Made by a program: the position numbers and the translations under genes
Source: Methylocystis silviterrae
GTDB lineage: Bacteria; Pseudomonadota; Alphaproteobacteria; Rhizobiales; Beijerinckiaceae
NCBI RefSeq assembly: GCF_013350005.1
Contig: NZ_JABVWW010000008.1
Location: 1-64,000, forward strand
Direction of reading: 5' to 3'
DNA: 64,000 nucleotides
Notes under the pieces: model-generated
Databases searched by the model: none
Told to the model about the DNA's origin: nothing
Seen by the model: the letters and a program-made list of their open reading frames with translations, nothing else
In this document: positions 1-64,000 of the stretch, in pieces
How the letters are laid out: each line of letters starts with the position of its first letter
How positions within the stretch are numbered: position 1 is the first letter of the stretch

Positions 1-558
1 CCGTTCCTGATGCCGGTCGAGGACGTGTTCTCGATTTCGGGCCGCGGCACGGTGGTGACGGGGCGCATTGAGCGCGGCGTGATCAAGGTGGGCGAGGAAG
101 TCGAGATCGTCGGCATCCGTCCGACGACGAAGTCGACGGTGACGGGCGTCGAGATGTTCCGCAAGCTGCTCGACCAGGGCGAGGCGGGCGACAATGTCGG
201 CTGCCTGCTGCGCGGCACGAAGCGCGAGGACGTCGAGCGTGGCCAGGTGCTGTGCAAGCCGGGCTCGGTGAAGCCGCACACGAAGTTCAAGGCCGAGGCG
301 TATATCCTCACCAAGGAAGAGGGCGGCCGTCATACGCCGTTCTTCACCAACTATCGCCCGCAGTTCTATTTCCGCACGACGGACGTGACCGGCATCGTCA
401 CATTGCCGGAGGGCGTGGAGATGGTGATGCCGGGCGACAATGTGACGATGGAAGTCGCGCTGATCGTGCCGATCGCCATGGAGGAGAAGCTGCGCTTCGC
501 CATCCGCGAAGGCGGCCGAACCGTCGGCGCCGGCGTCGTCGCCAGCATTATCGAGTGA
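1..558 (+). CDS. tuf: Elongation factor Tu, C-terminal part (5' end outside window)
   Basis: The reading frame is open from base 1 and ends with TGA at 556-558, giving the last 185 residues of EF-Tu, the GTPase that delivers aminoacyl-tRNA to the ribosome. The G domain is outside the window. What remains is domain II ([13 protein letters not shown] near the start, then the [19 protein letters not shown] stretch) and domain III ([20 protein letters not shown], ending in [10 protein letters not shown]). Every segment matches the family closely, so the call is secure. A strong intrinsic terminator follows 30 bp downstream, so this copy ends its transcription unit. It is followed neither by rpsJ nor by tRNA-Trp/secE, the two contexts usual for tuf in this group. 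Confidence 0.97.
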
Positions 559-588
559 CCACTGGCGCGCGCTGAGAACATCAGTACA

Positions 589-620
589 GGGGCAGGAGCC
601 GCGCTCTTGCCCCTTTTTTT
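589..620 (+). terminator. Intrinsic terminator of tuf
   Basis: GGGGCA-G-GAGC and GCTC-T-TGCCCC pair around a CGC loop (589-613) and are followed at once by seven T residues. This is a textbook rho-independent terminator 30 bp after the tuf stop codon. Confidence 0.9.
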
Positions 621-662
621 GGCCTATCCAATTTCAGATAGCGGCAAGAGATTAAGTTCCCC

Positions 663-1232
663 ATGAAGCCTTCCGTCGTCAAACTCGAACAAACGCACCA
701 GCGCTGGGCGACGATGTCGATCGCGACCATCCGCATGCCGGACGGAAAGACCTTCCTGCGCGATGTCGAGGACCATGGCTGCGCGGCCGCCGTGCTGCCA
801 TACGATCCCGCGCGCAAGACGGCGCTGCTCGTCGAGCAGCTGCGCGCCCCGGAGCTGATCGCCGTCGGCGCGACGCATTCGCTCGAAGCGATCGCCGGTC
901 TCGTCGAGGGCGAGGATGACGCGGTCGCCACGGCAAAACGCGAGGCGCTCGAAGAAGGCGGATTGCGGCTCGGCGCGCTCGAACATGTCGCGACCGCCTG
1001 GTCGATGCCGGGCGTCTCGACCGAGCGTATGACGCTTTATCTGGCTGAATACCGGGCCGAGGATCGCGTCGGCGACGGCGGCGGCGTCGCGCATGAAGAC
1101 GAAGAGGTTCGCGTCGTCGAACTGGGCCTCAAGGAACTCGCCGCGTTGATGGCGGCGGACGGCTTCGTCGACATGAAAACGCTCGCGCTCGTTCAGGCGC
1201 TGCGTCTTCGCCGCCCTGAACTCTTCGACTGA
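663..1232 (+). CDS. NUDIX hydrolase, ADP-sugar pyrophosphatase type
   Basis: A 189-residue NUDIX protein that probably cleaves ADP-ribose or another nucleoside-diphosphate sugar in the cytoplasm. The Nudix box lies at residues 79-101 (G79, R93-E94, E97-E98, G100), with the REALEEGG core intact. The first glutamate of the canonical GX5E pattern is Asp85. The preceding EAIAGLVEGED segment and the LVEQLR strand at about 56-61 are typical of the NudF/ADP-ribose pyrophosphatase branch. ATG 663 is the first start after the tuf terminator and gives the expected length. The gene stands alone between tuf and an oppositely oriented small gene. Substrate is inferred from the subfamily only. Confidence 0.85.
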   Translation: MKPSVVKLEQTHQRWATMSIATIRMPDGKTFLRDVEDHGCAAAVLPYDPARKTALLVEQLRAPELIAVGATHSLEAIAGLVEGEDDAVATAKREALEEGGLRLGALEHVATAWSMPGVSTERMTLYLAEYRAEDRVGDGGGVAHEDEEVRVVELGLKELAALMAADGFVDMKTLALVQALRLRRPELFD

Positions 1233-1286
1233 CGCATGTCGACTGGATGGCCGACGTAAGCCGACACATGCGAATGACGGTGGATT

Positions 1287-1595
1287 CTAGCAGCCTCCGC
1301 CGCTGACCCCCGGCGCGAGCTGCAGCGCGTCGCAGAGATTGCGCGACTGGAAATCGTCCATCATTTTTCGGGTGATGACGCTGGTAGAGCCCGGCACTTG
1401 CATGACGGGGGTTGGAGCCCCCGTCGGTCCGGTCACATAGTCGGCGAAATAGCCGTCGTCAGTATATGGCGGCGGCGGCGCGACGCGATGAACCCGGGCG
1501 TGCGCGCCGCGCACGCGTAACTCGGCAGCGGCGGCGGTTGTCAGACCAACCGTGGCGAGGACGATGAGCAGGAATAGGGCGACAGCCTTGCGCAT
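1287..1595 (-). CDS. Small secreted protein resembling a TonB-receptor plug fragment
   Basis: This 102-residue protein begins with a clear Sec signal peptide (MRKAVALFLLIVLATVGL, cleavage probably after TTAAAA). A short proline-rich stretch (APPPPYTD) follows. Residues 67-98 (VPGSTSVITRKMMDDFQSRN, then LCDALQLAPGVS) look like the first part of a TonB-dependent receptor plug. The complete receptor at 21.1 kb has DIPQSVTVLTRQQLDDRNSL and ALAYVPGV at the same place. The protein stops just after this motif with GGGC. No barrel follows, because the NUDIX gene ends 54 bp away. It could be a genuine small periplasmic protein or a remnant of a receptor gene. The signal peptide is clear; the function is unknown. 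Confidence 0.6.
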   Translation of the reverse strand: MRKAVALFLLIVLATVGLTTAAAAELRVRGAHARVHRVAPPPPYTDDGYFADYVTGPTGAPTPVMQVPGSTSVITRKMMDDFQSRNLCDALQLAPGVSGGGC

Positions 1596-1693
1596 GGCGT
1601 TGTCCTCCTGCCCGAAGCATATAGGGGTCCGGGGTCACAAGGAAGCAGGCCGGCAGCCGTAAAAGGCCGTGTAAAGCGCTGCTTAGCGCCAGC

Positions 1694-1906
1694 TCAGGCG
1701 GCGAGTTCGTCGCCCAGAAGCACCGCGGGCAGGCGGCGCTCGTCGAGACGCTCGACCGTGGCCGTCGGCTGCTGAGCGAACTGCTCCACCTCCAGCGCCG
1801 CGGCGACGGCGGAAATGCCGATCTCGCGGTAAAGCCGCGCGAGAAGGTCATGGGGATGGCCGTTGGATTGGGGCTCGTTAAACTCGACGGAATACTTGTC
1901 GGACAT
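1694..1906 (-). CDS. Small hypothetical protein
   Basis: A 70-residue acidic soluble ORF starting at ATG 1906. It has no signal peptide, membrane segment or recognised motif. The middle (LLARLYREIGISAVAAALEV) is probably helical and the end is LLGDELAA. Codon use is GC-rich and like its neighbours. It lies in the same orientation as the small secreted protein, about 100 bp upstream of it. No good ribosome binding site is visible, so it may or may not be expressed. I do not recognise the family. Confidence 0.45.
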   Translation of the reverse strand: MSDKYSVEFNEPQSNGHPHDLLARLYREIGISAVAAALEVEQFAQQPTATVERLDERRLPAVLLGDELAA

Positions 1907-2093
1907 GGGTGCGCTCGACGACAGGAGGGGAACTCAAGGGACGCTTTCCTAGGATTGTCCTCGGCGAGTTAACGCGCCGCTAAGGAACCGGCGCGGAGGC
2001 GCGCCCGCCCGACTTTTTTTCAAATGCGCGAGAACCGTTGCATTCGCCGTGAAATTGCGAAAAATACGCCCGAGCCGCCCCGTGGCGGCGGTC

Positions 2094-2888
2094 ATGCGAG
2101 TCTGTGAACCGATGCGACGCCATCTTCCGCCCGAGCCCTGGTCGAAAGTCGCGCTTTGGAGCCGACGGTTCGCGATTTTCGCCGCAACTGTGGCGATTTT
2201 GGCGATCCTTCTGGGGCGACTTGGCGCCCTTGACCCGGCGTCGGCGCTCGCGTCGCTTGGCGGCGCCATGGCCTTGGCGCTGATCGCGCTGCTTTTATTT
2301 TGCGCCGCTTGCAGCGTGATCTGGCGGACAGGACGGCGCGGAGCCGGCGCGGCGGCGACCGCGTTCGTCATCGCGGCGTTGACGCTCGGCTACCCCGCCT
2401 ATCTCGCTTTCGAGGCGGTGCGGCTGCCGGTGCTTTCCGACATTTCCACAGACGTCGCCGATCCTCCATATTTCTCCTTCTCCAAAGCCGCCTTCGAGGC
2501 GCGCAGCGGCTTCCAACCTCCTGGCATCCCGTCCCGCGCGCGGGAGGCGCAGCGGCCGGCCTATCCCGACGTCGAACCGATCGTCGTCGATCTCGACACG
2601 GACGAGGCCTATGCTCTGGTGCTGAAAACGGCCAAAGCCCGCGGCTGGACGCTCGTCGACAAGCGGCCGCCGGGCGGACGGAGCGGCGACGGCCATATCG
2701 ATTTCATCGACAAAACGCTCGTCATGGGATTTGACGACGACATCACCGTCCGCTTCAAGCCGCTGCCCGGTCAGACGCGCATCGATCTACGCTCAGCGTC
2801 GCGTTACGGACGCCATGACTTTGGCGTGAACGCCAAAAGAATCGCCGCCTTCGCCGAGGAACTCCAGTCGCAGCTCGACACGCGCTAG
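2094..2888 (+). CDS. DUF1499 family membrane protein
   Basis: A 264-residue protein with three hydrophobic segments in its first 115 residues (starting IFAATVAILAILLG, then ALALIALLLFCAACSVIW, then TAFVIAALTLGYPAYLAF). A C-terminal domain of the DUF1499 type follows: YPDVEPIVVDLDTDEAY, GHIDFIDKTLVMGFDDDITV and a terminal NAKRIAAFAEEL helix. DUF1499 proteins are common in alphaproteobacteria and have no proven function. An in-frame GTG at 2049 would add 15 residues and an ATG at 2112 would remove six; ATG 2094 is chosen as the middle option. The gene is separated by about 95 bp from pdhA and may have its own promoter. Confidence 0.75.
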   Translation: MRVCEPMRRHLPPEPWSKVALWSRRFAIFAATVAILAILLGRLGALDPASALASLGGAMALALIALLLFCAACSVIWRTGRRGAGAAATAFVIAALTLGYPAYLAFEAVRLPVLSDISTDVADPPYFSFSKAAFEARSGFQPPGIPSRAREAQRPAYPDVEPIVVDLDTDEAYALVLKTAKARGWTLVDKRPPGGRSGDGHIDFIDKTLVMGFDDDITVRFKPLPGQTRIDLRSASRYGRHDFGVNAKRIAAFAEELQSQLDTR

Positions 2889-2983
2889 CGCGCTCCCCAA
2901 ATTGAACGGCAGCGCGAGACGCTCGTTTTCGGCGGCGTCTTGGATTAGTCTGCACGGCAAAGCTTAGCGACGGGAGCGGTGAT

Positions 2984-3991
2984 ATGGTCGAGGAAAGCGG
3001 CGTCGTTCCAGCAAGCGCGCCCACGATTCCCCCCTTCACCCGCGAGCAGGAGCTCACCGCCTTTCGCGAAATGCTGCTCATCCGGCGCTTCGAGGAAAAG
3101 GCCGGACAGCTCTACGGCATGGGCGTCATCGGCGGATTCTGCCACCTTTACATCGGCCAGGAAGCCGTCGTCGTCGGCGTCAAGATGGCTGCCCGCGACG
3201 GCGACCAGTTCACCACGAGCTACCGCGACCATGGACATATGCTCGCCTCGGGGATGGAGCCCAGGCGCGTCATGGCGGAACTCGCCGGAAAGCGCGGCGG
3301 CTATTCCAAGGGCAAGGGCGGGTCGATGCACATGTTTTCGCGCGAAGCGAATTTCTATGGCGGGCATGGCATCGTCGGCGCGCCCGCGCCGATCGGCGCG
3401 GGAGTCGCTTTCGCTAACGCCTATCGCGGCGACGGCCGCGTATCTTTGACCTTTTTCGGAGAAGGCGCCGCCAACCAAGGCCAGGTCTACGAAGCCTTCA
3501 ACATGGCGTCGCTCTGGAAACTGCCGGTCGTTTTCATTGTCGAGAACAACCGTTATGCGATGGGCACGGAGATTTCCCGCGCCTCCGCGCAAATCGACCT
3601 CTCCAAACGCGGCGCGGCTTTCGGCATTCCGGGCAAGCAGATCGACGGCATGGACGTGCGCATCGTCAAGGCTACGGCGGACGAGGCGATCGAATGGTGC
3701 CGCGCCGGCAAGGGCCCCTATCTCATAGAGGCGCAGACCTATCGCTATCGCGGCCATTCGATGTCCGACCCCGCGAAATATCGCTCCAAGGAAGAAGTCC
3801 AAAAGATGCGCGAGGAGCATGATCCGATCGAGCAAGTCCGCGCGCGGCTGATCGCCGACGGCATGAGCGAGGACGAACTCAAGAAGATCGACGCCAATGC
3901 GCGCAAGATCGTCGCCGAAGCCGCGGATTTCGCCACTGCGGACAAGGAGCCGGACCCGAGTGAGTTGTGGACGGACGTGCTGGCGTCGTGA
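2984..3991 (+). CDS. pdhA: Pyruvate dehydrogenase E1 component, alpha subunit
   Basis: This 335-residue protein is the thiamine-diphosphate-binding alpha chain of E1, which decarboxylates pyruvate and acetylates the lipoyl group. The ThDP motif is visible as GEGAANQG (about residue 164) through IVENN (about 187). The phosphorylation-loop-like segment YRYRGHSMSDPAKYR near residue 250 is also typical, as are YRDHGHML and GRGGSMHMF-like stretches near the N-terminus. The length is normal. ATG 2984 is preceded by GGGAGCGG. pdhB starts 12 bp after its stop, so the two E1 chains are co-transcribed. No missing residues were noted. Confidence 0.95.
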   Translation: MVEESGVVPASAPTIPPFTREQELTAFREMLLIRRFEEKAGQLYGMGVIGGFCHLYIGQEAVVVGVKMAARDGDQFTTSYRDHGHMLASGMEPRRVMAELAGKRGGYSKGKGGSMHMFSREANFYGGHGIVGAPAPIGAGVAFANAYRGDGRVSLTFFGEGAANQGQVYEAFNMASLWKLPVVFIVENNRYAMGTEISRASAQIDLSKRGAAFGIPGKQIDGMDVRIVKATADEAIEWCRAGKGPYLIEAQTYRYRGHSMSDPAKYRSKEEVQKMREEHDPIEQVRARLIADGMSEDELKKIDANARKIVAEAADFATADKEPDPSELWTDVLAS

Positions 3992-4003
3992 GGGATTGAG
4001 TCA

Positions 4004-5473
4004 ATGACCGTCAATGTCCTCATGCCCGCGCTGTCTCCCACGATGGAGCAGGGCAAGCTCGCCAAATGGCTCAAGAACGAAGGCGACGCGGTGAAAGCCG
4101 GCGACGTCATCGCTGAAATCGAGACCGACAAGGCCACGATGGAGGTCGAGGCCGTCGACGAAGGCGTGCTGGCGCGCATCCTCATTCCCGGCGGCACCGA
4201 GAATGTCGCCGTCAACACGCCGATCGCGGTGATCGCCGAGGAAGGCGAGGAGGTCGCCGACACCGCCGACCACGCGCCGGTCGATCGCGTCGGCGAAGAG
4301 GACAAGGCGCAAGAGCAGGCCGAGGCGGCGCCGCCAGTCCCAGGCCAGACCGCGCCGCAGGACGAACCCGGCGAAGCCAACAAGGCCGCGACCAAAGCCG
4401 CCGTCGAGGCCGCGACGCCCGCGCCCAAGGCGACGAGCGTCGCCGCGCAGCCGTCCCCGCGCGTCGCGCCGGAGGTGCCCGAAGGCACGACGATGGTGTC
4501 GATGACCATGCGCGAAGCCTTGCGCGACGCCATGGCCGAAGAGATGCGGCGCGACCCGAGCGTCTTCGTGATCGGCGAGGAGGTCGCCGAATATCAAGGC
4601 GCCTATAAGGTCACGCAGGGCCTGCTGCAGGAATTCGGCGCCAAACGCGTCGTCGATACGCCCATCACCGAATATGGCTTCGCGGGCGTTGGCGTCGGCG
4701 CGGCCTTCGCCGGGCTGCGGCCGATCGTCGAATTCATGACCTTCAATTTCTCGATGCAGGCCATCGACCACATCGTCAATTCGGCGGCGAAGACGCTGTA
4801 CATGTCCGGCGGACAGATCAACTGTCCGATCGTTTTCCGCGGACCGAACGGCGCCGCGGCGCGCGTCGCCGCGCAGCACAGCCAGGATTATTCCGCCTGG
4901 TATTCGCAGGTGCCGGGGCTGATCGTGATTTCGCCGTCGAACGCCAGCGATGCGAAGGGCCTGCTGAAGGCCGCGATCCGCAACGACAATCCGGTCGTGT
5001 TTCTCGAGAACGAGATTCTCTACGGCAAGACGTCGGAAGTGCCGGCGCTGGAGGACTTCGTCTTGCCGATCGGCAAGGCGCGCATCGCAAGGCCGGGCAA
5101 GGATGTGACGCTCGTCTCCTTCTCGATAGGCATGACCTATGCGCTGCAGGCCGCCGAACAACTCGCCAAAGAGGGGATCGACGCCGAGGTGATCGATTTG
5201 CGCACGCTACGCCCGATGGACACGGCGACGATTATCGAGTCCGTCAAGAAGACCGGCCGCTGCGTCGCGATCGAAGAAGGCTGGCCGCAGTGCGGCGTCT
5301 CGGCCGAAATCGCCATGCGCGTGCAGCAAGAAGCCTTCGACTATCTCGACGCGCCGGTGTTGCGCGTCACCGGCAAGGACACGCCGATGCCCTACGCGGC
5401 CAATCTCGAAAAGCTCGCTTTGCCGAGCGTGGCTGATGTCGTCACGGCGGCGAAAGCGGTTCTGTATCGGTGA
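4004..5473 (+). CDS. pdhB: Pyruvate dehydrogenase E1 beta subunit with N-terminal lipoyl domain
   Basis: A 489-residue fusion. Residues 1-80 are a biotinyl/lipoyl domain with the lipoylation site in [10 protein letters not shown] (Lys43). An Ala/Pro/Glu-rich linker of about 80 residues follows, then the E1-beta transketolase-like domain from about 165 ([32 protein letters not shown], the [20 protein letters not shown] region) to the end. Lipoyl-E1beta fusions are known in Rhizobiales. The gene lies directly behind pdhA. In this locus its lipoyl domain gains weight because the E2 gene at 7834 has none, so this may be the only swinging arm encoded in the cluster. After the stop comes a palindromic repeat rather than pdhC. 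Confidence 0.95.
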
Positions 5474-5506
5474 TTGGGCGCGCGATGCGGGAAGCCGCGC
5501 GCGCTG

Positions 5507-5586
5507 TCATTCCCGACGCGCGCAAAGCGCGCGATCGGGAATCCAGAGCAAAATCAGACACGCTTGTTGCGACTCTGGATTCCCGG
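5507..5586. repeat. Intergenic palindromic repeat element behind pdhB
   Basis: Two nested inverted repeats. The first is ATTCCCGACGCGCG...CGCGCGATCGGGAAT (5509-5542, nearly perfect around a short CAAAG loop). The second is CGGGAATCCAGAG (5536-5548), which pairs exactly with CTCTGGATTCCCG (5573-5585). The right arm of the first is shared with the left arm of the second, so two alternative hairpins are possible. This arrangement is typical of dispersed intergenic palindromic units in alphaproteobacteria. It may end pdhAB transcription, although no T-run follows. It marks the left border of the low-GC insert. Confidence 0.8.
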
Positions 5587-5647
5587 GCAGGCATTTGCGC
5601 CTTGTGGCATTGACCGACACTCTAGGGCTGGAACGAGGCGAACAGCA

Positions 5648-6658
5648 CTAACGTCGCTTGACGTGCTCTTCAGAGAAGCCGATTTCGATCTCGAACGCTG
5701 TTACCTTCTCGATCATCCGTTCGAATTCCCAAGGAAAGTGGCCCAAAATTTCCGCCCATAGCTCGCCAGCCAAGACGACGTAAAACTTGGCGGCTTCCCG
5801 ATCAATCACGTCCTCGGGCAACACGACCTTCCCGTCCATCATATCGATGTAGAGACATGACTGCCGTACCGTCTCGATCTTGCCACTCTCGACATCCTGC
5901 AAGAGCTGCTTGACCCGCTGCTTTCCTAAAATGCGATCAAGCCGCGCGTTTATGACTGCGCCTGAAATAATCCCCATGAAGTGCTTCTTGCGGTGATCTC
6001 GGCCAAGCCGACCCAAAGTTGTTTGTGTGGTGGGTTGGGTGCGGTCCCACGCGAGGAGATCGGTCCAGAGACGTCCCAACTTTCCTACTTCCTCAATGGC
6101 GAGAATTGACAAAAAGGTTGAGAGTGGAAAACGAGCTTCTCTGTAGTGGCGGCACGCATCATCCCACAGGGCTTCAACGTGGCCCACGAGGCGCGCATAT
6201 TGAGCAAGGCACTCGGCAAATGAGTCGCCACTTAAAAGCGGCGGGCCGTCGCCATACATTTCGGTTTTGATCGAACATAGCTTGTCAAAGAGACGAAACC
6301 CGTCTTTCGCGCGGATGCCATACTTTACAGCTTCCACGTCGTATTCGCCCGAAAACTTTTCCATCAATACGTCGAGCGTTTCTTGGTGCATACGTTCCAA
6401 GATCCTACGATCGCTCATAAGCACATGATATGCCCGTGTGAAGGTCACGAATCCTTCATGATCGCCTTTTTCGTATATGTGCGGAATGACACCCTTCATT
6501 GTCTCAAGGATCGGGAGACGTCCTTCGGCAAGCGCCTCGACGAGGTCGCTCCACGCAGCTTGTACATCCTCGGTTCCGGTTGGATCGGTAGCCGTCGTCA
6601 CCTGAAAGCTCCTGGGTATCGATTGCCGAAGGCTCATCGAGGATAGTAGCATTGTCAC
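5648..6658 (-). CDS. AbiV-like abortive-infection protein (HEPN-type), putative
   Basis: A 336-residue protein with no signal peptide or membrane span. Residues 165-305 resemble the AbiV domain: a helix with ILAIEEVGKLG (185-195), then GRDHRKKHFMGI (219-230, with an R-x5-H spacing as in HEPN nucleases), then SCLYIDMMDGK (267-277) and a final helix. AbiV of Lactococcus is a phage-resistance protein; an RNase role is only inferred from the HEPN resemblance. The N-terminal 160 residues are unrecognised. The annotated start is GTG 6658. ATG 6652, ATG 6637 and GTG 6601 are alternatives, and the last would leave room for a promoter. GC and codon use are clearly lower than in the flanking pdh genes, which suggests transfer. 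It is head-to-head with the PRTase gene. Confidence 0.6.
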   Translation of the reverse strand: MTMLLSSMSLRQSIPRSFQVTTATDPTGTEDVQAAWSDLVEALAEGRLPILETMKGVIPHIYEKGDHEGFVTFTRAYHVLMSDRRILERMHQETLDVLMEKFSGEYDVEAVKYGIRAKDGFRLFDKLCSIKTEMYGDGPPLLSGDSFAECLAQYARLVGHVEALWDDACRHYREARFPLSTFLSILAIEEVGKLGRLWTDLLAWDRTQPTTQTTLGRLGRDHRKKHFMGIISGAVINARLDRILGKQRVKQLLQDVESGKIETVRQSCLYIDMMDGKVVLPEDVIDREAAKFYVVLAGELWAEILGHFPWEFERMIEKVTAFEIEIGFSEEHVKRR

Positions 6659-7216
6659 ATGATCAGCGATCTCACTCTTCCAACCGGGGAAACGGTTAAA
6701 CTGGTCTTCCTGCGGAAATGGCCAAACGTTGGGGACATGATCTATTTGCAGTCGATTCGTTCTGGGCGGCTAAATGAAGGCTCGGACATTGCCACATCAT
6801 ACAGAAACATGGCTTGTTTCTATGCACGGCTCTTGGCGGATGAAGTGCATGACAAGACGAAGTTCGACGCAGTAGTCTCGCCACCCAGCACCAGAGCCGA
6901 CGCAATCGTCTACAGAGAATCTATCTTGGAATCGATCTCGCCGAATTCTAACGTACCAGACCTGTCGGGCGGATTTTCGAGGAAAGAAAGGGCTAAAGCG
7001 GCGAGTGCCTCTTCATTGGAGGAGATCGTCAACGAGTTTGCGTACAAAGCCGACGGCCACGAAGCTGCGATCGAGTCTTTGCTGATCGTCGATGACTCAA
7101 TTGCGAGCGGAAAAACGATTGCCGCTATGCTCCACCACCTTCGTAAGGCAGGCTTGCCTTTGGACTGCATGATAACCGTTGCAGTGCCGGCGTGGTTGAA
7201 CGACGGATCGAGTTAG
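6659..7216 (+). CDS. Phosphoribosyltransferase-like protein, putative defence partner
   Basis: A 185-residue protein whose C-terminal half carries a type I PRTase signature, LLIVDDSIASGKTIAAML (141-158): hydrophobic strand, two acidic residues and the PRPP loop SIASGKT. Upstream, FDAVVSPPSTRADA (69-82) fits the preceding strand and loop. Such proteins transfer ribose-5-phosphate from PRPP, but many small ones are regulators or ComF-like competence and defence proteins, and no substrate can be assigned. ATG 6659 directly abuts the GTG start of the divergent AbiV-like gene, so its promoter must lie inside that gene. GC content is low (near or below 50% in places), unlike the surrounding genes. 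Motif call is good; role is inference. Confidence 0.65.
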   Translation: MISDLTLPTGETVKLVFLRKWPNVGDMIYLQSIRSGRLNEGSDIATSYRNMACFYARLLADEVHDKTKFDAVVSPPSTRADAIVYRESILESISPNSNVPDLSGGFSRKERAKAASASSLEEIVNEFAYKADGHEAAIESLLIVDDSIASGKTIAAMLHHLRKAGLPLDCMITVAVPAWLNDGSS

Positions 7217-7285
7217 AGCGATCTTTGGCCTGCTGGTTTGTCTCTCAGGAGTCCAGGGCCGCAATTCCCCGCCGCGCTCGCCGCA

Positions 7286-7726
7286 TTACCCCTCCGGCCA
7301 GAAGTCCTCGGCCATCATCTCTTCGAAGGTCCAGGGGCACTGCGCGGGGAACACAGCGGCGTCGAGGTCGGTTTCGCGCTGAGCGCCGATTCGCGCCTGC
7401 CGATAGGCGAGCGCCGTCGCTTCAGCGATGACACTCTTGAGGCTGGGATTGTCCGCAAGATGCGCGTCAATCGCGATTCGCTGCTCGTCGACGCTCAGCT
7501 TCCAGCTCCGCCCGCGCAGGCTCGGCTGAAAGCGCCATTTCAGCAAGTGCACCATCAGGACGATCAGGCGGCTGACGAGTTCGCGCTTTTCGGTCTTGCC
7601 CAAGCTCTCCACCTCTTCGGCGATATGCTCGATATCCGCCTCGCTGAGCTTTCCGGCGCGCAGCAGCGCCGCCTGCTCATTGGCCCAGGCGTAAAAATCT
7701 TGGTCATAAAGCTGGCTCGCGGCCAT
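7286..7726 (-). CDS. DUF29 family protein
   Basis: A 146-residue DUF29 protein. The diagnostic start LYDQDFYAWANEQAALLRAG is followed by DIEHIAEEVESLGKTEKREL, LIVLMVHLLKWRFQP, RSW and a C-terminal CPWTFEEMMAEDFWP, all in the family order. DUF29 proteins are widespread in cyanobacteria and proteobacteria, often in variable regions, and no function is established. ATG 7726 is chosen because GAGAGAAAA sits just before it; ATG 7768 would add 14 residues. GC content is back to the chromosomal level, so this gene is not obviously part of the low-GC pair beside it. It is divergent from pdhC with about 107 bp between starts. Confidence 0.8.
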   Translation of the reverse strand: MAASQLYDQDFYAWANEQAALLRAGKLSEADIEHIAEEVESLGKTEKRELVSRLIVLMVHLLKWRFQPSLRGRSWKLSVDEQRIAIDAHLADNPSLKSVIAEATALAYRQARIGAQRETDLDAAVFPAQCPWTFEEMMAEDFWPEG

Positions 7727-7833
7727 TTTTCTCTCGGGGGATTTATTCGCTCGGCGCGGCGCGTTCATGGACTGCTCTCGGCAAGGCCTCTAATATATAG
7801 CGAACTTTCCGCCGCCAAAGGCGATTCCGCACG

Positions 7834-8769
7834 ATGAACGCTCCCGCTCAATTCGCCGCCGGCGACCGCATCTTCGCTTCGCCTCTCGCGCGCCGTCTGG
7901 CGAGGGAAGGGGGACTCGACCTCTCCGCCCTCCAAGGCTCCGGGCCGCACGGCCGGATCATCGAACGCGACGTGAAAACGGCGCTCGCGCGCGGAGAGAC
8001 GGCCAAGGCGGCGCCGCTCGCCGCAGCGCCCTCTGCTGACCTAACGCGCAAATTCTTCGAGGCCGGCGCTTACGAGGAAATCCCGCACGACAATGTGCGC
8101 AAGGCGATCGCGCGCCGGCTGACGGAATCGATCCAGACCATTCCGCATTTCTATCTCAACGTCGACTGCGAGATCGATGCGCTGCTGCGCCTGCGCGAGG
8201 ATTTTAACGCCGCCGCGCCGCTCGGGTCTGACGGCAAACCGACATGGAAGACGTCGGTCAATGATTACGTCGTGAAGGCGCTCGCCATCGCGCTGCAGCG
8301 CAAGCCAGAAGCCAATGTCACCTATACGCCGGACGCGTTGCTGCGCCACAAATCCTCCGATATCGGCGTCGCCGTGTCGATCCCTGGCGGGCTCGTCACG
8401 CCGATCATCCGTAACGCGCAGGCGAAATCGGTTCGCGAGATCTCCGAGGAGATCAAGGAGCTCGCCGGGCGCGCCCGCGCGCGCAAGCTCAAGCCGCATG
8501 AATATGAAGGCGGCGTGTCGGCGGTCTCCAATCTCGGCATGTATGGCGTGCAGAGTTTCACGGCGGTGATCAATCCGCCGCAGTCGACGATCCTGGCGGT
8601 CGGGCAGGGCGAGCAGCGCATGATCGTGAAGAACGGCGCGCCCATTGTGGCGACAATGATGAGCGTGACGCTGTCCTGCGATCATCGCGCCGTCGACGGC
8701 GCGCTCGGCGCCGAGCTCTTGGCGGAATTCAAACATGTCATCGAACATCCGGCGATGATGTTCGCGTGA
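7834..8769 (+). CDS. pdhC: Dihydrolipoamide acetyltransferase (E2) without a lipoyl domain
   Basis: A 311-residue E2 chain. Residues 13-50 are the peripheral-subunit-binding domain (ASPLARRLAREGGLDLSALQGS, GPHGRIIERDV). From about 80 to 311 is the acetyltransferase domain with the catalytic DHRAVDG near the C-terminus (His284, Asp288). The usual N-terminal lipoyl domain of 80 or more residues is absent: the protein starts in the linker just before the binding domain. An in-frame TAG at 7798-7800 rules out a longer start. A TATA-rich patch (7791-7799) in the short divergent gap to DUF29 could be a -10 region. No lpd gene follows, so E3 is encoded elsewhere. Function probably depends on the lipoyl domain of PdhB. 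Confidence 0.9.
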   Translation: MNAPAQFAAGDRIFASPLARRLAREGGLDLSALQGSGPHGRIIERDVKTALARGETAKAAPLAAAPSADLTRKFFEAGAYEEIPHDNVRKAIARRLTESIQTIPHFYLNVDCEIDALLRLREDFNAAAPLGSDGKPTWKTSVNDYVVKALAIALQRKPEANVTYTPDALLRHKSSDIGVAVSIPGGLVTPIIRNAQAKSVREISEEIKELAGRARARKLKPHEYEGGVSAVSNLGMYGVQSFTAVINPPQSTILAVGQGEQRMIVKNGAPIVATMMSVTLSCDHRAVDGALGAELLAEFKHVIEHPAMMFA

Positions 8770-8783
8770 CGGGCGGGCAGTCT

Positions 8784-8828
8784 CCTTCTCCCGCATGCGG
8801 GAGAAGGTGGCCCTCGCGTTAGCGAGGG
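8784..8828. repeat. Two adjacent palindromes behind pdhC
   Basis: CCTTCTCCCGCA pairs perfectly with TGCGGGAGAAGG (8784-8807, no loop). Three bases later CCCTCGC-GTTA-GCGAGGG forms a second hairpin (8811-8828). The pair looks like a dispersed REP-type intergenic unit and may also stop transcription after pdhC. There is no T-run. The rest of the 255-bp gap up to mrp shows no convincing gene. Confidence 0.7.
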
Positions 8829-9024
8829 TCGGATGAGGGCCCTTACCGTCACGCGTTCCGCGCGACACCTTCGGGAGACTGCTGGGTGTTCTGCTCCTAT
8901 GGCGACGTGCCATGCCCGCCCGTGCAGAAGGAGCGCGATTGTTGCGGCCGTCCGATGGACGAGGGGCGCTAATCGCGGCATATGGCTTGCCTGGAACAGC
9001 TCTAAACAGGCAAGGAGCGGGCGC

Positions 9025-10161
9025 GTGGCGACGGAAGCTGACATTTTGAAGGCTCTGGAAGGGCTCTACGGGCCGGGCGGAGCGCCGCTCGCCGGCGCGG
9101 TAAGCGGCGTCAATGTGTCGGGCGCCAAAGCCTTCGTTTCATTGGCCGGCGATCCGAGCCAGACTCAGGCCTGGGAGGCGGCGCGAGTCGCGGCCGAGCG
9201 CGCGATCAAGGCGGCGCCCGGCGTCGAGCAGGCGATCGTGACCTTGACCGCTGAACGCGCCTCGCGCCCCGAGGCTCAGCCGCCTCGGGCTCAAGCCCAT
9301 GCCCATGCCCATGGCCATGCGCATGGGGCCGGCGCGCCGCCGCCTCAACAAAAAGCCGGGATTCCGGCGCTGGAAAAAATCCGTTTCATTGTCGCCGTCG
9401 CCTCGGGCAAGGGCGGCGTCGGCAAGTCGACCACATCGGCCAATCTTGCGCTCGGCCTCGCCGCTCAGGGGTGGCGCGTCGGCCTGCTCGACGCCGACGT
9501 CTATGGCCCCTCGATGCCGCGGCTTTTCGGCTTGACTGACAAACCCAAGGTCGAGGGCGGCAAGCTCGTGCCGCTCGAAGCCTATGGCGTGAAGATCATG
9601 TCGATGGGCTTTCTCGTCGACGAGAACGTGCCGATGGTCTGGCGCGGTCCGATGGTGTCGCAGGCGATTTCGCAAATGCTCGGCGAAGTCGCCTGGGGAG
9701 AACTCGACGCGCTCGTCATCGACATGCCTCCCGGCACCGGCGACGTTCAGCTCACCATCGCGCAGCAGGTCCCGCTCGCCGGCGCGGTGATCGTCTCGAC
9801 GCCGCAGGATTTGGCGCTGATCGACGCTCGGCGCGCCGTGTCGATGTTCCAGAAAGTCGAGACTCCGATCCTCGGCGTTATTGAAAATATGAGCTACTTC
9901 CTGTGCCCCCACTGCGGCGGGCGCTCGGAGATCTTCGCGCATGGCGGCGCGCGCCATGACGCCGAACAGATGGGCGTGCCATTTCTGGGCGAGGCGCCGC
10001 TCGACATCAAGATCCGTCAAACCTCGGACGCTGGGAGACCGGTCGTGGGCGCCGAGCCCGACAGCCCGCAGGCCGCGGTCTATCTCAATCTGGCGGCGAA
10101 GGTGAAAACGCTGCTTGAAACGCAAAAGCAGCGCACTGCGCCAAAGATCGTCGTCGGTTGA
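9025..10161 (+). CDS. mrp: Mrp/ApbC family iron-sulfur cluster carrier ATPase
   Basis: A 378-residue cytoplasmic P-loop protein that assembles and delivers Fe-S clusters. Residues 1-75 are a MIP18/DUF59-type domain (ATEADILKALEGLYGPGG). A short linker contains six His in AHAHAHGHAH (91-100). The deviant Walker A motif is VASGKGGVGKST (125-136), DADVYGPSMPR follows, and near the C-terminal third there is YFLCPHCGG, the CxxC pair that bridges a cluster in the dimer. GTG 9025 is chosen over the longer frame because AGGAGCGG lies at the right distance and ATEADILKALE is the usual family N-terminus. It stands alone after pdhC and converges on a porin gene. Confidence 0.92.
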   Translation: MATEADILKALEGLYGPGGAPLAGAVSGVNVSGAKAFVSLAGDPSQTQAWEAARVAAERAIKAAPGVEQAIVTLTAERASRPEAQPPRAQAHAHAHGHAHGAGAPPPQQKAGIPALEKIRFIVAVASGKGGVGKSTTSANLALGLAAQGWRVGLLDADVYGPSMPRLFGLTDKPKVEGGKLVPLEAYGVKIMSMGFLVDENVPMVWRGPMVSQAISQMLGEVAWGELDALVIDMPPGTGDVQLTIAQQVPLAGAVIVSTPQDLALIDARRAVSMFQKVETPILGVIENMSYFLCPHCGGRSEIFAHGGARHDAEQMGVPFLGEAPLDIKIRQTSDAGRPVVGAEPDSPQAAVYLNLAAKVKTLLETQKQRTAPKIVVG

Positions 10162-10173
10162 GGCGAGACGCAT

Positions 10174-10203
10174 AAAAAGACGCGCCTCCTTTTCGGAGGC
10201 GCG
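10174..10203 (-). terminator. Intrinsic terminator of the FadL-type gene
   Basis: CGCGCCTCC (10181-10189) pairs with GGAGGCGCG (10195-10203). Read on the minus strand the hairpin is followed by TCTTTTT, so it ends the minus-strand porin gene. The hairpin is also placed just behind mrp and may work weakly in that direction. Confidence 0.8.
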
Positions 10204-10245
10204 CCAGGCGGGCCGATCGCTGCGGCCGTCAGGGAGCGCTCGTTT

Positions 10246-11637
10246 TCAGAAATGACTGGGGATCCAGGACGTATCGCCTGCATCCCATTTGTAGTTGTAG
10301 CCGACCGTGAACTGGGTGGCGCGTCCCCAGGCGGTGATGACAGCGTTTGTATTATAATGGGGAAACAGATTTATTGGAATTGCGGGAGAGAACGCCCGGC
10401 CGACGAAGGGAGCGTTCTCGAAGTAGCTGACCGAATTCTTGAAGTCATAAATGGCGGCGAAATCGATCGATGAATTTTTCGTCAGTTGATAGCCGAAGCC
10501 GCCGGTAACGGAGTGAGCGGCGACAGCAGGCGCCAGCGCGGCAAGCGTGGCGGCGCGCTCTCTACCCGGGACAGTTGAGTAATGGTAGCCAACGCGCAAG
10601 GCCAGCTTTGACGTGGCGCGCCATTCTGCGCCCAATGACGCGGAATCGGTGTCACGCCAATCGAATCCAAGCCCGCCGGATGAACCGAACGACCCGTACC
10701 AGATGGGAAAGCTTTGATTGCCTACGGACGTCGCTGAATAGAAGATGTGTCTCCAGTCAGCCATCAGCGTGAGGTTGGGCAGCACGTCATAGGCGACGCC
10801 GGCGATCACGTTCGCCGGAATGTCGAAACTGCCTTGGTCCGCTAAAAGTCCTCTGTATTTGTCAAATTTCGACATGAACATGGGCGTCGTGCCGGCGAAG
10901 CCAAAGCGCAGTTCATCCGTCGCGCGCCACTCCAAGCCGATGCGGAAGCCGCCCCCGACCGACCAATCGTAGGCCATGTCGGAAAAGTTGTACATGTTGG
11001 AGGAGTAGGGGGAGAGGATTTTCAATCCCTGCACATTCAACATCTGAACAGCGATCGTGGGCGAGAATCCAATAGTAATCGGACCGAATCTTCGGGCGTA
11101 GGTGGCGCTCACAAACGATTGTTGAAGATCGAGTCCCGCCCAGCCACCGCCAAGGACGCCGCCAAACGAAGGAGAGACGGTAATCACGCCGCCCGGGCCC
11201 GCTTTGACCGGAGGCTTGAAATGCCCGAAGTCATAGGACGTATTGAGCCCGCCGTTGCCGTAATTGGCGACGCCCCATGCGGATTCGGCATCGATCGGCT
11301 GGACATAGGCGCCGTTTGGCACGGGAAAGATCGGTCGACCGCTCCTGACATCGCCAGGCGCCAGCACCACCGGCTGCCCAACGGTCGAATACCCGCGCTC
11401 GGGCAGGCTCGCGCCGAGTCCGAATTGAAACATCCGGTCGAGTCCGACAATGCCAGCCGGGTTGATCGACATGGCCATTGCGTCTCGCGAGTCGGCGACG
11501 CCAGCGCCGCCTAAGGCCCGCTGACGCGGACCGTAGCCTGTAAGGAAATAGCCGTCGGCGCCGAAGGAGAGGGACGGCGCAAGCGCTGCGATTGCGCTTA
11601 GCGTGAAGAGGAAGCTGCGCGAATTCGATTTTTTCAT
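10246..11637 (-). CDS. Outer membrane transport protein, OMPP1/FadL/TodX family
   Basis: A 463-residue outer-membrane beta-barrel for uptake of hydrophobic compounds. MKKSNSRSFLFTLSAIAALA with cleavage near SLSFGA is the signal peptide. The mature start GYFLTGYGPRQRALGGAGVA, then SRDAMAMSINPAGI, is the FadL-family hallmark (the N-terminal hatch with the NPAG motif). Alternating aromatic strands run to the end; the last residues are DTSWIPSHF, with a final aromatic. ATG 11637 is preferred to the 27-residue longer frame, because the signal peptide begins there. The gene is followed by its own terminator. The substrate is unknown; toluene- or fatty-acid-like compounds are family guesses. Confidence 0.88.
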   Translation of the reverse strand: MKKSNSRSFLFTLSAIAALAPSLSFGADGYFLTGYGPRQRALGGAGVADSRDAMAMSINPAGIVGLDRMFQFGLGASLPERGYSTVGQPVVLAPGDVRSGRPIFPVPNGAYVQPIDAESAWGVANYGNGGLNTSYDFGHFKPPVKAGPGGVITVSPSFGGVLGGGWAGLDLQQSFVSATYARRFGPITIGFSPTIAVQMLNVQGLKILSPYSSNMYNFSDMAYDWSVGGGFRIGLEWRATDELRFGFAGTTPMFMSKFDKYRGLLADQGSFDIPANVIAGVAYDVLPNLTLMADWRHIFYSATSVGNQSFPIWYGSFGSSGGLGFDWRDTDSASLGAEWRATSKLALRVGYHYSTVPGRERAATLAALAPAVAAHSVTGGFGYQLTKNSSIDFAAIYDFKNSVSYFENAPFVGRAFSPAIPINLFPHYNTNAVITAWGRATQFTVGYNYKWDAGDTSWIPSHF

Positions 11638-11842
11638 TGTCGGCGAGTCCCGAGGCGAACCGTCTCTTGAGCCTCGCCACCGGCGGGCATTCGCTTGTCG
11701 CGCCGAAGTTCGACGCATGTTTACAGTGTATTAAACATTACAAGACCCACTCGACTTTAGGCGCAAATTCGCTTTCACAAGCAAAGATTTCTCCTCTCTG
11801 TAACGTCTTTGCAACACATGTGCTGTTTGTGCATTGCGCGCC

Positions 11843-14380
11843 TCAACGCAAATCGACAGTGAGGGCCGCGTCTTCTCGCGGCGCGCGCGGCGCCGGATAG
11901 AGCAACCGACGCCAAACGCCGTACCAGCTTCCTGCAATCACTGCGAGCGTCAGCGCCAGAACCAGTTTTGGCCAAGTCGGCGACTCGAAGCGCAGAAGCT
12001 CCGAGATGACAGGCGTGTAAAGGCTGGCCGTCAACATCGCACTGGCCGCGAAGGCGACGCCCCAAAACGGCAGATTGTCGCGCGAGAACAAGGACGCGCC
12101 GCGCGGAAGCGCATCCGAGAGCGCGAGCACGAGATTGCTGACGACAAGGGTTGCGAAAGCGAGACCGCGCGCCTGCGGCTCCGGTGCGCCGAATCCATCG
12201 TCGATGATGTAGACCGACATCACGGTCAGGAAGACGACGAAGCCCTGCACGAAACCGAGCCAGAGTTGGCGCGAACCAAAAAGCGGCTCATCGCGCCGGT
12301 GAGGCGGTTTGAGCATGGCGTCGGCCTCATTCGGCTGCGACTCGAAAACGAGCGCGCAGGTCGGGTCGATGATCAACTCCATCAGCACGACATGCGCCGG
12401 CAGCAACAGAGGCGGCAGCCCCATCAGGATTGGCGCCAGTGCGACGCCGGCGATCGGAATGTGAATTGCCGTCACATAGGTGAGCGCGCGGCGGAGATTG
12501 GCGAAGATGCGCCGCCCCAGCGCCACGCCGGCGACGATCGAGGCAAAGCTGTCGTCAAGCAGCACGATGTGCGCGGCTTCGCGCGCAACATCCGAGCCGC
12601 GCTGGCCCATGGCGATGCCAATATGCGCGGCGGCGAGCGCCGGCCCGTCATTGACCCCGTCTCCGGTCATGGCGACGATATGGCCGTCGGCTTTGAACGC
12701 CTCGACCAGCGCCAGCTTGCTCGTCGGCGTCACGCGGGCGAAGACGCGCATGTTGCGGATTTTTTCAGGACGAAGTTCGTTCGGCGTCGCCGCGATCTCA
12801 GCGCCGGTGAGCACGCCGGCTTCAGAATTGATGCCCGCTTGCCGCGCGATGGCCAGCGCCGTCGCAGGATAGTCGCCCGTGATCATCGCCACCGCGACTC
12901 CCGCGCGCTGCGCGGCGGCGACGGCTGCGGGGACCTCCTCGCGAAGCGGATCCTCAAAGGCCAGCAGACCTATGAAATTGAATGACGCCACTTCCGGCGG
13001 AGGCGCTTGCGGCAGCGGCGCCGTCGTCGCGACGCCAAGCACGCGAAGGCCGCGATGCGCCAGATCGTCGATTTTCGTCTGAAGGCGTGCGCGTTCTTCG
13101 TCCGAGACTCGCGCGAGTTTGAAGATTGCTTCCGGCGCGCCTTTCGCGGCATAGCTCTCGCCCGACTCATCGCGCCAGCACTGAATGAAGGCGAGCAGGT
13201 CCGGGCGGATCGGGAAGCTGCAAAGGGGTACGGCTTCCGATGCGACGGCTGCTTCCGCCGCGAAGGCGTGCACGGCGCGATCCATCGGATCGACGGGATT
13301 TGCCGATGAGGCGCGCAAGGCGGCGCGGACGAGCATGCGTTGCCCCGCATCCGCGAGCGGCGCATCGATCGCCTGGTCACTTTCGGAAATAGCGAACGCG
13401 ACGCGCATGCGGTTCTGCGTCAGCGTTCCGGTCTTGTCGACACAGAGAATCGACGTAGAGCCCAGCGTCTCGGTCACCGAAGATCGACGCACGAGCACGT
13501 TGCGGCGCGCTAGCCGAAAAGCGCCCAGCGCGAGGAAGATCGCGAGCACCATCGGAAATTCTTCCGGCAAAAGGCCGATGGCGAGCGTGATGCCGGCGAT
13601 GGCGCCCTCAAACCAGTCGCCATGCACGCGCCAATAGGCAAGGAACACCAAGACGCAAAAGATGAGAGCGAAGGCGCCGAGCGTGGCGACCAGCCTGCCG
13701 GTCCTTTGCTGCAGAGGACTGGGCTCGGCCTCGATCGCCGCGAGCGACGCGCCGAGACGGCCCATCGCCGTGCGCGCGCCGGTGCGCACGACCTCGGCCA
13801 ATCCCGATCCTCGCGCGATCATGGTTCCCGCAAAAAGAAAGGGCGTATGTTCGCCGCCAGGATCGGGAAACTCCGCCGAGCGGTCTTCGCTTGCGAGAGT
13901 CTTCGTCACCGCGGCTGACTCGCCCGTGAGGAGGGACTCGTCGATGACGAGCGCGTCGCCGCCGATCAGCAGCGCGTCCGCCGGCGCGCGCTCCCCCTCG
14001 CCGACGAGAATGAGGTCGCCGGGAACGAGATCGCGGGCAGGGATGCGCCGTTCGACGCCGTCGCGCAGACAAGTCGCGGTTGGTTCGGCCAGTCGGTTGA
14101 GCGCTTGAAGGGCGCGCTCGGTTCGCAGCTCTTGCAGAACAACGAGAGTGATCGACGCGCCTGCGCCGGCGACCATGAACAGGCCTTCGCCCAGATCGCC
14201 GACGAAAAGGTAGAGCAACGCGGCGGACGCAAGCAGAAAGAACATGGGTTCTTTCAGCGTGCGCAGCGCGATCGCGAATATGCCCGGCGGGGGAGCTCTT
14301 GGCTGCTCATTCGGCCCGCATTCGGCAAGACGCCTCTCGGCTTCCTCCGACGTCAGGCCCTGGAAATTGAAATTCCTCAT
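11843..14380 (-). CDS. P-type cation-transporting ATPase
   Basis: An 845-residue P-type ATPase of the inner membrane. The actuator-domain motif is DESLLTGESAAVTK, the phosphorylation site is CVDKTGTLTQNRM, and the hinge is MTGDGVNDGPAL. The M4 ion-site sequence is LLPEEFPMVLA and M6 has ELIIDPTCALVFE. The order (cation-ATPase N-domain GLTSEEAERRLAECGPNE at the start, six C-terminal helices at the end) fits the P2-like group. PEEFP replaces the PEGLP of true calcium pumps, so the ion is uncertain. ATG 14380 is chosen over the upstream frame because family homology begins there and the upstream part overlaps the divergent thiC leader. No regulator gene is adjacent. Confidence 0.88.
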   Translation of the reverse strand: MRNFNFQGLTSEEAERRLAECGPNEQPRAPPPGIFAIALRTLKEPMFFLLASAALLYLFVGDLGEGLFMVAGAGASITLVVLQELRTERALQALNRLAEPTATCLRDGVERRIPARDLVPGDLILVGEGERAPADALLIGGDALVIDESLLTGESAAVTKTLASEDRSAEFPDPGGEHTPFLFAGTMIARGSGLAEVVRTGARTAMGRLGASLAAIEAEPSPLQQRTGRLVATLGAFALIFCVLVFLAYWRVHGDWFEGAIAGITLAIGLLPEEFPMVLAIFLALGAFRLARRNVLVRRSSVTETLGSTSILCVDKTGTLTQNRMRVAFAISESDQAIDAPLADAGQRMLVRAALRASSANPVDPMDRAVHAFAAEAAVASEAVPLCSFPIRPDLLAFIQCWRDESGESYAAKGAPEAIFKLARVSDEERARLQTKIDDLAHRGLRVLGVATTAPLPQAPPPEVASFNFIGLLAFEDPLREEVPAAVAAAQRAGVAVAMITGDYPATALAIARQAGINSEAGVLTGAEIAATPNELRPEKIRNMRVFARVTPTSKLALVEAFKADGHIVAMTGDGVNDGPALAAAHIGIAMGQRGSDVAREAAHIVLLDDSFASIVAGVALGRRIFANLRRALTYVTAIHIPIAGVALAPILMGLPPLLLPAHVVLMELIIDPTCALVFESQPNEADAMLKPPHRRDEPLFGSRQLWLGFVQGFVVFLTVMSVYIIDDGFGAPEPQARGLAFATLVVSNLVLALSDALPRGASLFSRDNLPFWGVAFAASAMLTASLYTPVISELLRFESPTWPKLVLALTLAVIAGSWYGVWRRLLYPAPRAPREDAALTVDLR

Positions 14381-14470
14381 ATGTCTGGGCTCGTCGGGGC
14401 TATACGCTATTTTGCCGGTATCGCCACGCGAGCTTGCGACACGAGTGTGAACGCGGTAATTTTTCCATAA

Positions 14471-14548
14471 TGGCGAGGGGCGCCGCAAGCGCGGCTGAGA
14501 AGCACCCGTCGAACCTGATCCGGGTCATGCCGGCGTAGGGAAGGCCAG
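14471..14548 (+). promoter_or_regulatory. TPP riboswitch (THI element) of thiC
   Basis: The conserved THI-box pieces occur in order: GAGGGGCGCC, GCGGCTGAGA, ACCCGTCGAACCTGATC, CGGGTCATGCCGGCGTAGGGAA. These are the pyrimidine-sensing CTGAGA and the pyrophosphate-side ACCTGATC/GCGTAGGGAA halves of the TPP aptamer. It sits 110 bp before the thiC start on the same strand, so thiamine pyrophosphate should repress thiC. No clear terminator hairpin with a T-run follows, which fits control of translation initiation. Confidence 0.95.
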
Positions 14549-14645
14549 CGAAGAAGCGAACGGCGCCTCGCGTCGACGCTGTGATAGCGCATCCCTCCTT
14601 CGTCTTCCTGACTCAGCGTCCGCTTCCCTTGACGAAGCGCGATGA

Positions 14646-16484
<1,839 letters not shown>

Positions 16485-16500
16485 GCGCGCCCTTAAGGCG

Positions 16501-16528
16501 AAGGCGCCCGGCTATCGCCGGGCGCCTT
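16501..16528. terminator. Hairpin terminator between thiC and the RlpA-like gene
   Basis: AAGGCGCCCGGC (16501-16512) and GCCGGGCGCCTT (16517-16528) form a perfect 12-bp stem with a TATC loop between two convergent genes. It has short A/T flanks on both sides (TTAAATTGCTT on the plus side), so it probably serves both. Confidence 0.8.
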
Positions 16529-16535
16529 AAATTGC

Positions 16536-16973
16536 TTAGCTCTTTCCGATGACCTCGACGCGGACCTGTCCGGTGCCGCGTTCGATGAGGCCGAGCTGGG
16601 TCGCCGCGCCGCGCGACACGTCGAGGCTGCGCCCAGTCCAGACCGCCGGTCCGCGGTCATTGATGCGCACCACCACCGAACGCCCGGCGTAGGTCAGGCG
16701 CAGACGCGTGCCCATCGGCAGCGTGCGGTGGGCGGCCGTCATGTCCCACATGTTGAACAGTTCGCCATTGGCGGTGTGGCTGTTGGGCTCATAGCGGCGC
16801 GGGCCGCCGCCGTAGAATGACGCGTTGGCGGTGAAACCCTGCGAAGCCTCCACGGGGCGCGAGGCATGGCGCGAGGCATGGCTCGACGAATGGCGGGAGG
16901 CGTGATGGTGATGCGCCAGAGCCGGCGCGGTCGTCAGTGCAAGGATCGTCAGTACGCCACAGATACGATTCAT
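16536..16973 (-). CDS. Small RlpA-like double-psi beta-barrel protein, secreted
   Basis: A 145-residue exported protein. Residues 1-20 (MNRICGVLTILALTTAPALA) are a Sec signal peptide, with no lipobox cysteine at the cleavage site. A His/Ser-rich stretch follows (HHHHASRHSSSHASRHASR). Then comes the RlpA double-psi beta-barrel from about 47: ANASFYGGG, the TANGELFNMWDMTAAHRTLPMGT segment, VVRINDRGP and SLDVSRGAA. RlpA proteins bind or cleave denuded peptidoglycan. The second RlpA at 52262 is a lipoprotein with the same barrel; this one is much shorter and has no SPOR domain. The His-rich tail might bind metal. It converges on thiC across a shared terminator. Confidence 0.85.
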   Translation of the reverse strand: MNRICGVLTILALTTAPALAHHHHASRHSSSHASRHASRPVEASQGFTANASFYGGGPRRYEPNSHTANGELFNMWDMTAAHRTLPMGTRLRLTYAGRSVVVRINDRGPAVWTGRSLDVSRGAATQLGLIERGTGQVRVEVIGKS

Positions 16974-17313
16974 TCAGGATTGCTCCGTTTACGCACAATG
17001 CGTGAAGGATGCTGACGAGCGCGTTCGCTTCGTCAAGCGCACAGTTTCCATCCGTCTGAATGGAGGTGAAGACAAATTAGTTAATTGTGAAATGTGGCAA
17101 AATATGTGCTGCCAATATCCTGGCGTATATGTTCGTCGCAGCGCATAATATTCTCGATAGTTAGTCTATTTTTCAATTTCTTGTCGCTATATGTCTTTGC
17201 ATAGTTGCATTTTGTGCGATATATGTGCAATCTATACTAGCTTAAGCGCTGCGGCGTGGGGGAGTGACAAGAGCGAGCGGAGGCGGCAAACATGCGTGCC
17301 GGGAGACCCGCGA
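16974..17313. other. AT-rich divergent intergenic region
   Basis: About 340 bp between the RlpA-like gene and mog, which diverge. The stretch from about 17070 to 17245 is markedly AT-rich and must hold promoters for both genes. A TATACT at 17233-17238 is a possible -10 box 80 bp before mog, but no well-spaced -35 is evident. I see no ORF with a start site and plausible codon use, and no convincing RNA gene. Confidence 0.5.
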
Positions 17314-17859
17314 ATGACAGACCAAAAGCGCGCCGCGATCATCGGCGTCGTCACCGCCTCCGATCGCGCGAGCGCCGGCGTCTATGAAGATGAGAGCGGT
17401 CCGGCGATCGAGGCCTATCTACGCGCAGCGCTGACGACGCCCTTCCGCATCGAGCGGCGGATCATCCCTGATGGGCTTGAAAGCGTGCGCGACACGCTTA
17501 TCGACTTGGCAGACGCTGTCGGTTGCGACCTCATCGTCACCACCGGCGGCACAGGCCCCAGCCCCCGCGATCTGACGCCCGAAGCGACGCTCGCGGCCTG
17601 CCCGCGCGAGCTGCCCGGCTTTGGCGAGCGGATGCGACAGGTTTCGCTGGCGCAGACGCCAACTGCGATCCTGTCGCGACAATTGGCCGCCCATCGCGGC
17701 AAGTGTCTCGTGATCAATCTGCCGGGCAAGCCAAGGGCGATCGAACTCTGTCTCGACGCCGTCATGTCGGCGGTGCCTTACTGCCTCGATCTTATCGGCG
17801 CGGCCTATATCGAGACCGATCCGGCGCTTGTCAAAAGCTTTCGCCCTAAAGCAAAATAA
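17314..17859 (+). CDS. mog: Molybdopterin adenylyltransferase (Mog)
   Basis: A 181-residue MoCF-biosynthesis protein that adenylates molybdopterin before molybdate insertion. The N-terminus [22 protein letters not shown] is the Mog start. The MPT-binding signature [18 protein letters not shown] is at about 76-93, [11 protein letters not shown] follows, and [21 protein letters not shown] is near the C-terminus. This pattern separates Mog from MoaB. ATG 17314 is used; the longer frame from 17191 would run through the AT-rich spacer. Other molybdopterin genes (moaD, moaE, mobA) are 21-26 kb away in this window. dapB follows 136 bp downstream. Confidence 0.92.
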
Positions 17860-17995
17860 CCGCCCGTTCGGGCAGCGTCCGACGCCGGGCCTAAGCTGCA
17901 CGCTTCTCATCGCGGCGCCTCGCCTGTATAGGAAATGGCGCGTCACGAAAAGCGAATCGAAGCCGCTAAGCTGCGGGAGGCGAGGGCGACCGAAC

Positions 17996-18802
17996 ATGAA
18001 CGAATTGCGTTTGGTGGTAGTCGGCGCGGCGGGCCGCATGGGCCGGATGCTGACCCAGATCATCCCCGATACTTTGGGCGTCCGATTGACTGCCGCTCTG
18101 GAGCGTCCCGGCTCTGCGGCGCTCGGCGCCGACAGCGGCGGCGCGGCGCCGAACGGCGTGCCGATCACGAGCGACGTCGGGGCCGCCCTCGGCGACGCTG
18201 ACGCGATCGTCGACTTTTCGTCTCCGAGCAGCAGCGTGGAACTGGCCCAGGCGGCGGCTCGGGCCCGGGTGGCGCACATCATCGGCACGACCGGACTGTC
18301 TCAGGAAGATCTCGCCGCCATCGCCGAATGCGCGCGGGAAACGGCGATCGTGCGTTCCGGCAATATGAGCCTCGGCGTCAATCTCCTCGCCGTGCTTATC
18401 GAACGCGCGGCGCGCGCGCTTGGACCGGCTTGGGACGCCGAGATCGTCGAGATGCATCACCGCCTCAAAGTCGATGCGCCATCAGGAACGGCGCTGCTGC
18501 TCGGCGAGGCGGTCGCGCGCGGTCGCGGAATCGATCTCGGCGAGAACAGCGCGCGTGGGCGCGACGGTCTGACAGGGCCGCGGCGGATCGGCGAGATCGG
18601 ATTTGCGAGCCTGCGCGGCGGCACGGTCGTCGGCGATCACACGGTCATCTTCGCCGGGGCCGGCGAGCGCATCGAATTCTCGCACCGCGCCGAGGATCGG
18701 GGCGTCTTCGCCCGCGGCGCCCTGGCCGCGGCGCTGTGGACGCGCGAGAAGGCCCCTGGGCTCTACTCCATGGCCGACGTGCTTGGCCTTACCGGCGCCT
18801 GA
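17996..18802 (+). CDS. dapB: 4-hydroxy-tetrahydrodipicolinate reductase
   Basis: A 268-residue NAD(P)H-dependent reductase of the lysine/diaminopimelate pathway. The dinucleotide-binding start is [27 protein letters not shown] is the hinge, [16 protein letters not shown] the next conserved block, and [20 protein letters not shown] holds the catalytic His-His and the Lys that bind tetrahydrodipicolinate. [19 protein letters not shown] and [17 protein letters not shown] complete the dimer region. ATG 17996 is chosen; the frame upstream overlaps mog and has no family homology. gpmA starts 15 bp after the stop, so they are co-transcribed. Confidence 0.95.
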
Positions 18803-18817
18803 TATCGACGAGAATTT

Positions 18818-19441
18818 ATGAGCATGAATCGCACTCTCGTTCTGGTACGCCACGGTCAAAGCGAGTGGAACGCCAAAAACCTTTTCACTGGTTGGAAAAA
18901 CCCCGATTTGACGCCGCTCGGCATCGAAGAGGCGCGCCGCGCCGGCCGCGAGTTGAAGAAGCGGGACATTCTATTCAGCGTCGGCTTCACCTCCGCTTTG
19001 CTGCGCGCGCAACACACGATTGATCTCATTTTCGAGGAGCTGGGCCAGGCGAGTGTCCCGACCATCAAGGACCGCGCGTTGAATGAGCGCCATTACGGCG
19101 ATCTTTCCGGGCTCAACAAGGATGAGGCGCGCGACAAATGGGGCGAAGAGCAGGTGCACCTTTGGCGACGCTCCTATGACGTGCCGCCCCCAGGCGGCGA
19201 GAGCCTGAAGGACACGGTCGCGCGGGTCGTGCCCTTCTATGTCCAGCGCATTCTGCCGCCGGTGATGCGTGGCGAAAGGGCGTTGGTCGCGGCGCATGGC
19301 AATTCGCTGCGCGCGCTCTGCATGGTGCTGGAGCAGATGACGCCCGAGTCTGTGACCACGCTGGAACTTACGACCGGCGTTCCGATCATTTACCAGCTCA
19401 ACGCCGATTCGACGGTGGCGTCGAAGACTGTGTTGCTTTAG
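18818..19441 (+). CDS. gpmA: 2,3-bisphosphoglycerate-dependent phosphoglycerate mutase
   Basis: A 207-residue histidine-phosphatase-fold enzyme interconverting 3- and 2-phosphoglycerate in glycolysis. The catalytic motif [12 protein letters not shown] at the N-terminus carries the phospho-accepting His. [28 protein letters not shown] and [16 protein letters not shown] (second His) are all present. This is the short, alphaproteobacterial form. Translation can start at ATG 18818 or at ATG 18824 ([11 protein letters not shown]). It is 15 bp behind dapB, an arrangement found in other Rhizobiales. Confidence 0.95.
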
Positions 19442-19539
19442 CCTCGTTCTGCGCAGCCGCGCTCTATTCTCGCTCGCGTACGCAGGCGGCGTCCCGACAG
19501 TGATGGACGAAACGCCCGTTCGGCGCCACATGTCGCTGC

Positions 19540-20163
19540 ATGCCTGAAATCGCGCCCGGCGCGTTCCACTATCCAAGCTTTCTCGACGCAGCGGCGCAAA
19601 CGGCTCTGGCTGAAGAGATCGCAAAGGTCATCGCGGCCGCGCCGCTCTATGTCTCGACCATGCCAAAGACCGGCGCCCCAATGTCGGTGCGTATGACCAA
19701 TTGCGGCGCGCTCGGCTGGGTCAGCGATAAGGAAGGGGGCTACCGCTACGCGCCGCGCCATCCCCAGACCGGGAATCCCTGGCCGGCGATGCCGCAAAGG
19801 CTTCTCGAATTTTGGAACGAGCTCACGCATTACGACAAGCCGCCTGAAGCCTGTCTCGTGAACGTCTATGACGAAACGGCGCGCATGGGCCTTCATCAGG
19901 ATAAGGATGAATCCGATTTCGCCGCGCCGATTCTCTCTTTGTCGCTTGGCGCAGACTGCCGCTTTAAGCTTGGCGGAACGCGGCGCGGCGATCGCGCCAA
20001 GGCGTTCGCGCTGTCGTCCGGAGACGCGCTCGTGCTCTCTGGACCCGCGAGGATGCGCTATCACGGCGTGGAGAGGATTCTGCCGACGATCAACAGGCCT
20101 TTGCCGGAAGCGCTGGCGGCGCTCGGCGTTCGCGTCAATTTGACGCTTCGGCGCGTCACTTAA
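19540..20163 (+). CDS. alkB: AlkB-type DNA repair dioxygenase
   Basis: A 207-residue Fe(II)/2-oxoglutarate dioxygenase that removes methyl groups from 1-methyladenine and 3-methylcytosine in DNA. Iron ligands are in GLHQDKDE (His119, Asp121) and MRYHGVERI (His175). The 2-oxoglutarate clamp and substrate Arg are in the final RVNLTLRR (Arg198, Asn200, Arg204). PMSVRMTNCGALGWVSD and the YRYAP segment are standard AlkB. The length is normal. ATG 19540 is the first start giving the family N-terminus. The gene stands alone with about 100 bp before it; no ada-type regulator is adjacent. Confidence 0.93.
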   Translation: MPEIAPGAFHYPSFLDAAAQTALAEEIAKVIAAAPLYVSTMPKTGAPMSVRMTNCGALGWVSDKEGGYRYAPRHPQTGNPWPAMPQRLLEFWNELTHYDKPPEACLVNVYDETARMGLHQDKDESDFAAPILSLSLGADCRFKLGGTRRGDRAKAFALSSGDALVLSGPARMRYHGVERILPTINRPLPEALAALGVRVNLTLRRVT

Positions 20164-20363
20164 GCCTCGGGTTCAGCGGGCGTTCACCGCTTCCGGGATA
20201 ATGTCCCGAGCAGTGAACGTAAACTCCGGCGTAGTTGTCTTGAAAGCCGGCTTCGTTGTAGTTTGCAACCCGTCTAAAGAGCGTCGGCGAGGCGCCAATA
20301 TTTGGCCGGGCGCATTTAATAAGGGCGGGCGCGTCGCGAACGCCGATGAGGAAAGGAACAAGG

Positions 20364-20762
20364 ATGAAGACTATTTCCCTGCTGACGTTCGCCGCGAGCG
20401 TCGCTTTCGCCGCATCCGCAGGCCAGGCTCTCGCCGCTGGCGATCCAGCTGCGGGCGAAAAAACCTTCGCGAAGTGCAAAGCCTGCCATCAGGTCGGTGA
20501 AACCGCCAAGAACGCCGTCGCGCCTCATCTCAACGGCATCGACGGCCGCAAGGCGGGCTCCGTCGAGGGCTACAACTATTCCGAGGCTGACAAGAATTCC
20601 GGCATCGTCTGGGACGAGGCCAGCTTCAAGGAGTTCATCAAGAATCCGAAGGCGAAGATTCCCGGCACCAAGATGATCTTCCAAGGCCTGCCCAACGATG
20701 CGGACCAGGAGAACGTGTGGGCCTATCTCGTTCAGTTCGGCCCCGACGGCAAGAAGAAGTAA
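20364..20762 (+). CDS. Cytochrome c2-type periplasmic cytochrome c
   Basis: A 132-residue class I cytochrome c. Residues 1-24 (MKTISLLTFAASVAFAASAG...) are a signal peptide with cleavage near ALAA. CKACH (38-42) binds haem and the Met ligand is in PGTKMIFQG (about residue 105). The arrangement and length fit cytochrome c2/c550 of alphaproteobacteria. It probably carries electrons in the periplasm; the partner enzymes are not in this window. ATG 20364 is preferred to ATG 20346, because GGAACAAGG lies just before it and the signal peptide starts there. A terminator follows 30 bp after the stop. Confidence 0.93.
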   Translation: MKTISLLTFAASVAFAASAGQALAAGDPAAGEKTFAKCKACHQVGETAKNAVAPHLNGIDGRKAGSVEGYNYSEADKNSGIVWDEASFKEFIKNPKAKIPGTKMIFQGLPNDADQENVWAYLVQFGPDGKKK

Positions 20763-20790
20763 GCGCGCATCATCTGACGTGACGTTTCTG

Positions 20791-20820
20791 GCGGTCCTGT
20801 TCTCAGGGCCGCCTTTTTGT
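20791..20820 (+). terminator. Intrinsic terminator of the cytochrome c gene
   Basis: GGCGG-T-CCT and AGG-G-CCGCC pair around GTTCTC (20791-20814) and run into TTTTTG. This is a clear rho-independent terminator. Confidence 0.9.
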
Positions 20821-21087
20821 TGCGCTCCTGCATGGGAGAAGAATCAGGCGCGGGGCTCAAGGCTCAGGCTATGTCGAAAATACAACAGTCAACAAAAGTG
20901 ACGATTTCGTCTTTGAAAGAGTTCCAGTAAAAAATCGCTTTGGTGTCGTAATTTAGCAACACTCAGTTACAATCAGAAACAATACTTGGAAGCCTTCCAT
21001 GCTAGCCCCTTGTCGTAATTGACAGTTTTTAAAGACAAACCTTAACCATTGCCTAATCGCGATATGAACCGCGCGGAAGGGGCAGAT
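20821..21087. other. AT-rich leader of the TonB receptor gene
   Basis: From about 20875 to 21050 the sequence is AT-rich compared with its surroundings and must hold the promoter of the receptor gene. I looked for an obvious Fur, Irr or RirA palindrome and cannot point to a convincing one. TTG 21049 and ATG 21064 are in frame with the receptor but lack a ribosome binding site. Confidence 0.4.
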
Positions 21088-23652
21088 ATGATTCCAAAAC
21101 AATTGCTGTCGGTGCAGACACTCTCCTCCCTGGGTGCGGCGTTTGACCGGACGACAGGCGCGGCTTCGGTCGGCGCCCTAACTCTTGCCGCTGCGCTGAC
21201 GCCCACGCTTCCTGCTCTCGCGCAATCCCAATCCGGGCCCCTGCCGCCGATACGGGTCGAGGCGCCGCCGGAGAAACCCCGCGCGGTCCCCCAGGCGAAG
21301 CCGAAGCCTGTCGCTTCGCAGGCGCGCTCCGCGAGCGGCGCCCAAAAGTTGCCCCCCATCGACGTTGGAGGCGCACGGCGCAGCGCTCGGGTCGCGCCCG
21401 TGCGCTCCGCCTTGGTCACAGGGTCTGCCGTTTCAAGCGGGACTGTCGGAGCGACCTCGACCGGCGCGGGCAGCGCGGCCTTCGCTGCGGCTGTCGCCAA
21501 TGTCGGCCGTAACCCGACAGACGTTCATGGCTACTTCGCAGGGAGAATGTCGACCGCGACGAAGACCAACACGCCGATCCTCGACATACCCCAGTCGGTC
21601 ACAGTTCTGACGCGCCAGCAGCTCGACGATCGCAACAGTCTCGCCCTGGAAAATGCGCTGGCCTACGTTCCCGGCGTCACGGTGCAGCAGGGCGAACGAA
21701 ACCGCGATCAGGTCACCATTCGCGGACAGACCACAAGTGCGGATTTCTACATCGACGGAATCCGCGACGACGCGGAATACTATCGCGATCTCTATAACAT
21801 CCAGGCAGTCGAAGTGATCAAGGGCCCCAGCGCGCTGATCTTCGGCCGCGGCGGCGGCGGCGGCGTCGTCAACCGCGTCACCAAGAAAGCCGACGGCGAA
21901 ACGATAAATGAATTACGGGTCGTTGGCGGCAGCTTCGGACGCAAGCGTGTCACCGCCGATTTCGGGCGGGCGGTCACCGATACGATCGCCGTGCGTCTCA
22001 ACGCCCTTTACGAACAGTCCTACGGTTATCGCGACTTCGACAAGCTCGAGCGCTGGGGCGTCAATCCGGCGCTGTCATGGAAGCCTTTCGAGAACACTTT
22101 CGTGCTGTTCAATTACGAGCATTTCCGCGATCGACGGACCGCGGATCGCGGCGTGCCGTCATTCGGCGGTTTCCGGTTCCTCGGAGAAAACATTTATCCG
22201 GGCTATCCATTGCCGACCCCACGATCGGCCTTCTTCGGCGTCGGCAATCCGTCCGTGCGTGACGTCAACTACGCCAGGACCAACATGGATCGCGCCGCTC
22301 TCGTGATCGATCATACGACTGAATTCGGGTTGAACATCCGTAATCAGCTCGCCTGGGCGAATTATGACAAGCTATATCAGAACACATTCCCGGATCAGAC
22401 GCTGGGCCAGTTGTCGCAACAACTCAACCCCGCGCTGAACGGGCTAAGCCCGATCACGATCACGCCGGTGGGCGTCGCGCGACTCGACGGTTACGTCGCG
22501 CCGACGCCGCGACGCAATATCTTCAACCAGACGGACTTGACCTATAAATTCGCTATGACCCCCGATATCCGTCACACGCTGGTCGTGGGGACGGAGTTTG
22601 GCAATCAATGGACCTTTACCGGAAGAGACATCTCGCGATTCAACAACCCTCTCAACGGGCCGCGAAGGCTCACGACTCCGTTCTGGGCCCCCACCGTTTA
22701 CGCGCCGGTCTTCTTCACCAACTACTTTGATACGGCGACGCGGCGCTGGAACACGAACCTCGACATTGGCTCTGCCTATGTCCAGGACCAGATCGAGGTG
22801 ACCAAATATTTCGATGTTCTCGCTGGCGTAAGATTCGACAGCTTCCACATGAGGTTCAATGACGGGATCACGCTCGAGAACCAGAGCCGCCTCGACAACA
22901 AATGGTCGCCGAGATTCGGTCTGATTTTCAAACCCTTGGACATCGTCTCTTTCTACGGAGCCTATTCGCGCTCGTTCCTGCCGCAATCGGGCGATCAGTT
23001 CAATCAGCTGCCGAGGACGGCCGCGAGCCTGGCGCCGCAGGGCTTTGAAAATGTTGAATTCGGCTTCAAGGCGCAGCTCCTGCCGACGCTGTTGTTCACG
23101 GGCGCGATCTATCAATTGAACCGTTCGAACCAGGCATTGACGCTAACTGCGCTAACCTCCGTTCTCGCCAATACGCGCACGCAGGGCGCCGAACTCGGTC
23201 TCGTCGGCAATATGACCGACGAATGGCAGGTCTCGCTTGGATACGGATATCAGGACGCGCGCGTCGTATCGACCGATCGCGGTTTCAATCCGCGGCAGCC
23301 CTTTCTCACGGATGTCGGCAAGGTCAATCCGTCGGTTCCGAGAAACACTTTCTCGTATTGGAACCGTTACGATTTGTCTTCGTTCGTTGGCGGGGGTCCC
23401 GGCGTTCTCGGATTGGGCGCCGGCGTGATCTATGCTTCGAGCTTCTATCCGTCTCTCGACAACAGGGTGATCGTGCCCGGTTACGCGCGCATTGACGGCG
23501 CGCTTTTTGTGAAGGTGACGGAAAACATCTCCGGCCAGCTCAACATCGAGAACCTGACCGGCGCCTACTACTACGCCTCGGCGCACAACAACAACAACAT
23601 CATGCCCGGCGCCCCGCGCTCGGCCTATGTCACTCTCAATGCGAGGTTCTAG
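21088..23652 (+). CDS. TonB-dependent siderophore receptor
   Basis: An 854-residue outer-membrane receptor, probably for a ferric catecholate or hydroxamate siderophore. The signal sequence ends near TPTLPALAQSQ. About 110 residues rich in Pro, Ala and Gly follow, with no STN signalling domain recognisable. The plug starts at DIPQSVTVLTRQQLDDRNSL and runs through ALAYVPGVTVQQGERNRDQV, TIRGQTTSADFYIDGIRDDA and VEVIKGPSALIFGRGGGGGV. The barrel follows to the last strand SAYVTLNARF with its terminal Phe. ATG 21088 has AAGGGG at good distance. No sigma/anti-sigma pair or transporter is adjacent, so control and partners are elsewhere. Confidence 0.92.
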   Translation: MIPKQLLSVQTLSSLGAAFDRTTGAASVGALTLAAALTPTLPALAQSQSGPLPPIRVEAPPEKPRAVPQAKPKPVASQARSASGAQKLPPIDVGGARRSARVAPVRSALVTGSAVSSGTVGATSTGAGSAAFAAAVANVGRNPTDVHGYFAGRMSTATKTNTPILDIPQSVTVLTRQQLDDRNSLALENALAYVPGVTVQQGERNRDQVTIRGQTTSADFYIDGIRDDAEYYRDLYNIQAVEVIKGPSALIFGRGGGGGVVNRVTKKADGETINELRVVGGSFGRKRVTADFGRAVTDTIAVRLNALYEQSYGYRDFDKLERWGVNPALSWKPFENTFVLFNYEHFRDRRTADRGVPSFGGFRFLGENIYPGYPLPTPRSAFFGVGNPSVRDVNYARTNMDRAALVIDHTTEFGLNIRNQLAWANYDKLYQNTFPDQTLGQLSQQLNPALNGLSPITITPVGVARLDGYVAPTPRRNIFNQTDLTYKFAMTPDIRHTLVVGTEFGNQWTFTGRDISRFNNPLNGPRRLTTPFWAPTVYAPVFFTNYFDTATRRWNTNLDIGSAYVQDQIEVTKYFDVLAGVRFDSFHMRFNDGITLENQSRLDNKWSPRFGLIFKPLDIVSFYGAYSRSFLPQSGDQFNQLPRTAASLAPQGFENVEFGFKAQLLPTLLFTGAIYQLNRSNQALTLTALTSVLANTRTQGAELGLVGNMTDEWQVSLGYGYQDARVVSTDRGFNPRQPFLTDVGKVNPSVPRNTFSYWNRYDLSSFVGGGPGVLGLGAGVIYASSFYPSLDNRVIVPGYARIDGALFVKVTENISGQLNIENLTGAYYYASAHNNNNIMPGAPRSAYVTLNARF

Positions 23653-23794
23653 CCAGCGAAACATTGTCTGCCCGCGGGGTGGCTTGCATGGCCGCCTTTG
23701 GAGCCTGTGAAAATCCTAGCTCGACGCCGCGCAAGCGTGCGGCGCCGGGTTAAAGCTCTTGCGCCGCGCCCCCTGGTCCTGCACCTAGGACGCC

Positions 23795-25204
23795 GTGACT
23801 CGCAAACCCGACGAAATATCCGCCGATCTGATGCAGCCGCTGGCGACTCTGCCCGTGTTCTACGCGCTTGCCGGGCGGCGCGCGCTCGTCATCGGCGGCG
23901 GCGAAGCGGCAGCCTGGAAAGTCGACTTGGCGGCCGCGACCGGCGCGCAGGTCGACGTTTTTGCGCCTGCGCCCTGTGACAAGCTGCGCGAGATCGGAGC
24001 GGCGCGCGACAACGTCGCCATTCACAAGCGCGCCGTCGAGCCCAACGATTTCGCCGGCGCCGCGATGGCGCTTGGCGCGATCGAGGACGACGCGCTCGCG
24101 CGTCAGGTTCACGAATGGGCGCGCGCGGCCGGCGTGCCGCTCAATCTCGCCGATCGGCCTGCGCTCAGCGATTTCATTATGGGCGCCATCGTCAATCGCT
24201 CGCCGCTCGTGATCGGCGTTTCGACCGGCGGCGCATCGCCGGTTTTCGCACAGGCGGTGCGCGGCCGAATCGAGACGCTGGTGCCCGCGACGTTCCAGGC
24301 CTGGACGCGCGCGGCGCAGGCCTGGCGGCCGCTCGTGCGCGCGTCCGGACTCGACTTTCTGGCGCGCCGCGATTTCTGGCGCCGCTTCACGCGGCTCGCC
24401 TTCCGCGACATCGAGCGCGCGCCGCAAGAGGACGACCGCGCGGCGCTGATCGAAGAGGCGCGCGCCGGCGCCGAGGCCACGGCGCGCGGGCGCGTCACGC
24501 TTGTCGGGGCAGGGCCCGGCGATCCGGAGCTGCTGACGCTGAAGGGCATGCGCGCGCTCGCCGGCGCCGACGTCGTGCTCTTCGACGATCTCGTTCCCGC
24601 GAGCATTCTCGATCTCGCTCGCCGCGAAGCGACACGGATCAACGTTGGCAAGCGCGGCTACGCGCCCTCGGTGCGGCAGGAAGAAATCAGCGCGCTGCTT
24701 GTCCAGCTCGCGCGGGAGGGCAAGAACGTCGTGCGGCTAAAAGGCGGAGACCCGCTCATTTTCGGTCGCGCCAATGAGGAAATCGCCGCATTACGCGACG
24801 CAGGCTTCTCCATAGAGATCGTGCCTGGCGTGACCGCCGCCTGCGCCGGCGGCGCTGCGATCAGCAAGTCGCTGACGAGCCGGGAGACGGCCCGGCGTTT
24901 GCAATTCATTACGGCGCACACGAAGGACGGCGAATTTCCCGAGGACTTCGATTGGGGCGCGCTCGCCGACGAACGCGCGACGACGGCCGTCTACATGGGC
25001 AACCGCACGCTGCCGGAATTGTCGCGTCGTCTGCTGAAGGAGGGCATGTCGCATGATACGCCCGCTTTCCTCATTGAACGCGCTTCCACGCCGCACGAGC
25101 GGGTGGTCAAGGGCACGATCGCGGATTTGCCGGGTAAAGCGGCGGAACAGACCATCGTCGGGCCGGTGATGGTTCTGATCGGCTGGGCGCTGGCGGAGAA
25201 GTGA
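23795..25204 (+). CDS. cysG: Siroheme synthase (trifunctional CysG)
   Basis: A 469-residue fusion. Residues 15-215 are the precorrin-2 dehydrogenase/ferrochelatase part (FYALAGRRALVIGGGEAAAWK, then NLADRPALSDFIMGAIVNRS and IGVSTGGASPVFAQAVRGRIE). Residues 228-465 are the SAM-dependent uroporphyrinogen-III methyltransferase (VTLVGAGPGDPELLTLKGMR, VRLKGGDPLIFGRANEEI, then GVTAACAGGAA and TAVYMGNRTL). It makes siroheme for sulfite or nitrite reductase. The start is GTG 23795; ATG 23831 is a shorter choice. It drains the intermediate made by HemC and HemD, whose genes lie 2 kb downstream on the other strand. No cysteine-pathway reductase follows directly. Confidence 0.95.
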   Translation: MTRKPDEISADLMQPLATLPVFYALAGRRALVIGGGEAAAWKVDLAAATGAQVDVFAPAPCDKLREIGAARDNVAIHKRAVEPNDFAGAAMALGAIEDDALARQVHEWARAAGVPLNLADRPALSDFIMGAIVNRSPLVIGVSTGGASPVFAQAVRGRIETLVPATFQAWTRAAQAWRPLVRASGLDFLARRDFWRRFTRLAFRDIERAPQEDDRAALIEEARAGAEATARGRVTLVGAGPGDPELLTLKGMRALAGADVVLFDDLVPASILDLARREATRINVGKRGYAPSVRQEEISALLVQLAREGKNVVRLKGGDPLIFGRANEEIAALRDAGFSIEIVPGVTAACAGGAAISKSLTSRETARRLQFITAHTKDGEFPEDFDWGALADERATTAVYMGNRTLPELSRRLLKEGMSHDTPAFLIERASTPHERVVKGTIADLPGKAAEQTIVGPVMVLIGWALAEK

Positions 25205-25247
25205 TTCAGCGCTATTGTTGGGCAAGAAGCGCGAGCGGAGATGCGAT

Positions 25248-26798
25248 ATGGCCTTCACGAGACGATCCGCGCTGCTTGCGTCGGGGCTCGGCTTGCTGTC
25301 CCCCAAAGCGCTCGCCAAGGCCAACTCCAAACCGTCGCCCGTTCGCGAGCCGACCCAAAATCATCTGAACGAACTCAACGGGCTCGTCGTCGACGTCATG
25401 AAAAAAACCGGCGTGCCGGGGATGTCGGTCGCCGTCGTCTCGCCCGATCGCGTGCTCTATTTGAAAGGCTTCGGCGTGCGCCGCGCAGGCGCCGCCGAAC
25501 GCGTCGACCCCGACACGGTCTTCCAGCTCGCTTCGCTTTCCAAACCACTCTCCACGACGGCTGTCGCGAGCCTCGTCGGAGAGGGCGTCGTCTCGTGGGA
25601 TCATCCGATCGTGCGGAGCCTGCCGGAATTCGCGATGAGCGATCCGTGGGTCACGCGCGAGATCACGCTGCGCGACATGTTCTGCCATCGCAGCGGACTA
25701 CCCGACCATGCCGGCGACCTTGTCGAAGACATCGGCTACGACCGCAATGAAATCATTCGCCGGTTGCGCTACATCAAACCGGACACGAGCTTTCGCACGC
25801 ATTACGCGTACAACAATATGGGGTTTTCGGCGGCGGGTTTCGCGGCGGCGGACGTTGCAGGAAAGTCCTGGGAAGATATTTGCGACGAACATCTGTACAG
25901 GCCGCTTGGCATGGCGAACGCCAGTTCGCACCACGCAGATTTCGCCGCGCGTAGGAACCGCGCATTCGGCCATGTGCGCCGCGGCGACAGATGGGTGGTC
26001 GGCGAACAGCGTGATCCTGACGCCCAGGCGCCGGCGGGCGGCGCGTCGGCGTCGGCGCGCGACATGGCGACATGGGTGCGGATGCAGCTCGGACGCGGCG
26101 CCCTCGACGGCCGCGAGATCGTCAAGCCGGAGGCGCTCGCAGACACGCATTTCCCGCAGATCGCCACAGGACCCGCCCATGACCCGATGCGCGGACCGAC
26201 CTTTTACGGCCTGGGTTGGGACATTGACTATGGCGGTCCGGCGCGGGTGCGCTGGAGCCATTCGGGCGCCTTCTCTCTTGGCGCCTCGACCTGCGTCTAT
26301 GTCATGCCGGTGGAGCGATTCGGCATTGTCGTGCTCAGCAATTCCGCGCCGGTCGGCGCGCCAGAAACCATCTGCCGCAGCTTCCTCGATATCGTCCTGA
26401 CGGGGAAGATCGAACGGGACTGGCTCGCGCTCTTTGGCGAGGCTTTTGCGCAGATGGCGGTCCCCGCATACGGTCGAGACGCTGATTACGCCAAGCCGCT
26501 CGCCAGCGCGCCGGCGCGCGCGTCGCGCGCGACATATGTCGGCGACTACCGCAATGAGCTTTACGGACCCATCGGGGTCGTCGAATCGGCCGACGGGCTT
26601 TCGCTGACCCTTGGCCCCACGCCCACGCCCTATCCGCTGCGTCACTATTCAGACAACATTTTCACCTTTCAGCCTCCGGGAGAAAACGCCAGCGGGGTCA
26701 GTCCGGTAAGGTTTTCTCGCAGCGGCGGCGAGAAGGCGAGCGCCGTCGCCATCGACTATTTCAACGCGAACGGTCAGGGCGTTTTCGTGCGCAGCTGA
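25248..26798 (+). CDS. Beta-lactamase-family serine hydrolase, exported
   Basis: A 516-residue penicillin-binding-fold hydrolase of the class C/AmpH/EstB group. The N-terminus MAFTRRSALLASGLGLLS carries a twin arginine before a hydrophobic stretch, so Tat export is possible. Catalytic motifs: SLSK (Ser96-Lys99) in VFQLASLSKPLST, YAYNNMGFSA (YxN), and HSGAFSLG as the third motif. A C-terminal domain of about 100 residues follows the catalytic domain. Such proteins may be peptidases or esterases acting on cell-wall or small substrates; real beta-lactamase activity is unlikely to be assignable from sequence. ATG 25248 follows GAGCGGAGATGCG. Its 3' end overlaps convergent hemD by 25 bp. Confidence 0.85.
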   Translation: MAFTRRSALLASGLGLLSPKALAKANSKPSPVREPTQNHLNELNGLVVDVMKKTGVPGMSVAVVSPDRVLYLKGFGVRRAGAAERVDPDTVFQLASLSKPLSTTAVASLVGEGVVSWDHPIVRSLPEFAMSDPWVTREITLRDMFCHRSGLPDHAGDLVEDIGYDRNEIIRRLRYIKPDTSFRTHYAYNNMGFSAAGFAAADVAGKSWEDICDEHLYRPLGMANASSHHADFAARRNRAFGHVRRGDRWVVGEQRDPDAQAPAGGASASARDMATWVRMQLGRGALDGREIVKPEALADTHFPQIATGPAHDPMRGPTFYGLGWDIDYGGPARVRWSHSGAFSLGASTCVYVMPVERFGIVVLSNSAPVGAPETICRSFLDIVLTGKIERDWLALFGEAFAQMAVPAYGRDADYAKPLASAPARASRATYVGDYRNELYGPIGVVESADGLSLTLGPTPTPYPLRHYSDNIFTFQPPGENASGVSPVRFSRSGGEKASAVAIDYFNANGQGVFVRS

Positions 26799-27490
26799 GT
26801 CGATAGAAGCGACAGCAAATGTTCTTCATCCGGCTTTGCCGCGACAAGGGTTTGCAAGCCGAGTTTACGAAGCGGCGCCGCGACATGTTCCGACAGCGCG
26901 ACATGAGTCATGTCGCGCAATGCATCGGCGACGCCGGCAGCCTGCGCGAGCTGCAGGAAGATCTCCGCGCTGCGCCGGGAATAGTGCAGGGCGGCGGTGA
27001 CGCGCCGCGCGGCGATGGCGGCTAAGGCCTCGGCGGTCAGCGCCCGCGCCGCCCGCGCTTCGTAAACTTCGACCGTGTGGACCTCGAGGCCCGCGGCGCG
27101 CAGGCCCGCCTCCAGAATCGGCTGTCGGTCGCGCCCGGCCAGATAAAGGAAATGCGCCGGACGCCGATAGCGTTCGAGGAGACGCGGAAGAATGGCTTCG
27201 GCGTTCCCGGCGACAATATCTGGTTGGAAGCCACGCGCGCGCGCCGCTTCGGCGGTTTTCTCGCCAACGGCGTGCAGCGGCGCCGCTCTGAGCTGGCGCG
27301 CATCGCCGGCGAACTCGACGCCTTTCGCGCTCGTCACGATGACGGCGTCATACTCACCGCAAGGAATGCTCGCGTCCGTGGCGGCGAATTCCAGCACAGG
27401 AGAGATTACGGCGACGCAATCCAGCGCCTGCAGCTTCCCCGCCGTGCGCGCGGCGTCTGTCGCCGCGCGCAGCACCAGGATCGGCGTCAC
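26774..27490 (-). CDS. hemD: Uroporphyrinogen-III synthase
   Basis: A 238-residue HemD, which cyclises hydroxymethylbilane with inversion of ring D. HemD is poorly conserved. Supporting features are the start ILVLRAATDAARTAGKLQAL, AVIVTSAKGVEFAG, LHAVGEKTAEAARARGF, FLYLAGRDRQPILEAGLRAA and the C-terminal ALSEHVAAPLRKLGLQ. The position after hemC with a 4-bp ATGA overlap makes the call firm. Translational coupling to hemC is likely. Its last 25 bp overlap the convergent hydrolase gene. Confidence 0.92.
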   Translation of the reverse strand: MTPILVLRAATDAARTAGKLQALDCVAVISPVLEFAATDASIPCGEYDAVIVTSAKGVEFAGDARQLRAAPLHAVGEKTAEAARARGFQPDIVAGNAEAILPRLLERYRRPAHFLYLAGRDRQPILEAGLRAAGLEVHTVEVYEARAARALTAEALAAIAARRVTAALHYSRRSAEIFLQLAQAAGVADALRDMTHVALSEHVAAPLRKLGLQTLVAAKPDEEHLLSLLSTQLRTKTP

Positions 27491-28416
27491 ATAAGCCCCG
27501 CGACGCCATGCGGCAGGCGCAGCAGGATTTCCTTGCCGGCGTCCGCGCCGATCAGCGCGGCGTCAATCGCGAGGCCGTGGCGGCGCACGACATAGGCTTC
27601 CGCGCCGTCGGCTCTGAGCACTTCGCCGACGAAGGACAGTTCGGCGCCGTGAACCTGCGCATGGCCGGCGATCGGCGTGCGGCAAGACCCATCGAGCGCC
27701 GCAAGGAAGGCGCGTTCGGCGGCGAGCGCGAAGCCGGTCGCTTCGTCGAAGAGCGGCGCGAGCAGATCGCGCGTGGCGTCGTCGCCGGCCCGCCGCGTGA
27801 GGCCAATCGCGCCCTGTCCGCAAGCGGGCGGAAACTCTTCCAAGGAAAGCAGCGCCGTCGCACGATCGGCGAGACCCAGCCGCTTCAATCCCGCGAGAGC
27901 GAGGAGGGTCGCGTCGATCTCTCCGTTCTCAACTTTCTTCAGACGAGTCTCGACATTGCCGCGAAGCAGCGTCGTCTCGAGGTCGGGTCGTCGGCGCTTC
28001 ACCTGCGCGGCGCGGCGCAGCGAGGCGGTTCCGACAACGGCGCCGGCAGGAAGCGCTTCGAGCGCGAGACCGCCGCGCGATATCCAGGCGTCGCGCGCAT
28101 CCTCTCGCGGCAGATAGCCGGCGATGACGATCTCGCTTGGCAAATGCGTCGGCAGATCCTTCGATGAATGCACGGCGAGATCAATCGCGCCGGCGATGAG
28201 CGCTGAATCGAGCTCTTTAGTAAAAAGCCCCTTGCCCCCTGATTCAGAGAGAGGCCGATCCTGGATCTGGTCGCCCGTCGTGCGGATGATCTCGATCGGG
28301 AAATCCGCTTCGCTTCCGCCATGCGCGCGCATCAACGCCGCGCGGACCATATGGGTCTGGGCGAGGGCGAGCGGACTGCCGCGCGTTCCAATGCGAAGGG
28401 AAGGAGGAGAGGTCAT
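27487..28416 (-). CDS. hemC: Porphobilinogen deaminase (hydroxymethylbilane synthase)
   Basis: A 309-residue enzyme that links four porphobilinogens on a dipyrromethane cofactor. The start LRIGTRGSPLALAQTHMVRA is diagnostic. GGKGLFTKELDSALIAGAID and VHSSKDLPTHLP carry active-site Lys and Asp. RGNVETRLKKVENGEIDATL is the anion-binding arginine stretch. Cofactor-binding Cys is in LDGSCRTPIAGHA. The length is normal. ATG 28416 starts the frame. It forms an operon with hemD and faces tsaD across a Gly/Tyr-rich gene and its spacer; hemC and tsaD are common divergent neighbours in this group. Confidence 0.97.
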   Translation of the reverse strand: MTSPPSLRIGTRGSPLALAQTHMVRAALMRAHGGSEADFPIEIIRTTGDQIQDRPLSESGGKGLFTKELDSALIAGAIDLAVHSSKDLPTHLPSEIVIAGYLPREDARDAWISRGGLALEALPAGAVVGTASLRRAAQVKRRRPDLETTLLRGNVETRLKKVENGEIDATLLALAGLKRLGLADRATALLSLEEFPPACGQGAIGLTRRAGDDATRDLLAPLFDEATGFALAAERAFLAALDGSCRTPIAGHAQVHGAELSFVGEVLRADGAEAYVVRRHGLAIDAALIGADAGKEILLRLPHGVAGLM

Positions 28417-28503
28417 TATCCGCCGCCGTTATCCGCGCGACTATAGGCGGGAGCGCGCGAAGGGCAAGCGGAAGCAGCGTGGCGACGGCATTCCGCGAAA
28501 AGC

Positions 28504-28531
28504 GAACGTCCGCTCGTCGGAGCGGACGTTC
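28504..28531. terminator. Hairpin between the Gly/Tyr-rich gene and hemC
   Basis: GAACGTCCGCTC (28504-28515) pairs exactly with GAGCGGACGTTC (28520-28531) around GTCG. On the plus strand CTTTTT follows. On the minus strand, the direction of both neighbouring genes, GCTTTTCG follows. It probably ends the upstream Gly/Tyr-rich gene before hemC. Confidence 0.75.
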
Positions 28532-28581
28532 CTTTTTAGCTCCGCGAGCGTACTCTACGCGCCTCGCGGAATGCTAATCGA

Positions 28582-29025
28582 TCACCACCAGCCAAACAGG
28601 CCGCTGCCGATGCCCGCGCCAAGACCTGCGCCGAGGCCGAGACCCGCGCCGAGTCCTGCGCCAAGCAGGCCGCCGCCGCCATATCCGTAATAGCCCGGGG
28701 CGCCGCCCCAACCATAATAGGACGGCCAGGCGGAGCCGTAATAGCCGGCGCCACCGTAGCCATAATAGCCAGGCCGATAGCAGCGGGAGTAGCGAATCGG
28801 ACGATACGCGTAGCCCCAATAGGTGTGGCGCACCGGACGATACGCGTAGCCCCAATAGGTGTGGCGCACCGGACGCGCGTAACCCCAGTGAGTTCCGCCG
28901 CAGTGCCGATGCCAGCCGTAATGGGCCCGGCAGTAGCGCGCTTCGGCCAGACTCGTGGAGCCGATCACGGCGGCCATCGCAATCGTGGACGTTAACGCCA
29001 AGGCCTTAATTTTGTTCGACGCCAT
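28582..29025 (-). CDS. Secreted Gly/Tyr/His-rich repeat protein
   Basis: A 147-residue protein of low complexity after a signal peptide (residues 1-29, cleavage near SLAEA). Residues 31-50 contain Cys and His (CRAHYGWHRHCGGTHWGY). Three copies of a RPVRHTYWGYAY-like unit follow (51-62, 63-74 and a diverged third), then a Gly-Tyr segment (YYGYGGAGYYG). It closes with a Gly-Leu-Ala stretch (about 120-140) with GxxxG spacing and ends GLFGWW. Such small Gly-rich exported proteins are common in Rhizobiales and have no known function. ATG 29025 is chosen because GGAGGTGA lies five bases before it. It may be structural or envelope-associated. Confidence 0.75.
   Translation of the reverse strand: MASNKIKALALTSTIAMAAVIGSTSLAEARYCRAHYGWHRHCGGTHWGYARPVRHTYWGYAYRPVRHTYWGYAYRPIRYSRCYRPGYYGYGGAGYYGSAWPSYYGWGGAPGYYGYGGGGLLGAGLGAGLGLGAGLGAGIGSGLFGWW
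28798..28905. repeat. 36-bp tandem repeat inside the Gly/Tyr-rich gene
   Basis: The 36-bp unit beginning CGGACGATACGCGTAGCCCC occurs at 28798-28833 and again without change at 28834-28869. A diverged third copy covers about 28870-28905. It encodes 12 residues (HTYWGYAYRPVR, circularly). Two identical copies suggest recent duplication and possible copy-number variation in frame. Confidence 0.9.
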
Positions 29026-29383
29026 TTTCACCTCCATACAGTTTAGATCGAGAGCAACCTCAACCGGGACGCTAATTACCTCTTCGCCTTAGCCATAATT
29101 CTACTCAGCTCAAGATATGTGCGTCGTTGGAGGAGCAACGATCTGCTGACCCAACTTGTATCAATCGAGATCGTGTCAAGAGGGATGCCAACGAATTCTT
29201 AGAAATTTAATGGAGCCATCTTTAGCGCTGCGTTAGTATACGTCGATATGACGAAACAGCTAAGAATTATTGATGTAAGCCCTTTGTTAAACACAATTTT
29301 CCAACTTCCCGCCGTACGGCGGTATAAGCTTCGTTCCGCCGGTGAGGGTTCAGCGGCGCGGCTTTCTTGCGCAGGGAGTTCGC
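29026..29383. other. AT-rich divergent intergenic region
   Basis: 358 bp between the Gly/Tyr-rich gene and tsaD, which diverge. It is clearly lower in GC than the genes around it. AATTCTTAG (29194-29202) and CTAAGAATT (29260-29268) form an exact inverted repeat 57 bp apart, which may be a regulator site or chance. I see no convincing ORF. Confidence 0.45.
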
Positions 29384-30448
29384 ATGCGCGTTTTGGGCAT
29401 TGAAACCACTTGCGATGAGACCGCGGTCGCGGTCGTGTCCGAGCGGCTTGGCGGCGAAGGCGGAGAGATCCTTTCCAATGAGGTGTTGAGCCAGATCGCC
29501 CGCCACGCCGCCTATGGCGGCGTCGTTCCTGAAATCGCGGCAAGAGCCCATATCGATGTCCTCGACCGACTGATCAGGCGCGCGCTGGAGCGGGCCAAGA
29601 CCGAGGCGAAGGACCTCGATGCGGTCGCCGCAGCGGCTGGTCCGGGACTGATCGGCGGCGTTCTCGTCGGGCTCACGGCGGGCAAGGCCTTGGCGCTCGC
29701 CTTGGGCAAACCATTCATCGCCGTTAATCATCTGGAAGCCCACGCGCTGACCGCACGGCTCACGGACCGCCTGGACTTTCCCTTTCTGGCGCTCCTCATC
29801 TCCGGCGGGCACACGCAGATCGTCGCGGTGAAGGCCATCGGCGACTACCGCCGGCTTGGATCCACCGTCGACGACGCTGCCGGCGAGGCCTTCGACAAAG
29901 TCGCCAAAATGCTGGAGCTGCCGTATCCAGGCGGCCCGCAAATCGAGAAGCTGGCGCTTGAAGGCGACGCGCGGCGATTCGAATTTCCGCGGCCGATGCT
30001 TGGCCGCGAAGGGGCCGACTTTTCCCTCTCTGGCCTCAAGACAGCGGTGCGGCAGGAAATCCTCAGATTGCAGACGCTGAGCGAAAGGGACGTCAAGGAT
30101 CTCGCAGCCTCTTTCCAGGCTGCGATCGTCGACGTGATCGTGGATCGGGTGCGCTCCGGCGTGCGCCTCTTTACGGCAAGCGAGGGGCGAGCGCCGCAAG
30201 GCCTTGTGATCGGCGGCGGGGTCGCGGCTAACGGCGCCATTCGCCGCGCGCTCATGCGGCTTTGCGCCGAAAGCGGGCTGCGGTTCATTTCGCCGCCGGC
30301 GGCGCTCTGCTCTGACAATGGCGCGATCATCGCCTGGACCGGTCTCGAGCGCTTAAAGCGCGGATTGACCGATGACCTCGACTTTGCGCCGCGGCCGCGA
30401 TGGCCGCTCGACGCCGCGCCGAGCCGATCGCACCACGGCAAGGCTTGA
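29384..30448 (+). CDS. tsaD: tRNA N6-adenosine threonylcarbamoyltransferase TsaD
   Basis: A 354-residue ASKHA-fold enzyme of the t6A37 pathway for ANN-reading tRNAs. The start [17 protein letters not shown] is diagnostic. The metal site is NHLEAH (His116, His120). [35 protein letters not shown] and [11 protein letters not shown] follow in order. [11 protein letters not shown] and [13 protein letters not shown] near the C-terminus are also correct. ATG 29384 gives the family N-terminus; the frame from 29342 adds 14 unsupported residues. Its expression must start in the AT-rich spacer. The PLD-like gene starts 12 bp behind it. Confidence 0.96.
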
Positions 30449-30459
30449 GGCGCGGTTTG

Positions 30460-31011
30460 ATGCGGCTCCTTTTTTCAGCGGCGCTTGCGGCCATGACGCT
30501 TGCGCCAACGCCGCAGCCGGCCGGACTGCTCGCAGAAGAGCCGACCTTCGCGGGCGTGCGCGTGTTCTACGGGCCCGGCGACGGTTTCGGCGCGGTCGAC
30601 GGGCGGCTGATCAACGACGCGCGCCGCTCGATCGACATGGCCGCCTATGTTCTGACCGACCGCTCTCTGACGACGGCGCTCGGCCGCGCGGCCATGCGCG
30701 GCGTCAAGGTGCGGATCTATCTCGACGGCGAGGAAATGCGGCGCGGCGCGTCCGTGATCGAGGAAATCGCCGACGCCCCGAACGTCGAAGTGCGCCGCAA
30801 AGGCCGCTCGCGTGATCTGATGCATCTGAAATCGTATCAGGTGGACGGTCGCGTCTTGCGCAGCGGCTCCGCGAATTTCAGCGTCTCCGGCGAAGTCTAT
30901 CAGGACAATGATTTGATCGTGATCGAGAGCCCACAGGCCGCGGCGCGGTTTCATCAAACTTTTGAAAGGCTGTGGTCGCGTCCGGACAATCAGCGGATCG
31001 GCATGCGATGA
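30460..31011 (+). CDS. Exported phospholipase D-like protein with one HKD motif
   Basis: A 183-residue PLD-superfamily protein. Residues 1-26 are a probable signal peptide (MRLLFSAALAAMTLAP). The single catalytic motif is MHLKSYQVDG (His122, Lys124, Asp129) followed by LRSGSANFS. SIDMAAYVLTDRSLTTAL is the typical strand-helix before it. Proteins with one motif act as dimers; Nuc-type endonucleases are the closest size match, so a periplasmic nuclease is one guess. ATG 30460 follows the tsaD stop by 12 bp, and its TGA overlaps the gpsA start (ATGA). It therefore sits inside the usually adjacent tsaD-gpsA pair. Confidence 0.82.
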   Translation: MRLLFSAALAAMTLAPTPQPAGLLAEEPTFAGVRVFYGPGDGFGAVDGRLINDARRSIDMAAYVLTDRSLTTALGRAAMRGVKVRIYLDGEEMRRGASVIEEIADAPNVEVRRKGRSRDLMHLKSYQVDGRVLRSGSANFSVSGEVYQDNDLIVIESPQAAARFHQTFERLWSRPDNQRIGMR

Positions 31012-31997
31012 CGCGCGCGACTGTCGCTGTTCTCGGCGCCGGCGCTTGGGGCGTCGCCCTCGCCAATGTCGCCGCGCAAGGCCGCGCACGCGTGCCCTTA
31101 TGGGCGCACGATCCTCAAGCCGCCGAAGCCCTGGCGCGCGACCGCGAGAACACGCGCCGATTGCCGGGTCTGCCGCTTGCCGCCGCCGTCGCCCCGACGA
31201 GCGACATTTCCGTCGTACGTGAGGCGGAAATCGTACTCGCCGTCACGCCCGCACAAGCGATCCGCATGACCGCGCGCGCCGCGCGGCCGCATATGCGCGA
31301 GCGCGCCGCCTTTGTGATTTGCGCCAAGGGGATCGAACGCGACCGGCGCAAGTTCCTGAGCGAAGTCGCGAAGGAAGAACTGCCCCAAGCCGACGTCGCC
31401 GTGCTCTCGGGACCAAGCTTCGCGGCGGACGTATGCAGAGGATTGCCGACGGCGGTGACTCTCGCGGCGCATGACGAAACGCTAGCCCGGCGCTTGAGTG
31501 AAGAGCTTTCGACGAAGACGTTTCGGCTTTATCGCTCGACCGACGTGCGCGGCGCCGAGATCGGCGGCGCAGCGAAAAACGTTCTCGCCATCGCCGCAGG
31601 AATGAGCCACGGCCGCGGGCTCGGCGCGAGCGCGCAGGCGGCGCTCATCGCACGCGGATTTGCCGAGCTGATGCGTCTCGGGCGCGCGTTGGGCGCGCGT
31701 CAAGAGACGTTGATGGGTCTTTCAGGATTGGGCGATCTCGTGCTCACCTGCGGATCGGCGCAATCGCGCAACTTTGCGCTTGGCGAAGCGCTGGGGCAGG
31801 GAAAGTCGGTGGAAGACGCCACGCATGGCAAGCTTGCGGAGGGCGCCTTTACAGCGCGCGTCATGGTGGAAATGGCGCGCGCGCATGACGTCGAGCTGCC
31901 GATCGCCGAGGCCGTTGACGCCATTCTTTCCTCACGGCTAAGCGTCGACGGCGCCATCGAAGCGCTGCTGATGCGTCCACTCAAAGCCGAAGACTGA
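31008..31997 (+). CDS. gpsA: Glycerol-3-phosphate dehydrogenase [NAD(P)+]
   Basis: A 329-residue enzyme that reduces dihydroxyacetone phosphate to sn-glycerol-3-phosphate, the backbone for phospholipids (pgsA lies 6 kb away). VAVLGAGAWGVALANVAA is the dinucleotide-binding start. CAKGIER, AVLSGPSFAADV and RGAEIGGAAKNVLAIAAGMS (with the catalytic Lys) follow. LMGLSGLGDLVLTCGSAQSRN is the family signature near residue 245. ATG 31008 overlaps the upstream stop by 4 bp, so translation is coupled to the PLD-like gene. Confidence 0.96.
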   Translation: MTRATVAVLGAGAWGVALANVAAQGRARVPLWAHDPQAAEALARDRENTRRLPGLPLAAAVAPTSDISVVREAEIVLAVTPAQAIRMTARAARPHMRERAAFVICAKGIERDRRKFLSEVAKEELPQADVAVLSGPSFAADVCRGLPTAVTLAAHDETLARRLSEELSTKTFRLYRSTDVRGAEIGGAAKNVLAIAAGMSHGRGLGASAQAALIARGFAELMRLGRALGARQETLMGLSGLGDLVLTCGSAQSRNFALGEALGQGKSVEDATHGKLAEGAFTARVMVEMARAHDVELPIAEAVDAILSSRLSVDGAIEALLMRPLKAED

Positions 31998-32004
31998 TCG
32001 CCGA

Positions 32005-33879
32005 CTATCTCGAGTCCAGGATCTCGCGCATCTTCATCGCCAGCTGCTCCAAAGTGAACGGTTTGGTGAGCAGCTTGACGTCCTTGTCAAGAACGCCATT
32101 GTGCACGATCGCATTGCGCGTATAGCCGGTGATGAACAGAACGCGCAGGCTGTGTCTGCGAAACACCGCCTCGCGCGCGAGACGGGCGCCGTCCATATCG
32201 GGCATAACCACATCCGTGACCATCAGCGCGATGTCGGCGCGACGGCGAATAATGTCGATCGCCGCATGTCCGTTCTCGGCCTCCAGAACCGAATAGCCCA
32301 ATTCTCGCACACCCTGCGCGGTCACCCGGCGCGCCGTGTCGTCATCTTCGACGATGAGCACAAGTTCTTCCGGCCTTCCAAGCGGAAGTTCGAGAGGCCG
32401 AGGCGGCGGTAGGGGCAGTTCGGCGGGCGCTTCGACGTGACTGAAGCGCGGCAGATAGAGCTTGATGCAGGTTCCGTGTCCGGGCTCGGAATAGATTTTG
32501 ACCTGACCGCCAGACTGTTTGACGAATCCATGGACCTGCGAAAGGCCGAGTCCGGTGCCCTTGCCTGCGGGCTTCGTGGTGAAGAACGGATCGAACGCTT
32601 GCGACAAGACCTCGGGCGGCATGCCTTGACCCGTGTCGGTCACGGCGATCATCACATATTGGCCAGGGGCCACTTCGATGTTTTCGCTGGCGTAGGCGTC
32701 GTCAAGATAGCAGTTGGCCGTCTCGATCGTCAGCTTGCCGCCATCCGGCATGGCGTCGCGCGCGTTGACCGCGAGATTGACGATGGCGCTTTCCAATTCG
32801 TGCTGATCGATTTTTGTCGCCCACAGGCCGCCGGCGAGAACGGTTTCGAGTTCGATCTTCTCGCCGAGGGTTCGGCGCACCATGTCCGAAACGCTGGAGA
32901 CGAATTTGTTGGGGTCGAGCGGGCGCGGCGACAAAGGCTGGCGGCGCGAGAATGCCAGGAGCCTGCGCACCATGGCGGCGGCGCGATCGGCGCCGTCCAT
33001 CGCTGAATCGATCAGTTGAACATAATCTCCGTTCGAATCCCCAAGCTTCCGTCGCAGCAGATGCAGACTCGCGACGATGACGCCGAGCATATTGTTGAAG
33101 TCATGCGCGATGCCGCCCGTCAGGTGGCCGAGCGCTTCGAGTTTTTGCGACTGCCGCAACTGCGACTCGAGCGCTTCGCGGCGCGTCGTTTCCCCAATCA
33201 ATTGGTCGTAGGCGGTCTTTAACGAGTCGCGTGACATTTGCAGCGCGTGCATCTGCTTTTGCGCATTGAGAAGCGAAAATGCGCCAAGCGCGAAGATTAT
33301 GCCGCCGAGCGCCCAAACGGCCGCGTCAAACTCGCCGCCGGCCGCGTTGAGTTCGCGCTCGCGCTCCTCGCTGAGATTGTGCTCATTTTCAGTCATCGTG
33401 TCGATGATGGCGTGGAGCCGGTCCATCAGCGCCTTTCCGCGCCCGGACTTGACGAGCTGCACGGCCTTGTCGACCCGGAGCGCGCGCATATCGGCGATCG
33501 CTTCATCGATGATCTCGACCCTTGCGCCAAGCAGCGGCCGCATTTCCGCGACAGCCTCGAGCTGCTTGGGATTGTCTCTTACGCTCTCGGAAAGGCGATC
33601 GACGACGACGGGCAGTTTGCGCACCGCTTCGGCGCAGGCGTCGAGATAGCGTTCGTCTTGAGTGATGATAAAACCGCGCTGACCGCTCTCGGCGGCCTGC
33701 AGCAGTCCATAAAGCTGATAAAGATCGCTTTGCACCTGAATAGTGTGGCGCAGCCATGCGCCAGCTGTGTGGCGCTGGAATTCAGCGCGCACGGCCACAT
33801 AGCTGGCAAGCGCAAGCACCGCGAATCCGAGCGCTATGCCAAACAGTCCAGAAGCGACGAATTTACGTGTCGGAGACAT
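32005..33879 (-). CDS. CHASE3 hybrid sensor histidine kinase with C-terminal receiver
   Basis: A 624-residue inner-membrane kinase. Transmembrane helix 1 is at about 8-30. A CHASE3 periplasmic domain follows (GLLQAAESGQRGFIITQDERY-type signature near 58-78, about 35-180), then helix 2 at about 185-205. HisKA has KLEALGHLTGGIAHDFNNML with phospho-acceptor His259. HATPase_c has NLAVNARDAMPDGG, TDTGQGMPPEV and KGTGLGLSQVHGF. After a Pro-rich linker the receiver has ELVLIVEDDD, MVTDVVMPDMDG (phospho-Asp) and TKPFTLEQL. There is no adjacent response regulator with an output domain. ATG 33879 is preferred to the frame from 33924. Signal and target are unknown. Confidence 0.92.
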   Translation of the reverse strand: MSPTRKFVASGLFGIALGFAVLALASYVAVRAEFQRHTAGAWLRHTIQVQSDLYQLYGLLQAAESGQRGFIITQDERYLDACAEAVRKLPVVVDRLSESVRDNPKQLEAVAEMRPLLGARVEIIDEAIADMRALRVDKAVQLVKSGRGKALMDRLHAIIDTMTENEHNLSEERERELNAAGGEFDAAVWALGGIIFALGAFSLLNAQKQMHALQMSRDSLKTAYDQLIGETTRREALESQLRQSQKLEALGHLTGGIAHDFNNMLGVIVASLHLLRRKLGDSNGDYVQLIDSAMDGADRAAAMVRRLLAFSRRQPLSPRPLDPNKFVSSVSDMVRRTLGEKIELETVLAGGLWATKIDQHELESAIVNLAVNARDAMPDGGKLTIETANCYLDDAYASENIEVAPGQYVMIAVTDTGQGMPPEVLSQAFDPFFTTKPAGKGTGLGLSQVHGFVKQSGGQVKIYSEPGHGTCIKLYLPRFSHVEAPAELPLPPPRPLELPLGRPEELVLIVEDDDTARRVTAQGVRELGYSVLEAENGHAAIDIIRRRADIALMVTDVVMPDMDGARLAREAVFRRHSLRVLFITGYTRNAIVHNGVLDKDVKLLTKPFTLEQLAMKMREILDSR

Positions 33880-33942
33880 TTTGTTCCGGCGACTGGATGG
33901 ACGGCGCGCCACTCTACGACGCACGTCCTAAATGCGAAAGGT

Positions 33943-35775
33943 TCAGGGGACCTGTCGCACTGCGCCTTTGGCCGCGCTCGTCGTCATCGAGGCGTAGGCG
34001 CGCAGCGCCGTCGTGATTTTTCGAGGCCGCGCCTTGGCCGGAGCGAAGCCTTTCGCGGACTGTTCGGCGCGCCGCGTCGCCAGTTCGTCTTCGCTAACAG
34101 CGAGCGTAATCCGGCGCGCCGGAATGTCGATTTCAATCCTGTCGCCGTCCCGGACCAAGGCGATCGCGCCGCCCTCGGCCGCTTCGGGAGAGACGTGGCC
34201 GATCGAAAGCCCGGCCGTGCCGCCGGAAAATCTTCCGTCCGTCACCAGCGCGCAGGCCTTGCCGAGTCCCTTCGATTTCAAATAGCTCGTCGGATAGAGC
34301 ATTTCCTGCATGCCGGGTCCGCCGCGCGGGCCTTCGTAGCGGATGACGACCACCTCGCCAGCCTTTACGTCGCCCGTCAAAATGCCCGACACCGCCGCGT
34401 CCTGACTCTCATAGACCTTGGCGGGGCCGGCGAATTTCAAGATCGAATCGTCAACGCCGGCCGTTTTCACGATGCAGCCGTCGAGGGCGAGATTGCCGGT
34501 GAGCACGGCGAGGCCGCCATCCTTGGAGAAGGCGTGCGCCGCGTCGCGTATCGTGCCTTTTTCGCGGTCGGCGTCGAGCTCCCGATATCGGCGGTCCTGA
34601 CTGAACGCGACTTGCGTCGCAACCCCGCCCGGCGCGGCGCGAAAGAAGGTGCGCGCGGTTTCGCTCTGCGTGACGGCGATGTCCCAGCGCGCCACGGCGT
34701 CGCTGACCGAAGGACTGTGGACGGTCGGAAGCTCGCCGTGCAGCAAACCGGCGCGCAGCAACTCGCCGAGAATCGCGATGACGCCGCCGGCGCGATGCAC
34801 GTCCTCAAGATGAACGTCGGGGGCGGAGGGCGCGACCTTGCATAGCACCGGCACCCGCCGCGACAGGCGGTCTATGTCGGCCATCGTGAAATCGACCTGC
34901 GCCTCATGCGCCGCCGCGAGAAGATGCAGCACAGTATTCGTCGAGCCGCCCATGGCGATGTCGAGCGTGATGGCGTTCTCGAAGGCTTCAAAACTCGCGA
35001 TCGAACGCGGCAGCACGCTTTCGTCGTCCTGCTCATAGTAGCGGCGCGCGAGATCGACGATGAGATGGCCGGCTTCGACGAACAGGCGCCGGCGATCGAC
35101 ATGGGTCGCGAGAATCGAACCATTGCCGGGAAGCGACAGCCCCAGCGCCTCGGTCAGGCAGTTCATGCTGTTCGCCGTGAACATGCCCGAGCATGATCCG
35201 CAGGTCGGACAGGCCGAGCGCTCGATCGTGGCGACGTCCGCTTCGCTGACCGTGTCGTCCACGCCGGCGACGATCGCATCGACAAGATCGAGCGCGTGCT
35301 CCTTGCCAGCGAGCACGACTTTGCCGGCCTCCATGGGACCGCCGGAAACGAACACCGTCGGAATGTTGAGGCGCAGCGCCGCCATCAGCATGCCCGGCGT
35401 GATCTTGTCGCAATTCGAAATGCAGACCAGCGCGTCGGCGCAATGCGCATTGACCATGAATTCGACGCTGTCGGCGATGAGATCGCGCGAGGGCAGGGAA
35501 TAGAGCATCCCGTCGTGGCCCATGGCGATTCCGTCATCGATCGCGATGGTGTTAAATTCCTTCGCGACGCCGCCGGCCTTTTCGATTTCGGCGGCGACGA
35601 GCTGGCCGAGATCCTTCAAATGCACATGGCCTGGAACGAATTGGGTGAAGGAATTGGCGACCGCGATGATCGGCTTGCCGAAATCCTCCTCCTTCATGCC
35701 TGTCGCGCGCCAGAGGCCGCGCGCGCCGGCCATGTTGCGGCCGTGGGTCGTCGTGCGTGAATGATAAGGAGGCAT
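33943..35775 (-). CDS. ilvD: Dihydroxy-acid dehydratase
   Basis: A 610-residue Fe-S dehydratase in valine, isoleucine and pantothenate synthesis. [20 protein letters not shown] is the family start. Cluster cysteines are in [12 protein letters not shown] and [49 protein letters not shown] and [22 protein letters not shown] are all present. The length is normal. ATG 35775 is chosen because homology starts there; the longer frame from 35838 adds 21 unsupported residues and crosses a hairpin. The acyl-carrier-like gene is 198 bp upstream in the same direction. Confidence 0.97.
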
Positions 35776-35793
35776 TGAACTCTCGCCGTCGCG

Positions 35794-35814
35794 AAGGCTC
35801 GTCGTTCGAGCCTT
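35794..35814. other. Hairpin in the ilvD leader
   Basis: AAGGCTCG (35794-35801) and CGAGCCTT (35807-35814) pair around TCGTT, 19 bp before the ilvD start on the minus strand. It could end transcription from the acyl-carrier-like gene or affect ilvD expression. No leader peptide rich in branched-chain codons is visible. Confidence 0.5.
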
Positions 35815-35973
35815 TCCAAAGACGACTATCGCAGCCAACGAACCGCCGCAACTGCGGTTGGAGCAGCCGAAGCCGCGGCTTTCGCAGCGTTTAGCCCTGC
35901 GCGTGCGCCGAGCAGGACAAGGTCAGCGTGGGCGCGAGCTGTTGCGCCCTGCATGACCTGAAGCGCGCGCTGC

Positions 35974-36231
35974 TTAAGCGGCGCGGCGCTCCGCCGACGG
36001 CGCCAATTTGCTGACGCAGTCTCGAATGGCGGCAATCGAAGCGAAGCTTTGCCGCCGGAGCATGGAGACTGGGAATTCGACGTCGAAGGCTTCTTCCAGC
36101 GCGAGCATCGTGCGGATGGCGGCAAAAGGCGTCAGCCCTGCGCTGTAGAGATCGTCCGAATCAGACAGATGTTCCACCGGGGTATGCAGACGGCCGTGCT
36201 CTTGCAGCAAACGGCGTATCTTATCAATCAT
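35974..36231 (-). CDS. Acyl-carrier-protein-like protein lacking the phosphopantetheine serine
   Basis: An 85-residue protein with the ACP fold pattern: MIDKIRRLLQEHGRL helix, the SDSDDLYSAGL loop, helix II FAAIRTMLALEEAFDVEFP, and the closing FASIAAIRDCV helix. In carrier proteins the attachment motif is DSL or, in a rhizobial subgroup as I recall it, TS followed by a hydrophobic or His residue. Here it reads GLTPFAA, with Pro35 (codon at 36127-36129) where Ser belongs. It therefore cannot carry 4'-phosphopantetheine at the usual site. It may be a carrier mimic or a degenerate copy. ATG 36231 is chosen as the family start. No synthase gene is adjacent. Confidence 0.75.
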   Translation of the reverse strand: MIDKIRRLLQEHGRLHTPVEHLSDSDDLYSAGLTPFAAIRTMLALEEAFDVEFPVSMLRRQSFASIAAIRDCVSKLAPSAERRAA

Positions 36232-36453
36232 CGATCCAACTCCAAGAGCTCCGCGGTTGAAGCGGGCTGCAGCGTTGTTGTCGCGATAAGCGCGAGGGTT
36301 TCCTAGCAACCTTAACTAGCGCGCCAAGGATTCGGGCGCCTCGCCTGAACGCAGGATGAATTCGCCGCGCGGGGTCGAGTCGTGGCTTACAAATGGTTAA
36401 TCTAATGCTCGGCTCTGTGGCCGTTTCTGTTGACCTGCGCTATGTTAGCGGCA

Positions 36454-37212
36454 ATGCGAACGCCGCTGCTTCTTCCGCTGACGATCGTGGTCTTTCTTGG
36501 AGCCCTGCCGGCCGGATTCGCGCTGGCGCAGGCTTTGGAGACGCCGTCGATCGAATCATTTGGCGAGGAAGAGGGTGATTTCCTTTTCATCCCTGGGATT
36601 GGAAGGATTCCGCTGCCCCCTGGGACTCGCGCGCTCGGCCCCGGACAAGGCGGGCGCGATCTTGATCCGGAGCGGCGCGCGCCGGCCGTCGCAGCGCCGC
36701 CCCCGCCGCCAAAGGACCCCGACCAGCAGCGGGCCGAAGAGATGGCGCGGCTTTACCTTCGCCTGGAGCGGGCCGATGACGAGCGGGAGGCGAAGGGCGT
36801 TTCGGCGGCGATCGTCAGCCGCTGGGCGCGTTCGGAGTCGGACACGATCAACCTGCTAGCGGCGCGCGCCCTTGCTGCGGACGCGGCCGGCGCGCCGCCT
36901 CTCGCACTGAAGCTTCTCGACTATGTGGTCGCGCTCTCGCCGCAATGGGCGGAGGGCTATGTTCAGCGCGCTAAGGCGCGGGCGGAGCAGGGGGACGACA
37001 GCGGCGCGATCGCCGACCTCGAGACCGCGGCGACGCTTGAGCCGAAGCGTTTTGACGCGCTCTCCGCTCTTGGCGGGCTCAAGGAGAAGACCGGCGACAA
37101 GAGAGGGGCGCTCGCGGCCTATCGGAAGTCGCTGGCGATCTCGCCCCAGCAGGAGTCGCTCCGCAAAGTCGAGGAGCGCCTGCATATCGAAGTCGAGGGG
37201 CGCGACATCTAG
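36454..37212 (+). CDS. Exported tetratricopeptide-repeat protein
   Basis: A 252-residue protein with a signal peptide (MRTPLLLPLTIVVFLGALPA, cleavage near FALAQA). A low-complexity Pro/Ala stretch follows around residues 70-95 (AAPPPPPKDPDQQ). TPR helices fill the C-terminal half: NLLAARALAADAAGAPPLAL, then PQWAEGYVQRAKARAEQGDD, RFDALSALGGLKEKTGDKRG and ALAAYRKSLAISPQQES. It probably acts as a scaffold in the periplasm. ATG 36442 is an alternative start; neither has a clear ribosome binding site. The nitroreductase gene begins 17 bp downstream, so the two may be co-transcribed. Confidence 0.8.
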   Translation: MRTPLLLPLTIVVFLGALPAGFALAQALETPSIESFGEEEGDFLFIPGIGRIPLPPGTRALGPGQGGRDLDPERRAPAVAAPPPPPKDPDQQRAEEMARLYLRLERADDEREAKGVSAAIVSRWARSESDTINLLAARALAADAAGAPPLALKLLDYVVALSPQWAEGYVQRAKARAEQGDDSGAIADLETAATLEPKRFDALSALGGLKEKTGDKRGALAAYRKSLAISPQQESLRKVEERLHIEVEGRDI

Positions 37213-37229
37213 ACCTGCGGGGGAATGCG

Positions 37230-37841
37230 ATGACGACGATCGAGAGGCACGCTCCGGGCCCGGTTGCGCCCGAAGCGCTGGAGCAGCTCTTTACGGGAGC
37301 GCGGACCCACAATGGCTGGCTTCCCAAAGACGTGCCGGACAGCCTGCTCGAACTCGCCGTTGACTACGCGAAATGGGGCCCGACAAGCGCCAACTGCTCG
37401 CCGATGCGCATCGTCTTCGTGCGCTCGCCGGAGGCGAAGGCCCGGCTCGCGCCGGCGATGTCGGACGCCAATCGTCCGAAGACCATGGCCGCGCCCGCCA
37501 CGGCGATCGTCGGCTATGATCTCGATTTCCCGGACGGTCTCCCACACCTTTATCCGGCGACGGACGCGCGCTCCTGGTTCGTCGGCAATGAGACGCTGAT
37601 CGAAGAGACGGCCTTTCGCAACGGCTCGCTGCAGGGCGCCTATCTCCTTCTCGCGCTGCGCGCGATGGGTCTCGATTGCGGACCGATGAGCGGTTTCGAC
37701 AGGGCGAAGGTCGACGCGGAATTCTTCCAAGGAACGCGGATAAAGTCGAATTTTCTGATCAACATCGGATACGGTGATCCCGCAAAGCTCTATCCTCGCG
37801 GCCCGCGGCTCGCTTGTGAAGAAATCGCGACGATTCTTTAG
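37230..37841 (+). CDS. Nitroreductase-family protein, RutE/malonic semialdehyde reductase type
   Basis: A 203-residue FMN-dependent oxidoreductase. Characteristic segments are LFTGARTHNGWLPKDVPD, DYAKWGPTSANCSPMRIVFV (the flavin-binding region), WFVGNETLIEETAFRNGSLQ, and AMGLDCGPMSGFDRAKVDAE with the final FLINIGYGD. These match the RutE/HadB group, which reduces malonic semialdehyde in uracil breakdown. No other rut gene is near, so the substrate is open. ATG 37230 follows the TPR gene by 17 bp. Its stop codon overlaps the ribosome binding site of the DoxX gene, suggesting coupling. Confidence 0.88.
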   Translation: MTTIERHAPGPVAPEALEQLFTGARTHNGWLPKDVPDSLLELAVDYAKWGPTSANCSPMRIVFVRSPEAKARLAPAMSDANRPKTMAAPATAIVGYDLDFPDGLPHLYPATDARSWFVGNETLIEETAFRNGSLQGAYLLLALRAMGLDCGPMSGFDRAKVDAEFFQGTRIKSNFLINIGYGDPAKLYPRGPRLACEEIATIL

Positions 37842-37853
37842 GAGGCCAATTCC

Positions 37854-38243
37854 ATGACTCTGCGGATTATTCCCCAACGCTTCGCCCCGCACGCGCAGGG
37901 GCTGCTGCGCATCGCCGCCGCTTTGCTGTTCATGCAGCACGGCGCCGCCAAGCTCTTCGGCGTCCCACATGTCACGATGTTCGACAATTTGAAGCTGTTC
38001 TCGCTCTTGGGCGCGGCAGGAGTCCTTGAGCTTGTCGGCGGACTGCTGCTGCTGCTCGGCCTTTTCACGCGGCCCGTCGCCTTTATTCTTTCGGGCCAGA
38101 TGGCGGTCGCTTATTTCTTTTTCCACGCCGGCCAGGATTTGTGGCCGCTCCTCAACAAGGGCGAGCTCGCCGCACTCTACTGCTTTGTATTTCTGTTCTT
38201 TGCAGCGGCAGGGCCCGGCGCCTTCGCGCTCGACCGCGAATGA
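37854..38243 (+). CDS. DoxX family membrane protein
   Basis: A 129-residue protein with four hydrophobic helices and the DoxX layout: LLRIAAALLFMQHGAAKLFG, the LFSLLGAAGVLELVGGLLLL region, PVAFILSGQMAVAYFFFHA and YCFVFLFFAAAGPGAFALDR. DoxX proteins are small inner-membrane proteins, some linked to oxidative stress or sulfur and quinone chemistry; the precise role is unknown. AGGAGG lies just upstream of ATG 37854 and overlaps the stop of the nitroreductase gene, so the two are translated together. Partnership with that oxidoreductase is inference. Confidence 0.88.
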   Translation: MTLRIIPQRFAPHAQGLLRIAAALLFMQHGAAKLFGVPHVTMFDNLKLFSLLGAAGVLELVGGLLLLLGLFTRPVAFILSGQMAVAYFFFHAGQDLWPLLNKGELAALYCFVFLFFAAAGPGAFALDRE

Positions 38244-38302
38244 CTCCGCGTTTCGCAAGCGATTCCCGGCGGCGACGCCCTTTCTATTGACATTGGGGAC
38301 GG

Positions 38303-38329
38303 GGGACATATTCCCTTGCGGTATGTCCC
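38303..38329 (+). promoter_or_regulatory. Inverted repeat covering the pgsA start codon
   Basis: GGGACATA (38303-38310) pairs perfectly with TATGTCCC (38322-38329) across an 11-nt loop. The right arm contains the pgsA ATG (38323). A TTGACA lies at 38287-38292 and may be a -35 box. If transcribed, the hairpin would hide the start codon. It may instead be a remnant of a dispersed palindrome. Confidence 0.55.
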
Positions 38330-38931
38330 AGACGGCCCTCACCGCCAAGCGTCGGTCTCAAGCCTTGGCGCTGCCTAATCTGCTGACCTATGGCCGCATG
38401 GCCGCCGTCCCGGTGGTGGCGGGGCTGCTCCTCGGCTTTACGGAGCACTGGGCGCGGTGGGCCGCGCTCGGCATTTTCATCGCCGCCGGGGTGACGGACT
38501 TTCTCGACGGCTATTTCGCGAGAATCTGGCAGCAGCAGTCGCCGCTCGGGCGGATGCTGGACCCCATCGCGGACAAGTTGCTCGTCGCGACGACCCTGAT
38601 GGCGCTTGTCGCCGATCGAACGGTCGCCGGCTGGACGATCTGGGCGGCGATCATCATTCTGTGTCGTGAAATCCTGGTGTCCGGTTTGCGGGAACACTTG
38701 GCCGAGCTCAAGGTGCGCTTGCCCGTCTCGGCGATCGCCAAATGGAAAACAGCGGCACAGCTCGTGGCGCTCGGCTTCCTGATCGCCGGACCGGCCGGCG
38801 AAGTCGTTCTCCCCGGCACGGTCAAGATCGGCGCGGCGCTCTTGTGGGCTGCGGCGATTCTGACGCTTTATACCGGGTTCGACTACTTGCAGTCGGCGTG
38901 GAACCATTTCGGAGAAGACGAGGCGACATGA
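38323..38931 (+). CDS. pgsA: CDP-diacylglycerol--glycerol-3-phosphate 3-phosphatidyltransferase
   Basis: A 202-residue inner-membrane enzyme making phosphatidylglycerol phosphate. LALPNLLTYGRMAAVPVVAG starts the first helix. The CDP-alcohol motif is present: DFLDGYFARIWQQQSPLGRMLDPIADK (D-G-x2-A-R-x8-G-x3-D-x3-D). Four or more hydrophobic helices follow, with REILVSGLREHLAEL in between. ATG 38323 is chosen; the longer frame from 38026 overlaps DoxX in another frame and has no family support. Its TGA overlaps the moaD start (ATGA). The pgsA-moaD-moaE order is usual in Rhizobiales. Confidence 0.95.
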   Translation: MSQTALTAKRRSQALALPNLLTYGRMAAVPVVAGLLLGFTEHWARWAALGIFIAAGVTDFLDGYFARIWQQQSPLGRMLDPIADKLLVATTLMALVADRTVAGWTIWAAIIILCREILVSGLREHLAELKVRLPVSAIAKWKTAAQLVALGFLIAGPAGEVVLPGTVKIGAALLWAAAILTLYTGFDYLQSAWNHFGEDEAT

Positions 38932-39179
38932 AGGCGCTGTATTTCGCTTGGGTGCGCGAGCGCATCGGTCTGGCGGAAGAGGAGATCGCGCCGCCGCGTG
39001 AAGTGGTCACGGTCCGTGAGCTGATCGAATGGCTGTCCGCGCGGGACGAGGGATATGCGGCCGCTTTCGCCAACCCGGCGACGATCCGCGCGGCCCTCGA
39101 CAAGACGCATGCGGGGCCTGATGCGCCAATCGGCGCAGCAAGGGAGATCGCCTTCTTCCCGCCGATGACGGGCGGCTGA
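38928..39179 (+). CDS. moaD: Molybdopterin synthase small subunit
   Basis: An 83-residue beta-grasp protein whose C-terminal Gly-Gly (FFPPMTGG) becomes the thiocarboxylate that supplies sulfur to molybdopterin. KALYFAWVRERIGLAEEEI and VTVRELIEWLSARDEGYAAAF are standard. The start ATG 38928 overlaps the pgsA stop. moaE begins one base after its TGA, so the two subunits are co-translated. Confidence 0.93.
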   Translation: MKALYFAWVRERIGLAEEEIAPPREVVTVRELIEWLSARDEGYAAAFANPATIRAALDKTHAGPDAPIGAAREIAFFPPMTGG

Positions 39180-39180
39180 G

Positions 39181-39648
39181 ATGGCGCCGCAGCCGACTCC
39201 GGCGGTGCGCGTGCAAGCGGAAGATTTCGATCTTGGGCGGGAGCAGGCGCTGCTGACGCGGGGGCGGCGAGACATCGGCGCGCTCGTCAGCTTCCTAGGC
39301 CTCTGCAGGGACGAGGACGGCGCGCTCGAGGCTTTGGAGCTCGAACATTATCCTGGAATGGCCGAGGCCGAGATCCGTCGCGTCGCCGACGAAGCGCTCG
39401 AACGATGGCCTTTGCAGGGATTGACCGTCATTCACCGCTTCGGCCGCATCCAACCAGGCGAACAGATCGTTCTGGTGCTCGCGGCGGCGCGCCACCGCGC
39501 TGACGCTTTCGCCGCCGCGGCGTTTCTGATGGATTTTCTTAAAACCCGCGCGCCTTTCTGGAAAAAGGAGCGCCGCGCGGATGGCGCGTCCGGCGACTGG
39601 GTCAGCGCGAAGTCCGAGGACGAAGCGGCCGCGGACCGTTGGCGCTAG
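39181..39648 (+). CDS. moaE: Molybdopterin synthase catalytic subunit
   Basis: A 155-residue large subunit that converts precursor Z to molybdopterin using MoaD. VRVQAEDFDLGREQALL, GALVSFLGLCRD, LELEHYPGMAEAEIRRVADE, VIHRFGRIQPGEQIVLVLAA and the catalytic Lys region FLKTRAPFWKKE are in order. The length is normal. Its TAG stop and the TAG of the convergent Yip1-family gene share the palindrome CTAG at 39645-39648. Confidence 0.95.
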   Translation: MAPQPTPAVRVQAEDFDLGREQALLTRGRRDIGALVSFLGLCRDEDGALEALELEHYPGMAEAEIRRVADEALERWPLQGLTVIHRFGRIQPGEQIVLVLAAARHRADAFAAAAFLMDFLKTRAPFWKKERRADGASGDWVSAKSEDEAAADRWR

Positions 39649-40223
39649 ATCAGCTGCTGCGGCGCGATGAGATGCGCCAGCCAGCCGTGCAGCGCGACGG
39701 TCGCGACGACGAGAAACAGCGTCGCGAGGGTAAAGACGTCGAGATTTTCCCTTGGCACGCGCATCATCGTTGGCAGGCCGACGGAAAAGACATAGATTCC
39801 ATAGAAGCCGAGCACGTCCAGCCATCGAAGGCCGGGAATCAGGCCAAACAGCGAGGCGAGCCCGACCGGCGTGTAGGAATAGGCGGTCAGCATCAGGGCG
39901 CGGCGGTCGTCGGTCTTCCCTTCGAAATGCGGCGCAATGGCCGATATGACGAAGGCGACGATAAAAAAAGCAGGCAGGCTCAATAGATATTGAACGAAGG
40001 CGCGGTAAAGCCCTCCCGCGAACGTCGGGTGCATGATTCCTTGCGAGCCATAGGAAAAGCCGAAAAGCCATGAGCCGAAGAAGCTCGCGAACGGCGGAAG
40101 AAGCGCCAATATCGCAATATAATTGCGATAGAATTCGAAGACGGACGTCTCCTCTTCCGAGATCTTTGCCCATTCGGTCTGCGGCGCCAGGATTAAGCCT
40201 TTGATCCGCGATAGCAACTGCAT
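39645..40223 (-). CDS. Yip1-family membrane protein
   Basis: A 192-residue inner-membrane protein with five likely helices and the Yip1 pattern. It starts with a soluble MQLLSRIKGLILAPQTEWAK, then NYIAILALLPPFASFFGSWL, LSLPAFFIVAFVISAIAPHF, ALMLTAYSYTPVGLASLFGL and further hydrophobic stretches at the end. Bacterial Yip1 proteins have no settled function. ATG 40223 is chosen because GGAGG lies six bases before it; ATG 40235 is close behind. It ends tail to tail with moaE. Confidence 0.8.
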   Translation of the reverse strand: MQLLSRIKGLILAPQTEWAKISEEETSVFEFYRNYIAILALLPPFASFFGSWLFGFSYGSQGIMHPTFAGGLYRAFVQYLLSLPAFFIVAFVISAIAPHFEGKTDDRRALMLTAYSYTPVGLASLFGLIPGLRWLDVLGFYGIYVFSVGLPTMMRVPRENLDVFTLATLFLVVATVALHGWLAHLIAPQQLI

Positions 40224-40371
40224 TTCGGCCTCCATTGATTCGCCGCAAGCGCTCATTACCGAGGCGGTCATGGAGCGGGGCTTGCGGGCGCCGGGTCCTC
40301 CATGCGAGGGAGAGTGCGGCCAGCTGCGGCCGGTTCGATGATCGACGGTGAAATCTAACGCGACGGGCCGC

Positions 40372-41355
40372 ATGAGAAAACTGCTGGAATATTTTTGGCC
40401 GGCCGTCGGCCTGGTCGCGGTCGTCGCCTCGTTCTTCCTTCTCTATCACGAATTCAAAGGAGAGTCGGTCGGCGCCGAGGTTTGGGCCAATCTCCAGGCC
40501 ATTCCGACAAGCCGCTATCTGCTCGCTGGACTGTCGACGCTTGTCGCCTATGCGGCGCTCGCCTGGTACGATCGCATCGCGCTGCTGCACTTAGGCGTCA
40601 AACACATCAATTGGCTGTTTATTTCGGTCTGTTCGTTCACGACCTACGCCTTGTCGCACAACATTGGCGCAAGCGTTTTCTCGGGCGCCATGGTGCGCTA
40701 TCGCGCCTATTCCACCAAGGGGCTGACAGCGACGCAGGTCGCCACGCTGGTGGTGTTGTGCTCCTACACGTTCGGCTTCGGCAATGTGCTGCTCGCCGGC
40801 CTTTTGCTGACCTATGACCCCGCGATCATGCAAAGACTGTCGGGCTTCCTTCCGGACATACTTACAAACCCGAGCACAGCGCTCGTCGTCGGTTTGTCGT
40901 GCCTGACCTTCGTTGTTCTATACATTCTCGGATCGCTCATGCATTTCCGCGCGATCCGGCTGTTCGGGCGTTTCGAGATTCTCTATCCGCGCCCCGGCAT
41001 CATGTTGCGCCAGCTCTTCGCGGCTCCCTTGGAGTTGATCGGCGCCGCCGGCATCATCTATTTCGCGCTGCCGGAGCAGGGCAATCCCGGCTTTCTCGTC
41101 GTGCTCGGCGCGTTTCTCTTGTCCTTTTCGGCGGCTTTGGTGTCCCATGCGCCTGGCGGGCTCGGCGTCTTCGAGCTGCTGTTCATCAATGTCATGCCGG
41201 ATGTGCCGCGGCTGAAGGTCCTGGCTGCGCTGCTCGTCTGGCGACTCTTCTATCTCATCGTCCCGCTGCTGATCGCGCTTGTCGTCGTCGCGCTTTTCGA
41301 ACGCAAGAAACTCGTCGAGCGCTGGCGCCGGATAGAGGAACAGCCTCAAAAATAA
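40372..41355 (+). CDS. UPF0104/LPG_synthase_TM family membrane protein (YbhN-like)
   Basis: A 327-residue protein with about eight helices, related to the transmembrane part of lysylphosphatidylglycerol synthases. GASVFSGAMVRYRAYSTKGL and ALVSHAPGGLGVFELLFINV are the two signature regions (the second contains PGGLGVFE). FLLSFSAAL lies just before that. It lacks the cytosolic aminoacyltransferase domain, so a lipid flippase-like role is more likely than synthesis. A GTG at 40348 would add eight residues; ATG 40372 is preferred. It is divergent from the Yip1 gene and convergent with sciP. Confidence 0.85.
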   Translation: MRKLLEYFWPAVGLVAVVASFFLLYHEFKGESVGAEVWANLQAIPTSRYLLAGLSTLVAYAALAWYDRIALLHLGVKHINWLFISVCSFTTYALSHNIGASVFSGAMVRYRAYSTKGLTATQVATLVVLCSYTFGFGNVLLAGLLLTYDPAIMQRLSGFLPDILTNPSTALVVGLSCLTFVVLYILGSLMHFRAIRLFGRFEILYPRPGIMLRQLFAAPLELIGAAGIIYFALPEQGNPGFLVVLGAFLLSFSAALVSHAPGGLGVFELLFINVMPDVPRLKVLAALLVWRLFYLIVPLLIALVVVALFERKKLVERWRRIEEQPQK

Positions 41356-41386
41356 AAAAAACGCCGGCCATCGCGGACCGGCGTTT
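41354..41386 (-). terminator. Intrinsic terminator of sciP
   Basis: AAACGCCGG (41359-41367) pairs with CCGGCGTTT (41378-41386). On the minus strand the hairpin is followed by a run of seven T (41354-41360 on the plus strand is all A). It therefore ends sciP and overlaps the stop of the convergent gene. Confidence 0.8.
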
Positions 41387-41411
41387 CGAACGTCTCGGCG
41401 AGTCGCCGCGT

Positions 41412-41687
41412 TCACATACGATATTGCTGTAGGCGCGTAGTCCGTAGTCCGGCGAGGCCGTGCTGGTCGATCGACATCTGCCAGCTCAGGAATTCGTCCA
41501 CCGTCAGCGTGTAGCGACTGCAGGCTTCGTCGAGCGAGAGCAGGCCGCCGCGCACCGCCGCCACCACTTCGGCTTTACGCCGTATCACCCAGCGTTTGGT
41601 CGAAGCGGGGGGTAGATCCGCAATGGTCAGCGGACTGCCATCGGGACCGATGACATATTTGACACGGGGACGGTGCGTCTCGGTCAT
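41412..41687 (-). CDS. sciP: CtrA inhibitor SciP (DUF1153)
   Basis: A 91-residue protein with the SciP/DUF1153 sequence: RVKYVIGPDGSPLTIADLPP, then KRWVIRRKAEVVAAVRGGLL, SLDEACSRYTLTVDEFLSWQ and a terminal HGLAGLRTTRLQQYR. In Caulobacter SciP binds CtrA and DNA and shuts off CtrA-dependent promoters early in the cell cycle. The helix-turn-helix is at about 40-75. ATG 41687 is chosen over a GTG three codons upstream. A CtrA-like site lies 57 bp before the start. It marks the organism as an alphaproteobacterium with the CtrA circuit. Confidence 0.93.
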   Translation of the reverse strand: MTETHRPRVKYVIGPDGSPLTIADLPPASTKRWVIRRKAEVVAAVRGGLLSLDEACSRYTLTVDEFLSWQMSIDQHGLAGLRTTRLQQYRM

Positions 41688-41743
41688 CTCACTCACTCGC
41701 TACTCAAACAGCCACGTTGTAGCGTCTTTATAGAGGCGCCGCT

Positions 41744-41758
41744 TTAAGAATTGCCTAA
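41744..41758 (-). promoter_or_regulatory. Possible CtrA binding site upstream of sciP
   Basis: Read on the minus strand the sequence is TTAG-GCAATTC-TTAA, one mismatch from the CtrA consensus TTAA-N7-TTAA, in the AT-rich promoter region of sciP. In Caulobacter sciP is activated by CtrA. Found by eye; significance not computed. Confidence 0.5.
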
Positions 41759-41956
41759 ACGGATAGCCTCTATATGCAATGGAAAATAAACTAAATTTTA
41801 GGAATATGCGGCGTTCAGAGACTTGGCGCGCCGACCGCGCGACCGCCAATACCAGAGCGGCGTCTGCTTTTGCCTGGGTTTGCTTGGATCGAGCGTCTTG
41901 CGCCGACCCGGCAAGGTTAGCATCTCGAGCATCGACCGTATTGATTTGGCGAAGGG

Positions 41957-42688
41957 CTAAAAACGCGTCGTTAACTGCGTCAACCATTCTGGCGAAGCCG
42001 TGACAAGCGCCGTCTCCAACGTCTTGTCGTAGCCTGACACGATCAACACGCCAATCAGCACGAGCGACGCGCCGAGCGCTTGCTTCGCCTGTTTGCCAAC
42101 GGTCAGCAGCCGGTCCCGCCAACGCGCCATCGCTTGCCGCGACAGGGCTCCAAGCAACATCAGCGGCGCAGCCGCGCCGAGACCGAACGCGGCCATCGTC
42201 GCCGCGACCGCGCTCAGGTCTTCGCCGCGCGACGCGAGCACCGATGCGGCGCCGAGCGTCGGACCCACGCACGGGCTCCAAACGGCGCCGAGCAGCAGAC
42301 CGACGCCAAACTGACCGAACATTCCGCCGCGAGCCCCCTCGCCAAAGGCCGCGCTCAATCTGTCGCTGATCGGGCCCCCGGCGGCGGCGACGCGCGCCTG
42401 CAGCTCAGGCGCGAGCAGGATCACGCCCAGTCCGATCAGCAAAGCCGCCGCGACGAGCCGCAGCGAATCTCCGTCGAGTCCGACCGCGAAGCCGATCGTC
42501 GCCATAAAAAGGCCGATCGCGACGAAGGACATGGCGACGCCCAGCGCCAGAAGCGCCGGCGCATAGCGATGCTCGGCCGCCGCGGCGCCGAGCACCAAAG
42601 GCAAAAGCGGAAGGACGCAGGGCGACAAAATCGACAACAGGCCGGCGACAAAGGCGACGCCGAAGGCGCCAAGCGCGCTCGCGTCCAT
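41957..42688 (-). CDS. CcdA/DsbD-type membrane electron-transfer protein
   Basis: A 243-residue inner-membrane protein with six helices that carries reducing power across the membrane. The paired cysteines are in FVAGLLSILSPCVLPLLPLV (helix 1) and LLLGAVWSPCVGPTLGAASV (helix 4), the hallmark of CcdA. GVAMSFVAIGLFMATIGFAV is a further helix. It starts 4 bp after the stop of the thioredoxin-fold gene upstream, so the two form an operon. CcdA proteins serve cytochrome c maturation or periplasmic thioredoxins, and the neighbour is probably its partner. Confidence 0.9.
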   Translation of the reverse strand: MDASALGAFGVAFVAGLLSILSPCVLPLLPLVLGAAAAEHRYAPALLALGVAMSFVAIGLFMATIGFAVGLDGDSLRLVAAALLIGLGVILLAPELQARVAAAGGPISDRLSAAFGEGARGGMFGQFGVGLLLGAVWSPCVGPTLGAASVLASRGEDLSAVAATMAAFGLGAAAPLMLLGALSRQAMARWRDRLLTVGKQAKQALGASLVLIGVLIVSGYDKTLETALVTASPEWLTQLTTRF

Positions 42689-42692
42689 CGAT

Positions 42693-43091
42693 TTACAGAG
42701 CCTTCGAGAGAAGCGCTGATATTTCGCCCGGATCAGTCACCCCGACAGAGCGCCCAACTTCCTTATCGCCTTTGAAGATGATGATCGTGCTTTGCCGGTT
42801 GGCCTTTAGCGTGCGGAGAGCGCTCTTCTGGCCGTCGAAATCGACGCGGAACATGGCGACGTCGGCATATTTGGGATCGGCTTCGACGCGCTGCACCGCC
42901 GGCTCCTGCGCGCGGCAGGTTGGACACCACGGCGCATAGACATGCACGATGATCGACTTGCGGGCCGTTTGCGCGGCGGCGAAGGCCTGCGGCGTAAAAC
43001 TCTGTTCCGCGGCGCCGGCGGGCGCGGCCGAATAAAGGATCGCGGAAACGAACAGAAAGGCGGAAACGGCGAGTCGGCGGCGCGAGATCAT
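42693..43091 (-). CDS. Exported thioredoxin-family protein
   Basis: A 132-residue periplasmic thioredoxin. Residues 1-27 are a signal peptide (MISRRRLAVSAFLFVSAILY, cleavage near APAGAA). The active site is VYAPWCPTCRAQEPAV, with CPTC in the usual place. VAMFRVDFDGQKSALRTLKA and QSTIIIFKGDKEVGRSVGVT follow the fold, though the usual cis-Pro before the TIIIF strand is not evident. It lies directly upstream of the CcdA gene (4 bp), which suggests that CcdA keeps it reduced. Confidence 0.9.
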   Translation of the reverse strand: MISRRRLAVSAFLFVSAILYSAAPAGAAEQSFTPQAFAAAQTARKSIIVHVYAPWCPTCRAQEPAVQRVEADPKYADVAMFRVDFDGQKSALRTLKANRQSTIIIFKGDKEVGRSVGVTDPGEISALLSKAL

Positions 43092-43187
43092 GTGCTTCCC
43101 TCGGAAGGCTGCCCCTTGCGCGAGCGGCGCTCAGGATTATGAAACGAACATAATGGCGCCCCTCTTTGAAACCAAACCGGACAGCGC

Positions 43188-43802
43188 ATGAACGACTGCA
43201 TCGGCGTCATCCTCGCCGGCGGGTTGGCGCGGCGCATGGGCGGGGGCGACAAGCCGCTCGTCGAGATCGCCGGCCGGCCGATCCTTCAACATGTGATCGA
43301 TCGCTTGAGGCCGCAGTGCGGGCGTCTCGCGATCAACGCCAACGGCGATCCCGCGCGCTTTTCCGCTTTCGGACTGCCCGTCATCTGCGACAGCGTTGAA
43401 GGTTTCGCGGGCCCGCTCGCCGGCGTTCTCGCCGGCATGGACTTTGGCGCGGCGAAAGGCGCGGCGCATGTGCTGAGCGCGCCGGGCGACACCCCGTTCC
43501 TGCCCGCCGATCTCCTCTCGCGGCTAGAAGCCTCCCGGACGCGTGCGGGCGCGACGATCGCCGTCGCCGGCTCGAATGGGCGAACTCATCACGCCGTGGC
43601 GCTGTGGCCGGTCGCGCTGCGCGACGATTTGCGGCGCGCGCTCGTTGAGGAAGACGAGCGCAGAGTGTCGGCCTTCATCGGGCGGCATGCGAATGTGACC
43701 GTCGATTGGCCGACCGAGCCCTACGACCCTTTCTTCAACGTCAACCGACCGGAGGATCTGGCGCGCGCCGATGCGATAGCCAAGGAAGAGTCGCGAAGCT
43801 AA
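43188..43802 (+). CDS. mobA: Molybdenum cofactor guanylyltransferase
   Basis: A 204-residue nucleotidyltransferase that attaches GMP to the molybdenum cofactor. The nucleotide-binding start is IGVILAGGLARRMGGGDKPL. AINANGDPARFSAFGLPVIC, GFAGPLAGVLAGMDFGA and LSAPGDTPFLPADLL (with the Mg-binding Asp) follow. The C-terminus PFFNVNRPEDLARAD is also characteristic. ATG 43188 gives the family N-terminus. Together with moaD, moaE and mog it indicates MGD-containing enzymes of the DMSO-reductase family in this organism. Confidence 0.94.
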   Translation: MNDCIGVILAGGLARRMGGGDKPLVEIAGRPILQHVIDRLRPQCGRLAINANGDPARFSAFGLPVICDSVEGFAGPLAGVLAGMDFGAAKGAAHVLSAPGDTPFLPADLLSRLEASRTRAGATIAVAGSNGRTHHAVALWPVALRDDLRRALVEEDERRVSAFIGRHANVTVDWPTEPYDPFFNVNRPEDLARADAIAKEESRS

Positions 43803-43843
43803 ATTGATGAGGCCGACGCTTTGAAAGACCGGCAGGACGGGAC

Positions 43844-44413
43844 ATGAACGAGCAGACAAAAAAGGGATTGACGAGCAAGGTGAAAGAGGAAGCCAGGGCC
43901 TTCTACCCGGTGTTCCTCTACGTGTGGTTCCTGCTCGCCGTGCTCGGTGTGCACAAATCGGTTGTTTTGTCGCAAGCGCATATCGTGCAGCATCAGGGCT
44001 TCGCCGCCGCCAAGGCGCTTGCGTTCGCGAAGGTGCTGTTTGTCGCCAACAAGTTTGGAATCTGGCGCGTCTTCGACAAAAAGCCGCTGATCGTGCCGAT
44101 CCTGGCCAAGTCGCTGCTATTCGGTCTGCTGCTTATCGGCATGGACGTTATCGAACAGGCGCTGCTGGAGCATTTTTGGCCGGCCCATGCGGACCATGAC
44201 CCAGTGAATCTCTACAATCTGCGCACGCTACTGTCGGTTGGACTGGTCACCTTCGCCGCGCTGATCCCGTTCTTTGGCTTCCGCGAATTCGCCAAGCTGG
44301 TCGGGGAGGCAGAGCTACGAAAGGTGCTCTTCGTGCGTCGCGAAAATTTCGTTCCGCAGCACGAAGCCGAGCCCGCAGCGTCGCCGGCGCCCGCGGAACC
44401 GATTGAGGGCTAA
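43844..44413 (+). CDS. Hypothetical membrane protein
   Basis: A 189-residue protein with a charged N-terminus (MNEQTKKGLTSKVKEEARAF) and about three to four hydrophobic helices: PVFLYVWFLLAVLGVH, LIVPILAKSLLFGLLLIGM, LLSVGLVTFAALIPFFGFREF and a weaker one near 55. A Pro/Ala/Glu-rich tail ends it. The conserved-looking features are LSQAHIVQHQGF and the acid/His-rich EHFWPAHADHDP loop between helices. I do not recognise the family. ATG 43844 is preceded by a GGACGGGAC stretch. It ends with a 4-bp tail overlap on cysK. Confidence 0.7.
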   Translation: MNEQTKKGLTSKVKEEARAFYPVFLYVWFLLAVLGVHKSVVLSQAHIVQHQGFAAAKALAFAKVLFVANKFGIWRVFDKKPLIVPILAKSLLFGLLLIGMDVIEQALLEHFWPAHADHDPVNLYNLRTLLSVGLVTFAALIPFFGFREFAKLVGEAELRKVLFVRRENFVPQHEAEPAASPAPAEPIEG

Positions 44414-45441
44414 ACGAAGCCCGGATCCATCTCGACGGCGCCATCGAGCCAGGGCGGCGTCGGCAGGTTTTGGCTGCGCAGGAAGTCGGCGTTGAAGAGC
44501 TTTGAGGCGTATCTTGCGCCGCCGTCGCACAGCACGGTCACAATCGTATTGCCGGGCCCCATATCGCGCGCCAGTCTGATGGCGCCCGCGACGTTGATTC
44601 CCGAAGAGCCCCCCAGCAACAGGCCCTCCTGCTCGGCGAGATCGAATACGATGCGCAGCGCCTCGTCATCGGGGATGCGATAGGCGACGTCGACCGGCGC
44701 GCCCTCGAGATTGGCGGTGATCCGGCCCTGGCCAATCCCTTCCGTGATGGATGAGCCCTCAGCCTTCAACTCGCCGGTCGTGTAATAGGAATAGAGCGCC
44801 GCACCAAAAGGATCGGCCAGCCCGATCTTCACATCCGGATTTCTCTCCTTGAGCGCCATGCCGACGCCGGCGAGCGTGCCGCCGGTGCCGCAGGCGCAAA
44901 TGAAGGCGTCCACCGCGCCCTCCAGCGCTTCGTAGATTTCGGGCCCAGTGGTGGTGAGATGCGCGACGCGGTTGGCGACATTGTCGAATTGATTGGCCCA
45001 GACGGCGCCGTTCGGCTCTTCCCTGGCGAGGCGCTCGGCGAGGCGGCCGGAAAGCTTCACATAATTATTGGGGTTGGCGTAGGGAACCGCAGGCACTTCG
45101 ACGAGCTGCGCGCCCTGCAGGCGCAGCATGTCCTTCTTTTCCTGGCTCTGAGTCTCGGGAATCACGATCACCGTGCGGAAGCCGAGCGCGTTCGCGACGA
45201 GCGCGAGCCCGATGCCGGTGTTGCCGGCGGTGCCTTCGACGATCGTTCCTCCCGGCTTCAACAACCCTTTCGCGCGCGCGTCTTCGACGATGGACAGCGC
45301 CGCGCGGTCCTTGACGGAGCCGCCCGGGTTCATGAATTCGGCCTTGCCGAGAATGCGGCAGCCGGTCGCCTTCGAGGCGCCGTGCAATTCAATGAGCGGC
45401 GTGCGCCCGATGGCTTCTATGACGCTGGAGGCGACGGTCAT
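44410..45441 (-). CDS. cysK: Cysteine synthase A
   Basis: A 343-residue PLP enzyme that makes cysteine from O-acetylserine and sulfide. AIGRTPLIELHGASKATGCR starts it. GGSVKDRAALSIVEDARAKG carries the PLP Lys. EGTAGNTGIGLALVANALGF is the substrate loop, ACGTGGTLAGVGMALKE binds the phosphate, and LLLGGSSGINVAGAIRLARD follows. The protein is about 25 residues longer than the common CysK, mainly at the C-terminus (AKLFNADFLRSQNLPTPPWL). The epimerase gene ends 30 bp upstream on the same strand, so they may share a transcript. Confidence 0.93.
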   Translation of the reverse strand: MTVASSVIEAIGRTPLIELHGASKATGCRILGKAEFMNPGGSVKDRAALSIVEDARAKGLLKPGGTIVEGTAGNTGIGLALVANALGFRTVIVIPETQSQEKKDMLRLQGAQLVEVPAVPYANPNNYVKLSGRLAERLAREEPNGAVWANQFDNVANRVAHLTTTGPEIYEALEGAVDAFICACGTGGTLAGVGMALKERNPDVKIGLADPFGAALYSYYTTGELKAEGSSITEGIGQGRITANLEGAPVDVAYRIPDDEALRIVFDLAEQEGLLLGGSSGINVAGAIRLARDMGPGNTIVTVLCDGGARYASKLFNADFLRSQNLPTPPWLDGAVEMDPGFV

Positions 45442-45471
45442 TGATGATTCCTGGCGAGTGGCGGTTCGTTC

Positions 45472-46356
45472 CTAGCCGACCGGCGGCTCCCGCTCAAAGG
45501 CGAAAATCGCGCCATGCCGCGCCTGCGCGCCCGGCGCCAAAATTCGCATCGAGGGCTTTTCGTAGAGATCGCCGTAAAAGTCGTCCGGATCGCCATGGCC
45601 TGTCCAGGGCTCTATGCACAGATAAGGGGCGGGCGGCAGCGTCCAAAATCCGACATGGGGGAAATCGTCGAGCGTGACCGAAAGACGCGCGCCTTCACCA
45701 TTGTCGAACACCAGGCCGTGGCTCGCAAGATTGAGAAAGCACAGCGCGTCGCGGGTGAACATTTCTGGTTCGAGCGGCAGTCGCCGGCCGACAAGCGGCG
45801 TTTTGCGGATGGGTTTCGAGAACAGCCCGCCCGGTCCGATGATGGGAACTTCGGCGCGCTCGGCCTTCTCGAATATGATCGTATGCGGCGAGGAAGAGCC
45901 GGCGAGCGGCCAGCGAAAGGCGGGATGCAAGCCGCAGGCGTAGGGCAGGGGCCGCGAGTCGGCGTTTGTGACGATGAGAGCATTTTCGAGCGCCCCGGCG
46001 CAAAGCTGGAACTCCACTTCGAACCGGAAGGCGAAGGGATAGAGCGCGCGGGTCTCGGCGTCGTCGACGAGCGCGAGGCGCAGATAGTCGTCGCGCCGCT
46101 CGGCGACGTCGAAGCGCTTTTTCCAGGCGAAGCCATGGAGAGCAAGCGGATAGGTCTCGCCCTCGACGCGCACGCGGCCGTCGCGCGTCCAGCCGACGAC
46201 AGGAAACAGCACGGGCGCGGTCTGGTCCCAGACCTTGGGGTTCTTCGCCCAGATCATGTCGACTCCCCGCGCGCGCCAGCTCGAAAGCTCCGCGCCGAAC
46301 GCCAGGATCTCCGCGCCGTCGCCAGAGGAATGGGTGAGCCGAATCGCGTCGGTCAT
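45472..46356 (-). CDS. Aldose 1-epimerase family protein
   Basis: A 294-residue beta-sandwich protein of the galactose mutarotase/LacX-type family. The conserved segments are MIWAKNPKVWDQTAPVLFPV, LALHGFAWKKRFDVAERRD (His in HGFA), FELCAGALENAL-like strands, PYACGLHPAFRWPL (second His) and CIEPWTGHGDPDDFYGDLYE (catalytic Glu). The length is normal. The sugar is unknown. ATG 46356 is the first start; the cysK gene lies 30 bp downstream. It is divergent from the MarC gene. Confidence 0.88.
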   Translation of the reverse strand: MTDAIRLTHSSGDGAEILAFGAELSSWRARGVDMIWAKNPKVWDQTAPVLFPVVGWTRDGRVRVEGETYPLALHGFAWKKRFDVAERRDDYLRLALVDDAETRALYPFAFRFEVEFQLCAGALENALIVTNADSRPLPYACGLHPAFRWPLAGSSSPHTIIFEKAERAEVPIIGPGGLFSKPIRKTPLVGRRLPLEPEMFTRDALCFLNLASHGLVFDNGEGARLSVTLDDFPHVGFWTLPPAPYLCIEPWTGHGDPDDFYGDLYEKPSMRILAPGAQARHGAIFAFEREPPVG

Positions 46357-46521
46357 GGGTCAATTCCATCGTGAGACACAAATCCAAGCGAATGCTGACA
46401 AAATCAGCGCGACCTCCAGTGCGGCGCTTGAGCGGCGGCGCCCGCCGCAATAAGGTCGCGCCGCCACGCCGCCATACCCGCCACGCATGTTGGCGCAGCG
46501 CAACGCCAATGAGAAGGCCTT

Positions 46522-47211
46522 ATGAACAGCAGTCTCGTCTCGGACATCGGCGCCGGAGTTTTCAGAACCGAGTTGACGCTCTTTTTCTCGACGTTCACGA
46601 CGCTGCTGGCGGTCATCAATCCTTTTGAGGTGCTACCGGTCTTCCTTCTGCTTCTGCGCGATAAGAGCAACCAGGAGCGCGGTCGCGTGGCCTTCATGGC
46701 CTGTCTCTATGCGTTGCTGCTGATCCTCTTCTTCTTGTTCTTTGGCGCGGTGATCTTAAAAATCTTCGGCGTCTCGCTCAGCATGGTGCGCATCGCCGGC
46801 GGGATCGTGCTGATGAAGATCGGCTTTGAACTTTTTTTACCCTCGTCGGACGGCGACGGAACGCCGGCGTTTGCCCGATCGACGGGCAATATCGCCTTCA
46901 TGCCGCTTGCGATGCCGCTCATGATCGGCCCCGGCCCGATCGCCACCGTGCTCGGGATGATGGCCACGGTGGAGCACTCGTCCCACGAGGCGTTGGCGTT
47001 CGGCGTCATCCTCGGCGCGATCTTTCTCGCCGTGGGCGTCACTTACGCGTGCCTCGCCTTCGCGACGCGGTTGACCACAACGCTGGGGCCGCTGGGGATT
47101 GACGCGGCGACCAGGATCGTCGGCTTCTTCGTCTCGGCGATGGGCGTATCGTTGATCTTCAACGGCGTCATGGACGCGCTTCGGTCGGCAGGCTTTGGCG
47201 GCTTGCATTAG
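46522..47211 (+). CDS. MarC family integral membrane protein
   Basis: A 229-residue inner-membrane protein with six helices. FFSTFTTLLAVINPFEVLPV, with the NPF motif, is the MarC N-terminus. RVAFMACLYALLLILFFLFF, VRIAGGIVLMKIGFELF, PLAMPLMIGPGPIATVLGMM (with the second PLxxPLxxGPG motif) and the final DAATRIVGFFVSAMGVSLIF complete the family. Despite the name, no drug-resistance role is proven. AAGG lies before ATG 46522. It converges on the lipase-fold gene 17 bp away. Confidence 0.9.
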   Translation: MNSSLVSDIGAGVFRTELTLFFSTFTTLLAVINPFEVLPVFLLLLRDKSNQERGRVAFMACLYALLLILFFLFFGAVILKIFGVSLSMVRIAGGIVLMKIGFELFLPSSDGDGTPAFARSTGNIAFMPLAMPLMIGPGPIATVLGMMATVEHSSHEALAFGVILGAIFLAVGVTYACLAFATRLTTTLGPLGIDAATRIVGFFVSAMGVSLIFNGVMDALRSAGFGGLH

Positions 47212-47228
47212 CCGCTCTTCGTGCAAGG

Positions 47229-48419
47229 CTAGAGGCTGCGCAGGGTCTCGCCGAGCCTCAGATAGATCTCCCGATGCGCGTCGCGCAGCCCGGGAACCCA
47301 TGGTTTGAGCCGGGCGCCGACGACCGCGTCGAAATGGTCGAAGCGTTGTCCGATGGCTTTGTCGAGATATTCGTAATACCAGCGCCCCGGCTTGAGTCTT
47401 TGGCGTTTGAAAACGCCTTCGCCTCCCACCGGCTCTTCCCGCGCCGTGAAGGGATATCTTTGCGAGATGACGCTCACCGCGCCATCATTGGGCCGCCACT
47501 GCGGCAGCGAAAGGTCGCCGCCGCCCCAACCGACGATCGGCGCCTTGGCGAAGTTCGCCTCGCGCGCCTGGTAGAGCGCCGGCTGCCAGAGAATGGGATG
47601 GATCGTCGGGTCGGGCCGCCAGGTCTTGGTGAAAAAGCCGTATGCGCGAACATGTGTGGCGTTGGTCACCAGCGACAGATAATAGGTGCCCGGATGCGAT
47701 CTGAACCGGGCGTTGGCCTTGCGGCAGCCCTGCAGCGTCATGTCGAAGGCGAGATTGTCCTCGCCGGCGACGAAGGCGCCAGCGTCCAGACGCGCCATCG
47801 CCGCTTTCGCGTCGGCTTCGCCGTCGGTCCATTGGTCGAGATGGAGATCGAAGGGCTTGCGCATGGCGCTCGGCACGCCGGCGGCCATTCCGAGAAAATT
47901 GAATGATTCCGCAATGAACCGGCTCGGCCTGCGCTTGAGCCGCCCGTCTTCACGGTCGCAGCCGAAGCCGTACGGCAGCAGTGAGCCGTTGATGGCGCCG
48001 GCGACGCTGATCACCCCTTCCACCCAGTCGGCGTTGGTTCCGCGCTCCCAGAAATCGCTTGCGAGCAGCGCCTGCAACTGCATGGCGGTCTGGGCGCCTG
48101 CGCCATGGCCGACGAGGATCACCGGGTTCTCCGCCGACCAACCGGGCGCAAAAGGGTCCGCATATTCGCGCGAATAGCGGGCGTGGCGGGCCTCATCGCT
48201 ATGCCGGGCGCCATAGTCCACGCGTCCGCCGGCAATCTGAGCGAATAGCTCGCAGGCGCGATCATGGAAGGAGCTGACCGGACCTACCTTCGCTTCGTGA
48301 ACCGCGAAGGGTTCGCCGAACTCATCGAGCGCGTCGCCCCAATAGGGAAGTCCGAACTCTTGAGGCCCCCAGCCGAAGAAATCATGCACGAAAATAATAT
48401 GAGTGGATTTGAGCGCCAT
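47229..48419 (-). CDS. Family I.5 lipase homologue with Gly in place of the catalytic Ser
   Basis: A 396-residue alpha/beta-hydrolase resembling the zinc-containing Geobacillus/Staphylococcus lipases. VHDFFGWGPQEFGLPYWGD, VGPVSSFHDRACELFAQIAG, GGRVDYGARHSDEARHARY and LDQW line up with that family. The zinc ligands appear kept (Asp53, His73, His79, Asp195), as do the catalytic Asp (NDG, Asp312) and His (DHFD, His362). The nucleophile elbow, expected AHSQGG, is GHGAGA: residue 106 is Gly (codon GGC, 48102-48104). Hydrolysis at the usual Ser is therefore not expected. No signal peptide is present. It is the last gene of an operon with a tyrosinase-like gene 42 bp upstream. Confidence 0.8.
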   Translation of the reverse strand: MALKSTHIIFVHDFFGWGPQEFGLPYWGDALDEFGEPFAVHEAKVGPVSSFHDRACELFAQIAGGRVDYGARHSDEARHARYSREYADPFAPGWSAENPVILVGHGAGAQTAMQLQALLASDFWERGTNADWVEGVISVAGAINGSLLPYGFGCDREDGRLKRRPSRFIAESFNFLGMAAGVPSAMRKPFDLHLDQWTDGEADAKAAMARLDAGAFVAGEDNLAFDMTLQGCRKANARFRSHPGTYYLSLVTNATHVRAYGFFTKTWRPDPTIHPILWQPALYQAREANFAKAPIVGWGGGDLSLPQWRPNDGAVSVISQRYPFTAREEPVGGEGVFKRQRLKPGRWYYEYLDKAIGQRFDHFDAVVGARLKPWVPGLRDAHREIYLRLGETLRSL

Positions 48420-48461
48420 CGCCGATCCGAAATTCGATAGAAAATCAAAGTGCTTCGGCGC

Positions 48462-49427
48462 TCAAATGAGCGCGTCATATTCATAAATTTCGCTCACGTC
48501 GAGCGTCTCGCGCGGAGTCGCGCTGCGACCGAGCGGCGAGCTGATCGGATCGTCGATGCGGTGACCCTTGAGATCCGCGCCGGCCTCCATATCGGGAACG
48601 TAGACGCGCCCATTTCGGGACATCCAGCTCTCCCAGAGGCGATCAATGTTGCAATGATTGAGAAAGAAAACCGGATCATTGGGCGACGAGCCAAGCAACA
48701 TCTCGCCGCCAATCCAGACGTGGACGAGATTGTGCATGGAGGTCGCGGAAACGCCGTCGTCGTTCATCCACCCTTCGATCCGATTGCGGAAGCTGTTCGC
48801 GTCGGCGTCCCAATCGGGCGAATCATAGGCCGGCAGCTCCAGCGCATTCGTCACATGCGCCGTTCTCGGCAGCGCGTCGGCGCTCACGCCAAAGGCGCGT
48901 CGGAGGCCGCGGTTCACCGAACGCAGCTCTCCGGAAATATTCGTGGAGATGCGCACTCTGAACGCGGACGGATCGCTTGCGCGAAACGCGAACGGGCCGG
49001 TAGCGACCGGATTTCCCTCGCCGCCCATGCAGTCGGCGCCCCAGATCGCAGCAGCGCTCTGCTCCTGTGGCGGCAGGTCGCCGTCTTCCGCCCAATCCCA
49101 ATAGGGCAGACCAAAATTCGCGTCGTTCAGAACCCGCTGGAGGTTCTGCTCGAAAACCATCAGCATCACACGGTGCCATGGCGCAAAAATTGGCCCGCGG
49201 TACGCCGAGTTTCGCTGCGCGGGGTTTCTGGGCGGCGTCTCGATCATCATTGCGGTGACGTGCCAGACCACGAAAAGATCGTAGGTGCTCACTGAGCGCG
49301 CCGCGCCGGGAATGCCGAATTCATCGGTCGCTCGGCCGGACGCCTCATTTTTCAAGAGTTTGACGCCTTCAATATATTGGTCTCGAACCCCTGGGTTCGT
49401 TGAAATGTTTCTTCGGACGACGGCCAT
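48462..49427 (-). CDS. Tyrosinase-family protein with an altered CuA site
   Basis: A 321-residue type-3 copper protein of the common central tyrosinase domain. CuA region: His56 (LFVVWHVTAM) and His85 (FAPWHRVMLMVFEQNL). Between them the family has a His nine residues before the PWH histidine, as in AHxGPxFLPWHR; here it is Tyr76 in SAYRGPIFAPWH (codon TAC, 49202-49200). CuB region: His232 and His236 (MHNLVHVWIGGEM) and His258 (DPVFFLNHCNIDRLWESW) are intact. No signal peptide is seen. AGGAGAG precedes ATG 49427. It lies between the HCH protein and the lipase-fold gene. Monophenolase or diphenolase activity is doubtful without the CuA His. Confidence 0.85.
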   Translation of the reverse strand: MAVVRRNISTNPGVRDQYIEGVKLLKNEASGRATDEFGIPGAARSVSTYDLFVVWHVTAMMIETPPRNPAQRNSAYRGPIFAPWHRVMLMVFEQNLQRVLNDANFGLPYWDWAEDGDLPPQEQSAAAIWGADCMGGEGNPVATGPFAFRASDPSAFRVRISTNISGELRSVNRGLRRAFGVSADALPRTAHVTNALELPAYDSPDWDADANSFRNRIEGWMNDDGVSATSMHNLVHVWIGGEMLLGSSPNDPVFFLNHCNIDRLWESWMSRNGRVYVPDMEAGADLKGHRIDDPISSPLGRSATPRETLDVSEIYEYDALI

Positions 49428-49464
49428 CGTCTCTCTCCTGAAAAATCAATGCTCGCCTGAAAAA

Positions 49465-49893
49465 TCAGTGCTCGTGTCTTGCACCTTTCTTGGCGGCGGG
49501 CCTGCTTTTGCGCGCAGGAGCGGGCCGGCGCTTGCGGCTCGCTGCGGGCCGGCTCTTTGTCCGGGCCGGCTTTCGCTCGAACTCCTCGGGAAATCCGTCG
49601 ATCAGCGCCCGCACCATGTCGACCGCCGACGCGGTCTGGTAGTTCGGCAATGAATGACAATGAACCTGGCCGGAGGCGTCGACGCCGAGCGGCGCGCGGA
49701 TTTTCCTTCCGTCGACCAGGATGTTGTAGGTCGTGACGATTTCGATCTCGTGGCCGCGATAGCTATCCTTGCGCACTGACTGCGCGCCGCCCGCGCCATG
49801 GCCGTCGTGCGCTGGCGCTTTGTCGCGGGCGCGCGTGAGATAGTCGCTGAGTTTGCGAGGGGCGGCGCCCGTCGTGAGCTTCTTGGTCTCCAT
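49465..49893 (-). CDS. Small protein with an HCH motif and a basic tail, tyrosinase operon
   Basis: A 142-residue protein. Residues 1-45 are flexible and charged (DGHGAGG at 30-36). Residues 46-105 look folded: RGHEIEIVTTYNILVDGRKI, then GVDASGQVHCHSLPNYQTAS and AVDMVRALIDGFPEEF. His78-Cys79-His80 could bind copper. Residues 106-139 are Arg/Lys/Ala/Pro-rich and resemble a histone-H1 or PhaF-like tail. I do not recognise the family. ATG 49893 is chosen because GGAGAG lies just upstream. It is the first gene of the three-gene operon, 37 bp before the tyrosinase gene. A copper-delivery (caddie) role like MelC1 is inference only. Confidence 0.65.
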   Translation of the reverse strand: METKKLTTGAAPRKLSDYLTRARDKAPAHDGHGAGGAQSVRKDSYRGHEIEIVTTYNILVDGRKIRAPLGVDASGQVHCHSLPNYQTASAVDMVRALIDGFPEEFERKPARTKSRPAASRKRRPAPARKSRPAAKKGARHEH

Positions 49894-50186
49894 AAGCTCT
49901 CCGCACAATTCCCGTTATGCAAATCCGACGAAGCTGTAGGCGCGAAGGCTTTAAGTGCTCGAAAAATCTACAAACTTCCGTCGAACGTTCGCCTCATCAA
50001 AACGGATTGGATTGGAAATTTTCCACCAGCATTATGACGCAGCCAATGGACAGTGATATCGAGTGAATTCCCAAGGCGTTAGAATTGATGAATTATTTGC
50101 GCCGCTCGGAGAGTCCCGCGCTCATCGCGATCGGAAGAGCTTGCGTCGCTTGCCGGCGAGGCTTAGCGATTCGATTTGAGGCCTCA

Positions 50187-51983
50187 ATGTCCGATTCGAT
50201 GGTTCCCGCCTTTCTTGGGGTCGAGCGCTCCGTGCTCGGTCGACGTTGGCGCGGGCGGCTCGACGCCAGAGGCGAGGCGCAGGCGCTCGCGCTGACCCAG
50301 GCGCATGGCATCGACGATTTCCTTGCGCGGGTGATCGCCGGGCGCGGCGTTACGGTCGCCGACGCCGCTGGCTATCTCGATCCCAAGCTGCGCGACCTCC
50401 TGCCGGACCCGTCGTCGCTGCGCGACATGGACGCCGCAACGAACCGGCTCGCGGACGCGATTGAAAAGTCCGAGCAGATCGCCGTTTTTGGCGACTATGA
50501 TGTCGACGGCGCCTGCTCCTCCGCTTTGCTCATCGACTTTTGGCGCGCGGCCGGCGCGCCGGAGCCCTTGCTCCATATTCCCGACCGGATCATCGAGGGC
50601 TATGGGCCGAACGTCGAGGCGATCCGCGATCTCGCGGCGCGCGGCGCGACTCTGTTGGCGACCGTCGACTGCGGGACCTCAAGTCACGAGGCGTTCGCCG
50701 TCGCGCGCGCGCTTGGCCTCGATGTGATCGTCCTCGACCATCATCAGGCACCGGAAATCCTGCCGGATGCGCTGGTCGTCAACCCCAACCGGCTTGATGA
50801 TCTTTCGGGGCAGGGGGCGCTCTGCGCCGCAGGGGTCGTTTTTCTTGTCCTCGTCGGATTGTCGAGGACGCTGCGCGCGCGCGGCTGGTGGAGCGACGAT
50901 CGACCGGAGCCGGATCTTCTCGCCGCGCTCGATCTCGTCGCGCTGGCGACAGTCGCCGACGTCTCGCCGCTGGCGCGGCTCAACAGGGCGCTCGTCGCCA
51001 AGGGTCTGATGGTGATGGCGGCGCGATCCCGTCCGGGGCTCGCCGCGCTGATGGACGCCGCCCGTTTGGATGGCCCGCCGCGCGCCTATCATCTTGGCTT
51101 CGCGCTCGGGCCGCGGATTAACGCCGGGGGTCGGATCGGCGACGCTGGCCTCGGCGCGAGGCTTCTCACCCTCGCTGACGGCGCGGAAGCGCGTCGCATC
51201 GCCAACGAACTGGACCGGCTGAATGGCGAACGACAGGTCGTCGAAAGGATGATTTTGGAGCAGGCGGTCGCCGAGGCGGAAGCGCAAGTGGCGGGCTCCA
51301 ATCGCCTGTCCTGTCTCGTCGTGCATGGGCAGGATTGGCATCCGGGCGTTGTCGGGTTGATCGCATCACGCTTAAAGGAACGCTTTAACACTCCAGCATT
51401 TGTTATTGCTTTCAATGGAGAATATGGAACAGGTTCGGGTAGGAGTTTAAGTGGTGTCGACCTCGGAGCGGCGGTGCGCCGCGCCGTCGATCTGGGCTTG
51501 GCGGTGAAGGGTGGCGGCCATGCGATGGCCGCCGGCGTGACTTTGGCCCGCGACAAGATCGACGACTTTCGCGCCTTTCTCGACGAGGCGCTGGCGGCGT
51601 CCGTCGAAGCCGCGCGTCTCGACGACGCGCTGGTTGTCGATGCGGCAGTCGCCGGACGAGGAGTCTGTCTCGAACTGCTGCGACGGGTGGAGCGAGCCGG
51701 TCCATTCGGGCAGGGCAACCCCGAACCTCTGTTTGCTCTGCCCGAGCAGCAGGTCACATTCGCTCAGACGGTTGGGGCCGATCATGTGCGCGCCCGTTTG
51801 CGTTCACGCGACGGCGCGACCGTTGACGCCATCGCCTTTCGCGCCGTGCATTCGCCGCTGGGCGAAGCGCTCTTGAGGGGGGACGGGGCGCAGCTTCACG
51901 TCGCGGCGAAACTGTCGCGCAATGTCTTTCGCGGCATCGAGCGCGTCGAGACGCGAATCGTCGATCTCGCGCGCGTTCAATGA
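50187..51983 (+). CDS. recJ: Single-stranded-DNA-specific exonuclease RecJ
   Basis: A 598-residue 5'-3' exonuclease of recombination and mismatch repair. The DHH domain has VFGDYDVDGACSSALLIDFW, ATVDCGTSSHEAFA and VIVLDHHQAPEILPDALVVN. GPRINAGGRIGDAGLGARLL is the next conserved block. The DHHA1 part has VVGLIASRLKERFNTPAFVI, then GTGSGRSLSGVDLG and VKGGGHAMAAGVTL. ATG 50187 is chosen; the frame upstream has no family match. The stretch 51371-51450 is unusually AT-rich (31 of 80 bases G or C by hand count) although the protein stays normal. It stands alone in the window. Confidence 0.95.
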   Translation: MSDSMVPAFLGVERSVLGRRWRGRLDARGEAQALALTQAHGIDDFLARVIAGRGVTVADAAGYLDPKLRDLLPDPSSLRDMDAATNRLADAIEKSEQIAVFGDYDVDGACSSALLIDFWRAAGAPEPLLHIPDRIIEGYGPNVEAIRDLAARGATLLATVDCGTSSHEAFAVARALGLDVIVLDHHQAPEILPDALVVNPNRLDDLSGQGALCAAGVVFLVLVGLSRTLRARGWWSDDRPEPDLLAALDLVALATVADVSPLARLNRALVAKGLMVMAARSRPGLAALMDAARLDGPPRAYHLGFALGPRINAGGRIGDAGLGARLLTLADGAEARRIANELDRLNGERQVVERMILEQAVAEAEAQVAGSNRLSCLVVHGQDWHPGVVGLIASRLKERFNTPAFVIAFNGEYGTGSGRSLSGVDLGAAVRRAVDLGLAVKGGGHAMAAGVTLARDKIDDFRAFLDEALAASVEAARLDDALVVDAAVAGRGVCLELLRRVERAGPFGQGNPEPLFALPEQQVTFAQTVGADHVRARLRSRDGATVDAIAFRAVHSPLGEALLRGDGAQLHVAAKLSRNVFRGIERVETRIVDLARVQ

Positions 51984-52261
51984 AGCCGAGAAGACTGTGG
52001 CGCCAGGGCCACATCTGTTTTCAATCTCGGTGCGCGCACGCTTTTAGAGGGCGAGTGTCGCATTTTGGTCTCATTCGCGACGCCTGCTGACGCCAGCGTA
52101 ACTGCGTTTAACGACAACTTCACACATCAACGAGACACTCCGCGGGTTGTGCCGCGCGGCGGTTCCACGTCGCGCCGAAAATGAAGGACGCGTCGCCGCT
52201 TATGGGGCGTGCTTCAGTGCAGTCGGCGGCGGATCGAAGTTTAGTGGCAAGGACTGTCTGG

Positions 52262-53272
52262 ATGCGATTTGTCGTCTTTAAAAGCGCTGCTCATGCGCCG
52301 CGTCCGCTGGTTCGCTCCTCAATCATCCTTTCCAAACTACTGCCTCTTGTCTGTCTCGGCGCGCTTGCCGGATGCTCTTCGACCACGGGATCGCATAGAA
52401 ACGCCGGCCTCGGCGGAGTCGGGGAGATCGACCCGCGTTACGGGGTGCGTCCCAGCCCGCGGGTCATTGCCGAGGGCGAAGAAGTGCCGAAGGGCGGCGG
52501 CGCCTATATGGTCGGTAAGCCGTATAAAATCGCCGGCCGAACCTATTATCCGAGCGAGAGGCCCTATAAGGCGACAGGAACGGCTTCCTGGTATGGCTCG
52601 GACTTCCATGGGCGACGCACCGCCAATGGCGAAATATTCGACAGGGCGTCGATTTCCGCCGCCCATCCCACGATGCCGCTGCCGAGCTATGCGCGGGTCA
52701 CCAATTTGCGCAATGACCGTTCGATCGTGGTGCGCGTCAACGATCGTGGACCCTATCATGGCGGACGCGTGATGGACGTCTCCCAGCGCGTGGCGCAAGC
52801 GCTTGATTTTCACGGCGTCGGCACGACGCGCGTGAAAGTGGAATGGGTCGGACGCGCCGATCTTGAGGGAGACGACGACGATAAACTCCTTGCGACCCTG
52901 CGCGACGATGGCCAACCGGCGCAGATCGACGCCCCGGCGCCGGTGATGACGGCGGCGAACGAGGGTCCGGCGCGTGCGGCGCGCTATGATGAAAGGGCGG
53001 ACGCCGCCGAACTCTCGGCGCGCATCGCCTATGAGAATGGTCAAGCGTCAGATGACCAGGCGCTCGCCTATGCCAGGCAGGAGAGCGACGCGCCCCTGCC
53101 TCCCTCGCGGCAGCAAGCCAGCATCGACGAAGAACCCGTCGCTTCGACCCAGAAGGTCAGGAAAGTTGTGGCGCCGCTGCCGCCAGTGCGGCCCGCACAA
53201 TTCGGCGCCCGTCAAGCTTCCGCTCGCAACGCCATCCGACAGGCGCTGAACTCCTCGGTTCGAGCGAACTGA
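52262..53272 (+). CDS. rlpA: RlpA, septal-ring lytic transglycosylase-type lipoprotein
   Basis: A 336-residue outer-membrane lipoprotein. LPLVCLGALAGCSS is the lipobox, with Cys38 as the lipidation site. The double-psi barrel follows at about 120-200 (GTASWYGSDFHGRRTANGEI, FDRASISAAHPTMPLPSYAR, VVRVNDRGPYHGGRVMDVS). The C-terminal 120 residues are low complexity and no SPOR domain is evident. ATG 52262 gives the short lipoprotein N-terminus; an ATG at 52181 is in frame. It is the first gene of a rlpA-dacC-tmk-holB array, and RlpA with a DD-carboxypeptidase suggests work on septal peptidoglycan. Confidence 0.92.
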   Translation: MRFVVFKSAAHAPRPLVRSSIILSKLLPLVCLGALAGCSSTTGSHRNAGLGGVGEIDPRYGVRPSPRVIAEGEEVPKGGGAYMVGKPYKIAGRTYYPSERPYKATGTASWYGSDFHGRRTANGEIFDRASISAAHPTMPLPSYARVTNLRNDRSIVVRVNDRGPYHGGRVMDVSQRVAQALDFHGVGTTRVKVEWVGRADLEGDDDDKLLATLRDDGQPAQIDAPAPVMTAANEGPARAARYDERADAAELSARIAYENGQASDDQALAYARQESDAPLPPSRQQASIDEEPVASTQKVRKVVAPLPPVRPAQFGARQASARNAIRQALNSSVRAN

Positions 53273-53361
53273 GCCGCCCCACGCCGTGATTGCAATTTTC
53301 GGCGTCGCGCGCCATCTTCTCCCGGCTTGCCGCGCTGCGGCGTAAATAACGGGAGCGCGCC

Positions 53362-54549
53362 TTGCCGAAATTTCCCGGGCTGCACCTTATTCTGATCGTC
53401 TTCGCATTGTGGGCGCTTGGCGCAGCGCCGGCGCGCACCCAGAATTTTCAAACGAGCGTCCCGAGCGCGATTCTGATCGACGCCGGCACGAACACCGTCC
53501 TGTTCGAGAAAGGCGCTGACGACTACCAGAAGCCAGCTTCGACGGTGAAAATTCTCACGGCGGAACTGATCTTCCAGGCCTTGGCCGAGGACAGACTGCA
53601 TCTGGACGATGAATTCACGGTTTCGGAACACGCCTGGCGCACCGGCGGAGCGCCGGCTGGCGGGTCGGCGATGTTCCTCGCGCTCAATAGCCGCGCCCGC
53701 GTCGAAGATCTCCTTCGCGGTCTCGTGATCCAGTCCGGCAATGACGCCGCGATTACGCTTGCGGAAGGTCTGGCGGGCTCGGAAGAAGCCTTTGTCATGC
53801 GGATGAACAAACGCGGGGACGAGCTTGGCCTCGTCAAATCGCGCTTCGGCAATCCCTGGGGCATGGACGGTCCCGACCAAAAAGTGACGGCGCGCGAAAT
53901 GGCGAAGCTCGCGGCCCATATCATCAAGACCTATCCGCAGTTTTATGGCTATTTCGGCGAGAAGGAGTTCACCTGGAACAAGATTCGTCAGCAGAATCGC
54001 AATCCGCTGCTGACGATGAGCATCGGCGCCGACGGGCTGAAAACCGGCAATATCGACAAGATCAGCGGCTATGGACTGGTTGGCTCAGCTACGCAGGAAG
54101 GCCGACGCCTTATCGTCGCCGTTTACGGCGCAAAGACTCCGAAGGAGAGGGCCGACGAGGCGCGCAAGCTGCTGCAATGGGGATTCCGCAACTTCGAAGA
54201 GAAGGAACTGTTCAAGGCCGGCGAAAGCATCGGGCCTGCGCAGGTCTATGGCGGAACGAAGGGCTTTGTCGAGCTGACGGCGAAAGAGGACATCAAGGTG
54301 CTTCTGCCGCGCGGCGCGAACGAGCGGCTGATGGGCAAGATCGTTTACGAAGGTCCGGTGCTGGCGCCGGTCGAGGCGGGCGCGAGCGTCGGACGCCTCG
54401 AAGTGAAACGCGGAAACTCCGTCGTGCTCGAACAGCCGCTGCAGACTGCGGAATCGGTCGAGCAGGGATCGCTGCCGCGGCGCGCCTTCGACGCTATTTA
54501 CGAATCCGCCGCCGCGGCCATTCACCAGAAACTCTCCGGCAAGAAATGA
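53362..54549 (+). CDS. dacC: D-alanyl-D-alanine carboxypeptidase (PBP5/6 family)
   Basis: A 395-residue low-molecular-weight penicillin-binding protein that trims the terminal D-Ala of peptidoglycan stem peptides. The signal peptide is MPKFPGLHLILIVFALWALG with cleavage near PART. Active-site motifs are ASTVK (Ser60, Lys63), SGN (Ser125-Asn127) and KTG (Lys227). A PBP5 C-terminal beta domain follows from about 290, with a final amphipathic helix AIHQKLSGKK for membrane attachment. Translation begins at TTG 53362 after GGGAG. The TGA overlaps tmk (ATGA), giving coupling to nucleotide and replication genes. Confidence 0.94.
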   Translation: MPKFPGLHLILIVFALWALGAAPARTQNFQTSVPSAILIDAGTNTVLFEKGADDYQKPASTVKILTAELIFQALAEDRLHLDDEFTVSEHAWRTGGAPAGGSAMFLALNSRARVEDLLRGLVIQSGNDAAITLAEGLAGSEEAFVMRMNKRGDELGLVKSRFGNPWGMDGPDQKVTAREMAKLAAHIIKTYPQFYGYFGEKEFTWNKIRQQNRNPLLTMSIGADGLKTGNIDKISGYGLVGSATQEGRRLIVAVYGAKTPKERADEARKLLQWGFRNFEEKELFKAGESIGPAQVYGGTKGFVELTAKEDIKVLLPRGANERLMGKIVYEGPVLAPVEAGASVGRLEVKRGNSVVLEQPLQTAESVEQGSLPRRAFDAIYESAAAAIHQKLSGKK

Positions 54550-55220
54550 CGTTCCAGGCGACGCCCGAAAAAGGCCGCTTCATCACCTTCGAAGGCGGCG
54601 AGGGCGTCGGCAAGTCCACGCAGCTTGCGCGGCTCGCCGAGCATTTGCGCGATTGCGGCTTCGAGGTGGTGACGACGCGCGAGCCCGGCGGCACGCCAAA
54701 GGCCGAGAAGCTGCGCGCCTTTCTGCTCTCGGGACGCGCCGCGGCGCTTGGTCCGCTCGCCGAGGCGGCGCTGTTCTCGGCGGCGCGCGCTGATCACGTC
54801 GAAACCTTGATCGCGCCCGCCTTGAAGCGCGGCGCATGGGTCCTGTGCGACCGCTTCGCCGATTCGACCCGCGCCTATCAGGGCGCCCAAGGCGGCGTCG
54901 ACGCCACGACTCTGGCGCTGCTCGAAAGAGCGGCGGTGGACGATACGCGGCCGGATCTGACGATCATGCTCGATCTGCCGGCGCAAGAAGGCCTCACGCG
55001 GGCGGCGTCGCGGCGGCTTGGCGAGGAGGTCGATCGTTTCGAAAGCGAAGCGCCGGCCTTTCACGAGGAGCTGCGGCAGGCCTTCCTCGACATCGCCGAG
55101 AGCGAGCCGGAACGCTGCTGCGTGATTGACGCCGGCATGACCATCGACGACGTCGCGCAAGCGGTGCAGCGTCTCGTTCACGACCGCTTCCTTGCGCACG
55201 CCGCACAAGCCGCGCAATGA
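54546..55220 (+). CDS. tmk: Thymidylate kinase
   Basis: A 224-residue P-loop kinase that phosphorylates dTMP. FITFEGGEGVGKSTQLARLA is the P-loop. VVTTREPGGTPKAEKLRAFL follows (DR/ERP-type motif). VLCDRFADSTRAYQGAQGGV carries the DRY-like motif. The lid region is SRRLGEEVDRFESE. ATG 54546 overlaps the dacC stop; the longer frame from 54177 lies inside dacC. The TGA overlaps holB (ATGA). This order is common in Rhizobiales. Confidence 0.95.
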   Translation: MTFQATPEKGRFITFEGGEGVGKSTQLARLAEHLRDCGFEVVTTREPGGTPKAEKLRAFLLSGRAAALGPLAEAALFSAARADHVETLIAPALKRGAWVLCDRFADSTRAYQGAQGGVDATTLALLERAAVDDTRPDLTIMLDLPAQEGLTRAASRRLGEEVDRFESEAPAFHEELRQAFLDIAESEPERCCVIDAGMTIDDVAQAVQRLVHDRFLAHAAQAAQ

Positions 55221-56287
55221 GCCGCGAAGAGGCGAACCCGGAAAGCGATCGCTACGACGACGCCCCGCATCCGCGGGAGACCCTGGGGCTTTTCGGTCAT
55301 GCCGCGGCGGAGCATGAATTTCTCGACGCCTACCGCCGCAACAAGATGGCGCAGGCGTGGATCATCGGCGGGCCGGAAGGCGTCGGCAAGGCGACGCTCG
55401 CCTGGCGCCTGGCGCGGTTTCTCCTGGCGCATCTCGAACCCGCCGCAGCGGCGGTTCAGTCCGCCGAGAGCCTCGCGGTGCCCGCCGACCATCCGGCAAC
55501 GCGTCGGATCGCCTCAATGGCGCTCGCCGATATTTTCCTGCTGCGCCGCGCCTGGAACGACAAGACCAAAAAGCATTTCACCGAAATTCGCATCGAGGAC
55601 GTGCGGAAGGTTATCCAGGCCTTCCATCAGGCGTCAGGAACCGGCGGCTGGCGGATCGCCATCGTCGACTGCGCCGACGATCTCAATCGCGCCAGCGCCA
55701 ACGCGCTTTTAAAGCTGATTGAGGAGCCCCCGCAGCGCTCGCTGTTTCTGCTCGTCGCGCATCAGCCGGGCCGCATGCTGCCGACGATCCGTTCGCGCTG
55801 TCGCAGACTGATGCTCGGCGCATTGTCGCCGGAAGACACGATCGCCGCCGTGAAAAGTCTCGGGCCGCGCTGGTCGGAGGCGCCTGAATCGGACCTGCTC
55901 GTCGCCGCCGCGCGCGCCGAAGGCTCGGTGCGGGAGGCGCTGCGGCTGCTTGGCGATGACGGCGTCGCCTTCGACGCCGCCGTGCGCCGGCTTTTCGACA
56001 GGTTGCCGCAGGTCGATTGGCTCGGCGCGCATATGCTGGCCGACAAGCTCACCGGCCGCGACAATGAAGCGGCCTATGAGACCTTCATGCGCGCGACGCA
56101 GCGCCATCTCGACTCGCGCGTCCGCGCGCTCGCGCAGACCGGCGCCGCGCCTTCGAGACTTGCCCGCTACGCGAGCGCCTGGGACGCCATTCGCGACGCC
56201 GCGAGGGAAACCGAGGTGTTCAATTTCGACAAACGCGCGCTGGTGCTGGGGATCTTCGATCGGCTCGCGAAAGCCGAAGCCGGCTAA
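55217..56287 (+). CDS. holB: DNA polymerase III delta-prime subunit
   Basis: A 356-residue AAA+ clamp-loader subunit. LGLFGHAAAEHEFLDAYRRN and WIIGGPEGVGKATLAWRLAR (a P-loop) begin it. VRKVIQAFHQASGTGGWRIA, VDCADDLNRASANALLKLIE, EPPQRSLFLLVAHQPGRMLP and TIRSRCRRLML (the SRC arginine finger region) are the expected order. The length is normal. Its ATG overlaps the tmk stop. It converges on the CCA-adding enzyme gene 10 bp away. Confidence 0.94.
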   Translation: MSREEANPESDRYDDAPHPRETLGLFGHAAAEHEFLDAYRRNKMAQAWIIGGPEGVGKATLAWRLARFLLAHLEPAAAAVQSAESLAVPADHPATRRIASMALADIFLLRRAWNDKTKKHFTEIRIEDVRKVIQAFHQASGTGGWRIAIVDCADDLNRASANALLKLIEEPPQRSLFLLVAHQPGRMLPTIRSRCRRLMLGALSPEDTIAAVKSLGPRWSEAPESDLLVAAARAEGSVREALRLLGDDGVAFDAAVRRLFDRLPQVDWLGAHMLADKLTGRDNEAAYETFMRATQRHLDSRVRALAQTGAAPSRLARYASAWDAIRDAARETEVFNFDKRALVLGIFDRLAKAEAG

Positions 56288-56296
56288 TGGCGGACG

Positions 56297-57544
56297 CTAG
56301 CGCGCCTCCCGGCCGCTGTTCGCCATGGCGTTTTCAAGAAGCTGCAGAACGACCGCCGGATCGCGCGGGAAGCCGGCGCGAATCCATTCGGCTTGAAGCG
56401 TTCTAAGCGCGTCGCCCAATTGCTTGCCCGGCGCGACGCCGCGCGCGATGAGATCCGCGCCCTTGATGGGGAAGGCGGGCGCGGGCGTTTCCTCGAGATA
56501 GCGCGCGGCCTCCCGCCACTCCGGATTGCCCGCCGCGGCGGCGCTTTCCGCATGCGCGAGCGCCAGCGCATCGGCCGCGGCGCGCGCGCCGCACAGGAAC
56601 AGCATTTCGCGCAGATTCGACGCCGGCGGCGGAGCGTCGCGTCCATGCAAGGACGCGAGCGTTCGCGCCGCCGCCGCAAGCCGCGCGAATTCGTCGTTGG
56701 AGAGCCGCAGGCGCTCGCGCAGCCGCTCGGCGTCTTCGGCGGTCAGCACCGAAAAGGCGGCAAGCCGCAGCACCGCGTCCGCCGGTTTGCCTAAAGCCGC
56801 TTCGCGTTCGGCGAGCCGCTGCAGTCGAGCGGGATAGCCGATGCCGAGAATAACTTCGATAACGCCGGCGTGCGACATGGCGCGCAGCACGTCCGGCGCC
56901 CGGCGCGCGAGCAGCAGCTTCATCAGTTCGGCGCGGATGCGCTCGCGCGACAGGCGCGACAGATTTTCCCGCGCGACGATCGACTCGTGCAGGCCCTCGC
57001 GATCGAATGGTCCCTCCCCATGAGAGGCGTTGAAGCGAAAGAAGCGCAGGATCCGCAGATAGTCCTCGCGAATCCGCGTCGCCGCGTCGCCGATGAAGCG
57101 GATGCGCCGCGCCTCGATATCGGCGAGGCCGTCCGTGTAATCGTGAATCTCGCCATCGGAAGAGAGCGACAGCGCGTTGATGGTGAAGTCGCGCCGCTTC
57201 GCGTCCTGCTCGAAATCGCCGCCAAAGCGCACCTTGGCGAAGCGGCCGTCGGTCTCGACGTCCTCACGCAGCGTCGTGACTTCAAAGGGCGTTCCCGCGA
57301 CGACGATCGTCACCGTGCCATGTTCGATGCCGGTCGGCACGCCTTTCAGTCCGGCGTCGCGCGCGGCCGCAAGGACGGCGTCGGGCAAAGCGGTCGTGGC
57401 GAGATCAATCTCGTGAGGCGGCAGACCGAGCAGAGCGTCGCGCACGGCGCCGCCGACCACGCGGGTCTCTGCGCCCGTCTTCGAGAGAGCCGCAAACAGC
57501 GTCGCGAGCCGGGGATCGTCAAGCAGTCTCTGCGCCGCATTCAT
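56297..57544 (-). CDS. cca: CCA tRNA nucleotidyltransferase (class II)
   Basis: A 415-residue nucleotidyltransferase that adds or repairs the CCA end of tRNA. TRVVGGAVRDALLGLPPHEI is the GG-VRD motif, and the metal-binding pair is read as Glu-Ile-Asp (HEIDLATTA) rather than the common Asp-x-Asp. EHGTVTIVVAGTPFEVTTLR, RRDFTINALSLS, and EDYLRILRFFRFNA are the remaining head and neck motifs. A helical tail of about 200 residues follows. Poly(A) polymerase is an alternative in this family, but the size and group favour CCA addition. Its start overlaps the DUF6111 stop by 4 bp (ATGA). Confidence 0.92.
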   Translation of the reverse strand: MNAAQRLLDDPRLATLFAALSKTGAETRVVGGAVRDALLGLPPHEIDLATTALPDAVLAAARDAGLKGVPTGIEHGTVTIVVAGTPFEVTTLREDVETDGRFAKVRFGGDFEQDAKRRDFTINALSLSSDGEIHDYTDGLADIEARRIRFIGDAATRIREDYLRILRFFRFNASHGEGPFDREGLHESIVARENLSRLSRERIRAELMKLLLARRAPDVLRAMSHAGVIEVILGIGYPARLQRLAEREAALGKPADAVLRLAAFSVLTAEDAERLRERLRLSNDEFARLAAAARTLASLHGRDAPPPASNLREMLFLCGARAAADALALAHAESAAAAGNPEWREAARYLEETPAPAFPIKGADLIARGVAPGKQLGDALRTLQAEWIRAGFPRDPAVVLQLLENAMANSGREAR

Positions 57545-57798
57545 TCAAAGCGGCCCGGCTGCAATTTTCCGTTCTCCATGTGGGCCGGCACATAAGCGCC
57601 CTGGTTAAGCCGCGTGAAGCCGAGCGCCACGACTCCGACGATGGCGACGAGGAGGCCCGCGATCGTCAGCAGCGACACGATCTTGCCATGCCAGAGCTCG
57701 CGCACGAAGGGCCAGCGAAGCTGCAAAGAATGGAAAAGCGCATAGGCGACGAAGGGCGTCAGGAAGAGCAGGGCGGTTTCAACGATTGCGCGCCACAT
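57541..57798 (-). CDS. Small membrane protein, DUF6111-like
   Basis: An 85-residue protein with two hydrophobic helices: VETALLFLTPFVAYALFHSL and IVSLLTIAGLLVAIVGVVAL. It ends with RLNQGAYVPAHMENGKLQPG, which fits the DUF6111 family as I remember it in Rhizobiales, next to the same cca gene. Function is unknown. ATG 57798 is the first start. The TGA overlaps the cca start codon, so it is translationally coupled to cca. Confidence 0.75.
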   Translation of the reverse strand: MWRAIVETALLFLTPFVAYALFHSLQLRWPFVRELWHGKIVSLLTIAGLLVAIVGVVALGFTRLNQGAYVPAHMENGKLQPGRFE

Positions 57799-58139
57799 GG
57801 GCGGAAACGCCTTTCGTGATGAGGATATCCGACGACTATACGCCGATGAATATACATGGCGTCCGTCGAGGGGCGTTTAATGCGGCATGCATGAACAAAC
57901 TGTCACGTCCAAATTGCGGTTTTGGCGGTAAAATGCCTCTCCACCGCGCCGGTTGCGCTTGAATTGCAGCGGCGGAGAGACGAAGATTGCGCCAGGCCCT
58001 AAATCCCCCCGCTTCGCCTTTGAAAATTCATGCGGAGCCGAATGGCGCGGGGGCTTTGGATCGACTTGCGGCGAAACACGGCAGCGCCGCCACGATGCGC
58101 CCGATCCTCTTCATAGACAGGCTGCCTGAGCAAGCTGAA
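57799..58139. other. Divergent intergenic region before moxR
   Basis: 341 bp between the DUF6111-like gene and moxR, which diverge. The frame of moxR is open back to 57987, with ATG at 58095 as a longer start option. The rest holds the promoters of both genes. I see no convincing ORF, RNA gene or repeat. Confidence 0.45.
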
Positions 58140-59144
<1,005 letters not shown>

Positions 59145-59181
59145 CGAGCCTTCGCTCGGCTCTTCCCTCTGACGGAGAAAG

Positions 59182-60123
59182 ATGACGATGTTTGCTGACG
59201 TCGCCACGCGCGCCTACGATCCTGCACAGCGCAAGCCCGCAGATGGCGCTACGGCGGCCGATCTCGCGAGCCGGATGCCAAGGCTCGTGGCGCGCGCTCA
59301 TGAGATCGCGGCGAGCCTCGCCTATGGCGTTCATGGCCGCAAGCGCGCGGGCGTCGGCGAGACATTTTGGCAATACCGGCCATTTGCATCGGGCGAATCG
59401 GCGCATCGCATCGACTGGCGCCGCTCCGCGCGCGGCGATCAGCTCTATGTCCGCGAGCGTGAATGGGAGGCCGCGCACGACTATTTCCTCTGGATGGATT
59501 GTTCTCCCTCGATGGCGTTCGGCTCGTCTCTCGCTTCCGACGACAAGCTGTCCCGCGGCGTGACCCTGGGGCTCGCGCTCGCCGACGTGCTCGTTCGCGG
59601 CGGCGAGCGGGCGGCGGCGCTGGGGCTGACCGCGCCGATCTCGGCGCGCGACGTAATCGACCGGCTGGCGCGTGCTCTCGCGGACAACGCAACGGAGGCG
59701 GCGCGCGACGAGCTTCCGCCGCAGGCGCCGATCCGCCCCCGCGCCCGCGTCATTCTGATTTCCGACTTCCTCATCGATCCGGACGCGCTTGCTGCGCGCC
59801 TGCGGCGTTTCGCCGACAGCGGCGCCTCCGGCGCGGTCTTGATGGTGACCGATCCCAGCGAAGAAACCTTGCCGTTTTCTGGCGAAACCACTTTTCTCGA
59901 CACCGACGGCGGCCCCGCCTTCTACGCTGGCGACGCGCGCAGTCTGCGCGCCGCCTATGCGCGGCGGTTCCAGGCGCATCGCGACGCCGTGCGCCGGGCG
60001 GCGCAACGCGTCGGCTTCATCTTCCTGCAGCATCGCACCGACAGGCCAGCCTCCGAAGCGGCGCTGGCGCTCGCCATGGGATTGCTCGGAGCGGATGGCG
60101 CAAGCTTTGAGGAGCGGCGCTGA
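59182..60123 (+). CDS. DUF58 domain protein
   Basis: A 313-residue protein. SLAYGVHGRKRAGVGETFWQ and YRPFASGESAHRIDWRRSAR are the diagnostic DUF58 stretch. It is followed by QLYVREREWEAAHDYFLWMD, with DCSPSMAFGS as a VWA-like metal site (DxSxS). LILISDFLIDPDALAARLRR and ALMVTDPSEETLPFSGET complete the VWA-like fold. No membrane helix is evident. It is part of the MoxR-DUF58-BatA gene set. Its TGA shares one base with the next ATG (60123). Confidence 0.92.
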   Translation: MTMFADVATRAYDPAQRKPADGATAADLASRMPRLVARAHEIAASLAYGVHGRKRAGVGETFWQYRPFASGESAHRIDWRRSARGDQLYVREREWEAAHDYFLWMDCSPSMAFGSSLASDDKLSRGVTLGLALADVLVRGGERAAALGLTAPISARDVIDRLARALADNATEAARDELPPQAPIRPRARVILISDFLIDPDALAARLRRFADSGASGAVLMVTDPSEETLPFSGETTFLDTDGGPAFYAGDARSLRAAYARRFQAHRDAVRRAAQRVGFIFLQHRTDRPASEAALALAMGLLGADGASFEERR

Positions 60124-62891
60124 TGTTTTCTTTCGCCGCGCCGCTCGCGCTGTTTGGTCTCATCGGCCTGCCGATGATCTATTGGCTGCTGCGGGTCACG
60201 CCGCCGCGTCCGCGCGAGATCGTCTTTCCGCCGACGAAAATTCTGCGCGAGCTCAAGCCCGATGAAGAGACGCCGGCAAAAACCCCATGGTGGCTGATGG
60301 CGCTCCGGCTAGCGCTCGCCGCGGCGTTGATCTTTGCGATGGCGGGACCGGTCTGGGCGCCGAGCGGCGGCGTCGCGTCATCCGCGCCGACGCTCGTCAT
60401 CCTCGACGACGGTTGGACGGCCGCGCCGACATGGGAACGACGCCTTGCTGGCGCCGCATCAATCATCGAGTCCGCCGCGCGCGCCGGCGGTCCGGTCGCG
60501 GTCGCACTCGCATCCGAGACTGCGGCGCCCGTTCCAGGCGACGGGCCGCGCGCGATGGAGAAATTGCGCTCGGCGCGACCCAAGCCATTTCTGCCGGACC
60601 GCAAGGCGATCGGCGAACAGGCTGCCGCCTTCGCCCGCGCCCATAGGGCGGCGCGCATCGTGTGGATCAGCGATGGCGTCGCGCAGGGCGATGCGGCAGG
60701 CTTCGTGCGCGCGCTGAAAGAGTCGGGCGCAGCCGGAGTCGAGATTTACGTCGAAGACCATGCGCCGCGCGCGCTCGCCGCGCCGACAAATGATGCGGCC
60801 GCGCTGAGCGTCGATGTGCTGCGCATCGGCGACGACGCGTCGGCGGTCGTCGACGCGCTCGACGCGAAAGGTCGGACGGTCGGCCGAACTACGGTGGATT
60901 TTGGCGGCGCGCCGCGCGTTCGGGCGAAAATCGAACTGCCGGTCGAACTTCGCAACGACGTTAGTCATCTGCGCATCGAAGGGGAAAATTCCGCCGGCGC
61001 CGTCGCGCTTCTCGACGCGCGCTCGAAAGTGAAGCGCGTGGCGCTGATCGGCGGCGGCGCCGCCGATGAGGCGCAGCCGCTGCTCTCGCCGCTCTACTAC
61101 CTCGAAAAAGCGCTTGCGCCCTTCGCCCAAATCCGCACCGCGCGTCCCGGCGTTGTGGATCCCGTGCAGGCGCTGCTCGCGGAACAGCCCAATATCATGG
61201 GGCTCGCCGATGTCGGGCTCGCGCCCGGCGAGACTTTCGAGGCGTTGTCGCGCTTCGTCGAAGAAGGCGGGACGCTCGTTCGTTTCTCTGGGCCGCGTCT
61301 CGCCAACGCCGACGATGGTCTGCTGCCCGTGCGCCTGCGCCGGAACGGCCGCGTGCTCGGCGGCGCCATGTCCTGGGAGGAACCAAAGGCGCTCGCCGAG
61401 TTTGACGCCACGAGCCCCTTCTTCGGCCTGCCGGCTTCGAAGGACGTCACTGTGCAACGGCAGGTGCTCGCCGAGCCAGATCCGGGACTTGCCGACAAGA
61501 CCTGGGCCCGCCTGTCCGACGGCACGCCGCTCGTGACGGCGGAACGGCGCGGTAAGGGGCTGATCGTGCTGTTTCACGTCAACGCCGACGCCAATTGGTC
61601 GAATCTGCCGATCTCGGGGCTTTTCGTTGAGATGCTGAAACGGATCAGCGCCATGGCTGGAGAGTCGGCGCCTTCGAGCAGCGAACGGTCCGGTACGATC
61701 GCCGATCCGTCGGCTTTGGCGCCGATGCGCCTTCTCGACGGGTTTGGCGCGCTCGGCGCGCCCGGCCTTTTCGCGCAAAGCATTCCGCCCGGCTTTGATG
61801 GGCCTGCAAGCGCCGAACATCCGCCCGGGCTGTATGGCTCGGGGGAGGCTTTCGTCGCGGTGCAGACCTTGCGCCCGACGGACGAGATCAGCGCTTTCGA
61901 TTTCGCCGGCGCCGGACTGAACGCAAGCATGCTGCGCGCCGGCGGCCAGCTCGAGTTGCGCGGACCGCTGCTCGTCTTCGCGCTCGCCGCCTTTATCGCC
62001 GATGCGCTGATCGCTCTGGCGCTTGCCGGAAAGCTGCGCCTGCGGCCCCTCGGCGCCGCGACCGCCGCGCTTCTGGGGCTCTTTTGCGTAGCGGCGACGC
62101 TTGATGAAACACGGGCGGAGACGGCGCCGAAATCCGCCGCCACCCAGCGCGACAAGGACGCCGCGCTGACGGCGCGGCTCGCCTATGTGATCTCGGGCGA
62201 CGCCCGCGTCGACGAAATCTCGCGGCTGGGCCTCGAGGCGCTCACCCAGGCGCTGAATGCGCGCACCTCTTTCTCGCCGGGAGATCCGGTCGGCGTCGAT
62301 CCGGCGAAGGACGAACTCGCCTTTTATCCCTTGCTCTACTGGCCGATCGTCGCGAGCGCTCCGCAGCCGCCCGCGAAGACGGTGGCGAAAGTCACCGCCT
62401 ATATGAAGCAGGGCGGCACAATCATCTTCGACACGCGCGATGCTCTGTCTCAACACGTCGGCGGCGCGCCGACTCCAGAGGCGCAATGGCTGCGCGATCT
62501 GACGAAAGGCCTGGACATTCCGCCGCTGGAAGTGACGCCGCGCGATCACGTCATCACCAAGACCTTCTATTTGCTCGACGGATTCGTCGGCCGTTACGCC
62601 AATGGCGAGACCTGGGTCGAGGCGCTGCCGCCGGAGCCGAAAGATCAGGCCGCGCGTCCGGTGCGCGCAACGGACAGCGTCTCCGCGATCGTCATCACCT
62701 CGAACGACCTCGCGAGCGCCTGGGCGCATGACAAACGCGGCCAGCCGCTGTTTCCGTTGACGCCGGGCGGCGCGCGCCAGCGCGAATTCGCGCTCCGCGG
62801 CGGCATCAATCTGGTGATGTATACGCTGACCGGGAATTATAAGTCCGATCAGGTGCATGTGCGCGACTTGCTGGAAAGGCTGGGCCAGTGA
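60123..62891 (+). CDS. BatA/DUF4159 membrane protein
   Basis: A 922-residue protein. An aerotolerance-regulator (BatA) N-terminus of about 85 residues comes first: FSFAAPLALFGLIGLPMIYW and RPREIVFPPTKILRELKPDE, then PWWLMALRLALAAALIFAMA. A VWA-like stretch and a GATase-like central region are next. A helix lies at about 610-665 (ALAAFIADALIALALAGKLR). The C-terminal 220 residues are DUF4159: LTARLAYVISGDARVDEISR, AFYPLLYWPIV-type strand, and GTIIFDTRD. The family is common in alphaproteobacteria behind DUF58. The next gene starts in its stop codon region (GTGA). Confidence 0.88.
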   Translation: MFSFAAPLALFGLIGLPMIYWLLRVTPPRPREIVFPPTKILRELKPDEETPAKTPWWLMALRLALAAALIFAMAGPVWAPSGGVASSAPTLVILDDGWTAAPTWERRLAGAASIIESAARAGGPVAVALASETAAPVPGDGPRAMEKLRSARPKPFLPDRKAIGEQAAAFARAHRAARIVWISDGVAQGDAAGFVRALKESGAAGVEIYVEDHAPRALAAPTNDAAALSVDVLRIGDDASAVVDALDAKGRTVGRTTVDFGGAPRVRAKIELPVELRNDVSHLRIEGENSAGAVALLDARSKVKRVALIGGGAADEAQPLLSPLYYLEKALAPFAQIRTARPGVVDPVQALLAEQPNIMGLADVGLAPGETFEALSRFVEEGGTLVRFSGPRLANADDGLLPVRLRRNGRVLGGAMSWEEPKALAEFDATSPFFGLPASKDVTVQRQVLAEPDPGLADKTWARLSDGTPLVTAERRGKGLIVLFHVNADANWSNLPISGLFVEMLKRISAMAGESAPSSSERSGTIADPSALAPMRLLDGFGALGAPGLFAQSIPPGFDGPASAEHPPGLYGSGEAFVAVQTLRPTDEISAFDFAGAGLNASMLRAGGQLELRGPLLVFALAAFIADALIALALAGKLRLRPLGAATAALLGLFCVAATLDETRAETAPKSAATQRDKDAALTARLAYVISGDARVDEISRLGLEALTQALNARTSFSPGDPVGVDPAKDELAFYPLLYWPIVASAPQPPAKTVAKVTAYMKQGGTIIFDTRDALSQHVGGAPTPEAQWLRDLTKGLDIPPLEVTPRDHVITKTFYLLDGFVGRYANGETWVEALPPEPKDQAARPVRATDSVSAIVITSNDLASAWAHDKRGQPLFPLTPGGARQREFALRGGINLVMYTLTGNYKSDQVHVRDLLERLGQ

Positions 62892-64000
62892 GCGACCTCA
62901 CGCTCGCCTTTTCGCCGCTCGTTCCCTGGTCGGCGTTGATCCTTCTTGGCGTGCTGGGCGCCGGCGCGCTGGCGCTGATGGCGGCCAAACGTCAGCGTGG
63001 CGCGCCGCTCCGGGCGTTCGCTTTCGCCTTGCTGATTGCGGCGCTCGCCGACCCGTCGCTCGTGCGCGAAAAACGCGATCCGCAAAAGAGCGTCGTCGCG
63101 GTGGTTGTCGACAAGAGCGACAGCCAGAATTTCGGCGCGAGAAACGCGCAAACGGAAGAGGCGCGCAAGGCGCTCGACTCGGCGCTCGCAAAATTCGGCG
63201 ACGTCGAGACGCGCACGATCACGGTCGCCAACGATGCTTCGGGCAATGACGGCACCAAGCTCTTCGGCGCGCTCGCCGAAGTTTTGAAAGACGTTCCGTC
63301 GGAGCGCGTCGGCGGGGCTATTCTTCTGACCGACGGCGTCGTTCACGATATTCCCGCCAAGGCGGAAGCGCTCGGCTTCAAGGCGCCCGTTCAAGCGCTC
63401 GTAACCGGACATCACGGCGAGCGCGACCGCCGCATCGAACTCGTCGAGGCGCCGCGCTTTGGCATCGTCGGCAAGGATCAGATCATCCGCGCCCGCGTCG
63501 TCGATCTTGGCGGCGACGGCGCCCGCATCCCGATTTCAGTGCGTCGCGACGGCGAAGCGCTGCCGACCTTCAGCCCTGTGCCGGGCGACATCGTCAGCAT
63601 TCCGGTGCGCATCGAACATGGCGGACAAAATGTCGTCGAACTCGAAATTCCGTCCGCGCCCGGCGAGCTGACGCCGCTCGACAATAAGGCCGTGCTGTCG
63701 ATCGAAGGCGTGCGCGACCGGCTCAAGGTGTTGCTTGTGTCGGGCGAGCCGCATCCCGGCGAGCGAAACTGGCGCAATCTCTTGCGCGCCGACGCCAATG
63801 TCGAACTGGTGCATTTCACCATTTTGCGGCCGCCGGAGAAGCTCGACATCACGCCGGCGAGCGAATTGTCGCTGATCGCCTTTCCGACCGCCGATCTCTT
63901 CGGGAAGAAAATCAACGAATTCGATCTCATCATCTTCGATCGCTATTCGAGCCAGACGACGCTGCCCTCGATCTATTTCGAGAACATCGCCAATTACGTC
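62888..64000 (+). CDS. Membrane protein of the MoxR operon, GATase/VWA-like (3' end outside window)
   Basis: Open reading frame from GTG 62888 to the last base (371 codons) with no stop. MSDLTLAFSPLVPWSALILL, then GVLGAGALALMAAKR, is an N-terminal helix. A second helix is at about 42-55. A VWA-like domain follows with VVVDKSDSQNFGARNAQTEE and GGAILLTDGVVHDI. The GATase-like part begins near LKVLLVSGEPHPGERNWRNL and continues with FDLIIFDRYSSQTTLPSIYF at the window end. In other Rhizobiales the fourth gene of this operon is a similar membrane protein of about 690 residues. It overlaps the preceding stop by 4 bp. Confidence 0.85.
   Translation, partial: MSDLTLAFSPLVPWSALILLGVLGAGALALMAAKRQRGAPLRAFAFALLIAALADPSLVREKRDPQKSVVAVVVDKSDSQNFGARNAQTEEARKALDSALAKFGDVETRTITVANDASGNDGTKLFGALAEVLKDVPSERVGGAILLTDGVVHDIPAKAEALGFKAPVQALVTGHHGERDRRIELVEAPRFGIVGKDQIIRARVVDLGGDGARIPISVRRDGEALPTFSPVPGDIVSIPVRIEHGGQNVVELEIPSAPGELTPLDNKAVLSIEGVRDRLKVLLVSGEPHPGERNWRNLLRADANVELVHFTILRPPEKLDITPASELSLIAFPTADLFGKKINEFDLIIFDRYSSQTTLPSIYFENIANYV

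Follow-up and report, generated by a model that had tools for sequence, protein, structure and literature searches.

The locus described here, located in a 64,000-nucleotide stretch of Methylocystis silviterrae DNA (the window), has as its core, as far as its sequence tells, a caddie-tyrosinase gene pair, behind which lies a Methylocystis-specific lipase-fold gene without its catalytic serine. Taken as a whole, the reading that we consider rather likely is that of a caddie-like chaperone and a type-3 copper tyrosinase followed in Methylocystis by a ligand-binding, Gly-bearing lipase relative, with the tyrosine at tyrosinase position 76 being private to this genome or an error. The initial annotation described three minus-strand ORFs separated by gaps of 37 bp and 42 bp, and the ORF reading of the window agrees with it on the gene coordinates and gaps, the HCH motif (residues 78-80) and Lys/Arg-rich C-terminal tail of the small protein, Tyr76 (TAC) of the tyrosinase and Gly106 (GGC) of the lipase-fold protein. 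The features of the locus are as follows.

49465..49893, minus strand: small gene, 142 aa from ATG, encoding a probable copper chaperone of caddie-like type (ORF, synteny, hhalign, model)
49588..49767, minus strand: residues 43-102 of the small protein, its caddie-like core (hhalign columns aligned to MelC1 and confident AlphaFold2 part)
49654..49662, minus strand: HCH motif, small-protein residues 78-80 (HxH in 67/78 relatives; putative copper-binding site)
48462..49427, minus strand: tyrosinase-family gene, 321 aa (PF00264)
49200..49202, minus strand: tyrosinase codon 76, TAC (Tyr); CAC/CAT in relatives (His, second CuA ligand)
47229..48419, minus strand: gene of the lipase-fold protein that lacks the catalytic serine (396 aa; Lip_C, PF24708)
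48102..48104, minus strand: lipase codon 106, GGC (Gly), nucleophile position
48381..48383, minus strand: lipase codon 13, GAT (Asp); Gly in Ser-type homologues
50085-51983: recJ flank
46522-47211: marC flank

The nearest named relatives of the locus are Methylocystis contigs, and the window's own genome holds one tyrosinase match at E 1e-3. Between positions 47150 and 50150 one terminator-like site was detected, on the plus strand, and none on the operon strand. A promoter search returned one plus-strand match near chance level, no Rfam model matched positions 47000-50400 at gathering scores, and a plasmid search with the small protein gave no match.

The pairing of the small gene with the tyrosinase gene extends far beyond Methylocystis. 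Of 87 relatives, the 80 best were kept as loci (with L136 and L138, identical copies in one genome, counted separately), and in 79 of these 80 the small gene directly precedes the tyrosinase gene in the same orientation; in the remaining one (L113) the tyrosinase starts at base 1 of its contig. According to record titles, metagenome bins included, these loci are spread over about ten phyla, comprising Pseudomonadota, Actinomycetota, Planctomycetota, Nitrospirota, Chloroflexota, Verrucomicrobiota, Acidobacteriota, Zixibacteria and Myxococcota, together with one archaeon. Among 298 genomes of the window's family, all 15 strong matches to the small protein adjoin a tyrosinase, and no tyrosinase lies within 1.5 kb of four weaker matches (E 1e-4 to 8e-4); among 349 genomes of the phylum, the small-protein profile found the window and one other genome, with an adjoining tyrosinase there too. 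The lipase gene is missing from 72 of the 80 tyrosinase loci, 71 of which carry the small gene. By title, 10/80 loci belong to methanotrophs (L079 being an eleventh, on the strength of its genome match) and 10/80 to ammonia or nitrite oxidisers; since the query was a methanotroph protein, only the latter count, a raw one, is informative. Same-strand neighbours within 120 bp, clustered from crude gene calls in which the lipase of L081 was overlooked, formed groups of Methylocystis lipases (7), Ruegeria upstream genes (3) and nitrifier upstream genes (2), and no conserved third gene was found at this distance outside these clusters.

It had been proposed in the initial annotation that the small protein may load metal as MelC1 does, which now appears probable from the upstream pairing in 79/80 loci and from a match to a MelC1 profile. 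Nothing in Pfam matched the small protein over curated cut-offs; among 70 members of its family, MelC1 models were reached, below cut-off, by four in Pfam (PF06236, best E 0.14) and by one in NCBIfam (NF047833, best E 0.16), and PF06236 at E 1 found nothing in three genomes (G298, G308, G312) although their loci carry the small gene. Being below the MelC1 cut-offs, the small protein is termed caddie-like and is not filed as MelC1. A MelC1 profile was assembled from proteins of genomes with a Streptomyces-type locus and from L161, a Nitrosovibrio tenuis protein that matches MelC1 below threshold and whose gene adjoins a second tyrosinase of that genome. Alignment of the small-protein profile to it by hhalign gave a probability of 95.8 and a score of 50.6, as compared with 19.3 for the best of 200 column shuffles and 11.8 for the reversed profile; without the bridging row L161, the probability was 91.1 and the score 39.3 (best of 200 shuffles 22.4, reversed profile 12.7). 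L161 itself matched a MelC entry of the PDB at E 6.6e-4; its top PDB row, to a designed ankyrin protein at E 5.8e-8, is made up of several weak repeats and was taken as compositional.

The AlphaFold2 model of the small protein has a mean pLDDT of 73 and a pTM of 0.49 overall, with a confident core at approximately residues 37-105 (block means 79-93). The ten best Foldseek matches of this model in the PDB are caddies, but at E 0.25 or worse and with an rmsd of 12-13 Å. Caddies also fill the top 20 rows of the VIA alignment (Z 4.1-4.5 over 50-53 residues at 2.0-2.6 Å, values that may reflect a common arrangement), the next row having a Z of 3.2; the fold matches thus lend the MelC1 relationship weak support. 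In the tyrosinase tree, for which 41 of 81 family rows were kept, the paired tyrosinases cluster in a single group (93/96 support, on one side of the branch in 94% of bootstrap trees), which joins MelC2 tyrosinases and one long-branched row (96/97). Searched against the PDB, the 70-member profile of the small protein matched best, over the core, NE1242 (2jv8; E 0.0093), which we take to be an uncharacterised protein of Nitrosomonas europaea and for which a literature search (NE1242/2JV8) returned nothing relevant; a narrower profile gave one capsid match at E 1.1, which was disregarded. The small protein might alternatively be another kind of tyrosinase partner, such as a subunit akin to the beta subunit of C-glycoside deglycosidase (CGDB), the commonest sub-threshold Pfam match of the family (11/70 members, best E 0.0039, under cut-off). 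We regard this as improbable, because the MelC1 profile match lies far over the shuffles, caddies top the fold rows, the gene order is that of melC1-melC2 and the tyrosinase clade stands beside MelC2. Together, these comparisons make the small protein a probable copper chaperone of the caddie-like kind, remotely related to MelC1, and its family is widespread and missed by the Pfam and NCBIfam libraries.

The conserved strand of the family reads GxVHxHxLPNY. The HCH motif to which the initial annotation drew attention is present in the window as one form of a more general HxH, found in 67 of 78 rows (34 HCH, 32 HYH; the window and L077, whose small gene is cut, are left out of these counts). 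Gly75, Pro83 and Ser89 are found in 78/78 rows. In the hhalign alignment Tyr98 of MelC1, the residue that reaches into the active site of the tyrosinase, falls on Asn84 of the small protein; Tyr85 occurs in 55/78 rows and a Tyr at 84 or 85 in 58/78. From this register, we infer that His78 and His80 would face the tyrosinase, from the side of the strand on which MelC1 has Tyr98. MelC1 is described, in an excerpt on the Streptomyces system, as bearing a Tat signal by which the complex is exported (PMC8375020). No such signal was seen in the window's small protein and an RR-type string lies near 6/79 small genes (start codons unverified individually), so that the caddie-tyrosinase pair is probably cytoplasmic.

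The tyrosinase matches PF00264 at E 8.1e-39 (134.6 bits vs a cut-off of 22.6), and its best PDB matches are long multi-domain haemocyanins followed by bacterial tyrosinases. The window's copy alone has Tyr76, and His is found in 84 of 84 other distinct loci, made up of 14 relatives from family genomes and 80 named loci with overlaps removed (a frame-broken 40% relative, L016, is unaligned at this position and stands outside the 14). In the named loci position 76 is His in 80/80, a count unbiased by the seed patterns of the search, which include His56 and His85 and lack residue 76. The other five copper-binding His, two of which (His56 and His85) the seed patterns prescribe, are likewise present in 80/80; the window copy has five of the six and these relatives all six. 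The change is one base away from His (TAC in the window vs CAC/CAT in close relatives). Going by the motif AHRGPxFxPWHR, whose counterpart in MelC2 proteins is GHRSPSFLPWHR, position 76 corresponds to His54 of Streptomyces tyrosinase, a CuA ligand for which an excerpt of the literature describes two conformations (PMC6312201).

The window tyrosinase has three changes of its own, Gly67Arg, His76Tyr and Ser199Pro, at sites where the ten other close sequences do not vary; Pro199 is also present in 10/80 wider loci. The median dN/dS of the tyrosinase is 0.110, and general decay of the window's copy is unsupported, its dN/dS resembling that of relatives. Glu218 and Asn233, presumably the residue pair tied to monophenol use, are present in 80/80 named loci. 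Tyr76 as a family trait is ruled out by His in the 84 other distinct loci, and we conclude from these alignments that it represents a recent private missense change or a base-call error, in a family that is probably an ordinary, catalytic type-3 copper enzyme.

The lipase-fold protein matches Lip_C (PF24708) at E 3.1e-21 and, over most of its length, the triacylglycerol lipase 8yye at E 2.4e-34; lipases of the 8yye type are taken here to be family I.5. Asp53, His73, His79 and Asp195, presumably the zinc-site residues, have identical letters in the 8yye alignment, and Asp312 and His362, which we take to be the catalytic Asp and His, are invariant in alignment A6, in keeping with the earlier observation that the zinc, Asp and His residues remain. 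The nucleophilic Ser of GHSxG is absent, Gly106 being found in 13/13 genomes with the close, linked-type lipase (12/12 family genomes and L077), and the protein is for this reason not filed as a lipase. Ser is present in 9/9 of the more distant homologues (47-53% identity), with no caddie-tyrosinase pair within 1.5 kb on each side of the nine or within approximately 7 kb of five of them. The Gly and Ser classes are each invariant and differ from one another at residues 13 (Asp/Gly), 89, 106 (Gly/Ser), 143 and 147, in a comparison leaving out L042 beyond residue 290 and the disrupted L051; residue 13 presumably adjoins the oxyanion hole. The median dN/dS over 55 pairs, L042 left out, is 0.094, and such purifying selection indicates that the gene is maintained. 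A structure prediction from 8 near-identical rows had a mean pLDDT of 36 and the model was set aside. Judged from these alignments, Gly106 is an old, fixed substitution, and its being an error or the mark of a pseudogene is ruled out by the 13 genomes and purifying selection.

The initial annotation proposed aligning orthologues to learn whether both altered residues are conserved, which is the case for Gly106 (13/13) and not for Tyr76; with the one old and fixed and the other private or a base-call error, the two are of unrelated origin. For the tyrosinase half of its reading, the annotation had further named orthologues mostly keeping His as counter-evidence, and they do so in 84 distinct loci. 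That reading took the loss of one catalytic residue from each of two neighbours to suggest a system of modified or non-catalytic proteins, in which tyrosinase and lipase would both serve copper or zinc handling, structure or sensing. Each of the two window proteins does lack one catalytic residue, and Gly106 is fixed; Tyr76, however, occurs in none of the 84 other distinct loci, operon-bearing Methylocystis relatives included; the proposal is left unsupported and we consider it extremely improbable.

The three genes are contiguous by coordinates in 11 of 298 family genomes, the window's included, all from the window's genus; the contig of G226 ends within the lipase gene. A twelfth contiguous genome is L077, whose contig ends within the small gene. 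This three-gene linkage exceeds chance. Lipase matches at E 1e-3 were found in 23/298 family genomes, and at E 1e-20 the window stood alone among 385 genomes of the class and among 327 of the order, each a sample with few candidates scored per genome. G292, of the same genus, has a Gly-type lipase beside recJ and lacks the tyrosinase and small gene; by eye, its 396-bp gap resembles the window's upstream region and last tyrosinase codons, remnants suggesting that the pair was probably deleted and the lipase retained. In G215, also of this genus, a Ser-type homologue lies beside recJ, in divergent orientation, without the pair. The co-occurrence of the three genes noted initially is borne out in 12 Methylocystis-type genomes and does not extend to the 72/80 loci without lipase or to G292 with its lipase alone: the lipase is, from gene order, linked to the pair and not dependent on it.

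As the lipase survives without the pair in G292, it may be unrelated to it, and a chance neighbour in an operon-like position, functionally unlinked to the pair, is a real possibility that we place short of probable. Its occurrence beside recJ without the pair in G292, the similar position of the Ser-type homologue in G215 and the fact that no other lineage among the 80 loci has a lipase beside the pair all agree with this, whereas the 42 bp spacing, the lack of a terminator-like site on the operon strand, the contiguity in 12 genomes and the coincidence, G292 excepted, of the Ser-to-Gly class with pair linkage argue for a connection. It is also conceivable, although unlikely, that the lipase-fold protein catalyses a reaction of a new kind, relying on Asp13, Asp312 and His362 instead of a serine triad and perhaps acting on a tyrosinase product: Asp13 and Gly106 do not vary among the linked-type lipases and set them apart from the Ser type, and Asp312 and His362 are invariant in A6 under purifying selection. 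We know of no homologue with the Asp13/Gly106 pair that is an enzyme, however, the structure model (mean pLDDT 36) was unusable, and the two residues may stem from one event in the lineage and be shared by descent. A more elaborate form, in which the Gly106/Asp13 protein would be a new non-serine enzyme or a phenol/quinone carrier working in methanotrophs with the cytoplasmic caddie-tyrosinase pair as a three-protein phenol-handling module that shields copper-dependent methane oxidation from phenols arising when aromatics are co-oxidised, is considered very improbable.

From the pairing, the homologies, the residue conservation and the purifying selection read in the sequences, we infer for the preferred reading, a caddie-tyrosinase pair with a ligand-binding lipase relative behind it in Methylocystis, the following course of events. 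The caddie-like protein would bind apo-tyrosinase, pass copper in through its HxH strand, hold the copper site closed until loading and then leave. The cytoplasmic type-3 copper tyrosinase would turn phenols into ortho-quinones; in the window genome only, Tyr76 would impair its copper site. The monooxygenases of methane and ammonia oxidisers form phenols when acting on aromatics, and it may be guessed that in such organisms the tyrosinase removes them. In Methylocystis, the gene that follows the pair is a family I.5-like lipase gene adjoining recJ. Gly has replaced Ser as its nucleophile residue, and the product is kept as a lipase fold that, in the weakest step of the scheme, most likely takes up a hydrophobic or phenolic ligand and leaves it unhydrolysed.

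Caddie proteins are described for Streptomyces tyrosinases in the portions of two reports considered here (PMC9454253, PMC8375020), the first of which also names Methylocystis rosea among tyrosinase-producing wetland bacteria (PMC9454253). In an excerpt of a Methylocaldum study, the absence of a canonical melC1 is used as an argument for another melanin (PMC10974252). No description of the caddie-like family or of the three-gene operon was found in titles and abstract openings, a coverage that mostly excludes subscription journals. A caddie-like family accompanying tyrosinases in about ten phyla, methane and ammonia/nitrite oxidisers included, would widen the caddie class and show which gene to co-express for active tyrosinases, and the pairing would point to an intracellular role of phenol oxidation in these organisms. 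As an example of how a lipase fold is reused, the fixed Ser-to-Gly change is a clean case to study.

Among known systems, the closest likeness is to Streptomyces MelC1-MelC2, where a small gene likewise immediately precedes the gene of a tyrosinase about as long; the profiles are remotely homologous, caddies rank first in weak fold matches and the paired tyrosinases fall beside MelC2 in the tree. The small protein differs from MelC1 in falling under the MelC1 cut-offs, in having Asn84 aligned with Tyr98, in its HxH strand replacing MelC1 residues and in showing no Tat signal in the window, a signal that MelC1 has according to the excerpt cited above. NE1242 (PDB 2jv8) is its best PDB profile match over the core, at a marginal E-value. 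The lipase-fold protein resembles family I.5-type lipases (8yye, 5ah1, 5ah0; Lip_C) in being homologous over most of its length, with identical letters at the presumed zinc-site residues and Asp312 kept, and departs from them in having Gly106 for the nucleophilic Ser and Asp13 for Gly.

Over the compared span 47229-49427, which covers the lipase and tyrosinase genes, the operon of the window looks mosaic when set against two other genomes, G267 (loci L032 and L008) and G261 (L033 and L009). In these pairwise comparisons the synonymous distance was 0.12-0.16 for the lipase whereas it reached 0.45-0.58 for the tyrosinase, and this difference suggests recombination between the two adjoining genes.

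In a further genome, G292, recJ and the gene for the Gly-type lipase (Gly106 in place of the nucleophilic Ser) are separated by a short gap (L183:7605-8001) where the small gene and the tyrosinase gene would stand, and whose sequence holds an apparent deletion scar. A diverged tyrosinase relative in the same genome (L016, at 40% identity) contains a TAA codon in frame and is probably a defective copy.

Of the 80 loci that carry a caddie-tyrosinase pair (best 80 of 87 relatives), 10 belong, by record title, to ammonia or nitrite oxidisers (L085-L088, L090, L092-L094, L097 and L122), a possible enrichment. One of these, L085, comes from the Nitrosovibrio tenuis genome, which also holds a second tyrosinase gene, preceded upstream by one for a short caddie-like protein (L161:1465-3244); the MelC1 match of this protein (E 0.0016) falls short of the cut-off.

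Among PDB sequences, the small-protein profile (alignment A4) matched 2jv8 best, at a marginal E of 0.0093. This entry is the solved structure of NE1242, an uncharacterised protein, which may itself be caddie-like.
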